A stretch of DNA of 36,689 nt, from positions 1 to 36,689 of the forward strand of contig JAFRVB010000011.1 in assembly GCA_017441845.1 (NCBI GenBank). Reading direction: 5' to 3'. Below are positions 1 to 36,689 of the stretch, piece by piece. Position 1 is the stretch's first letter, and every line of letters begins with the position of its first letter. The translations under genes and the position numbers were made by a program. The DNA is from Bacilli bacterium (GTDB lineage: Bacteria; Bacillota_I; Bacilli_A; RF39; UBA660). The notes below the pieces were generated by a model that saw only the letters and a list, made by a program, of their open reading frames with translations, searched no databases and was not told the DNA's origin.

Positions 1-39
1 AACACCGCCACCAGCAACCACTATTTTCTTATAATTCAT
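1..39 (-). CDS. 5' end of a dinucleotide-binding-fold dehydrogenase (truncated by window edge)
   Basis: Only 13 codons are visible, reading MNYKKIVVAGGGV on the minus strand. The ATG is preceded by AGGAG at a 6-base spacing, and a TGTTATAAT extended -10 lies about 32 bases upstream of it, so this is a genuine gene start. The short beta strand followed by GGG is the beginning of a Rossmann fold. The wording VVAGGGV is typical of the 3-hydroxyacyl-CoA dehydrogenase N-terminus in Bacillota, but other NAD/FAD enzymes begin similarly, so the exact enzyme cannot be fixed from this fragment. Confidence 0.6.
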   Translation of the reverse strand, partial: MNYKKIVVAGGGV

Positions 40-70
40 ATGATTCTCCTTACTTTTATTAATATATACT

Positions 71-79
71 ATTATAACA
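71..79 (-). promoter_or_regulatory. Extended -10 promoter for the leftward dehydrogenase gene
   Basis: On the minus strand the sequence reads TGTTATAAT, a perfect -10 hexamer with the TG extension, placed downstream of the tRNA-His terminator and upstream of the AGGAG-ATG start. No convincing -35 box is seen, as expected for an extended -10 promoter. Confidence 0.5.
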
Positions 80-86
80 TTTTATT

Positions 87-120
87 AAAAAAAAAAGAAT
101 CTTTTAAAAAGAATCTTTTT
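87..120 (-). terminator. Intrinsic terminator downstream of tRNA-His
   Basis: On the minus strand, right after the tRNA, two copies of an AAAAGATTCTTTT-like unit pair with one central mismatch and are followed by a run of about ten T. The stem is AT-rich and weak, but the T tract and position fit a terminator for the tRNA transcript. Confidence 0.5.
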
Positions 121-129
121 ATTCTAAAC

Positions 130-206
130 TGGGGCGCCATGAGAGAATCGAACTCTCGCGTACTGGTGCCACAAACCAGCGTGTTAACCACTTCACCAAT
201 GACGCC
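130..206 (-). tRNA. tRNA-His (anticodon GTG)
   Basis: The minus strand folds into a complete cloverleaf of 77 nt with encoded CCA. The acceptor GCGTCAT pairs with ATGGCGC with one G-T pair; an extra G(-1) faces the C discriminator, the histidine-specific identity pair. The anticodon stem CTGGT/ACCAG encloses the loop TTGTGGC, so the anticodon is GTG. The T arm is GAGAG-TTCGATT-CTCTC. The D arm GTGA...CAC is normal. Overall it closely matches other Bacillota tRNA-His genes. Confidence 0.96.
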
Positions 207-270
207 ATTTCTTCAAATGACTATTATATTTTACAACATTTTTCGTTAAAAATCAACCATTTTCTTTGTG

Positions 271-299
271 TTGAGAATTAATTATATTTTTGATAAAAT
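271..299 (+). promoter_or_regulatory. Promoter of the DUF5662-thioredoxin operon
   Basis: TTGAGA at 271-276, a 17-base spacer and TAAAAT at 294-299 form a good vegetative promoter. A TTG codon at 290 lies inside this promoter, which argues that translation starts at the ATG at 317 instead. Confidence 0.5.
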
Positions 300-316
300 T
301 TAGTTATGGTGATTAT

Positions 317-859
317 ATGAAACTGGTTAATTTTTTTAGACATTTGCATACTGTTAATAAACATAGATTTTTAGTTTTTAAATTATGTGTAAAAGCAGGG
401 ATTCCTTTACAAGGTTTAGTACATGATTTATCTAAATATAGTTTTGTAGAATTTTGGGAAGGAGTTAAGTATTATCAAGGTACTTATAGTCCGATAAGAA
501 ATGCTAGAAAAGAACTTGGTTATTCTGAAGCTTGGTTACATCATAAAGGAAGAAATAAACATCATTATGAATATTGGTATGATTATGGTTTGGAAAAAGC
601 AGAAATACTAATGCCATATAAGTATTTTGCAGAAATGGTATGTGATCAATTAGCTGCTGGAATGGTTTATGATGGAAAAGATTGGAATAATTCTTCTCAA
701 CTTGAGTATTGGATGAGAGCTAGAGAAGTTGCGAGAATCGATGAGAGAATTGATAAAGCATTGATTAAAGTATATAATGAGATTAAAGAAAAGGGAGTTA
801 ATAAGGTAATTAATTCATATAATTTAAAAAAGATATATAAAGAATTTGTAGGTGAATAA
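317..859 (+). CDS. DUF5662 family protein
   Basis: A 180-residue soluble protein of the DUF5662 family, function unknown. The family signature is visible near the N-terminus: a HxxxVxKHR-type helix followed by GLVHDLSKYS, then conserved aromatic and histidine-rich segments (WLHHKGRNKHHYEYW). The HD pair and clustered histidines suggest a metal-binding helical fold similar to HD-type hydrolases, but this is inference. I start it at the ATG at 317, three bases after GGTGAT, because the in-frame TTG at 290 falls in the promoter. It is the first gene of an apparent operon with a flavoprotein and the thioredoxin system; the next gene starts two bases after its stop. Confidence 0.8.
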   Translation: MKLVNFFRHLHTVNKHRFLVFKLCVKAGIPLQGLVHDLSKYSFVEFWEGVKYYQGTYSPIRNARKELGYSEAWLHHKGRNKHHYEYWYDYGLEKAEILMPYKYFAEMVCDQLAAGMVYDGKDWNNSSQLEYWMRAREVARIDERIDKALIKVYNEIKEKGVNKVINSYNLKKIYKEFVGE

Positions 860-860
860 G

Positions 861-1484
861 ATGAAAGTAGTTTTAGTGAATGGATCTCCTCATAAGAATG
901 GTAATACTAATTTAGCTTTAGAAGAGATTAGTAAAGTATTAGAAAAAAATGGAATAGAGACAGAAATCTTTTGGATAGGAAATAAACCTATATCTGGTTG
1001 CATAGGTTGTGGTAAATGTATTGGTAAAGGTAAATGTGTCTTTGATGATGTAGTTAATGAATTTATTGATAAATATATTGATTGTGACGGATTTATCTTT
1101 GGAGCACCTGTTCATTATGCTTCTATTAATGGAGCAATGGCTTGTTTTATGGATAGATTATTCTATGGTAAAGCTGCTTTGTTTAAAGGCAAAGTAGGAG
1201 CAAGTGTTGCGGTATGTAGAAGAGCAGGAGGAGTAGAAGCTTTTGATAGATTAAACAAATATTTGACATATTCATCTATGGTAGTAATATCATCTAATTA
1301 TTGGAATGGTGTGTTTGGTAATGGTGACAAAGCAGATGCATCTGAAGATTTTGAGGGAATGCAAACAATGAGAATTCTAGGAGAGAATATGTCTTGGATA
1401 TTAAATTGTATTGAAGAAGGTAAAAAAGCTGGACTAGAATTTCCTAAATTAGAGAAAAAAGTATTTACTAATTATATTAGGTAG
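861..1484 (+). CDS. Flavodoxin-fold NAD(P)H-dependent FMN reductase / iron-sulfur flavoprotein family
   Basis: The 207-residue protein opens with a flavodoxin-like strand and phosphate loop (VVLVNGSPHKNGNTN) that binds FMN. A cysteine cluster follows (GCIGCGKCIGKGKC), as in the NADPH-dependent FMN reductase/iron-sulfur flavoprotein family; the spacing could bind an Fe-S cluster or simply be redox-active thiols. The GAPVHYASINGAMACFMDR segment is the second flavin-binding region of this family. The ATG at 861 has AGGTGA eight bases upstream and is preferred to an in-frame GTG at 852 that overlaps the preceding gene. Its place directly before thioredoxin and thioredoxin reductase suggests a thiol or quinone redox role; the substrate is unknown. 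Confidence 0.85.
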   Translation: MKVVLVNGSPHKNGNTNLALEEISKVLEKNGIETEIFWIGNKPISGCIGCGKCIGKGKCVFDDVVNEFIDKYIDCDGFIFGAPVHYASINGAMACFMDRLFYGKAALFKGKVGASVAVCRRAGGVEAFDRLNKYLTYSSMVVISSNYWNGVFGNGDKADASEDFEGMQTMRILGENMSWILNCIEEGKKAGLEFPKLEKKVFTNYIR

Positions 1485-1492
1485 GTGAAAAT

Positions 1493-1804
1493 ATGGGTGT
1501 TATTGTATTAAACGAAGATAATTTTGAAGAAGAAGTTTTAAAAAGTAATGAACCAGTACTAGTTGATTTCTTTGCGACATGGTGTGGACCTTGTCAAATG
1601 ATGAGTCCTATTCTAGATAAAATGAGTGAAGAAGAAAAAGGTATTAAGATATGTAAAATTGATACTGATGATAACATGAATCTAGCTAAAGAATATGGTA
1701 TTATGACAATACCTTGTATAATTGCTTTTAAAGATGGAAAAGAACTTAATAGAAGTATTGGTTTAACAGATGAAAAAAGTTTATTAAAACTATTGGAGGA
1801 CTAA
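1493..1804 (+). CDS. trxA: Thioredoxin
   Basis: A 103-residue classical thioredoxin, full length for the family. The active site WCGPC occupies residues 30-34 after the VLVDFFAT strand, and the cis-proline appears in TIPCIIAFKDG. An extra cysteine directly follows the cis-proline (TIPC), where Thr or Ala is more usual. It reduces protein disulfides in the cytoplasm and should be recycled by the reductase encoded immediately downstream; the two genes overlap by one base (TAATG), implying translational coupling. Confidence 0.95.
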   Translation: MGVIVLNEDNFEEEVLKSNEPVLVDFFATWCGPCQMMSPILDKMSEEEKGIKICKIDTDDNMNLAKEYGIMTIPCIIAFKDGKELNRSIGLTDEKSLLKLLED

Positions 1805-2679
1805 TGAAAGATATAATTATTATTGGAGCTGGACCTAGTGGTATGACTGCTGCTATATATGCATTAAGAGCTAATAAATCTGTTTTATTAATAGATTTTA
1901 AAGGATATGGTGGTCAAATAATAAATGCTAAATCAGTAGTTAATTATCCAGGTATTAAAGAAATTAGTGGTATAGATTATGCTAAAACTTTGTATGAACA
2001 AGTTACTTCTTTTGGTGGAGAATTTGTTTTTGAAAAAGTTAAAGATATTATTGATGGTGATATAAAGAAAGTTGTTACTGAAAAGTGCGAATATGAATGT
2101 AAGAGTGTAATTATTGCTACTGGTACTGTTAATAAAGGATTAGGTCTTGAAAATGAAGATAAATTTATTGGTAGAGGATTATCTTATTGTGCTACTTGTG
2201 ATGGTAATTTTTATAAAGATTTAGATGTTGCTGTAGTAGGTAGTGGAGAAGTTGCTACTGATGATGCTATCTATTTATCAAATATTTGTAATAAAGTATA
2301 TTTAATAATTAAAGGTGATGAATTTAAATACTTAGATAAAATAAGTAATATTGATAATATAGAAGTGGTTTTTAATAGTAGTGTTACTAATATTAATGGT
2401 GAATATAAGATTAGTGCTATTGAGATTAATAATGATAAGACTATTCCTGTTAATGGAGTATTTGTAGCTATGGGGCAAACTCCTGAAAATGGTAACTTTA
2501 GAAAGTTTGTTGATCTAGATGAAAATGGTTATATTAAATCTTTGGATTGTACTACTAAAGTAGATGGAATATTTGTTGCTGGAGATAATAGAGTAAAAGA
2601 GTTAAGACAGTTAACTACAGCTGTTAATGATGGTGCTATTGCAGCTACAAAAGCTTGTAAATATATAGATACTTTATAG
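1804..2679 (+). CDS. trxB: Thioredoxin reductase-like flavoprotein with altered NADPH motif
   Basis: A 291-residue low-molecular-weight thioredoxin reductase. The FAD-binding [10 protein letters not shown] is at the N-terminus, the redox-active CATCDG has cysteines 129 and 132, and a second FAD motif (GIFVAGDNR) precedes [14 protein letters not shown] at the C-terminus. The pyridine-nucleotide domain keeps a glycine motif (GSGEVA, 146-151), but the HRRxxxR element that normally holds the NADPH 2'-phosphate reads I169-K170-G171 with K175, so both adjacent arginines and the histidine are gone. It may prefer NADH or another donor, or use lysines instead. It is translationally coupled to trxA, so thioredoxin is the obvious electron acceptor. 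Confidence 0.9.
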
Positions 2680-2701
2680 TATCTTTTTATTTTGTTTTTA
2701 A

Positions 2702-2742
2702 TTAGCACTCTATATTGACAAGTGCTAAAAAAGTAGTATAAT
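2702..2742 (+). promoter_or_regulatory. CIRCE operator overlapping the clpB promoter
   Basis: TTAGCACTC (2702-2710), nine bases, AAGTGCTAA (2720-2728) match the HrcA-binding CIRCE consensus with a single mismatch. The spacer and first base of the right arm form TTGACA (2715-2720), and TATAAT follows at 2737-2742 with a 16-base spacer. HrcA bound here would cover the -35 box directly. Confidence 0.93.
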
Positions 2743-2763
2743 ATTCTATGAGAGGTGATAGAT

Positions 2764-4860
2764 ATGTATAATGAACAAGAAGAAGAAAATGTATTAGAAA
2801 AATATGGTCGAGATATTACTAAAGAAGCAAAAGATGGTAATATTGATCCAGTTATTGGTAGAGATGAAGAGATTAGATCTATTACTAGAGTATTAACTAG
2901 ACGTACTAAAAATAACCCGGTATTAATTGGTGAACCTGGTGTTGGTAAAACAGCTATTGCGGAAGGATTAGCTCTAAAAATAGTTAAAGGTGATGTACCT
3001 GATTCTTTAAAACATAAAACTATTTGGGAATTAGATTTAGCTGCTTTAGTAGCTGGAGCTAAATACCGTGGTGAATTTGAAGAAAGAATTCAAAAAGTAC
3101 TAAAGGAAGTTAAAGATAGTGATGGAGATATCATCATGTTTATCGATGAAATTCATATGATTGTTGGTACTGGTAGAACAGATGGTGCGATGGATACATC
3201 TAATATCTTAAAACCAATGTTAGCTCGTGGTGATATTCATGTAATAGGTGCGACAACTTTAAAAGAATATCGTGAATATATTGAAAAAGATGGAGCACTA
3301 GAAAGACGTTTCCAAAAAGTATTAGTAAATGAACCTAGTGTTGAAGATACTATTACAATACTTCGTGGTATCAAAGATAAATTTGAAATACATCATGGAG
3401 TTGAAATAAAAGATTCTGCTTTAATTAGTGCCGCAACTTTATCTAATAGATATATTACTGATAGATATTTACCAGATAAAGCAATTGATTTAGTAGATGA
3501 AGCTTGTGCGACTATTCGTGTTCAAATGGACTCAGTTCCTTTTGAATTAGATAGTCTAACTCATAAGATAATGAGATTAGAAATAGAAAAAGAAGCTTTA
3601 AAGAAAGAAAAAGATGAGAATTCTGTTAAAAGAAAAGAAAAAATATCTAATGAATTAGAAGAATTAAAAGAAAAAGAAAAAGAATATAAAGAAGCTTGGA
3701 AAAAAGAGAAAAATTTAAATGAAGATATTAAAGATAAAAAGAAAGAATTAGATAAGGCAAGATTTGATTTAGAACAAGCTGAAAATAAGTATGATTTAGA
3801 AGCATGTGCTATTTTAAGACATGGTACTATACCAAAGTTAGAAAAAGAATTAGCTGAACTTAATGAAAGCAGTAAAAATAGACTTTTAAGTAATATTGTT
3901 GAAAGTGAAGATATTGCTTCTGTTATATCTAAATGGACTAATATTCCGCTTTCTAAACTTCAATCTAGTGAAAAAGATAAATTATTAAAATTAGAAGAGA
4001 ATATGAAGTTAAGAGTAATGGGTCAAGATGAAGCGTTAAAACTTGTTAGTGATGCAGTAATCAAATCTCGTAGTGGAATAAAAGATCCTAATAAACCTAT
4101 TGCTAGTTTTATGTTTTTAGGTCCAACTGGTGTTGGTAAAACGGAAGTTGCGAGAACTCTAGCATATGAACTATTCGATGATGAAAAACATATGATTAGA
4201 ATAGATATGAGTGAGTATATGGAAAAATTCAGTGTATCTCGTTTAATTGGTTCTCCTCCAGGATATGTTGGTTATGAAGAAGGAGGTCAATTAACTGAAG
4301 CAGTAAGAAGAAATCCTTACTCAATAGTATTATTTGATGAGATAGAGAAAGCTCATCCAGAAGTTTTAAATTTATTATTACAAATCTTAGATGATGGTAG
4401 ATGTACTGATTCTAATGGTAGATTAGTTGATTTTAAAAATACTATTATTATTATGACTAGTAATTTAGGGTCAGAATACGTTCTTGAAAATAACAAAGAT
4501 AAAGTATTAGATGAAGTTAAAAGTACTTTTAGACCTGAATTTGTTAATAGAATAGATGAGATTATAGTATTCAATAGTTTAGAAAAAGATTCTTTATATA
4601 AAATACTTGATAAAATTATTAATGATATTGAGAGGAGATTGTCTCATTTAAATCTACATCTTAAATTAACTGATAGATGCAAAGATAAATTAGTTGAAGA
4701 TGGATATGATATTAATTATGGAGCTAGACCATTAAAGAGAAGAGTATCTCGTGAGATAGAAACACTTTTATCTCATCATATAATTAATGGTGATATTAAA
4801 AATAATGATACTTTAGTAGTAGATTATAGAGATAATGAATTTAAAATTAATAGAGAATAA
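2764..4860 (+). CDS. clpB: ClpB-type AAA+ disaggregase lacking the N-terminal domain
   Basis: A 698-residue Hsp100 ATPase. AAA-1 carries Walker A GEPGVGKT (56-63), Walker [10 protein letters not shown] and an arginine-finger ALERRFQ. A long coiled middle domain (about 265-385, very rich in K and E, ending in [14 protein letters not shown]) is the ClpB hallmark that binds DnaK. AAA-2 has GPTGVGKT from 453, [14 protein letters not shown] and the sensor-2 GARPLKR. No ClpP-docking loop is apparent. The usual ~150-residue N-domain is absent: D1 begins within 35 residues, as in some short ClpB forms. ATG 2764 follows AGAGGTGAT; an in-frame GTG lies at 2755. The CIRCE promoter places it under heat-shock control. 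Confidence 0.92.
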
Positions 4861-4861
4861 A

Positions 4862-4889
4862 AATAAGAACTTTTAGTTCTTATTTTTTT
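4862..4889 (+). terminator. Intrinsic terminator after clpB
   Basis: AATAAGAAC and GTTCTTATT form a perfect 9-bp stem around a 5-base loop, followed by a T run. It begins right after the clpB stop codon. Confidence 0.85.
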
Positions 4890-4942
4890 ATTTTTCTTTA
4901 ATTTTAAAAATAAATATTGTATAATTAAAATAGGTGAATGGT

Positions 4943-5185
4943 ATGAGCATGAGTAGTGAAGATCTTGAAAGAACTGGTGTATTTAATACCTTATTAGATT
5001 TAGAAGATACTGGTTCAATAGATGAAATTGATGAGATTAAAGAGAGACTTGAATATATGGATATTGAAGATTCTAAAAAAAATAAATACTTTGATCTTAT
5101 TAATGAAATTAAAAAAGAAGAAGATCCAAAAACTAGAGAATTTTTGTTTCATAATTTAGCTAAAATAATTAATAAAGAGGGATAG
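4943..5185 (+). CDS. Small acidic hypothetical protein
   Basis: An 80-residue, charged, predicted all-helical cytoplasmic protein that I do not recognise. The ATG at 4943 follows AGGTGA; an upstream in-frame GTG at 4934 overlaps that ribosome-binding site. It is followed one base later by the MscS-type channel gene, so the two are probably co-transcribed, starting from a TATAAT at 4920-4925. Confidence 0.65.
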   Translation: MSMSSEDLERTGVFNTLLDLEDTGSIDEIDEIKERLEYMDIEDSKKNKYFDLINEIKKEEDPKTREFLFHNLAKIINKEG

Positions 5186-5186
5186 G

Positions 5187-6059
5187 ATGGTAATAGATAA
5201 TTTTTATAAATATCTTAGTAGTGTTACTGGTATTGATAAAGTTTATTTTCATTTAATAATAAGTACTGCGCTAGTAATACTTATCTTTTCTCTATTAAAA
5301 AAGATAGCTGAGTTTATTATTAGTAAGACAGTTAAATTAGAAAAACAATATAATGTTAATCAAGTAGTTCAAATAATACTTAGTCTTTTAGGTGTATTAG
5401 TAATATTCTTTGTATGGGAAAACTATGTTAAAAGTTTAATTACATTATTTAGTATTGTTGGAGCTTCTATTATAGTTGCTTTAAGAGAAAGTGTACTTAG
5501 TTTCTTTGCTGGAATATATATTAAATCTAAAAAAGTATTTGTTGTAGGAGATAGAATACAAGTTAATGATATTAAAGGAGATGTTGTTAATATATCAGGT
5601 CTTGATTTTGATATATTAGAGATAGATAATTCTTCTTTTAATGGTCAATCTACTGGTATTATTATTTCTTTACCTAATTCATATGTATTTACTAAAGAGA
5701 TTAAGAATCTTACTAAAGGATTTAAATATGTATGGAATGAAATTACTGTTAAAGTAACATTAGATAGTGATTTAGTAAGTAATAAAAAAGAATTATATAA
5801 GATAGTTAATAGTATAGATTCAGTTAGAGCTATTATTAATAATATGAAAGACCAAAGTAATATTATTGGTACAGATAATAAAGTTTATTTTAATAAATAT
5901 GATCCAATAATATATACTGAGATTAAAGATAATTATGTTCTATTAACTATTAGATATTTAATTGATCCTAAGAAGGGTAGAATTGTTAATAGTGTTATCT
6001 GGAATAAAATATATGAAAGTTATAAAGATAAAAAATTAAAATTATATATAGGAGAATGA
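5187..6059 (+). CDS. MscS-family small-conductance mechanosensitive channel
   Basis: The 290-residue protein has three predicted membrane helices (about 19-38, 57-80 and 84-108). The third is Gly/Ala/Ser-rich (IVGASIIVALRESVLSFFAG), the pore-lining helix of MscS. The beta domain follows at once with VFVVGDRIQVNDIKGDVVNIS and SLPNSYVF, both family signatures, then an alpha/beta cytoplasmic cage domain. It would open on hypo-osmotic shock to release solutes. Length matches E. coli MscS. Its stop overlaps a possible ATG of the next gene (ATGA at 6056-6059). Confidence 0.9.
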   Translation: MVIDNFYKYLSSVTGIDKVYFHLIISTALVILIFSLLKKIAEFIISKTVKLEKQYNVNQVVQIILSLLGVLVIFFVWENYVKSLITLFSIVGASIIVALRESVLSFFAGIYIKSKKVFVVGDRIQVNDIKGDVVNISGLDFDILEIDNSSFNGQSTGIIISLPNSYVFTKEIKNLTKGFKYVWNEITVKVTLDSDLVSNKKELYKIVNSIDSVRAIINNMKDQSNIIGTDNKVYFNKYDPIIYTEIKDNYVLLTIRYLIDPKKGRIVNSVIWNKIYESYKDKKLKLYIGE

Positions 6060-6061
6060 AT

Positions 6062-7345
6062 ATGAAAATAATAAGAGGAGTAGGAATATTTATAACAGTT
6101 TTATTATTAGTTTTAATAGTGCTTTTTAATGTTAATAATGTTGTGTATAAAACTAATAAACAATATATTAACTTCTTTGGTTATAAATTAATGACTATTG
6201 ATAATAAATATGATTATTATCTAGTTAAAAATGTTAAAGTAGATGATGTAATCCTATATGATAATATTAGTTTTAGAGTTAATAGTACAGATTTAAGTAC
6301 AGATAAAGTTAAAGGTAAAATGAATGATTGTCTAAAATTAGCTAACAGTTCTACTGTAGTTTGTAATGATGATTTAGAAGGAAAGGTGGTTATGAAAGTG
6401 AGTGGTGCTAGAGATTTCTTGCTGGTAAATAAGGGTTCTTTAATAGTACTAGTATTATGTATTATATTATTAATATTAGTATTCTTATGGAAACCAAAAG
6501 ATAAGAAAGAAAAGGTAATAGAAAAACCTAAAGAGAAAAAAGAAGATAGTGTTATTGAAATAAATACTGAACCTTTCCAAAGAGAAGAACATCCTGTAGA
6601 AGAAACACCAGAAAATAATAATGATCAAACTGTTATTATAGATACTTCTCCTTTTAAAGAAGAAGTAAAAGAAGATATAGAAGTACCTATAAATACAGAA
6701 GATATTAATAGAGAGGTATCTGAAGTAGAATCATTTAATGTAAATACTAATTTACCAGAACAAAACAATATTGAAGTTCCAAAGAATGATTTTGTTAATA
6801 AATTTGAAATGGCTATGGATACTCCTCCGGTAGAGAATTATGAGGTAGAAGATAACTATGTACCAGAGGATGTAATAGTAGTACCTCATGCTGTACCAGT
6901 AGAGGTTGAAACTAATCAATTTACTGCACCAACAAATGAAGAATTAGAAGATGTTATTGTAGTACCTCTAAGAAAAGAAGAAGATGAAAGTCTAAATGAT
7001 ATCATAGTAGTTCCATATGACAAAGTTATGGAAAAGAAACAAGAAGAAGAACCTGTAGAAAAAGATTATTCGGAGTATTCTGATGTCATAACAGTACCTT
7101 TAACATATTCATCTGATAGATATGATGAGTATGCTGAAGTAATAAAAGTACCTCTATTTAGAGATGAAAAAGATGATTTCTTTGATACTAATGTTTCTAA
7201 TGATATCTTTAGTGATGCTAATATAAATAGAAGTGTAGAAATAGATCTATCTGATATTAAAGTAGATAGTACATCTGAAAAAGTACAAGTTACTCCTATA
7301 TATAGTAGTGATGTAGATCTAAATGAGGATGTAGAAGTTTTATAA
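6062..7345 (+). CDS. Degenerate SipW-like membrane protein with repeated VIxVP tail motifs
   Basis: A 427-residue protein with one membrane helix near residues 5-22, an extracytoplasmic domain of about 100 residues, a second helix near 118-138 and a long acidic cytoplasmic tail. The topology and phrases such as FFGYKL, VDDVILYDNISFRV and GKVVMKVSG resemble SipW-type signal peptidases, but the catalytic SGSM serine motif is absent (TIDNKYDYY stands there), so it is probably not a peptidase. The tail repeats a short motif five times (DVIVVP, DVIVVP, DIIVVP, DVITVP, EVIKVP) plus two VIxxxTxPF variants. ATG 6062 is spaced 7 bases from GGAG; the earlier ATG at 6056 is too close. The next gene encodes a surface repeat protein, a plausible client. 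Function is inference. Confidence 0.6.
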   Translation: MKIIRGVGIFITVLLLVLIVLFNVNNVVYKTNKQYINFFGYKLMTIDNKYDYYLVKNVKVDDVILYDNISFRVNSTDLSTDKVKGKMNDCLKLANSSTVVCNDDLEGKVVMKVSGARDFLLVNKGSLIVLVLCIILLILVFLWKPKDKKEKVIEKPKEKKEDSVIEINTEPFQREEHPVEETPENNNDQTVIIDTSPFKEEVKEDIEVPINTEDINREVSEVESFNVNTNLPEQNNIEVPKNDFVNKFEMAMDTPPVENYEVEDNYVPEDVIVVPHAVPVEVETNQFTAPTNEELEDVIVVPLRKEEDESLNDIIVVPYDKVMEKKQEEEPVEKDYSEYSDVITVPLTYSSDRYDEYAEVIKVPLFRDEKDDFFDTNVSNDIFSDANINRSVEIDLSDIKVDSTSEKVQVTPIYSSDVDLNEDVEVL

Positions 7346-7368
7346 GAGCAGTAATGCTCTTTTTCTTT
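7345..7368 (+). terminator. Intrinsic terminator
   Basis: AGAGCA-GTAA-TGCTCT followed by a T-rich tract, beginning at the last base of the preceding stop codon. Confidence 0.8.
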
Positions 7369-7406
7369 ACATTAAAAAGTAAATAATATACATAATAACT
7401 ATTAAT

Positions 7407-7428
7407 GCATGAAAACATACGTTATAAT
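7407..7428 (+). promoter_or_regulatory. Promoter and candidate operator of the first BspA-like gene
   Basis: An imperfect inverted repeat GCATGAAAACATAC (7407-7420) ends two bases before a TATAAT (7423-7428). The same arrangement, with a perfect palindrome, precedes the paralogous gene near the right edge of the window, so the element is conserved between the two copies and may bind a regulator. Confidence 0.5.
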
Positions 7429-7448
7429 TAAACTAGGAGATTATAACT

Positions 7449-9158
7449 ATGGAGCAAATAAAGATGTACTTAAATAGTTATAAATTCTATATAACAACAG
7501 CAATAGCTGTACTATTAATGATAACTACACTAATAAGTGTAGGTTTTGGTGCTTTAAATAAAAATTTATCAATTGCTGGAGATGTTAATTATACACAAGA
7601 TACTGGTAATATGATTATGAAATGGACTAATTCTTCAACAACAGATTTTCATAATTCTACATATAAAGGCCTAATTAAAACAATAGACTTTTTGGATAAT
7701 AAAAATATACCTAATAATGCGGTTGCATCATGGGATGTATCAGCAGAAACTAATTCTGGAAAAGTAATAGCTTGGATAATAGATGATCCAAATAATGCAG
7801 GATATTATAAATTATACATTGGAGCAGATGGAGATGTAGTGGGAAATCCGGATTCAAGTTATATGTTTTATCAATTTATGGAATGTGAAACAATAAATTT
7901 TAATAATAATTTTGATGTTTCTAAAGTAACAAATATGTCATATATTTTTTATAGTTATAAAAGCGGAAGCACTTCAAAATTAACAACTATTAATGGATTA
8001 AACTATTTTGATACATCTAAAGTAACAAATATGTCATTTATGTTTTATTATTGTAGCAGTCTAACAAGTCTCGATTTAACAAGCTTTAATACAAATAATG
8101 TAACCAATATGTCAAATATGTTTGCTTGGTGCAATGGTCTCACAAATCTCGATTTAACAAGCTTTGATACAAATAATGTAACCAACATGTCATATATGTT
8201 TAACTCATGCCGTAGTTTAACGAGCCTCGATGTAACAAACTTTAATACAAACAAAGTAACCAATATGTCATATATGTTTGATTCATGTCGTAGTTTAACG
8301 AGCCTCGATGTAACAAACTTTAATACAAACAATGTAACCAATATGTCAGTTATGTTTAACTCATGCCGTAGTTTAACGAGCCTCGATGTAACAAACTTTA
8401 ATACAAATAATGTAACCAACATGTCAAATATGTTTAGTGATTGCGGAAATTTAGATACCGTTGATTTAACTAATTTTAATACGAGTAATGTAACAAATAT
8501 GCATAGTATGTTTAGTGTGTGTAACTCTTTAACAACTATAGATGTAACTAATTTTAACACCTCTAAATGTACTGATATGCAAAGTATGTTTTCTGCTTGC
8601 CAAACGCTAACAACTATTGATGTTAGTGGATTTGATACAAGCTTAGTAGAAACATTTGCGGAAATGTTTAAAGGTTGTAGAAATCTCACAAGTTTAGATG
8701 TAACAAACTTTAATACAAGCAGTGCATACACTATGATAGAAATGTTTTATGATTGTAGAACTTTAACATATTTAGATTTATCAAATTTTAATACTTCAGG
8801 AGTTATCAATATGCAAAATATGTTTAGCAACTGTCAAAACTTAATTGATGTTAATGTTTCAAGTTTTGATACATCTAATGTAACAACTATGAGAGGAATG
8901 TTTGCTGACTGTGATGCTTTATTATCGTTAGATCTTACATCTTTTAATACATCTGGGGTGCGAGATACATTTGTTATGTTTAGAGGTTGCGATGTGCTTA
9001 CTGAAATAAAAATATCATCTTTGTGGGATGTAAGTAATGTTACTAATGGCACTAACATGTTTAGTGGAAGTACTAATTTGCCTAATTATAATTCTAGTAC
9101 AGTTGATGTAAGTATGGCTAAACCAACAACTCAAGGAGGATATTTAACTTTGATTTAA
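7449..9158 (+). CDS. BspA-like (DUF285) leucine-rich-repeat surface protein
   Basis: The 569-residue protein has a single N-terminal hydrophobic segment (about 14-34, ending VGFGALNKNLSIAG), a non-repeated region to about 150, then some 15 repeats of 26 residues built on FNTSNVTNMSxMFxxCxSLTSLDLT. This is the DUF285/BspA repeat that forms a solenoid on the cell surface and in other bacteria mediates adhesion to host or bacterial partners. The hydrophobic segment followed by LSIAGDV recalls SipW-dependent signal peptides; the neighbouring SipW-like protein fits that, but it seems catalytically dead. No C-terminal sorting signal is present, so the N-terminal helix is probably the anchor. Three central repeats are nearly identical at DNA level. 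Confidence 0.85.
   Translation: MEQIKMYLNSYKFYITTAIAVLLMITTLISVGFGALNKNLSIAGDVNYTQDTGNMIMKWTNSSTTDFHNSTYKGLIKTIDFLDNKNIPNNAVASWDVSAETNSGKVIAWIIDDPNNAGYYKLYIGADGDVVGNPDSSYMFYQFMECETINFNNNFDVSKVTNMSYIFYSYKSGSTSKLTTINGLNYFDTSKVTNMSFMFYYCSSLTSLDLTSFNTNNVTNMSNMFAWCNGLTNLDLTSFDTNNVTNMSYMFNSCRSLTSLDVTNFNTNKVTNMSYMFDSCRSLTSLDVTNFNTNNVTNMSVMFNSCRSLTSLDVTNFNTNNVTNMSNMFSDCGNLDTVDLTNFNTSNVTNMHSMFSVCNSLTTIDVTNFNTSKCTDMQSMFSACQTLTTIDVSGFDTSLVETFAEMFKGCRNLTSLDVTNFNTSSAYTMIEMFYDCRTLTYLDLSNFNTSGVINMQNMFSNCQNLIDVNVSSFDTSNVTTMRGMFADCDALLSLDLTSFNTSGVRDTFVMFRGCDVLTEIKISSLWDVSNVTNGTNMFSGSTNLPNYNSSTVDVSMAKPTTQGGYLTLI
7503..7570 (+). repeat. 68-bp direct repeat, copy 1 (shared by both BspA-like genes)
   Basis: Identical base for base to 36441-36508, in the region encoding the membrane segment. 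The two copies are about 28.9 kb apart in direct orientation. Confidence 0.9.
8202..8435 (+). repeat. Three near-identical 78-bp tandem repeats inside the BspA-like gene
   Basis: Units starting at 8202, 8280 and 8358 match at almost every base, including synonymous positions, whereas flanking repeats have diverged. They contain TTAACGAGCCTCGATG, locally richer in GC than the surroundings. This indicates recent expansion and potential for length variation by slippage or recombination. Confidence 0.85.
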
Positions 9159-9183
9159 TATCTTCTTTTTTATTTATATTTCT

Positions 9184-9225
9184 TTAGCACTCTATCTTGA
9201 CAACTGCTAAATAAAGTGTTATAAG
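9184..9225 (+). promoter_or_regulatory. CIRCE operator overlapping the htpG promoter
   Basis: TTAGCACTC (9184-9192), nine bases, AACTGCTAA (9202-9210): CIRCE with two right-arm mismatches. TTGACA (9197-9202) spans spacer and right arm, and TATAAG follows at 9220-9225 with a 17-base spacer, so the layout equals that at clpB. Confidence 0.88.
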
Positions 9226-9253
9226 AATATTAGGCATTTAAGGAGATGAAATT

Positions 9254-11137
9254 ATGGAAAAACATGAATTTAAAAGTGAATCTAAAAAGTTATTGGATTT
9301 AATGATTAATTCTATTTATACAAATAAAGATATATTTTTAAGAGAGTTAATTTCTAATGCAAGTGATGCACTAGATAAACTTTATTATCGTAGTTTAACT
9401 GATGATAAGATTAGTTGTAATAGAGAAGATTTATGTATTAAATTAGATTTTGATAAAGATAAAAGAATAATTACTGTTAGTGATAATGGTATAGGTATGA
9501 GTAAAGAAGAGCTAGCAGATAACCTTGGTACTATTGCGAAGAGTGGTACTTTAGAATTTAAAGATAATATGACTAATGAAGAAAAATTGAATGTTATTGG
9601 TCAATTCGGAGTAGGCTTTTATTCTGCTTTTATGGTTAGCGATAAGATTACTGTTGAATCTAAAAGTGTTGATTCAAAAGAAGCTTATGTATGGGAAAGT
9701 AAAGGTGTAGAAGGTTATTCAATTGATAAGTGTAAAAAAGAAGATAATGGTACTACTATTACTCTTCGTTTAAAAGATAATAATGAAGATTATTATTATG
9801 ATAAATATTTAGATCAATATGAAATTAAAAGTTTAGTTAAAAAGTATTCTGATTATATTAGTTTTCCTATTAAGATGGAAATGGTTCATTCTGATTTAAA
9901 AGATAAAGATAGTAAAGAATATGTTGAACATAGAGAAGAGGAAACTCTAAATAGTATGATTCCTATTTGGAAGAAGAGTAAAGATGAAGTAACTGATGCT
10001 GATTATGAAAATTATTATATGGATAGATTTAGTGATTTTGACAAACCATTAAAAGTAATTACTAGTAGTGTAGAAGGAGTTACTTCATATAAATCATTAT
10101 TATATATTCCTTCTCATGCTCCAGCTGATTATTATCAAGAAGGATATGAAAAAGGATTAGCTTTATACTCAAATGGAGTATTAATCATGGATAAATGTGC
10201 TGATTTAGTACCGGATTATTTTAGTTTTGTTAAAGGTGTAGTTGATAGTGAAGATTTACCTTTAAATATATCTAGAGAGACTCTACAAGAATCTCGTAGT
10301 CTTAATTTGATCGCTAAAAACATTGAAAGTAAGATTAGAAGAGAATTAGAAGAGATGTTGAAGAATGATAGAGACAAATATATTGAATTCTTTAAGACAT
10401 TTGGTGTTCAAATTAAATATGGTGTTTATAATAACTTTGGGGCTGATAAAGAAAAGCTAAAAGACTTAGTAATGTTTTATTCTAGTAAAGAAGAAAAGTT
10501 AATTACTATAGAAGAATATGTTAAAAATATGGGTACTGATCAAGAAAAAATTTATTATGCATCAGGATCATCTATTGATAAAATTGATCATATGCCATTA
10601 GTTGATCAAGTTAAAGAAAAAGGATATGACTTATTATATTTAACTGAATATGTTGATGAATTCTGTATAACAGCTATTCAAGAATTTGAAGGTAAAAAAT
10701 TCCAAAATATTGAGAATGGTGATTTAGATTTAGAGTCTGAAGAAGAAAAAGAAAAGACTGAAAAAGTAAATACTAAAAATAAAAAATTATTAGAATTTAT
10801 GAATGAAAAGTTAAGTGATGTTAGTGATGTTAGATTTACTAATAGACTTAAAAAACATCCTGTTAGTTTAACTAGTAAAGGTGATGTTTCAATAGAGATG
10901 CAAAAAGTATTTGATGCTATGCCTAATGATTTAGGTATTAAAGCAGATACAGTACTTGAAATTAATGAGAAACATCCAATAGCTAAAAAGTTAAAAGCTT
11001 TATATAAAGAAGATAATAAAAAAGAATTAGAAAATTATACTAAAATTCTTTATAGTGAAGCTTGTATGATAGCGGATCTTCCTGTTGAAAATCCTACTGA
11101 GATTAGTAATTTAATTTGTGATGTTATAAGTAAATAA
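9254..11137 (+). CDS. htpG: Molecular chaperone HtpG (Hsp90)
   Basis: A 627-residue full-length bacterial Hsp90. The N-terminal GHKL ATPase shows ELISNASDALDKL, DNGIGMSKEEL and GQFGVGFYSAFMVSDK; the middle domain has the LNISRETLQ segment that contacts the ATP gamma-phosphate, and the C-terminal dimerisation domain ends the protein. It acts as a cytoplasmic ATP-driven chaperone. The ATG follows AAGGAGATGAAATT. Its CIRCE operator groups it with ClpB and Hsp20 in one HrcA-type regulon, which differs from Bacillus subtilis where htpG is not CIRCE-controlled. Confidence 0.97.
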   Translation: MEKHEFKSESKKLLDLMINSIYTNKDIFLRELISNASDALDKLYYRSLTDDKISCNREDLCIKLDFDKDKRIITVSDNGIGMSKEELADNLGTIAKSGTLEFKDNMTNEEKLNVIGQFGVGFYSAFMVSDKITVESKSVDSKEAYVWESKGVEGYSIDKCKKEDNGTTITLRLKDNNEDYYYDKYLDQYEIKSLVKKYSDYISFPIKMEMVHSDLKDKDSKEYVEHREEETLNSMIPIWKKSKDEVTDADYENYYMDRFSDFDKPLKVITSSVEGVTSYKSLLYIPSHAPADYYQEGYEKGLALYSNGVLIMDKCADLVPDYFSFVKGVVDSEDLPLNISRETLQESRSLNLIAKNIESKIRRELEEMLKNDRDKYIEFFKTFGVQIKYGVYNNFGADKEKLKDLVMFYSSKEEKLITIEEYVKNMGTDQEKIYYASGSSIDKIDHMPLVDQVKEKGYDLLYLTEYVDEFCITAIQEFEGKKFQNIENGDLDLESEEEKEKTEKVNTKNKKLLEFMNEKLSDVSDVRFTNRLKKHPVSLTSKGDVSIEMQKVFDAMPNDLGIKADTVLEINEKHPIAKKLKALYKEDNKKELENYTKILYSEACMIADLPVENPTEISNLICDVISK

Positions 11138-11165
11138 AAATATCTATTAATTAGATATTTTTTTT
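11138..11165 (+). terminator. Intrinsic terminator after htpG
   Basis: AAATATCTA-TTAAT-TAGATATTT is a perfect 9-bp hairpin running into a T tract. Confidence 0.8.
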
Positions 11166-11184
11166 GTTATAATTATGTTATAAT
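11166..11184 (+). promoter_or_regulatory. Two tandem extended -10 elements before the SDR-phosphoketolase operon
   Basis: TGTTATAAT occurs at 11165-11173 region and again ending at 11184, 11 bases apart. Each is a complete extended -10 box, and the upstream T tract of the htpG terminator leaves no clear -35. Either or both could drive the downstream operon. Confidence 0.5.
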
Positions 11185-11212
11185 TGTATATGATAGGAAA
11201 GAAGGGGTATAT

Positions 11213-11998
11213 ATGGCAAAGTTAAGTGGAAAAGTAGCTGTTGTTACTGGTGGAGCTATGGGTAATGGCTTAGGAATAGTTAAAACCTTTTTAAGATACG
11301 GAGCTAGAGTAATTGTTATTGATTATTCTAATAAATTAACTGAGTCTTTAAAGAGTCAGAATAATCCTTTATTAATAGGTTATCAAGCTGATTTAAGAGA
11401 GAAAGAAGTTATTGAAGCTATTATTGAGGATGTTATTGATAAGTACGGTAAAATTGATATTTTAGTTAATAATGCGGGTATAGCTAAACTAGAAAGATTC
11501 TTAGATATGGATGATGTAGTTAGAGATACTCATTTTGATATTAATATTAAAGGTACTTGGAATATTACTAAGTGTGTTTTACCATACATGGTTAAAGCTA
11601 ATTATGGAAAAATAGTTAACTTAAGTAGTGTTACAGGACCTATGGTAGCTGATGCTGGAGAAGTAGCTTATGCTACTACTAAAGCAGCACTTCTTGGTTT
11701 TACTAAGAGTTTAGCTATGGAAGTAGTTGAAAATAATATTACTGTTAATGCGATTATGCCTGGATATATTAGAACTCCAATGGTAGAAGGAGTTGCACTA
11801 GATACTAATAAGGATGATCCTGAGAGTGTTATTCAAGGTATCGCTGATGGTATTCCTATGGGAAGACTTGGTACTATTGAAGAATTAGGAGAGTTAGCAG
11901 CGTTTCTTGCTTCTGATGAATCTAGTTATATCACTGGACAAGGTATTGTTATAGATGGAGGAAGTACTCTTCCTGAAACTAAGAGTGTAGGGGTTTAA
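11213..11998 (+). CDS. ucpA: UcpA-type short-chain dehydrogenase/reductase
   Basis: A 261-residue classical SDR. The cofactor loop reads TGGAMGNG near the N-terminus, NNAG follows in the middle, and the catalytic set is S138/S139, Y153 and K157 (YATTK). The ending (ASDESSYITGQGIVIDGGSTLPETKSVG) is strikingly like E. coli UcpA, whose physiological substrate is poorly defined though it is linked to furan/aldehyde tolerance. It lies 24 bases upstream of phosphoketolase in an apparent two-gene operon, so a role in reoxidising cofactor on a sugar-derived carbonyl is plausible but inferred. Confidence 0.85.
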   Translation: MAKLSGKVAVVTGGAMGNGLGIVKTFLRYGARVIVIDYSNKLTESLKSQNNPLLIGYQADLREKEVIEAIIEDVIDKYGKIDILVNNAGIAKLERFLDMDDVVRDTHFDINIKGTWNITKCVLPYMVKANYGKIVNLSSVTGPMVADAGEVAYATTKAALLGFTKSLAMEVVENNITVNAIMPGYIRTPMVEGVALDTNKDDPESVIQGIADGIPMGRLGTIEELGELAAFLASDESSYITGQGIVIDGGSTLPETKSVGV

Positions 11999-12022
11999 AA
12001 AGAATAAAAAGGGGTTGAGCTA

Positions 12023-14359
12023 ATGGGTTATATTTCTAAAAAAGAAATAGAATTGATAGATGGTTACTTTAGAGCTAGTAACTATCTTTCTGTTGCTCAA
12101 CTATATTTAATGGATAATCCATTATTGTTTGAACCATTAAAATTAGAACATTTAAAACCTAATCCAGTGGGTCATTTTGGTACTACTCCTGGACAAAATT
12201 TTATATATGTTCATTGTAATAGAGTAATTAAGAAATTTAATTTAAAAATGATTTATATCTCTGGTCCTGGACATGGTGGACAGGCTATGATAGCTCAAAA
12301 CTATTTAGATGGAACATATACTAAATATAATCCTAGTTATACTGAAGATTTAGCTGGACTTAAAAAATTAGTTAGAAATTTTGCTTTTCCTAGAGGTGTA
12401 TCGTCTCACTGTGAAGCAAATATTCCAGGATCTATTCATACTGGAGGAGAATTAGGTTACTCTTTAGCTCATGCAGCTGGGGCAGTACTTGATAATCCTG
12501 AATTAATCGCCACATGTGTTGTAGGAGATGGAGAAGCTGAAACTGGACCACTTGCGACTTCTTGGAATGTAAATAAATTTATTAATAAAAAAACAGATGG
12601 AGTAGTTTTACCTATACTTCATCGTAATGGATATAAGATTAGTAATCCTACTGTATTTGGTAGAATGACTGATAGAGAAATTACTTATTTCTTTGAATCT
12701 TTAGGATGGAAAGTTTACTTTGTAGAAGGAAGAGACACTTTCGTTATGCATGAAAAGATGGCTAATACTATGGATAGAGTAATTAGTGACATAGAGAAGA
12801 TTAAAGCTACTGGTAAAGGTGAATATCCTATGATTATTTTAACTACTCCTAAAGGGTGGTTAGGACCTAAAGCTTTTAATGGTAAAAAGATTGAAGATAG
12901 TTTTAGAGCTCATCAAATACCAATTTATTTTAGTAAAGAAGAACCTGGTAATTTTGATATTATTGAGAGATGGTTAAGAAGTTATCATCCAGAGACTTTA
13001 TTTGATAAAGATGGTAGATTTTTACAAAAATATCGTGATTTAGCTCCTAGTCCAACTCATACTATGGGAGCTAGTCCTTATGCGAATGGAGGTATTCTTA
13101 CTAAAAGAATAATCTGTCCTGTACTTGATCCATATATTATAGATATTAAAGAACCAGGAAGAATAAATAGACAAGATACTAAAGTGTTATCTCAATATAT
13201 TAGAGATTTATTCATACTTAATAAAGAAAATAAAAACTTTAGAGTATTTGGCCCTGATGAAGCTTTATCTAACAGATTAAACTTTATGTTTGATGTTGAA
13301 AAGAGAACTTGGAATTATAGAATATTTAAAGATGATGAATATTTATCTACCACTGGTAGAATAATGGATTCTTATTTATCTGAACATTTATGTGAAGGTA
13401 TGTTAGAAGGATATGTATTAACTGGTAGATATGGATTTTTACATAGTTATGAAGCGTTTGCGAGAGTCATTGAATCTATGATGGGACAACATGGTAAATG
13501 GTTAAAATTTGCTTCTGAACTTAGTTGGAGAGAAGATATTCCATCACTTAATTTCCTTTTAACTTCTCATGCTTTCCAACAAGATCACAATGGTTATACT
13601 CATCAAGATCCAGGATTTGTTAATACTTTAATTAATAAGAAATATGATGTTGTTAGAGCTTATTATCCACCTGACTCAAATACTTTATTATTTACATTTG
13701 ATAAAGTTATTAAGAGTAAGAATTTAATTAATGCGATAATTGCTTCTAAACATCCTAGACCTCAATGGTTTACTGTAGATGATGCTAAAAAATTAATTAA
13801 TAAAGGTGTATCTATTGTAGACTTCGCATCTAATGATGGAGATGATCCTGATTTAGTTATGGTTGCTACTGGAGAAACTCCTTTCTTAGAACTTCTTGGA
13901 GCTGTAGACATCTTAAGGCGTAGTATTAAAAATATTAAGATTAGAGTAGTTTATGTACTTAATTTATTTGTACTTGATAAAAATCATCCTGATGGATTAA
14001 CTGATGATGAATATAATAAAATATTTACTGAAGATAGACCAATTATCTATAACTATCATGGTTATACTACTGGACTAAGAGATTTAATCTTTGATAGAAA
14101 AAATAAAAATATAATTATGAGAGGTTATAGAGAAGAAGGTAATATTACTACATCTTTTGATATTAGAGTAATGAATAAAATAGATAGATTTCATCTAGTT
14201 ATAGATGCGATGAAAATGTTACCTAAATATCAAAGAAATGGTAAAGTTTTAATAGAATGGTGTGAATCTATGTTAAAAGAACATCTTCGTTATATTAAAA
14301 AACATGGAGAAGATATGCCATATATAAAGAATTGGAAATGGGACAATGATTTAAAATAA
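12023..14359 (+). CDS. xfp: Phosphoketolase (xylulose-5-phosphate/fructose-6-phosphate)
   Basis: A 778-residue thiamine-diphosphate enzyme of normal family length that splits xylulose-5-P (and often fructose-6-P) with phosphate to acetyl-phosphate. Family motifs include PVGHFGTTPGQNFIY, GPGHGGQAM, the TPP-binding GDGEAETGPLATSW and SHEAFARV-type SYEAFARVIESMMGQHGKW. Its presence points to a pentose-phosphoketolase route yielding acetate/ATP, useful in an organism with limited respiration. The terminator overlaps its last codons. It follows the UcpA-type gene in the same operon. Confidence 0.96.
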   Translation: MGYISKKEIELIDGYFRASNYLSVAQLYLMDNPLLFEPLKLEHLKPNPVGHFGTTPGQNFIYVHCNRVIKKFNLKMIYISGPGHGGQAMIAQNYLDGTYTKYNPSYTEDLAGLKKLVRNFAFPRGVSSHCEANIPGSIHTGGELGYSLAHAAGAVLDNPELIATCVVGDGEAETGPLATSWNVNKFINKKTDGVVLPILHRNGYKISNPTVFGRMTDREITYFFESLGWKVYFVEGRDTFVMHEKMANTMDRVISDIEKIKATGKGEYPMIILTTPKGWLGPKAFNGKKIEDSFRAHQIPIYFSKEEPGNFDIIERWLRSYHPETLFDKDGRFLQKYRDLAPSPTHTMGASPYANGGILTKRIICPVLDPYIIDIKEPGRINRQDTKVLSQYIRDLFILNKENKNFRVFGPDEALSNRLNFMFDVEKRTWNYRIFKDDEYLSTTGRIMDSYLSEHLCEGMLEGYVLTGRYGFLHSYEAFARVIESMMGQHGKWLKFASELSWREDIPSLNFLLTSHAFQQDHNGYTHQDPGFVNTLINKKYDVVRAYYPPDSNTLLFTFDKVIKSKNLINAIIASKHPRPQWFTVDDAKKLINKGVSIVDFASNDGDDPDLVMVATGETPFLELLGAVDILRRSIKNIKIRVVYVLNLFVLDKNHPDGLTDDEYNKIFTEDRPIIYNYHGYTTGLRDLIFDRKNKNIIMRGYREEGNITTSFDIRVMNKIDRFHLVIDAMKMLPKYQRNGKVLIEWCESMLKEHLRYIKKHGEDMPYIKNWKWDNDLK

Positions 14360-14374
14360 TCGTTGTCTTTTTTT
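14342..14374 (+). terminator. Intrinsic terminator overlapping the end of xfp
   Basis: GACAATGAT (inside the last codons) pairs with ATCGTTGTC with one G-T pair across an 8-base loop, followed by seven T. Confidence 0.8.
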
Positions 14375-14414
14375 GACTTTTTATATATAATAATAAACAT
14401 TTAGAGGTGGTATT

Positions 14415-15212
14415 ATGCATAATTATTTAGAATCGGTTGATGAGAAAATTAAAGACACTCGTAAAAACTTAGACAGATATATTGAAGGTAAAAATGTTTT
14501 AGAAAAGATAATTGCTTATAAGGAGATTGTTGATGGATTTAAGAGATTACTTAATTTAGACTTATATGTTGAAGTTAATGGATTAAATGAAATGGATTTT
14601 GATACTTTAGATGAAATTAAAGTTTATACTGAAGAATCAATTAAAAGTATGTTAGATGATCCTAATGAAGTAGCTGATATGTATCTTTCTAAATATGAAG
14701 AGTATTTAGATATATTTGATTCAAAAGATATAAGATATACTGATATATTTATAACTTCATATAATGATGGTGTATTCTTAAAATATGATAAATATATGGA
14801 AGGATTACTTAAACTTTGGAAAGCTAAATACTTAGATGATGTTAATTTAGTATTTCCATTAATTAAATTTCATAATGAAAGAAAAGATTTTATAAAAACT
14901 ATTACTGAAGATGATATTTATCCAGATGTAATAACTATTAGACCTGGAGTTTCTGCTTGGTATCATGATTATGATCGTGTATATAAAAGAAGTGATGATT
15001 ATAAAATATCTCCAGCAGTAATCAATGTTAATGATTTTGTTGAAGTAGTTAAGGATAGAGGATTAGAAGTATACTTTAATAATAATGATTATATAGAAGA
15101 TACAGCTTTTGATAGTATAGTTACATATCAAAAAGAAGGACCTTTCTATGAATCACTTAGTGTTGTATATGATAAACCACTTGATTATAAACCAAAAAGA
15201 TTAGTAAAATAA
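14415..15212 (+). CDS. Hypothetical protein, 265 residues
   Basis: I do not recognise this protein. It is soluble, acidic and helical in its first half (a heptad-like stretch at about 5-45), with more mixed and aromatic content later (PGVSAWYHDYDRVYKR near 175-195). There is no signal peptide, membrane segment or clear catalytic motif. The start ATG follows GAGGTGGT. It stands alone between terminators, just upstream of the type VII secretion genes, so a connection is possible but unproven. Confidence 0.7.
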   Translation: MHNYLESVDEKIKDTRKNLDRYIEGKNVLEKIIAYKEIVDGFKRLLNLDLYVEVNGLNEMDFDTLDEIKVYTEESIKSMLDDPNEVADMYLSKYEEYLDIFDSKDIRYTDIFITSYNDGVFLKYDKYMEGLLKLWKAKYLDDVNLVFPLIKFHNERKDFIKTITEDDIYPDVITIRPGVSAWYHDYDRVYKRSDDYKISPAVINVNDFVEVVKDRGLEVYFNNNDYIEDTAFDSIVTYQKEGPFYESLSVVYDKPLDYKPKRLVK

Positions 15213-15220
15213 TCTTTTTT
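15194..15220 (+). terminator. Intrinsic terminator
   Basis: AAAAAGATTA and TAATCTTTTT form a 10-bp stem overlapping the preceding gene's stop codon, followed by T. Confidence 0.75.
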
Positions 15221-15241
15221 ATTGCGTATAAAACACTTATA

Positions 15242-15250
15242 TGTTATAAT
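15242..15250 (+). promoter_or_regulatory. Extended -10 promoter
   Basis: TGTTATAAT lies 25 bases upstream of the small basic gene's start and directly after a terminator. Confidence 0.5.
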
Positions 15251-15274
15251 ATTTGGCGTTTGGGGGGGATAGGT

Positions 15275-15532
15275 ATGAAGATGATTCCTATCAAAAATAA
15301 TGGAGTTCTATATGGACGTTGTTATGTTAATAAAAAGAATATTGTTAATAGTCTTTATTTTAATAGAGCTCAATTATACAAGAATTTCTTTACTATTGAT
15401 ATGAGAATTAATGCTAGAATGTTAAAGAGAAAGAAATTTACTTTTGATAAACCTATTCCTAGATATAGAGCTCATAATCAATTAGATAATGAAAAATTCT
15501 TGGATAAAGGGAAAATGTTAATAATAGAGTAG
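15275..15532 (+). CDS. Small basic hypothetical protein
   Basis: An 85-residue, strongly basic protein (many K, R, N, Y) with no family I recognise. The ATG at 15275 is preferred because a run of seven G with GATAGG lies just upstream; the in-frame TTG at 15260 would absorb this ribosome-binding site. It is monocistronic, bracketed by an extended -10 promoter and a strong terminator. The basic composition could suit nucleic acid binding, but nothing specific supports that. Confidence 0.6.
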   Translation: MKMIPIKNNGVLYGRCYVNKKNIVNSLYFNRAQLYKNFFTIDMRINARMLKRKKFTFDKPIPRYRAHNQLDNEKFLDKGKMLIIE

Positions 15533-15550
15533 TTTTACTACTCTTTTTTA
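15527..15550 (+). terminator. Intrinsic terminator
   Basis: GAGTAGT-TTT-ACTACTC, a perfect 7-bp stem overlapping the stop codon, then six T. Confidence 0.85.
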
Positions 15551-15558
15551 TTTGTTTA

Positions 15559-15567
15559 TGATATAAT
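15559..15567 (+). promoter_or_regulatory. Extended -10 promoter of the DUF4176 gene
   Basis: TGATATAAT, 30 bases upstream of the start codon and just after a terminator T tract. Confidence 0.5.
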
Positions 15568-15596
15568 ATTTTTAGAATATTATAGGAGGTTGTAGT

Positions 15597-15971
15597 ATGG
15601 AAGAGACTGAAATATTAGAGTTAAATGAAAAACCAACTTTAGATAGATTAGGTGATGAAAAAATAGAAGAAACTCCTGTAATAATAGGTAACGTAGAAAA
15701 AGAATTTTTACCTTTAGGATCAGTTGTATTATTAAAAGAAGCTAGTAAGAAGATTATGATAGTTGGATTTTTAACCTCTAGAATGGATGATGAAAGTACT
15801 GTTTATGATTATGCTGGATGCTTGTTTCCAGAAGGTATTTTAACTTCTGATGAGAGCTTATTATTTAATGAAGAAGATATAGAAGAAGTTATTGCTAGAG
15901 GATATGAAAATGATGAGGTAAAAGAGTTTAATTCAAAATTAAAAGAAATTCTTAAAAAAGGAGAAAAATAG
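15597..15971 (+). CDS. DUF4176 domain protein associated with type VII secretion
   Basis: A 124-residue protein with a variable acidic N-terminus of about 35 residues and a DUF4176 core from about 38: LPLGSVVLLKEASKKIMIVG followed by YDYAGCLFPEG. The family occurs in Bacillota type VII secretion loci; its biochemical role is not established. It immediately precedes essC and has a paralogue between the two effector genes at 27117, so it may be an adaptor or chaperone for this system (inference). It starts at an ATG after AGGAGG. Confidence 0.85.
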   Translation: MEETEILELNEKPTLDRLGDEKIEETPVIIGNVEKEFLPLGSVVLLKEASKKIMIVGFLTSRMDDESTVYDYAGCLFPEGILTSDESLLFNEEDIEEVIARGYENDEVKEFNSKLKEILKKGEK

Positions 15972-15990
15972 GTTTTATGCCTGTTTTTTT
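15964..15990 (+). terminator. Intrinsic terminator after the DUF4176 gene
   Basis: AAAAATAGG pairs with CCTGTTTTT (one T-G pair) around a 7-base loop, with further T residues. The next promoter (TGATATAAT at 15993-16001) follows within a few bases. Confidence 0.65.
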
Positions 15991-15992
15991 TA

Positions 15993-16001
15993 TGATATAA
16001 T
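15993..16001 (+). promoter_or_regulatory. Extended -10 promoter of essC
   Basis: TGATATAAT is 28 bases upstream of the essC ATG and directly behind the DUF4176 terminator. Confidence 0.5.
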
Positions 16002-16028
16002 GTTAATAGTAGGAAAAGGTGGTTGACT

Positions 16029-19000
16029 ATGAAGATATATCTATTTTTGTCATCTAAAATTTTATCTTATACGTTACCAATAGATATAAGTGGTAGTTAT
16101 ACTTTTGACGCGGATCCTTTTGAAGAATCAAAGCTTATTAATGTAGAAGCTCGTGGTAATGATTGGGTTTTATATTCTACTCCAGAAGTTGAATTATTTG
16201 TTAATAATGTTGCTTCTAAAGATGTGATTCTTGAAAAGGATAGTTTTTATTTACTTAGAAGAGATGAAAAGAACTTTTTAATATTTGTTACTGAATCATT
16301 TGATTCTTCTTTTTCTACTTATAATATATTAGATGGTGGAGCTAAATTTACTATTTCAAATGATGATACAGCATCTATTAAATATGATTGTTCTTTTGTA
16401 ACACCAATATCTATTTCTACTGTTAATGGATTCCCTGTAATAAGTCAAAGCCCTAATGCTTTAACATACGTTAATGGTAAGAGAATCTATGGAAATAAAT
16501 ATTATATTCAAAATGGAGATAGAATTAATATTTTTGGATTAAAATTAATATTTGTTAATAAATTATTACTTATAAATAACCCTGGAGGTAAAGTTAGAGT
16601 TACTGAAAAGATGTCTAATGTTTTAAAATATACACTTCCTCCATTAGAAGATTATATTAATGAAGAAGTTAGAGATGAAGAATTATATTCTGAAAAAGAT
16701 TATTTCTCTAAATCACCTAGAATTATTAGAAATATAGATGAAGAAGATGTTGAATTCTCTGGAGCACCTGCTAATGAAGAAAATAATGGTATGTCTATGT
16801 TTTTAACAGTTGCTCCTATGCTTACTATGGGTATTACTTCAGTAGTATCTTCAGCAACTACAGTTCAAAAACTTATGGCAGGAGAAACAGATCTATCTGA
16901 GTGTTGGCCTACACTTGTTATGGCTCTAGCAATGCTTCTTTCTATGTTATTCTGGCCATTATTAATTAAATTAATTGAAGATAAAAAAGCTAAAAAGAGA
17001 AAAGAAAAAACTATTGAAAAATATAATGAGTATTTAAAAGTAAAAGAAAAAGAATTAGAGAAAATACGTAAAGAACAAGAATCTATCTTAAGAGAAAATC
17101 TAATTACTACTGAAGAATGTCATGCGATTATTCAAAATAAGAGTACTCATTTCTGGGATAAGAGAATAGATTATTCTGACTTCTTACAAGTTAGAGTAGG
17201 TATGGGTAATGAAAAATTAAAAGTAAATATAGATTATCCAGATGGTGGCTTTTCAATTGATGAAAATGAACTTAAAGAAGCTGCTGATAAGTTAGTTGAA
17301 AAATATAAATATATTTATAATGTACCTATAGGTTACTCATTCTATGAGAATAATGTTACAGGTATACTTAGTAATGATAGAAAAGGTTATTATTTCTTAA
17401 ATAATATGTTATTACAATTATTTAGTTTTTATAGTTATGATGATTTAAAATTAGTTGTATTAACTAATGAATTTAATAAGAGTGATTGGGATTATTTAAG
17501 ATATAGTAATTATAATTTTAGTAATAATAAAACTATTAGGTATTTTGCATCTACTCCTGATGATTATAAGAGATTAACAGAATACTTTAATAGTATTGTT
17601 GGACCTAGACTTCAAAATGAGAATGGATATAGTCTAAGTAAACCTTACTTTTTAATTGTTATTGATGATTATTCTATGGCAGATGATTGTGATTTTATTA
17701 AAGCAATTACTGAATGTGGAGTTAATGTAGGATTTAGTATTATCCTACTAGGAAAACAATTAAATGATTTTCCTTCTAAATGTAGTAATTTTATTAGTAT
17801 TAAAGATGATCATTCTAGTATTATTTCTAATTCATATGAGAAACAAGAGACAACTCCATTTAAAGAAGAAATTAATTATAGAATTAATATGATGAGTGTT
17901 AGTAAGATACTTTCTAATATACCTATTGAATTTGAAAGTATGACTAGAGGATTACCTGAATCTATTTCTTTTATGGAAATGGAAAAAGTAGGTAAAGTTA
18001 ATCAATTAAATATACTTAATAGATGGAAGAGTAATGATGCGACTACTAGTTTAAGAGCTGAAGTTGGTGTTGGTGGAGATGGAGATTTAATGTATTTAGA
18101 TTTACATGAAAAATTCCATGGTCCACATGGATTGATTGCTGGTATGACTGGTTCTGGTAAATCAGAGTTTATTATTACTTATATTTTATCTATGTGTATT
18201 AATTATAGTCCTGATGATGTGTCTTTCATCTTAATAGATTATAAAGGTGGAGGATTAGCTGGTGCTTTTGAAAACAAAGTTAATAATATAGTTTTACCTC
18301 ATCTAGCAGGTACTATTACTAACTTAGATAAAGCTGAAATGGATAGAACTTTAGTTAGTATCGATTCAGAGTTAAAAAGACGTCAAGCTATGTTCAATGA
18401 AGCTAGAGATAAATTAGGTGAAAGTACTATTGATATTTATAAATATCAAAGATTCTATAATGATGGTAGATTAGAAGAAGCTATTCCACATTTATTTATA
18501 ATTTGTGATGAGTTTGCCGAATTAAAAGCACAACAACCTGATTTTATGGATAGTTTGATTTCTACTGCTCGTATTGGACGTTCACTTGGAGTTCACTTAG
18601 TTCTAGCTACTCAAAAACCTAGTGGTGTTGTTAATGATCAAATTTGGTCTAATACTAAGTTTAGAGTATGTTTAAAAGTACAAGATGCTACTGATTCAAG
18701 AGAAATGTTAAAACGTGATGATGCAGCTTCTATTAAAGAAGTTGGTCGTTTCTATTTACAAGTAGGATATGATGAATATTTTGCTTTAGGTCAATCTGCT
18801 TGGTGTGGAGCTAAATATTATCCATCTGAAAAGATTATTAAAACAGTGGATAAGAGTGTTAATTTCATAGATAATACTGCTATGTTTATCAAGAGTATTC
18901 AAGCTAACAATGAAAAGAGAGTAGAAGCTCAAGGGGATCAAATAGGTGTTATCTTAAAAGATATTATCGAAACAGCTAATAGAGTAGATAAGAAATCTAG

Positions 19001-20576
19001 AAGACTTTGGTTAGAAAATATACCTGAAGTTATATTGGTATCTGATCTAATTAAAAAATATAATGTTACTTCTGAAGGAGTAAAAGCTATTCTTGGAGAA
19101 TATGATGCTCCTGAGATGCAAGAACAAGGATTATTATCAATCAATTTACCAGAAGATGGAAGCTTTGGTATCTATGGTAATGATAGTGCTGAAAGAGAAC
19201 AATTATTATCATCAATTATCTTCTCTTTGTGTTCTATATATAGTGCTAAAGATATCAATATTTATGGAATTGATTTTGGATCAGAATCATCTAGAAACTT
19301 CTTAGATTTTCCACAAGTTGGAGGAATAGTATTTAATGGTGATGATGAACAATATAAATCGATAATGAAATATATGTTCTCTATGTTAAAAACAAGAAAA
19401 CAATTATTAGTAGATTATGGTGGTTCATTTGAAAATTATAATTCAAAGAACGAAGAAAAATTACCAGTAGTATTATTCTTTATGAATAACTTTGAAGCTA
19501 TGGTCGAGAATTATCCTAATGTTCAAGAAACTTTAGAACCATTCGCTAGAGAATGTTCTAGATATGGTATTATTCTAGCTATTACTTCATCTACACCAGG
19601 TACTGTAGGTAGAAGAATATATACTAATTTCAATACTAATTTTGCTTTACATTTCAATGATGAAAGTGCTTATTATGATATCTTTAATATGAGAGTAACT
19701 GTTAATCCTAGAGATTTCTTTGCTAGAGGATTATGTCATAATTTAGATACAGTACATGAATTCCAAACAGCTTCTATTGTTGATGAGAATCATAGTGTAT
19801 CTGAATATGTAAATGAAGTAGTACAAAGTATTGATAAGAGTGTTAAAGCTCCTAGAATACCTACATTACCAGAGACAGTTACTATGGAAGATATACCTAT
19901 GGATAATTTAGGATTATCTAGATTACCTATTGGTATTGGTAGAACTTCTTTAAAACCTGTTTTATATGACTTTACACAATATGCTTCAACTATAATTTCG
20001 GGATTAAAGATTACTAATTTATATTCATTTGTAGATTCATTAGTTAATTTATTAACTAGAATCAATAATACTCATGTTATATTTGTAGACTTTACTAATG
20101 AATTACCTTCTGCGAATAGAGAAGGAGTACATTATACTAATGAAGATTTTGATAATAAATTTAAAGCTATTATTAATTCTCAAAATGAAATAGTAAAACG
20201 TAAAGATTTAAGAGCAGTTTATATTCTATTTGGAGTTAGTAAAGCTGATAAGAGATTAGAAGATGTTTCTTTATTAAATAAATTATCTGCTTCAGTTAAA
20301 GCAAGTGAAAATACAAATATTATCTTTGTAGATTCAGGAAATATGTTAAAAGCTTGTGAATTTGAAGATTGGTTTAGTATCAGAAATAATTCTAGTGGTA
20401 TTTGGGTTGGTCGTGGTGTTTATGATCAAAATATCTTTAGAATTAATAGAGTTACTAAGGAAATGCAAGCTGAAATTGGTAATAACTATGGATATGTTGT
20501 TTCTGAAGGAGAGACTGAATTAACTAAGTTAATTGAGTTTAATGATATGCTAGAAGGGGATGATATTCTTGAATAA
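16029..20576 (+). CDS. essC: Type VII secretion ATPase EssC (FtsK/SpoIIIE family)
   Basis: The 1515-residue membrane ATPase that drives export in T7SSb systems. Two FHA-like beta domains fill about 1-190. Two membrane helices lie near 254-278 and 292-313, and a charged coiled linker follows. ATPase domain 1 is intact: Walker A GMTGSGKS (705-712) and Walker B LFIICDEFAEL (about 822-832). Domain 2 (from about 1043) has GIYGNDSAEREQ in place of a GxxGxGK[ST] loop, and domain 3 (from about 1300) is also without a P-loop, so only D1 looks able to hydrolyse ATP. The ATG at 16029 follows AAAGGTGG; an in-frame TTG lies two codons earlier. It overlaps the YukD gene by eight bases. Confidence 0.95.
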   Translation: MKIYLFLSSKILSYTLPIDISGSYTFDADPFEESKLINVEARGNDWVLYSTPEVELFVNNVASKDVILEKDSFYLLRRDEKNFLIFVTESFDSSFSTYNILDGGAKFTISNDDTASIKYDCSFVTPISISTVNGFPVISQSPNALTYVNGKRIYGNKYYIQNGDRINIFGLKLIFVNKLLLINNPGGKVRVTEKMSNVLKYTLPPLEDYINEEVRDEELYSEKDYFSKSPRIIRNIDEEDVEFSGAPANEENNGMSMFLTVAPMLTMGITSVVSSATTVQKLMAGETDLSECWPTLVMALAMLLSMLFWPLLIKLIEDKKAKKRKEKTIEKYNEYLKVKEKELEKIRKEQESILRENLITTEECHAIIQNKSTHFWDKRIDYSDFLQVRVGMGNEKLKVNIDYPDGGFSIDENELKEAADKLVEKYKYIYNVPIGYSFYENNVTGILSNDRKGYYFLNNMLLQLFSFYSYDDLKLVVLTNEFNKSDWDYLRYSNYNFSNNKTIRYFASTPDDYKRLTEYFNSIVGPRLQNENGYSLSKPYFLIVIDDYSMADDCDFIKAITECGVNVGFSIILLGKQLNDFPSKCSNFISIKDDHSSIISNSYEKQETTPFKEEINYRINMMSVSKILSNIPIEFESMTRGLPESISFMEMEKVGKVNQLNILNRWKSNDATTSLRAEVGVGGDGDLMYLDLHEKFHGPHGLIAGMTGSGKSEFIITYILSMCINYSPDDVSFILIDYKGGGLAGAFENKVNNIVLPHLAGTITNLDKAEMDRTLVSIDSELKRRQAMFNEARDKLGESTIDIYKYQRFYNDGRLEEAIPHLFIICDEFAELKAQQPDFMDSLISTARIGRSLGVHLVLATQKPSGVVNDQIWSNTKFRVCLKVQDATDSREMLKRDDAASIKEVGRFYLQVGYDEYFALGQSAWCGAKYYPSEKIIKTVDKSVNFIDNTAMFIKSIQANNEKRVEAQGDQIGVILKDIIETANRVDKKSRRLWLENIPEVILVSDLIKKYNVTSEGVKAILGEYDAPEMQEQGLLSINLPEDGSFGIYGNDSAEREQLLSSIIFSLCSIYSAKDINIYGIDFGSESSRNFLDFPQVGGIVFNGDDEQYKSIMKYMFSMLKTRKQLLVDYGGSFENYNSKNEEKLPVVLFFMNNFEAMVENYPNVQETLEPFARECSRYGIILAITSSTPGTVGRRIYTNFNTNFALHFNDESAYYDIFNMRVTVNPRDFFARGLCHNLDTVHEFQTASIVDENHSVSEYVNEVVQSIDKSVKAPRIPTLPETVTMEDIPMDNLGLSRLPIGIGRTSLKPVLYDFTQYASTIISGLKITNLYSFVDSLVNLLTRINNTHVIFVDFTNELPSANREGVHYTNEDFDNKFKAIINSQNEIVKRKDLRAVYILFGVSKADKRLEDVSLLNKLSASVKASENTNIIFVDSGNMLKACEFEDWFSIRNNSSGIWVGRGVYDQNIFRINRVTKEMQAEIGNNYGYVVSEGETELTKLIEFNDMLEGDDILE

Positions 20577-20832
20577 TAAAGTATTAATTCAATTATTTGT
20601 TCCTGAGATAGATGAGACTTTTGATTTATTTATTCCTGTTAATGAATTATTATGGAAGATTAAGAAATTAGTTGTTAAATCTGTTTATGATTTAACTAAT
20701 GGAGAGATTGATCCTACTAAAGAATATATTCTAATTAATAAGATTACAGGAGAAATATATAAAGATAATGTAATTATTAGAGATACTAACATTAGAAACG
20801 CTACAGAGATAGTATTGTTATTGTCAAAATAG
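20569..20832 (+). CDS. YukD/EsaB-like ubiquitin-fold protein of type VII secretion
   Basis: An 87-residue protein with a beta-grasp pattern: VLIQLFVPEIDETFDLFIP, a central helix (LLWKIKKLVVKSVYDLT) and a closing strand ATEIVLLLS. Size, pattern and position directly after essC identify it as YukD/EsaB-like, a small cytoplasmic component needed for activity or regulation of T7SSb. I favour a TTG start at 20569, about nine bases after GAAGGGG; an ATG at 20560 is in frame but abuts the GGGG. Translation is likely coupled to essC. Gene order (essC before yukD) is the reverse of the Bacillus and Staphylococcus arrangement. Confidence 0.8.
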   Translation: MNNKVLIQLFVPEIDETFDLFIPVNELLWKIKKLVVKSVYDLTNGEIDPTKEYILINKITGEIYKDNVIIRDTNIRNATEIVLLLSK

Positions 20833-20835
20833 TGT

Positions 20836-20864
20836 AAAAATAGCTATTTTATAGCTATTTTTTG
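20836..20864 (+). terminator. Intrinsic terminator closing the essC-yukD unit
   Basis: AAAAATAGCTAT-TTT-ATAGCTATTTTT is a perfect 12-bp hairpin ending in T residues. It separates the export machinery from the substrate genes, allowing different expression levels. Confidence 0.88.
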
Positions 20865-20891
20865 GTATTATAAGTATGAGGATGTGATTAT

Positions 20892-21560
20892 ATGGCTGAA
20901 GAAGCTAAAACTGGTTACAATTATGTTGAGATGGCTAATTTATTTACAGAAGTTAGTAATATCGCGACACAAACTAAGAGAATTGTTTCAAAGTATTTAA
21001 ATGATGATTTAATTGATCCAATGTCTAAACTTTGGTATGCACCAGAAGCTAGAGAATTCTTTAAAAAATTTCAAGCAGTAGTAAGAGAAGCTGAAGAAGA
21101 GATGGATGGAGCTTTTCAAGGTTTTATTGATAGTTTGTATAAAGCCCAAAAAGCATGGTCAGTTAAAACTAAAGGTGGAGAGACTGCTGAATCAATAACT
21201 ATTAGAACTGAAAAGATTTTCTTATATATTGCGAAATTCAAAGATCAAAGAGAAGGAAATATCTATATCGATGAAAAAGGAGCATTAACTTTTGTTGAGG
21301 GTTTAAATACTATTCAACAGAAATTAACTAATGAACTTATGGATCAAAAGGCTGACTTAACTAGTGCTGCTTTAGCTTTTGTTGGTAATAATCAAGCTGA
21401 AGGAATTCAAAAATGTTTTGATAAAGTAGTAAGTTCTATAAGTGATATATTTGATTTTCTAACTAAAGGTGATACTAGTTTAAAATCAGAGATTATTAGA
21501 GTTACTAATGAATATAGGTCTTTTGCTTTGAGAATAAAGGCTGAAATGGAAGAAAAATAG
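20892..21560 (+). CDS. Double-hairpin WXG-like T7SS substrate, paralogue A
   Basis: A 222-residue helical protein without signal peptide or membrane segment. The first half has a turn motif with W48 (LWYAPEAREFFKKF), at the position and with the downstream Phe spacing of WXG100 proteins. The second half has a related turn (FVGNNQAEGIQKCFDKV) between long helices. It therefore looks like two WXG-type hairpins in one chain, about twice the normal 100 residues. Its paralogue lies 104 bases downstream and shares TGYNYxEM at the N-terminus, DPMSKLW[YF]APEA and the KCFD turn. Location behind essC-yukD makes it a probable secreted substrate or effector partner. Not assigned to a named family. Confidence 0.75.
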   Translation: MAEEAKTGYNYVEMANLFTEVSNIATQTKRIVSKYLNDDLIDPMSKLWYAPEAREFFKKFQAVVREAEEEMDGAFQGFIDSLYKAQKAWSVKTKGGETAESITIRTEKIFLYIAKFKDQREGNIYIDEKGALTFVEGLNTIQQKLTNELMDQKADLTSAALAFVGNNQAEGIQKCFDKVVSSISDIFDFLTKGDTSLKSEIIRVTNEYRSFALRIKAEMEEK

Positions 21561-21588
21561 TAAAAAGATGTAAAGTGATTTTTAATTA

Positions 21589-21616
21589 TTGTCATTTTTT
21601 AAGTAAATATGATAAT
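21589..21616 (+). promoter_or_regulatory. Candidate promoter of WXG-like paralogue B
   Basis: TTGTCA (21589-21594), 16 bases, GATAAT (21611-21616) in the gap between the two substrate genes. It would give the second copy its own expression level. Confidence 0.4.
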
Positions 21617-21664
21617 ATTAATATAGATAGACTAGATCTATTAGTAAAATATGGAGGTGTTATG

Positions 21665-22348
21665 ATGGCTGATGGAGCTATGACTGGATACAACTATAAA
21701 GAAATGACTGGATTAACTGCAGAAGTTTCTAGAGTTGCTGCAAATACTAAGAAAGTTATTCAAGCATGTTTAGATGATGATATTGTTGAACCAATGTCTA
21801 AGTTATGGTTTGCACCAGAAGCAAAAGAATTCTTTACTAAATTTGGAGAAACAGTTACTAAATCTGGTGAAGAAATGAAGAAAGCTTTCGAAACATTTGA
21901 TAAAAATATTGAAGAAGCTCAAAAAGCTTGGTCTGAAAAGACTGGTGGAGGAAACACAGGTAGTATTATCGGACTTCCTACAATGGAATTAAAGATTAAT
22001 GTTGGTGCATTTAAAGAAAGCGATGGAGGAAACATTGTTTTATACGAAAAACAAGCTATTGCTTTTGCTGAATCTTTAGATGGAGTTCAAAAGAAACTAT
22101 CTAAGTCAATTGAAGAACAAAGAACAGAATTATCTAAAGCTGTTACTGCATTCTTAGGACATGAACAAGGAGAAGCAGTTAATAAATGCTTTGACGGTGT
22201 TTTAACAGCAGTTGGAACTATCTTTACTTACTTATCAGTTGGTGAAAATAGTTTAAGTGGTCAAATTAAAAAGGCTGCTGAAACATATAAGAAAATGGCT
22301 GAACAAGTTAGATCTGAAATGGAAAACGCTGCTGGAAACGGAAAATAA
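21665..22348 (+). CDS. Double-hairpin WXG-like T7SS substrate, paralogue B (apparently highly expressed)
   Basis: A 227-residue paralogue of the preceding gene with the same two-hairpin plan: LWFAPEAKEFFTKF in the first half, AFLGHEQGEAVNKCFDGV in the second, joined by a Gly/Thr-rich linker near 95-105. The ATG at 21665 aligns with the paralogue's start (MADGAMTGYNY vs MAEEAKTGYNY) and is seven bases from GGAGG; an adjacent ATG at 21662 and an upstream extension are less likely. Unlike its neighbours it often uses C-ending Asn, Phe and Tyr codons (AAC, TTC, TAC), a mark of strong expression. It has its own candidate promoter and is followed by a double hairpin. Probably the major secreted protein of this system. 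Confidence 0.78.
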   Translation: MADGAMTGYNYKEMTGLTAEVSRVAANTKKVIQACLDDDIVEPMSKLWFAPEAKEFFTKFGETVTKSGEEMKKAFETFDKNIEEAQKAWSEKTGGGNTGSIIGLPTMELKINVGAFKESDGGNIVLYEKQAIAFAESLDGVQKKLSKSIEEQRTELSKAVTAFLGHEQGEAVNKCFDGVLTAVGTIFTYLSVGENSLSGQIKKAAETYKKMAEQVRSEMENAAGNGK

Positions 22349-22361
22349 TAAGTTCTTAATA

Positions 22362-22420
22362 ATATTCAGAAAATTATTTTCTGAATATATTGCAACTTCA
22401 AATCGAGGTTGCAATATATT
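22362..22420 (+). promoter_or_regulatory. Two back-to-back hairpins between substrate B and the next gene
   Basis: Hairpin 1 is a perfect 12-bp stem, ATATTCAGAAAA (22362-22373) with its complement at 22377-22388. Hairpin 2 is a 13-bp stem, ATATTGCAACTTC (22387-22399) with GAGGTTGCAATAT (22405-22417), one G-T pair. Neither is followed by a long T run, so they could be a leaky terminator pair or an mRNA-stabilising 3' element that lets a little readthrough reach the downstream genes. Confidence 0.7.
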
Positions 22421-22446
22421 TTGAAAATAAAGATAGGGGTTGTTTT

Positions 22447-23010
22447 ATGATTAAAGTAAACGTCGTTAAATTAAAAGACGAATTAGAACAATTAAAAACA
22501 ATCATGGATGAATATGAAACAGTTGAATTAAACTTATTTAATCAATTAAAAAATTCATGTAATGATTGGAATGATCCTAGAACACCTGCTTTTATAGAGG
22601 CTGTTGATAAAGAAAAGAAAGAATCTAGTAATATTGTAGATTCTTTTAAGGATGCAACAGATTGTTTAAATTATATTATTTTACAATATGAGACTATTGG
22701 TGATATGATTTCAGTTAATCTAGAGAAAAAAGCTAGTATTATAAAAGCATACGGTACTATTGAAAATAGAATTAATGCTATTTTATCTAATATTAATTCA
22801 GTAGATATGAGTTTTTATTATTCTGAATTACATAATATTAAAGATATGAGAAATTCTTTTGAGAATTTAAAAGTAGAATTAGTTGATTCACGTGAAAAAG
22901 TAAAAGATTTATTTAAAAAGATAGAGAGAATAGAAGAAAATGTATCTTCTAAAGCAAAAGCATTAAAAGATATTGAAATTAATGCATTTGACTATGTGTT
23001 GGATTATTAG
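22447..23010 (+). CDS. Helical WXG100-like protein, 187 residues
   Basis: The protein is almost entirely helical and rich in Lys, Glu and Asn. A turn with W41 (CNDWNDPRTPAF) lies between two helices at the position of the WXG loop, so the N-terminal 90 residues look like a divergent WXG100 hairpin, followed by a longer coiled-coil of about 95 residues. The ATG at 22447 is preceded by ATAGGGGTTG and is preferred over the upstream extension, which would read through hairpin 2. It starts a tight run of three small helical genes, typical of T7SS partner proteins that pair with effectors. Exact role unknown. Confidence 0.65.
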   Translation: MIKVNVVKLKDELEQLKTIMDEYETVELNLFNQLKNSCNDWNDPRTPAFIEAVDKEKKESSNIVDSFKDATDCLNYIILQYETIGDMISVNLEKKASIIKAYGTIENRINAILSNINSVDMSFYYSELHNIKDMRNSFENLKVELVDSREKVKDLFKKIERIEENVSSKAKALKDIEINAFDYVLDY

Positions 23011-23018
23011 GTGATATT

Positions 23019-23342
23019 ATGAGTTTAAAAGAAGAAGCTGTATATTTAAAAGTTGAAAATATTAGAAGTGATATTAAACAAATAGAGTATTATGCTGGTG
23101 AAGAGTATAGTTTATTTGCTAAATTATCTGCTAAATTAAAAAATATTAAGAGTTATTATAATTCTCCTAATAGTGGTTCTTTTAGTAAGATTGGTGATTC
23201 TTTATTAAAAGAAAGAGATGGTATCAAATTAAAGAGAACTAAATATAATGATGTATTAAATAGAAATATAGATATCTATCTTCAAGGAACTGCTACATCT
23301 ATTGGTATATTTTCAAAAGAGGATGGTGATAATGATGAGTGA
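23019..23342 (+). CDS. Small helical protein, probable T7SS partner
   Basis: A 107-residue basic helical protein with a possible hairpin turn at about 47-54 (YYNSPNSGSF) and no membrane segment. Size and fold prediction resemble WXG100 or the small helical partners encoded beside T7SS effectors, but no family signature is certain. It starts after AGGTGAT nine bases beyond the previous stop and overlaps the next gene by eight bases. Confidence 0.6.
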   Translation: MSLKEEAVYLKVENIRSDIKQIEYYAGEEYSLFAKLSAKLKNIKSYYNSPNSGSFSKIGDSLLKERDGIKLKRTKYNDVLNRNIDIYLQGTATSIGIFSKEDGDNDE

Positions 23343-23586
23343 TGAAGAGAAAAAAGCAAGATATATTAGAATAGTTAAAAAATTAAAACTAGCTAATAAT
23401 AAAATGTATACTTTGATCAATTCACTTGATTCATTAGCAAATTCTTTGAATAAGAATATCAATGTTGATGGAAAAGGTTATGATAGCGAGAAAGTAAAAG
23501 ACATTAAAGAAAAAGTAGATACTTTACAAGATAAGAATATTAATATTATTAATAGCTTAGTATATAAAATTAATCATATAGATTAA
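23335..23586 (+). CDS. Small helical protein, probable T7SS partner
   Basis: An 83-residue protein predicted as two long helices around a turn near 44-50 (NVDGKGYDSE). The ATG at 23335, four bases from GGTGAT, suits this genome's usual spacing better than the ATG at 23332; longer in-frame extensions lie wholly inside the preceding gene. It is the last gene of the small-helical cluster and probably acts with it, either as secretion partner or chaperone. Not recognised as a named family. Confidence 0.6.
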   Translation: MSDEEKKARYIRIVKKLKLANNKMYTLINSLDSLANSLNKNINVDGKGYDSEKVKDIKEKVDTLQDKNINIINSLVYKINHID

Positions 23587-23603
23587 TTTTTTTTACATAA
23601 TTT

Positions 23604-23645
23604 TTAGCACTCTCTATTGACAAGTGCTAAAAATAGTGATAATAT
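23604..23645 (+). promoter_or_regulatory. CIRCE operator overlapping the hsp20 promoter
   Basis: TTAGCACTC (23604-23612), nine bases, AAGTGCTAA (23622-23630). TTGACA (23617-23622) is built into it, and TAATAT (23640-23645) or the overlapping GATAAT is the -10. Confidence 0.92.
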
Positions 23646-23676
23646 AAAATTGTAATAAGAAAGGAAGTTGATATAT

Positions 23677-24093
23677 ATGATGTTAATGCCAAGAAGAGAT
23701 TTTGATTTATTTGGTGATGACTTTTTTGGAGATGATTTTTTCAAAGGAGAAAAAAATCATTTAATGAAAACAGATATTAAGGAGACAGAGAATGATTATA
23801 TCCTAGATATCGATCTTCCAGGATATAAGAAAGAAGATATTAAGGTTGATATTACTGATGGATATCTAACTATTAATGCAAAGACTTCTCATGAAAAAAA
23901 TGAAGGAGAAAAAGGAAAATTCGTTAGACGTGAAAGATTTATGGGAGAATGTAGTCGTAGTTTCTATGTAGGAGAAGATATTAAAGAAGATGAGATTAAT
24001 GCATCTTTCAATAATGGTATTTTGAATTTAAAAGTACCTAAAGTTAAACCAGAAGAAAAGAAATCTGATAAAAAGTATATTGAAATTAAATAG
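23677..24093 (+). CDS. Small heat-shock protein Hsp20
   Basis: A 138-residue alpha-crystallin family chaperone. After a short Phe/Asp-rich N-terminal arm (DLFGDDFFGDDFF), the alpha-crystallin domain runs from about 30 to 125: MKTDIKETENDYILDIDLPGY at the start, FVRRERFMGECSRSFYV in the middle and the family's A-x-x-x-n-G-I-L motif (ASFNNGILNLKVPK) at the end. It holds unfolded proteins for ClpB/DnaK. A CIRCE operator controls it. Its location inside the T7SS island, between small helical proteins and effectors, is unusual. ATG 23677 follows AGGAAG; the in-frame TTG at 23668 is less likely. Confidence 0.94.
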   Translation: MMLMPRRDFDLFGDDFFGDDFFKGEKNHLMKTDIKETENDYILDIDLPGYKKEDIKVDITDGYLTINAKTSHEKNEGEKGKFVRRERFMGECSRSFYVGEDIKEDEINASFNNGILNLKVPKVKPEEKKSDKKYIEIK

Positions 24094-24094
24094 T

Positions 24095-24119
24095 AAAGTG
24101 GTGTAAAACACCACTTTTT
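24095..24119 (+). terminator. Intrinsic terminator after hsp20
   Basis: AAAGTGGTGT-AAA-ACACCACTTT, a perfect 10-bp stem with trailing T. Confidence 0.85.
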
Positions 24120-24164
24120 AAATTGCTATTTTTAGCGTATTTTTATACAATTATATTAGATAAT

Positions 24165-24194
24165 AGGGGGCATATGAGTTTTTGTGTGCCTTAA
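24165..24194 (+). other. Possible six-codon leader ORF and hairpin before the first effector
   Basis: ATG at 24174 starts a frame reading MSFCVP then TAA, three bases after AGGGGG. The same stretch can fold: GGGCATA (24168-24174) pairs with TGTGCCT (24185-24191) with two G-T pairs. It sits 20 bases upstream of the effector start and its GGAGGTGA. Translation of the leader would open the hairpin. No proof that it is translated. Confidence 0.25.
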
Positions 24195-24213
24195 TCGTCA
24201 TTGGAGGTGAACC

Positions 24214-26646
24214 ATGGGTTTTAGTGCTAAAAATTATACTGTTCATGTACCTACCATGGACGATTTTTCCAGTGATGTTGTTGATTATAAATATAAAGAT
24301 CATTCTACAGAAAATGTAGATTTTAATCGTGAAAAGTCTCAAGTTGAAGTTTTAGAAATGAAAGATGATTTAGGTGCGAATAGCCTTCATCCATTTCGTG
24401 CTCCTTCGACAAACCATCGTTTAAAAACTGCATCAAGAGTTGGTGCTACTGCTGCTACAGGAGTAATCTCTGTAGGAGAAGGAGTAGGACAATTTGGTGA
24501 AGCTGTTATGGATACGGGAGCCATTATTGTTACTGGATTAGCAACACCTTTTACTTTCTTAGGTGATAAGATAAGTGGTACACATGATACTGAGAAAATG
24601 TGGGATGATACAAAAGCATTTGTTTCAACTAATCACGTAAAAAATGCATTTGACAAAATGTATGATAATACTGCTTTTGGAAACTATCTTAAAGAAAATG
24701 CTTATGGATTTGATACTACACGTCAAGTGGGAAATATTGTTGGTTATTCTGGTGCTGTTATTGCGACTGCTGGAATTGGTGGTTCTATTGCTGGTGTAGG
24801 AGGAGCTGGTATTTCTCCTATAGCAATGGGTGGTACAGCTGCTTTTGCTGGATTCTCTCGACATTCTGCACATGCATGGAATGATGGGGCTTCCACTACT
24901 GAAGGTCTTGGTTATGGTGCTGCAGGTGCTGCCTGGGAAGGTTTGCAATGGTATGCCGGAGGTAAAATATCACAAGTAGGTGGTTGGGGAGATAAACTCG
25001 GTGTATTTATCAATAATAGTAGTCAAGGAGCTAGAATAGCATCTAGAATTGGTTTAAATTCTCTAGATGGAGGATTAGAAGGATTCGTTCAACCAGGTTT
25101 ATCTTTAATATATAAAGATTATGGTGAAAAGAATGTTTTTGACAACTATTCAAAGGCTTTTGGAGAAGCTGGAGGAATGAAGAATGTTACTTTACAAACT
25201 GCTCTAGCTGGGGGAATGAGTACTGTAGGAGAAATTGGTAATTTACGAAGATTGTTATCATCTAACGAAGATAATTTTAGAGAATTTAATGTTGACTTAT
25301 GTTCTAAACGATCTAATAAAACATATCTTAAAGGTATTAAAGCAGCTCAGAGCAAATTCGAAGGATTTTTTAGAAATTTTAGAGAACATGCTTCAAAACA
25401 CTCTGGAAAAGTTCAAGAATATGCTGTTAAATTAGCAAAAGAATATGATTTGAGTGAAAGTCAAATTGGATTAATATCAATATCAGCTAAACTTCATGAT
25501 TTAGGAATGATGGGTGGTTGGATTGAAAAAAAACAAGTTATTGATGCATTAAATGAAATGCATGATTTACCTATGGATAAAGTAGATGATTTAATTAGAT
25601 CTTTTGAGTCAAAAAATTCAGACTTTGTTAAAATAGATGATTTATCTGATTCTTTATCTTCTCTTGGATTAAGTGAATCAAAATTATCAGAATTTATGGG
25701 TATAAGAGCAAGGGAAGCACATCCTTTAAACTCAGCATTAATTATTTTGGAAACTGATTATGTTCCAACTGAATACGACAAAGAAATTGCTGCAATATTA
25801 GCTATGTCTCATAGTAAATCTACTTCTGGAATAAGATGTATTAGTGAACCAGAAATGTGGGAAGGATGTGTTAGAAGATTAGAATCTGCCTTAAGTGATT
25901 CTGGAAAAAGTCATTTGTTTGATTCTAAAAAAATATTAGATATGATACATGATCCAAATAGATTTTTAGAATTACAAGATGCTGCTTTATGTATTAGAGA
26001 TGGCGATGCTATGGCTCCTATTGTTTTAGATGAAAACGGTAGAACTGTGATGCAAAATATGGTGTCCCTAGATACTAATGTTGATGCAACAAGAGTTGAA
26101 TTTAATGAAACACCATACACTAAAAATAACGTAAACACATTAGGTGAATTAAAAGCAAAAGAATCTGAACAAATAATAGATTTGATGTATAATAAAGATG
26201 GAAGCCCTAGGATAGATCCTGTTAGTGGAAAGCAAGCTGAGTGTACTAATGTATTTAGTAAGAGGGTACATGCAGGAGAAAAAAATCTAGAACTCGACTC
26301 ACATTATTCTAAAAATAATGGAATGTCTGAATATTCGGGAACTGTTAAAGTGATTGATCCTAGATTAGCTCCTGGATCAACTGTTGATGCTATATTTGAT
26401 AGTGTTGGGGAAGTTGCAACATACACAAATTGTGATACAAGAACTTTAACTATAGAATTACCTACTGAAATGAAAGGGACAGAGTTGGGTAATTGGTATG
26501 AAAGTGAAATTTCTAAGATGGCTACTTCAAAAAGAAATAAATTTATTGATGATTTATCAAATGACTTATCTGTAGAAAAAGCTTCTAGTTATGAAGCGGA
26601 TATTAAGGATTTCTTTGATAATAGAATTATAATTAAATGGAATTAG
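24214..26646 (+). CDS. T7SS effector with shared N-terminal module and divergent HD-GYP-like domain
   Basis: An 810-residue protein. The first ~330 residues (opening MGFSAKNYTVHVP, then Gly/Ala-rich hydrophobic stretches near 75-115 and 175-215) are closely similar to the effector at 27418 and resemble pre-toxin regions of Bacillota T7SS toxins. A distinct domain follows with H392/H396 (EHASKHSGKV), H428-D429 (LHDLGMMGG), H503 (EAHPLNSALII), H533 (MSHSKSTSG) and D596/D598 (IRDGDAM), the order and spacing of an HD-GYP phosphodiesterase, though the Lys after HD and the GYP signature are lost. About 200 unrecognised residues end the protein. Likely an exported nucleotide- or cyclic-dinucleotide-hydrolysing toxin (inference). 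Start follows GGAGGTGA. Confidence 0.7.
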   Translation: MGFSAKNYTVHVPTMDDFSSDVVDYKYKDHSTENVDFNREKSQVEVLEMKDDLGANSLHPFRAPSTNHRLKTASRVGATAATGVISVGEGVGQFGEAVMDTGAIIVTGLATPFTFLGDKISGTHDTEKMWDDTKAFVSTNHVKNAFDKMYDNTAFGNYLKENAYGFDTTRQVGNIVGYSGAVIATAGIGGSIAGVGGAGISPIAMGGTAAFAGFSRHSAHAWNDGASTTEGLGYGAAGAAWEGLQWYAGGKISQVGGWGDKLGVFINNSSQGARIASRIGLNSLDGGLEGFVQPGLSLIYKDYGEKNVFDNYSKAFGEAGGMKNVTLQTALAGGMSTVGEIGNLRRLLSSNEDNFREFNVDLCSKRSNKTYLKGIKAAQSKFEGFFRNFREHASKHSGKVQEYAVKLAKEYDLSESQIGLISISAKLHDLGMMGGWIEKKQVIDALNEMHDLPMDKVDDLIRSFESKNSDFVKIDDLSDSLSSLGLSESKLSEFMGIRAREAHPLNSALIILETDYVPTEYDKEIAAILAMSHSKSTSGIRCISEPEMWEGCVRRLESALSDSGKSHLFDSKKILDMIHDPNRFLELQDAALCIRDGDAMAPIVLDENGRTVMQNMVSLDTNVDATRVEFNETPYTKNNVNTLGELKAKESEQIIDLMYNKDGSPRIDPVSGKQAECTNVFSKRVHAGEKNLELDSHYSKNNGMSEYSGTVKVIDPRLAPGSTVDAIFDSVGEVATYTNCDTRTLTIELPTEMKGTELGNWYESEISKMATSKRNKFIDDLSNDLSVEKASSYEADIKDFFDNRIIIKWN

Positions 26647-26657
26647 GAGGTTTGATT

Positions 26658-27080
26658 ATGGAATTATATAGTGAAAGAATAGAAGATGGAAAATATGTTA
26701 AAAGGTATAAAAATGATGAAGTATTAAAACTAGATGAGATAGTAAATAATTTACAGAGTAAAGGTGTTACAGTTAATCGAATATTAGTAGAAGAAGATGC
26801 TGAACTTGATATGCAAAATTTTGGTGAAGAAATAATCACTTCTGATGAATTTGATAAATTACATAGATATAATACTGGTTATGATTTTCATTATGAATTT
26901 GACATAGAATATGGAGAAAAACCAGTTGGACTTAATGTTTATAAAAGTATATTTAGAGTAACTTCAGAAGATCCAGATTTACAATTATCTGATATTTATG
27001 AAGATGTAAAAAAAAAAGAAATAGAAGCAATGTTAAATGATTCAAGTAAAGGAGTTAATTATTCTCATTTACAGAAATAA
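26658..27080 (+). CDS. Hypothetical protein, candidate immunity to the HD-domain effector
   Basis: A 140-residue acidic soluble protein that I cannot assign. It starts 12 bases after the effector's stop with a strong AGGAGG at seven bases, and contains an aromatic-rich centre (YDFHYEFDIEYGEKP). Immediate position after an effector, small size, acidity and lack of export features are what one expects of an immunity protein for a toxin, but only context supports it. An in-frame ATG at 26637 inside the effector gene is rejected because AGGAGG lies between the two. Confidence 0.6.
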   Translation: MELYSERIEDGKYVKRYKNDEVLKLDEIVNNLQSKGVTVNRILVEEDAELDMQNFGEEIITSDEFDKLHRYNTGYDFHYEFDIEYGEKPVGLNVYKSIFRVTSEDPDLQLSDIYEDVKKKEIEAMLNDSSKGVNYSHLQK

Positions 27081-27116
27081 ATTGAAATTTTAATATAAAT
27101 AAAAGGAGGTATTAGT

Positions 27117-27401
27117 ATGATACAAGAAAAATTCTTACCTGTTGGTACTGTTGTTTTGTTAAAGGATGGTACTAAGAGAGTTATGATTACAGGTTTTTGC
27201 ACAATGGAAGAAGGAAAGACTGATAAGATATATGACTATTGTGGATGTTTATTTCCAGAAGGTTTTATCAGTATGGATAAGAATTTACTATTTGATCATG
27301 AACAAATAGCAAGAGTTGATCATATGGGATTAGTAGATGAAGAAGAAAAAGAATTTAAAAATAAGTTGAATGAATTAGTAAAAACTTTAGAAAGCAAATA
27401 A
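27117..27401 (+). CDS. DUF4176 domain protein, second copy
   Basis: A 94-residue paralogue of the protein encoded before essC, consisting of just the DUF4176 core: FLPVGTVVLLKDGTKRVMITG and YDYCGCLFPEGF, ending in a short helix. It is preceded by AAAGGAGG and separated by 16 bases from the downstream effector gene, so it is presumably expressed with it. One DUF4176 protein next to the ATPase and one next to an effector suggests a role in effector recognition or folding (inference). Confidence 0.85.
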   Translation: MIQEKFLPVGTVVLLKDGTKRVMITGFCTMEEGKTDKIYDYCGCLFPEGFISMDKNLLFDHEQIARVDHMGLVDEEEKEFKNKLNELVKTLESK

Positions 27402-27417
27402 TTTACTGGAGGTACCT

Positions 27418-29427
27418 ATGGGTTTTTCTTTTACAGGATATAAACCGAAGGTTCCATCAATGGCTAGTTATTCTGGTAATGTTCAAGATTATAGGTATAA
27501 AGATAAACAATTAAATGATGTTGGAATTACTAGAAATAATGATGTTCAAAATGTAGAAATGGTCAGTGTTGATAATGTAAATACTGATTCTAGATTTGTT
27601 GATGGAATTAAAAGAACTGGGGCAACTGCTGCTACCGGTATTTTATCCGTGGGAGAAGGAGTATGTATATTTGGTGAAGCTTTAGTTGATACTGGAGCAA
27701 TTATAGGTAGTGGTATAGTTACACCGTTTACTTGGTTAGGAGATAAAATTTTTGGTACAAATCATACAGAAGAGATGTGGAGTGAAACTAGATCTTTTGT
27801 GTCAGAAGAACATGTAAAAAATGCTTTTGATAATTATTATGATAATACAGATGTTGGACAAGCGCTTAAAAATAATGCTTATGGTTTTGATACTGTTAGA
27901 AGTGTAGGAAATGAAGTTGGTTACATAGGTGGAGTTGTCGGACTAACAGTTTTAACTGGTGGTGTAGGTACAGCTGGATTAGGAGCAGCAGGTGGTGGCT
28001 TATCTATGTCTGGTACGATTGGTGTTATTGCAGGAACTGCTGGAGTAGGAAGACATACAGAAGAGGCATGGAATTCAGGTGCACCTACTGGTCGAGGTTT
28101 AGCTAGTGGAGCTTTAGGTGGAGCTTGGGATGGAGTACTATATTGGACCGGTGGAAAAATAGCTGGATTAGCACCAAGTCTTTCGGGGAGTCTAAATACT
28201 ACTATTCGTATTGGGGCAAATACTGGATTGGGTTTTGCTGATGGGTTTTTAAGACCTGTTGTTAATTCTGTTGCTTCAGGAAAAAGTTATAATGAAGAGT
28301 TTATGGCTAATGGTGGTTTTCGTACTGTTGCTATTGAAGGATTAATGGCTGGAGGACTTTCTGGAATTGGAGAACGTGGTTTAAGAAATCGTATTCAATT
28401 TGGAGGAACTAGATCAAAAGTGACTGGTCCAATTGATCCAGCTTATAGATCTAAATTAATTAGTGAATTTGATGCTTTGTTTTTGGGTGGTAACAATCAT
28501 ACTGAGGCAGTTAATTATTATCATAATTTATTTTCTAATACTGATAATATAGAAGCTTTGGAAGTTTTAGCAACAATTATAGATGCAAAAAAACAAAATC
28601 CTAATTTTGTTTTTACAACGTGTGTGGATGCATATAATACTTCTTTTTATTCAAGGAGTGAGGCAAGAATTAATATTACAAAAAATGCAATCCGAGGTAA
28701 AAGAACTGCTACTGGAATGCATGAAGCAGGGCATTTGCTGTATGATTTTAAATTATCGAGGAATGTACCTAATGAGTGGAATGAGATTGCAGCAAGGGCT
28801 AGGCTTTTTAATTCTAATAAGGCTATTAATGTGAGAAATGATTTCATTGTTGAAGCAAGTAAGCAACGTAGATTATGCACTCAATTAGGTAATCAGGAAT
28901 TCAATAAACTAGTAGGTATTGGTGAAAAATGGGCTTCTTTTGATGAATATTTTAATTATATGTTTGAACAAAATAAAGCCAAATTATTAGCAACAGATGA
29001 TGCAACTTTTTTGAGAGATATTGAAATTGGTAAAGCACTAGATGATAGATGGTATCAGGTTAGTTTTTATGATGAATTTATTAAAGATGCTACTGAGTTG
29101 CAAATAGAATCAAATAAAACTAGAATTGGTAGAGATATTTATCATTCTGATTATTCTGATTATATGGCAATAAGCGATATATTAGATGCTTTATATGAAG
29201 GAACTGGAAAAGATTTAAATGGTAAGACTATCGGAGTAGAAAACATTGCGTATCATGGTGATAATTATTATGATGATGGTTATGTTGGTTTATCTTTTGA
29301 TGAAATTATTGCTAATTATACTCAATTAAAAACTACTGGAAGTAAAAGAAGTATTCAATTATTGAGACAGATGTGTGGGGATGAATTTGTTGAAACTTTA
29401 GAGAAAGTCTATAAGACTATTAAGTAG
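27418..29427 (+). CDS. T7SS effector with shared N-terminal module and HExxH metallopeptidase domain
   Basis: A 669-residue protein. Residues 1 to about 325 are the same module as in the effector at 24214; over one stretch of about 105 residues roughly two thirds are identical by eye. The C-terminal domain has the zinc motif H435-E-A-G-H439 after a TATGM strand, a downstream AISDILDALYEG helix, a YHGDNYYDD segment and E629 in SFDEIIANYTQL as probable third ligand. This order matches HExxH peptidase domains of phage-head-linked and polymorphic toxins (helix DIxDALxGG, HG.x.Y, then E[AF]xAN). It should be a zinc protease toxin delivered to competing cells. Start follows ACTGGAGGTACCT; 16 bases after the DUF4176 gene. 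Confidence 0.75.
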   Translation: MGFSFTGYKPKVPSMASYSGNVQDYRYKDKQLNDVGITRNNDVQNVEMVSVDNVNTDSRFVDGIKRTGATAATGILSVGEGVCIFGEALVDTGAIIGSGIVTPFTWLGDKIFGTNHTEEMWSETRSFVSEEHVKNAFDNYYDNTDVGQALKNNAYGFDTVRSVGNEVGYIGGVVGLTVLTGGVGTAGLGAAGGGLSMSGTIGVIAGTAGVGRHTEEAWNSGAPTGRGLASGALGGAWDGVLYWTGGKIAGLAPSLSGSLNTTIRIGANTGLGFADGFLRPVVNSVASGKSYNEEFMANGGFRTVAIEGLMAGGLSGIGERGLRNRIQFGGTRSKVTGPIDPAYRSKLISEFDALFLGGNNHTEAVNYYHNLFSNTDNIEALEVLATIIDAKKQNPNFVFTTCVDAYNTSFYSRSEARINITKNAIRGKRTATGMHEAGHLLYDFKLSRNVPNEWNEIAARARLFNSNKAINVRNDFIVEASKQRRLCTQLGNQEFNKLVGIGEKWASFDEYFNYMFEQNKAKLLATDDATFLRDIEIGKALDDRWYQVSFYDEFIKDATELQIESNKTRIGRDIYHSDYSDYMAISDILDALYEGTGKDLNGKTIGVENIAYHGDNYYDDGYVGLSFDEIIANYTQLKTTGSKRSIQLLRQMCGDEFVETLEKVYKTIK

Positions 29428-29435
29428 GTGATTGC

Positions 29436-29669
29436 ATGAAAGTAGATAAGGAATTTATATGTAAAATGCTAGAAGTAAAATATATTAGAAGTAAAGGATA
29501 TAATCCTAAAGATTTTGATGATTTTTATAATAAAATATATCCTGATGAATGGCTTGATAACAATGATTATGATACGATGATAAAAATGTTATCAGAAGCT
29601 ATTAATGAAGATAAATTAATTGTTGAAACTGATAAGTATAAAGAAATAACAAAAGGTAAAATTATTTAA
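29436..29669 (+). CDS. Small hypothetical protein, candidate immunity to the zincin effector
   Basis: A 77-residue charged protein rich in Lys, Asp and Tyr, with an acidic patch DFDDFYNKIYPDEWLDNNDYD near the middle, that I do not recognise. It begins eight bases after the zincin effector's stop behind AGGTGAT and ends before a terminator, so it closes the effector unit. Position and size suit an immunity protein; no direct sequence support exists. Confidence 0.6.
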   Translation: MKVDKEFICKMLEVKYIRSKGYNPKDFDDFYNKIYPDEWLDNNDYDTMIKMLSEAINEDKLIVETDKYKEITKGKII

Positions 29670-29683
29670 TGTAAAAGCAATAT

Positions 29684-29706
29684 AAAAAGCATTTTAAATG
29701 CTTTTT
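29684..29706 (+). terminator. Intrinsic terminator closing the effector unit
   Basis: AAAAAGCATT-TTA-AATGCTTTTT, a 10-bp stem extended weakly by flanking CAATA/ATTG pairing. Confidence 0.85.
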
Positions 29707-29710
29707 ATTG

Positions 29711-29719
29711 TGTTATAAT
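29711..29719 (+). promoter_or_regulatory. Extended -10 promoter
   Basis: TGTTATAAT immediately after the terminator and 18 bases before the next start codon. Confidence 0.5.
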
Positions 29720-29736
29720 GTATGTAGGTGATTTTT

Positions 29737-30249
29737 GTGAAAAAAGGTAATTTTTTAGTACCAATATTAATTGTTGTTATAGTAATATTTATCATATTTT
29801 ATTTGATTGCTAATACTAATCAACCTAATGTGATTTGTGAAATGAGTAAAAGTAATGATTTGAATATAGAAACTCAAGAAAAAATAAATGTAAAATTATC
29901 ATCTAGAAAAATTACAGAATTGAATATTAAGAAAGAATATATTTTTCCTAAAAAAATAGCAGATGAAGCTAATCTTAAAATGCTTAAAGATTTATTAGAT
30001 AATTCTTTAGAGTATTTAGGTGATGATCAAAATGTTTATATTAAGGATAATAAAGTTATTGTTAATATTATAACTACTAAGAAAAAACCAGTTCTTTTAG
30101 ATAATGTAGAATTTATCTCAAATGAAGGTTTATCTATAAAAGTCAATACTAATACTAAGAGTGATGTTACTAATTTATCTGTAGGTGAAGAGTATTCTGA
30201 AGGTAAATTATTATCATATTTAAAGAGCAGAGGTTATGATTGTAAATAA
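29737..30249 (+). CDS. Membrane-anchored hypothetical protein
   Basis: A 170-residue protein with one N-terminal membrane helix (about 6-27) and an external domain beginning after VICEMSK; I do not recognise the family. The outer part alternates charged strands and helices, reminiscent of small lipoprotein-like substrate-binding or DUF domains, but no lipobox is evident. The GTG at 29737 is spaced six bases from AGGTGA; an in-frame GTG at 29728 lies within that site. The stop overlaps the next start (TAATG), implying translational coupling. Confidence 0.65.
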   Translation: MKKGNFLVPILIVVIVIFIIFYLIANTNQPNVICEMSKSNDLNIETQEKINVKLSSRKITELNIKKEYIFPKKIADEANLKMLKDLLDNSLEYLGDDQNVYIKDNKVIVNIITTKKKPVLLDNVEFISNEGLSIKVNTNTKSDVTNLSVGEEYSEGKLLSYLKSRGYDCK

Positions 30250-30509
30250 TGGATGATTATATTAAAGAAGTTTCTGACAATTTAGATTTAACTGATAAAT
30301 TTGTTAATATTAATGATTTTTTATTAAAGAAAGAAGAAATAGAAGTATTAGATAAATATGATATTGATTATAAAAGTTGTAATAGTTTAAAAGATGTTAT
30401 TTATTTAATAGATGAGATTTTTCAAAATAGTTATGATGAAATGACTGATTTAGAAGAAGTCGCTATTTCTATCGGTGATAGAGATTATTATGTAAATAGT
30501 AACAAGTAG
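30249..30509 (+). CDS. Small acidic hypothetical protein
   Basis: An 86-residue acidic, helical cytoplasmic protein coupled by a one-base overlap to the membrane protein upstream. No family recognised. Its final codons form the left arm of the following terminator hairpin. Confidence 0.6.
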   Translation: MDDYIKEVSDNLDLTDKFVNINDFLLKKEEIEVLDKYDIDYKSCNSLKDVIYLIDEIFQNSYDEMTDLEEVAISIGDRDYYVNSNK

Positions 30510-30520
30510 TTACTATTTTT
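30494..30520 (+). terminator. Intrinsic terminator between small orphan genes and cysteine desulfurase
   Basis: AAATAGTAAC-AAGTA-GTTACTATTT, a perfect 10-bp stem spanning the stop codon, then T. The AGGAGG of the next gene follows at once, so the desulfurase either depends on readthrough or has a promoter inside the upstream gene. Confidence 0.8.
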
Positions 30521-30533
30521 AGGAGGTATAGGT

Positions 30534-31655
30534 ATGGTTTATTTAGATTATAGTGCTACTACTCCTGTTGATGAGAGAGTAATAGAAAGTTATGCTAAAG
30601 CCTGTAGAGATTTTGTAGGTAATCCTAATTCTCTACATAAAATAGGAGTTGAGGCAAGATTAGTAATAGAAGCATCTACTAGACAAATAGCAGATCTTTT
30701 AGGTGTGAAATCCAGTGAGATTATCTATACATCTGGAGCTAGTGAATCTAATAATACAGCCATTAAAGGAATTTGCTTAAAATATCAAAATAGAGGAAAA
30801 AGAATTATTACTACTGAGTTAGAACATTCTTCAGTTATAGCACCTCTTAATTATTTAACTAAACAAGGTTTTGATGTAGACTTTGTAAAATTAGATGATA
30901 AAGGTAGAGTAGATTTAGATGACTTAGAAAGATTAATGGGAGATGATGTGGTTTTAGTAACTATCTCTTCTGTTAATAGTGAAGTAGGAATTAAACAACC
31001 TATGAAAGAAATTAGTCAAATAGTTAGAAAATATAAAAAATGTTTTCTTCATTCTGATATGACGCAAAGTATTGGTAAAGAAAAAGTAGATTTGTCTTTA
31101 GTAGATTTAGCATCTCTTTCAGGACAAAAATTCTTTGGTATGAAAGGAATAGGTGCTTTAATTAAGAAAGAAAACATAGTAATAGAGCCGTTAATTCATG
31201 GTGGGAAAAGTACAACAATCTATCGATCTGGAACACCTATGTTACCACTCATAGTAAGTCTTGCCAAAGCTATTAGACTTGCCTATGATGATTTTGCTGA
31301 AAAACAAAATCATATTGAAAAAATACATAATCATTTAATAAATGAATTAAAACAATTAGATGTAGATATCAATAGTAATGAGTATTCTATTAATCATATT
31401 GTTAATTTTAGTTTAAGAGGTATTAAGAGTGAAACTATGTTACATGCTTTAGAAGAAGATGAAGTATATATTTCTACACAAACAGCATGTTCTACTGGAG
31501 ATTATTCTTTAGCTGTTTATGCTGTAACTAAAGACGAAAAAAGAAGTGCTTCTTCTATGAGAGTAAGTATTAGTTATTTAACTACTTTAGAAGAGATTGA
31601 TTTATTTATTGATTCATTATCTAAAAATATTAAAAAATTAGGTGAGTTAAAATGA
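30534..31655 (+). CDS. Cysteine desulfurase (NifS/IscS-like)
   Basis: A 373-residue class V PLP enzyme that takes sulfur from cysteine for Fe-S clusters or tRNA thiolation. It opens with VYLDYSATTPVDERV, carries the substrate-binding ASESNN and ELEHSSV, the PLP lysine K199 (SLSGQKFFGMKG, with Gln where His is usual) and the persulfide cysteine C319 in TACSTGD. Length is normal. Because its stop overlaps the start of a mini-thioredoxin and then a thioredoxin-CcdA-like gene, the operon may couple sulfur mobilisation to thiol redox. Which of NifS, IscS or SufS-like roles it serves cannot be told here. Confidence 0.93.
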   Translation: MVYLDYSATTPVDERVIESYAKACRDFVGNPNSLHKIGVEARLVIEASTRQIADLLGVKSSEIIYTSGASESNNTAIKGICLKYQNRGKRIITTELEHSSVIAPLNYLTKQGFDVDFVKLDDKGRVDLDDLERLMGDDVVLVTISSVNSEVGIKQPMKEISQIVRKYKKCFLHSDMTQSIGKEKVDLSLVDLASLSGQKFFGMKGIGALIKKENIVIEPLIHGGKSTTIYRSGTPMLPLIVSLAKAIRLAYDDFAEKQNHIEKIHNHLINELKQLDVDINSNEYSINHIVNFSLRGIKSETMLHALEEDEVYISTQTACSTGDYSLAVYAVTKDEKRSASSMRVSISYLTTLEEIDLFIDSLSKNIKKLGELK

Positions 31656-31909
31656 AAGTAATTAAAATAACAGCAGTATGGTGTAGTGCTTGTTTAATTA
31701 TGAATAAAAGATGGAAAGAAATAGAAAAAGATTATGATGTTGAAACTATTTCTTATGATTTAGATTTTGATGAAGATGAAGTAAAAGAATATGAAGTAGG
31801 AGAAAAACTACCAGTATTTATCTTTTTAGATGGAGATAAAGAGATAGGTAGATTAATTGGAGAAAAATCTTTAGAAGAGATTAAGAAATATATTGAGGAG
31901 TTGAACTAA
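31652..31909 (+). CDS. Mini-thioredoxin
   Basis: An 85-residue thioredoxin-fold protein with WCSAC (residues 10-14) after the first strand and a cis-proline in LPVFIFLDG. It lacks the N-terminal strand and helix of a full thioredoxin, so is shorter than the TrxA at 1493. Its ATG overlaps the desulfurase stop (ATGA), and its stop overlaps the next start (TAATG). The coupling suggests it reduces the persulfide or disulfide partner of its neighbours. Confidence 0.85.
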   Translation: MKVIKITAVWCSACLIMNKRWKEIEKDYDVETISYDLDFDEDEVKEYEVGEKLPVFIFLDGDKEIGRLIGEKSLEEIKKYIEELN

Positions 31910-33117
31910 TGAAGAAATTATTAAAGTACATTTTAGTATTCTTATTTTTCTTTTGTTTTTTAGTTAATGTTAATGCCAAAGAAAAAGTAACTTTATATTT
32001 CTTTCATGGTGATGGATGTCCTCATTGTGCGGCAGAAACTACTGAATTAATTAAGGATTTAGAAAAACGAGATGATATTAAAGTAGTTAAATATGAAGTA
32101 TGGCATAATCAAGAGAATTCAGCTTTTCTAGATAAAGTTATGGCTGTTTATAAAACTAAAACTGGTATTCCATATAATGTTATTGGTGATACTGCGATAG
32201 TTGGTTATAATGAAGCAAATAAATTTGAAATAGAAAGAGCTCTTGAATATTATAAAGAACATAATGATAAATATCGTGATGTAGTTAAATTAATAAAAGA
32301 AGGAAAAGAAGTAAAAATAAATGATCATTATAGTAAACAAGATGATAAGACTGATAAAGATACTACTATTACTATTCCTTTTATAGGAGAATTTAATGTT
32401 AAAAATATATCTGTAGGTAGTGCAGCAGTCTTAATAGGATTAGTAGATGGATTTAATCCATGTGCTATGTGGGTACTTTTATTCTTAATTACTGCTTTGA
32501 TAGGATTAAAGAATAGAAAAAGAATGATTCTTTTAGGAAGTATATTCTTATTAACTAGTGGATTAGTTTACTTCTTAATAATGTTTTCTTGGTTAAATAT
32601 AATTATTAGTGTATCTACTAGTATCTTATTTAGAACATTAATTGGTTTATTTGCGATAGGTGCAGGTATTTATAACTTATATGCTTATATTAAAAATAGA
32701 AATCAAGATGATGGTTGTGATGTAGTAGATGAAAAGAAGAGAAAAACTATTATTTCCAGAATAAAGAAGTTTACTAGAGAAAAATCATTAATAATAGCTA
32801 TACTTGGTATTATGGCTTTAGCTATAAGTGTAAATATTGTAGAACTACTTTGTTCAGCAGGTTTACCATTAGTATTTAGTGAATTATTGGCTATTAATAA
32901 TATTACTGGAATGAAAGCTGTAGTTTATGATTTAATCTATGTTATATTCTTCATGTTAGATGATTTTATAGTATTCTTTATAGCTGTTAAGACAATGGAT
33001 GTTATTGGATTCAGTACTAAGATTAATAAATATTCTCATCTAATAGGTGGAATTATAATGTTGTTACTTGGAATATTATTAATATTTGCTCCAGGTATAA
33101 TTATGTTTAATTTTTAA
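31909..33117 (+). CDS. Thioredoxin-CcdA/DsbD-like membrane thiol oxidoreductase
   Basis: A 402-residue fusion. A signal peptide (about 1-24, ending NVNAKE) leads to an outer thioredoxin-like domain with GCPHC (C37, C40). About 140 residues later six or so membrane helices begin; they hold C185 in GFNPCAMWVL and C315 in VELLCSAGLP, the pair that carries electrons across the membrane in CcdA/DsbD. It would pass reducing power from cytoplasmic thioredoxin to outside thiols; the mini-thioredoxin upstream is a natural donor. The order (thioredoxin domain N-terminal) differs from E. coli DsbD. Confidence 0.85.
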   Translation: MKKLLKYILVFLFFFCFLVNVNAKEKVTLYFFHGDGCPHCAAETTELIKDLEKRDDIKVVKYEVWHNQENSAFLDKVMAVYKTKTGIPYNVIGDTAIVGYNEANKFEIERALEYYKEHNDKYRDVVKLIKEGKEVKINDHYSKQDDKTDKDTTITIPFIGEFNVKNISVGSAAVLIGLVDGFNPCAMWVLLFLITALIGLKNRKRMILLGSIFLLTSGLVYFLIMFSWLNIIISVSTSILFRTLIGLFAIGAGIYNLYAYIKNRNQDDGCDVVDEKKRKTIISRIKKFTREKSLIIAILGIMALAISVNIVELLCSAGLPLVFSELLAINNITGMKAVVYDLIYVIFFMLDDFIVFFIAVKTMDVIGFSTKINKYSHLIGGIIMLLLGILLIFAPGIIMFNF

Positions 33118-33138
33118 GCACGTTAAGTGCTTTTTTTA
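33116..33138 (+). terminator. Intrinsic terminator after the CcdA-like gene
   Basis: AAGCAC-GTTAA-GTGCTT followed by T residues, overlapping the stop codon. Confidence 0.8.
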
Positions 33139-33141
33139 TTG

Positions 33142-33170
33142 TTGTTTTATTTACTTATTTATATTATAAT
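33142..33170 (+). promoter_or_regulatory. Promoter of the DUF1292 gene
   Basis: TTGTTT (33142-33147), 17 bases, TATAAT (33165-33170), between a terminator and the DUF1292 start. Confidence 0.5.
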
Positions 33171-33196
33171 GATAATAGTAGAATAGAGGGGATAAT

Positions 33197-33460
33197 ATGG
33201 AAGAGAGAGAGTACGTAACTATAAGACATCAAGATGGAAATGTTGAAGATGTTTTAGTTGTGACTTATTTAGTTTCGGATGATTCATTAAAGAATTATTT
33301 AGTTTATTCTAAAGGAGAATCTCAAGGATTAGATAATGATCAAGTTATTTATATTTCTAAAATAATAGAGAATAGAGAATTATTATATTTAGAAGAAATA
33401 AAAGAGGATGAAGAGTGGCAAGAAGTACAACATCTTTTGAAAAAAATTGCTAATGCTTAG
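33197..33460 (+). CDS. DUF1292 family protein
   Basis: An 87-residue protein with the DUF1292 pattern: an initial strand region with a HQDGNVEDVLVV motif, KNYLVYSKGE, VYIS-type strand (QVIYISKII) and the closing acidic IKEDEEWQEVQHLL. Family members are common in Bacillota next to genes such as yrrK/ruvX; the biochemical function is unknown. Here the following gene is a large acidic disordered protein, begun 13 bases downstream, so the pair may be functionally linked. Confidence 0.8.
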   Translation: MEEREYVTIRHQDGNVEDVLVVTYLVSDDSLKNYLVYSKGESQGLDNDQVIYISKIIENRELLYLEEIKEDEEWQEVQHLLKKIANA

Positions 33461-33473
33461 GGGTGTGATCTAG

Positions 33474-34730
33474 ATGAATGACTATGAAATTAAAAATTAT
33501 AAATTAAGAGATGCTACATCTTCAGTTAAAGCAGCTTTATTTGATGTAACTTCTGAATTAAATGTAAAAATACTTTCTTTAGATGATAATGATCCCGAAC
33601 AAGTTAAATTAAAAAAAGAATTAACTGAGAGATTAAAAAGTATTATGGATTTTACTAATTCATTCTATGATGAAGTAGTCTTAATAGATAAGAGTATGAA
33701 TGGAGTAGTAGAAGAAAAAGAAGAAGTACAAGAAGAAAAAGACGAAGAAGATGATACAGTTCAAATATCTGATAAAGCTATTGATGATATGATGAATGTT
33801 GAAAATGAAGATGATGTAACAGAAGTAGAGTTAGAAGAAAAAGAAGAGGAACCAAAAGAAGAAGAAAAAGAAGAACAACCAGTAGAAGATAAAGGTGACG
33901 CTATAGTTATAAATTTAACTGACTATGAAAAATTAAAAGGTAAAAAAATAGAGACAGAAGAAGAAAAAGAGGAAGAAACAAAAGAAAAAGAACCTGAAGA
34001 AGAATCTGGTGAAAAATTATTTGATTTAGATAATGTAAAAGAGGTTGAAGAAGAAGAAAAAACTGAAGAACCAGTAGAAGAGTCAGTGGAAGAAAAACCT
34101 GTTACAGAGGATTTAAATAAAGATGACGCAATAGTTTTAAACTTAGCTGATTATGAAAGATTAAAAGAAAATAAACCTGCTGAAGAGGAAGAAAAAACGG
34201 AAGAAGAACCAACTGAAGAACCTCAAGAAGAAGTACCTCAAGAAGAACCAGTAGAGGAAACACCTTCAGAGGTACCAGTTGAAACACCAGTAGAAGAAAC
34301 TAAAGAGGAAGAAGTACAAGAAGAGACTCCAATAGAAGAAACTGCTCCTGCTATTGAGACAACACCACCTGTAGAAGCAATAAGTACTGGAGAAGTACCA
34401 AAAGAGTTAACTGAAACAGAACAAGCTATTGAAGAACAAAAAGAAGCTGTTGCTAATAAGACTATTTCGTATATCATAAATAAAGATAATATTGATATGC
34501 CTAAAGCTATATTAGTAACTAGTTTACAATTTGATAAATTATTATTATCACGTGATGATCAAAAAACATTATGTAAATTAAGAAAATATATGGTTATGCC
34601 GGGAGAAAAAGAGGAAGAAAAAGTAAATTTAGAAGAAATGTTACAGCAAGCTGAAGAATTATATAAACAAGGAGATACTGAAGCTGCTGAAGAGTTATAT
34701 AACAAAATTAGTGAATTAAACGGTAATTAA
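33474..34730 (+). CDS. Very acidic, largely disordered protein
   Basis: A 418-residue protein. An N-terminal helical domain of about 75 residues is followed by roughly 245 residues of Glu/Pro/Val/Thr low complexity, then a C-terminal helical part with a TPR-like ending (LEEMLQQAEELYKQGDTEAAEELYNKISEL). Two copies of a short ordered motif interrupt the acidic linker: DAIVINLTDYEKLKGKK near 142-158 and DAIVLNLADYERLKENK near 217-233. No membrane segment is present. The motif copies look like docking sites for a partner protein. Function unknown. Confidence 0.65.
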   Translation: MNDYEIKNYKLRDATSSVKAALFDVTSELNVKILSLDDNDPEQVKLKKELTERLKSIMDFTNSFYDEVVLIDKSMNGVVEEKEEVQEEKDEEDDTVQISDKAIDDMMNVENEDDVTEVELEEKEEEPKEEEKEEQPVEDKGDAIVINLTDYEKLKGKKIETEEEKEEETKEKEPEEESGEKLFDLDNVKEVEEEEKTEEPVEESVEEKPVTEDLNKDDAIVLNLADYERLKENKPAEEEEKTEEEPTEEPQEEVPQEEPVEETPSEVPVETPVEETKEEEVQEETPIEETAPAIETTPPVEAISTGEVPKELTETEQAIEEQKEAVANKTISYIINKDNIDMPKAILVTSLQFDKLLLSRDDQKTLCKLRKYMVMPGEKEEEKVNLEEMLQQAEELYKQGDTEAAEELYNKISELNGN

Positions 34731-34749
34731 AAAATTATAGGAGGTAATT

Positions 34750-35766
34750 ATGAGTAGAAATTCAATGTTAAATCTATCAAAAATACTTATAATCACGTCC
34801 TTTTTTTTATTTGCAACTGCTTCATATTTAAAATTAGAAACAAGATATAAAGTAGAAGGATTAGAAATAGTATCAGAAGAAAAAAATGATTCTATTAATA
34901 TAGAAACACCTGATACAGAAGAACCTACTACTGAAGTAGTTGAAAATAGTGATAAATCAAAAGGAGTTAAAAAACCTAGTACTAATAATACCAATAATAC
35001 TAACGCTACGAAGACTACTACTAAAAATTCTAATAATACAAATAATACTCCTAAACAAAAACAAACTAATAATACTACTAGTATTACTGAAATAAATAAT
35101 AATTTAAGAATAAGTATTCAAAATAGATATCATGTTACTGTTAAATATGGATCTGAAACTAATGGTTATACTGTAGGTGGTATGGGTGTTAAATCTATTA
35201 CTAATAATAATCAAATAAATACAGCATTAAAGAATTTAAATGCTGCTATGTCATTATATCCATCTGGTTTATATAGAGAAGTTACTTCTTCTTATCCATT
35301 AACTATTTATTTAATAAATAATTATTCAATAGGTAATGTTACTGGAGTAACTGATTCTACTAATAGAAATGTAAAACTATCTATTGCTACTAAATTTCCA
35401 TTTGGTGATAGTTTTCATCATGAAACATATCATTATTTAGAATTATATATGAAAAATAGAGATATGAGTTATTCTGGTTGGAATGATTTAAACCCTTCTA
35501 CATTTAAATATGGAGTAACTGATACTGATTTAAGTTATGCTAGAACTTTATCTAGTGATAGTTATTTTGTTAATGATTATGCTCAATCTTCTCAAGAAGA
35601 GGATAGAGCTTCTACATTTGAATATATGATGGCTAGTTCTAAAGCATCTTGTTTAAATAAAGGGAAACCTATTTATAAGAAAGCTAAATATATGGCTGAT
35701 ACTATGGACTTCTTTATAGATGCTTGTTCTAGTAGAGTTACTGAAAGATGGGAGAGATTCTTGTGA
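34750..35766 (+). CDS. Secreted or membrane-anchored putative zinc metalloprotease
   Basis: A 338-residue protein with an N-terminal hydrophobic segment (about 9-26, SKILIITSFFLFATASYL), a low-complexity Asn/Thr/Lys spacer (about 60-112) and an outer domain from about 115. The domain contains FHHETYHYLE, an HExxH zinc site, and downstream NDYAQSSQEEDRASTFEYMM, which resembles the E-D-x-A-x-x-F third-ligand segment of secreted putative zinc metallopeptidases. Two cysteines near the C-terminus could form a disulfide, fitting the thiol redox genes nearby. Substrate unknown. It begins after AGGAGG and overlaps the Nudix gene by four bases. Confidence 0.7.
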   Translation: MSRNSMLNLSKILIITSFFLFATASYLKLETRYKVEGLEIVSEEKNDSINIETPDTEEPTTEVVENSDKSKGVKKPSTNNTNNTNATKTTTKNSNNTNNTPKQKQTNNTTSITEINNNLRISIQNRYHVTVKYGSETNGYTVGGMGVKSITNNNQINTALKNLNAAMSLYPSGLYREVTSSYPLTIYLINNYSIGNVTGVTDSTNRNVKLSIATKFPFGDSFHHETYHYLELYMKNRDMSYSGWNDLNPSTFKYGVTDTDLSYARTLSSDSYFVNDYAQSSQEEDRASTFEYMMASSKASCLNKGKPIYKKAKYMADTMDFFIDACSSRVTERWERFL

Positions 35767-36290
35767 AAAAAATAATAATCAACGATAGTAACTTAGAAGA
35801 TAAAGATATAGATTATTCTGTAATTAGAGTTAAAGCTTTAGTAGTAAATGAAGAAGGAAAACTAATACTTGCTCATAATAATGGCACTTTTCAATTTCCT
35901 GGAGGTCATTTAGAAGAAGATGAAAATTTAAAAGATGCTTTAATTAGAGAAGTAAAAGAAGAAACAGGTATTAATAATATGGGTGTAAGAGATTGTTTCT
36001 TAGAAATAGTCACTTATGATGATAATTATTTTGATTCAGGTAAACATGTTATTAATAAGATCTATTACTATAAAATAGAAACTAAAGATAAACCTGATCT
36101 TAATAATACTTCTTATGATGAAATTGAATCTAGTACACCATTTAATCTATATTATTTAGATGATTATAAATTAATAGATTTTATTAATAAAAAATTAGAA
36201 ACTAAGGAAATAGATGAAAAAATAGCTAGAGAGATGTTATTAGTAGCTGAAGCATATAATTATATTTACAAAGAAGAAGATGTTATATAG
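35763..36290 (+). CDS. Nudix hydrolase
   Basis: A 175-residue protein with a full Nudix box, GGHLEEDENLKDALIREVKEETGI, where REVKEE binds the divalent metals that cleave nucleoside-diphosphate-X compounds; the preceding FQFPGGHLEE strand is typical. The substrate cannot be told from sequence. I choose the GTG at 35763, six bases after GGAGAG and overlapping the upstream stop as GTGA; an ATG at 35748 is in frame but has only a weak ribosome-binding site. Confidence 0.88.
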   Translation: MKKIIINDSNLEDKDIDYSVIRVKALVVNEEGKLILAHNNGTFQFPGGHLEEDENLKDALIREVKEETGINNMGVRDCFLEIVTYDDNYFDSGKHVINKIYYYKIETKDKPDLNNTSYDEIESSTPFNLYYLDDYKLIDFINKKLETKEIDEKIAREMLLVAEAYNYIYKEEDVI

Positions 36291-36302
36291 ACATCTTTTT
36301 TA
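36277..36302 (+). terminator. Intrinsic terminator after the Nudix gene
   Basis: AAGATGT (36277-36283) pairs with ACATCTT (36291-36297) across a 7-base loop that includes the stop codon; T residues follow. Confidence 0.75.
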
Positions 36303-36336
36303 TTTACAGTTAAAAATGTAATAATAGTCTAATATA

Positions 36337-36366
36337 TTGATTATGTATGTTAACATACTTTATAAT
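36337..36366 (+). promoter_or_regulatory. Promoter with perfect palindrome before the second BspA-like gene
   Basis: TTGATT (36337-36342), 18 bases, TATAAT (36361-36366). The spacer holds the perfect palindrome GTATGTTAACATAC (36345-36358), ending two bases before the -10 exactly as in the first BspA-like gene. A dimeric repressor bound there would block RNA polymerase. Confidence 0.6.
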
Positions 36367-36386
36367 ATAATTAGAGGATTATAACT

Positions 36387-36689
36387 ATGAAACTAATAGA
36401 CAAATTTTTAAATAGTTATAAGTTCTATATAACTACAGCTATAGCTGTACTATTAATGATAACTACACTAATAAGTGTAGGTTTTGGTGCTTTAAATAAA
36501 AATTTATCTATCGCAGGTGATGTTGAGTACGCAGAAGATATGGGCAACATGATAATGAAATGGACTAGTTCGGCTTCTACAGATTTTCATAGTTCAACAT
36601 ATAGAGCAAAAATAAAATCAGTAGATTTTTTAGATAATAAGAATATTCCAAATAATGCGGTAGCGACTTGGGATGTATCAGTAAATCCA
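36387..36689 (+). CDS. Second BspA-like surface protein (5' part, cut by window edge)
   Basis: Positions 36387-36689 give 101 codons before the edge. The protein begins MKLIDKFLNSYKFYITTAIA and continues with the same membrane segment, NKNLSIAGDV, and the region through PNNAVATWDVS as the protein encoded at 7449; differences cluster in the first eight residues and after residue 47. DNA is identical over 68 bases at the membrane segment. The conserved leader (AGAGGATTATAACT) gives the same ribosome-binding arrangement. BspA repeats presumably follow outside the window. Confidence 0.85.
   Translation, partial: MKLIDKFLNSYKFYITTAIAVLLMITTLISVGFGALNKNLSIAGDVEYAEDMGNMIMKWTSSASTDFHSSTYRAKIKSVDFLDNKNIPNNAVATWDVSVNP
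36441..36508 (+). repeat. 68-bp direct repeat, copy 2
   Basis: Identical to 7503-7570, same orientation, coding for the membrane segment of the second BspA-like protein. Confidence 0.9.

What the first reader, a model, noticed from the sequence alone, without database searches (positions are those of the whole stretch)
6062..7345. Dead SipW-like protein with a cytoplasmic VIxVP motif array
A two-helix protein resembling a SipW peptidase but without SGSM carries five [DE][VI]IxVP motifs in an acidic tail at 6868-7155 (plus two related). It directly precedes a surface protein with a SipW-like signal segment. It might be a receptor or scaffold for surface-protein export, the repeats docking a cytoplasmic partner.
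Basis: partly seen in the sequence, partly recalled or inferred. Interest (0 to 1): 0.6.

Follow-up and report, generated by a model that had tools for sequence, protein, structure and literature searches.

The report
Dead signal peptidase with docking-motif tail
A rumen/gut bacterium carries a membrane protein that descends from a protein-cutting enzyme (signal peptidase) but has lost its cutting residues and instead bears a long, flexible inner tail with five copies of a short sticky motif, probably to hold a partner protein at the membrane; the same motif ends a protein encoded among secretion-system genes.

Summary
ORF 6056-7345 (429 aa) has two membrane helices, a ~90-aa external domain and a 283-aa acidic, predicted-disordered cytoplasmic tail with five [DE][VI]IxVP copies (6869-7153) plus two IEVP relatives. 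Shuffling the tail never gave more than two copies in 200,000 trials. The whole MAG has seven copies (0.6 expected). The S26B/SipW reading is supported through two genus-mate orthologs at the same locus (ATGA overlap with mscS): profiles with and without the helices match active SGSM-type SipW proteins (E down to 5e-14), and the ortholog's model resembles LexA/UmuD/SipA folds (weakly). Ser and His are absent in all three, yet dN/dS is 0.34, so it is a maintained pseudo-peptidase. The proposed link to the neighbouring surface protein fails: a terminator separates them, orthologs lack that gene, and it belongs to a dispersed PARCEL/DUF285 family. New lead: the 8-mer LEDVIVVP recurs once in the MAG, at the C-terminus of a type VII-secretion-cluster protein. 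This is conserved in genus mate G003, where a second, unrelated scaffold carries four copies. Best reading: membrane scaffold with a lineage-specific docking-motif array for a shared cytoplasmic partner, perhaps secretion-related. Partner unknown.

The parts
6056..7345 (+). Dead SipW-like membrane protein P0001, 429 aa
   Evidence: ORF; orthologs at the same locus in G002 and G001
6077..6136 (+). TM helix 1 (about residues 8-27)
   Evidence: hydropathy, AF2 helix 3-33
6146..6409 (+). External S26B-like domain (residues 31-118), catalytic Ser and His absent
   Evidence: alignment A1; ectodomain-only HMM; ortholog fold search
6329..6364 (+). Cys92 and Cys103, conserved pair in the three orthologs (disulfide candidate)
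   Evidence: alignment A3; equivalent Cys in active SipW L025 and L027
6431..6490 (+). TM helix 2 (about residues 126-145)
   Evidence: AF2 helix 118-144
6494..7342 (+). Acidic, predicted-disordered cytoplasmic tail (residues 147-429)
   Evidence: net charge -50; pLDDT <50 over 149-172 and 174-429
6671..6688 (+). Related motif EDIEVP
6764..6781 (+). Related motif NNIEVP
6869..6886 (+). Motif copy 1 DVIVVP
6950..6967 (+). Motif copy 2 DVIVVP (in LEDVIVVPL)
6998..7015 (+). Motif copy 3 DIIVVP
7082..7099 (+). Motif copy 4 DVITVP
7136..7153 (+). Motif copy 5 EVIKVP
5187..6059 (+). MscS-family channel gene; overlaps P0001 by 4 nt (ATGA), arrangement kept in G001 and G002
7344..7361 (+). Intrinsic-terminator-like hairpin right after the P0001 stop
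   Evidence: 4 found in the region vs 0.5 expected
7449..9158 (+). PARCEL/DUF285 surface protein with SipW-type leader; separate unit, not part of the system
16023..20576 (+). T7SSb ATPase EssC; possible functional context for the shared motif
   Evidence: TIGR03928, E 2.4e-269
20560..20832 (+). 90-aa protein in the YukD/EsaB position after essC; assignment by position and size only
   Evidence: no Pfam or NCBIfam match

Best explanation
P0001 is a catalytically dead SipW-type (S26B) signal peptidase turned membrane scaffold. The two-helix body and external domain persist without the Ser/His dyad. The cytoplasmic tail has expanded in this lineage into a disordered, acidic strand with 5 (to 7) copies of a short linear motif, [DE][VI]IxVP. 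These copies would dock a cytoplasmic protein multivalently and hold or titrate it at the membrane. The same partner probably recognises the LED[VI]IVVP end of a protein encoded in the type VII secretion cluster, which would make P0001 a docking or regulatory platform for that pathway. Shown: homology, loss of catalytic residues, purifying selection on orthologs, the motif array, and motif reuse. Inferred: docking, avidity, a shared partner and the T7SS connection. It is probably translated together with mscS and ends that operon.
For: Family profile hits SGSM-bearing SipW proteins (E 5.1e-14 L025, 9.4e-10 L026). Ectodomain-only profile E 7e-9, SipW profile vs G002 ortholog 2.5e-8 and vs G001 1.7e-6. 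TIGR02228 hit on the ortholog, E 6e-4. Ortholog model matches lambda-repressor CTD, UmuD, LexA and SipA 4n31 (E 0.04-0.14). dN/dS 0.34 in both body and tail. Array far above chance with synonymous codon differences. LEDVIVVP occurs once elsewhere in the MAG, at the C-terminus of the T7SS-cluster protein L148:12011-13099, and as LEDIIVVP in its G003 ortholog. Four further copies sit in an unrelated 646-aa G003 scaffold and one in a zinc-ribbon membrane protein. Neither motif setting is seen in G002.
Against: The array is absent from the G001 and G002 orthologs, so it is not the gene's ancestral function. G003's P0001 ortholog is missing from its assembly. A shuffled tail shares an 8-mer with the proteome 0.033 times on average, so one shared 8-mer is suggestive, not proof. 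No partner is known. P0001's own fold model is unusable (pLDDT 41).
Confidence: 0.5

Rival explanations
1. One reading: a receptor/scaffold for export of the neighbouring surface protein, the tail recruiting export factors.
For: A SipW-type leader in the next gene and a SipW-derived ectodomain.
Against: Terminator between the genes; orthologs without that neighbour; the neighbour is one of at least eight dispersed PARCEL copies; an active SipW with SGSM exists elsewhere in the MAG.
Confidence: 0.1
2. Envelope sensor or accessory subunit of the co-translated MscS channel: the external domain senses membrane or wall state, and the tail relays it by binding a cytoplasmic protein.
For: mscS-P0001 with a 4-nt overlap kept in three species, preceded by a ClpC-family ATPase and an 83-aa gene.
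Against: mscS is widespread without a P0001-like gene next to it, so the pairing is genus-specific; no interaction data.
Confidence: 0.2
3. SipA-like pseudo-peptidase: the dead ectodomain still binds a peptide of an exported protein and acts as an assembly chaperone; the tail is secondary.
For: Precedent in S. pyogenes SipA (PMC4049620); 4n31 appears among the fold hits of the ortholog.
Against: The box-B loop lining the cleft is deleted in P0001; no pilus or TasA-like gene at the locus.
Confidence: 0.15
4. Drifting low-complexity tail on a decaying pseudoenzyme, no specific function.
For: Tail length and motifs differ strongly between species.
Against: Ortholog dN/dS 0.34; five copies against at most two in 200,000 shuffles with differing codons; motif reuse in other proteins.
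Confidence: 0.08

Closest known systems
SipW-type S26B signal peptidase (NF046067, TIGR02228)
   Same: Two-helix topology, FGY segment, NVKxxD(I/V)I block, GKVV block; homologous by profile
   Different: No SGSM Ser and no box-D His; 283-aa motif-bearing tail
S. pyogenes SipA (PDB 4n31), signal-peptidase-like protein essential for pilus polymerisation (PMC4049620)
   Same: Catalytically dead signal-peptidase homolog on a Gram-positive surface
   Different: S26A-type, pilus locus, cleft retained; nothing comparable to the motif tail was examined here
B. subtilis SipW, reported as bifunctional peptidase/regulator (Terra et al. 2012, cited in PMC4551309 and PMC13082335)
   Same: SipW-family protein with a proposed second, regulatory role
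   Different: B. subtilis SipW is an active peptidase; that its regulatory part is the short C-terminal region is from memory
Type VII secretion cluster proteins (TIGR03928 EssC context)
   Same: The C-terminal LED[VI]IVVP of one cluster protein equals the P0001 motif
   Different: P0001 is an integral membrane protein outside that gene cluster

Membership tests
SipW-type S26B signal peptidase (active) | Catalytic Ser in the SGSM box | tested here: not met
   Absent (gap) in P0001 and absent in both orthologs
SipW-type S26B signal peptidase (active) | Catalytic His in the THR(I/V) box | tested here: not met
   SFR in P0001, VTR in orthologs
SipW-type S26B signal peptidase (active) | Two-TM topology with external domain | tested here: met
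   Hydropathy and AF2 helices
S26/S24 (LexA/signal peptidase-like) fold | Homologous fold of the external domain | tested here: met
   Sequence profiles; ortholog fold hits are weak but several of the top ten are this superfamily; P0001's own model uninformative
SipA-like pseudo signal peptidase | Retained peptide-binding cleft | not testable with these tools
   Model confidence too low; box-B region deleted in P0001
SipA-like pseudo signal peptidase | Location in a pilus/fibre gene cluster | tested here: not met
   Neighbours are clpC, mscS and htpG
Short-linear-motif docking scaffold | Repeated peptide motif in a disordered segment, above chance | tested here: met
Short-linear-motif docking scaffold | Same motif in other proteins of the lineage | tested here: met
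   T7SS-cluster protein and 646-aa scaffold and zinc-ribbon protein in G003
Short-linear-motif docking scaffold | Known binding domain for the motif | not testable with these tools
   No complex prediction or binding data available

The most novel reading that the evidence does not exclude
[DE][VI]IxVP is a lineage-specific docking signal of a type VII secretion pathway: a component (the EssC ATPase, or a YukD/EsaB-like ubiquitin-fold protein gripping the acidic-hydrophobic strand much as SUMO grips its interaction motifs) reads the C-terminal LEDVIVVP of a T7SS protein. A pseudo-signal-peptidase with five copies acts as its membrane-bound hub or decoy.
Probability: 0.15. Interest if true: 0.75.

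Novelty: new variant of a known kind. Interest (0 to 1): 0.42.

Why it matters
Dead signal peptidases are known, but their partners and roles are mostly not. A pseudo-SipW whose tail is a repeated docking motif, shared with a type VII secretion cluster protein, gives a concrete and cheap way to find the partner (peptide pull-down). It could also reveal a targeting signal in an uncultured group of Bacilli.

Tried and rejected
(1) Pfam/NCBIfam on P0001 alone: only spurious TM or coiled matches. (2) Direct protein searches in genus and family: no convincing ortholog; synteny through mscS found them. (3) Motif mimicking the FtsZ C-terminal peptide: own FtsZ ends DNEDIPPFLRDRNY, unlike VIxVP. (4) Motif arrays in other genera: in 117 genomes hits are at about the reverse-pattern control rate and no cluster was seen among the listed hits; the list was truncated. 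(5) The motif match in LexA is a conserved part of that protein, not a docking site. (6) The G134 hit (L140) shows no homology to the G003 646-aa scaffold. (7) AF2 on P0001 full length: too poor to use. (8) Functional adjacency with the surface gene rejected.

Full report
Setting. The window is contig 7 of a 784-kb, about 68% complete MAG. Genus mates G001 and G002 correspond to the records RUG343 and RUG13444; G003 is a further MAG of the genus.

Observation. ORF 6056-7345 encodes 429 aa: TM1, a ~90-aa external domain, TM2, a K-rich juxtamembrane stretch, then an acidic tail (net -50) predicted disordered throughout. Five [DE][VI]IxVP copies lie at residues 272-366. In 200,000 shuffles of the tail the count never exceeded two. 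Genome-wide, 0.63 copies are expected and 7 observed: five here, one in LexA and one in a T7SS-cluster protein. The copies use different codons, so the peptide and not the DNA is conserved.

Ancestry. Pairwise BLAST to the MAG's own SipW (L003, SGSM present) is only marginal (E 0.001 for a single comparison). The key step was synteny: in G002 and G001 the same locus carries a 231-232 aa ortholog that starts within the mscS stop (ATGA), as here; in G002 the clpC and 83-aa genes upstream are seen as well. A three-sequence profile retrieves SGSM-type S26B peptidases across the family (E 5e-14, 9e-10, 4e-9). A profile of the external domain alone still does so at 7e-9, and a profile of active SipW proteins finds the G002 and G001 orthologs at 2.5e-8 and 1.7e-6, but P0001 itself only at 0.035. 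Foldseek on the G002 ortholog model (ectodomain pLDDT mostly about 70-84) lists lambda-repressor CTD, UmuD, LexA and the dead peptidase SipA among its top ten, although no hit is below E 0.04. Ser and His of the catalytic dyad are missing in all three. A Cys pair (92/103) is conserved and also present in the active SipW relatives L025 and L027, suggesting a disulfide. In the tree the clade sits nearest that Cys-bearing active group, weakly and with long branches; another dead pair (L011, L045) forms a separate clade, so loss of catalysis may have happened at least twice. dN/dS between G001 and G002 is 0.34 for both body and tail: the gene is maintained.

Neighbour. The following gene is a PARCEL/DUF285 repeat surface protein with a SipW-type leader. 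An intrinsic-terminator-like hairpin directly follows the P0001 stop. The orthologous loci lack this gene, and eight reading frames with the same leader are scattered over the MAG, some at contig ends. PARCELs are described as mobile and dispersed (PMC2996958). The adjacency is best explained by insertion.

Motif reuse. The 8-mer LEDVIVVP occurs once more in the MAG: near the C-terminus of a 362-aa protein followed by WXG100-like genes (L148:12011-13099). The exact 8-mer is expected 4.5e-5 times, though a shuffled tail shares some 8-mer with the proteome 0.033 times on average. Its G003 ortholog, with a diverged linker, keeps DNDKLEDIIVVP in the same place. In G003 an unrelated 646-aa protein carries DVISVP twice and EMISVP twice in an acidic segment, and a zinc-ribbon membrane protein carries ADIITVPLV; the own-MAG ortholog of the latter lacks it. 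In G002 neither setting has the motif. Elsewhere in the family the pattern occurs at about control rate. So this is a genus-level, perhaps sub-genus, linear motif used by several unrelated proteins, as expected if one cytoplasmic domain reads it.

Mechanism. I favour a membrane-tethered docking scaffold: five weak sites give avidity for one partner, while the dead ectodomain and helices supply membrane location and perhaps an external contact. The T7SS link is suggestive: EssC is encoded in this window, EsaB/YukD-like ubiquitin-fold proteins are near-universal T7SS parts of unclear role (PMC11217815; PMC5845737), and acidic-flanked VIxV strands resemble SUMO-interacting motifs (from general knowledge). 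No partner was tested. The conserved mscS coupling offers an equally testable alternative.

Verdict. Real and well above chance. The fold claim is supported mainly through orthologs, the surface-export role is not supported, and the docking role is plausible. Dead signal peptidases and SipW proteins with extra roles have precedents, so I file it as a new variant of a known kind.

Noticed in passing
window 24214-26646, 27418-29427; L148 7389-8165, 8222-9727, 10355-11056: Five proteins in T7SS-type neighbourhoods share an N-terminal segment starting MGFS (about 60 aa, with a P and acidic V-E repeats) before unrelated domains (HD-like, C39-like, transglutaminase-like by eye): a possible secretion-targeting leader.
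   Followed up: partly
L044, L051 (G225, G093): Active SipW proteins with 660-670 aa frames whose cytoplasmic tails repeat DLEKT(S/M)(L/F)(F/Y)R(M/V)(V/I)SVD, reminiscent of phospho-Thr/FHA sites such as OdhI/GarA (from memory). SipW tails with linear motifs may be a wider theme.
   Followed up: no
window 4934-5185: 83-aa gene between clpC and mscS, conserved in the genus, starting MSMS(S/N)ED(L/I)E(R/K)TG: a similar Thr motif, no family match.
   Followed up: no
L011:1495-2049 and L045: A second class of catalytically dead SipW proteins (no SGSM, FGY(V/S)F(Y/F)LQ); L011 lies just downstream of enolase. L011 matches TIGR02228 at 2.8e-9.
   Followed up: partly
window 33474-34730 and L148:3633-5048: Acidic proteins sharing another short motif, AIV(I/L)NLxDYE(K/R)L (two copies) and PIVINVNDYNS: possibly a related linear-motif class.
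   Followed up: no
window 36387-36689, ends of contigs C6 and C9, L151, L152, L155, L159: A dispersed family of PARCEL surface proteins with a near-identical leader (SYKFYITTAIAVLLMITTLISVGFGALNKNLSIAGDV); several sit at contig ends, where the assembly probably broke on them.
   Followed up: partly
L208:591-2531 (G003): 646-aa scaffold with four [DE][VM]ISVP copies in an acidic segment and a C-terminal stretch that looks like a coiled coil, next to an ABC ATPase resembling SufC.
   Followed up: partly
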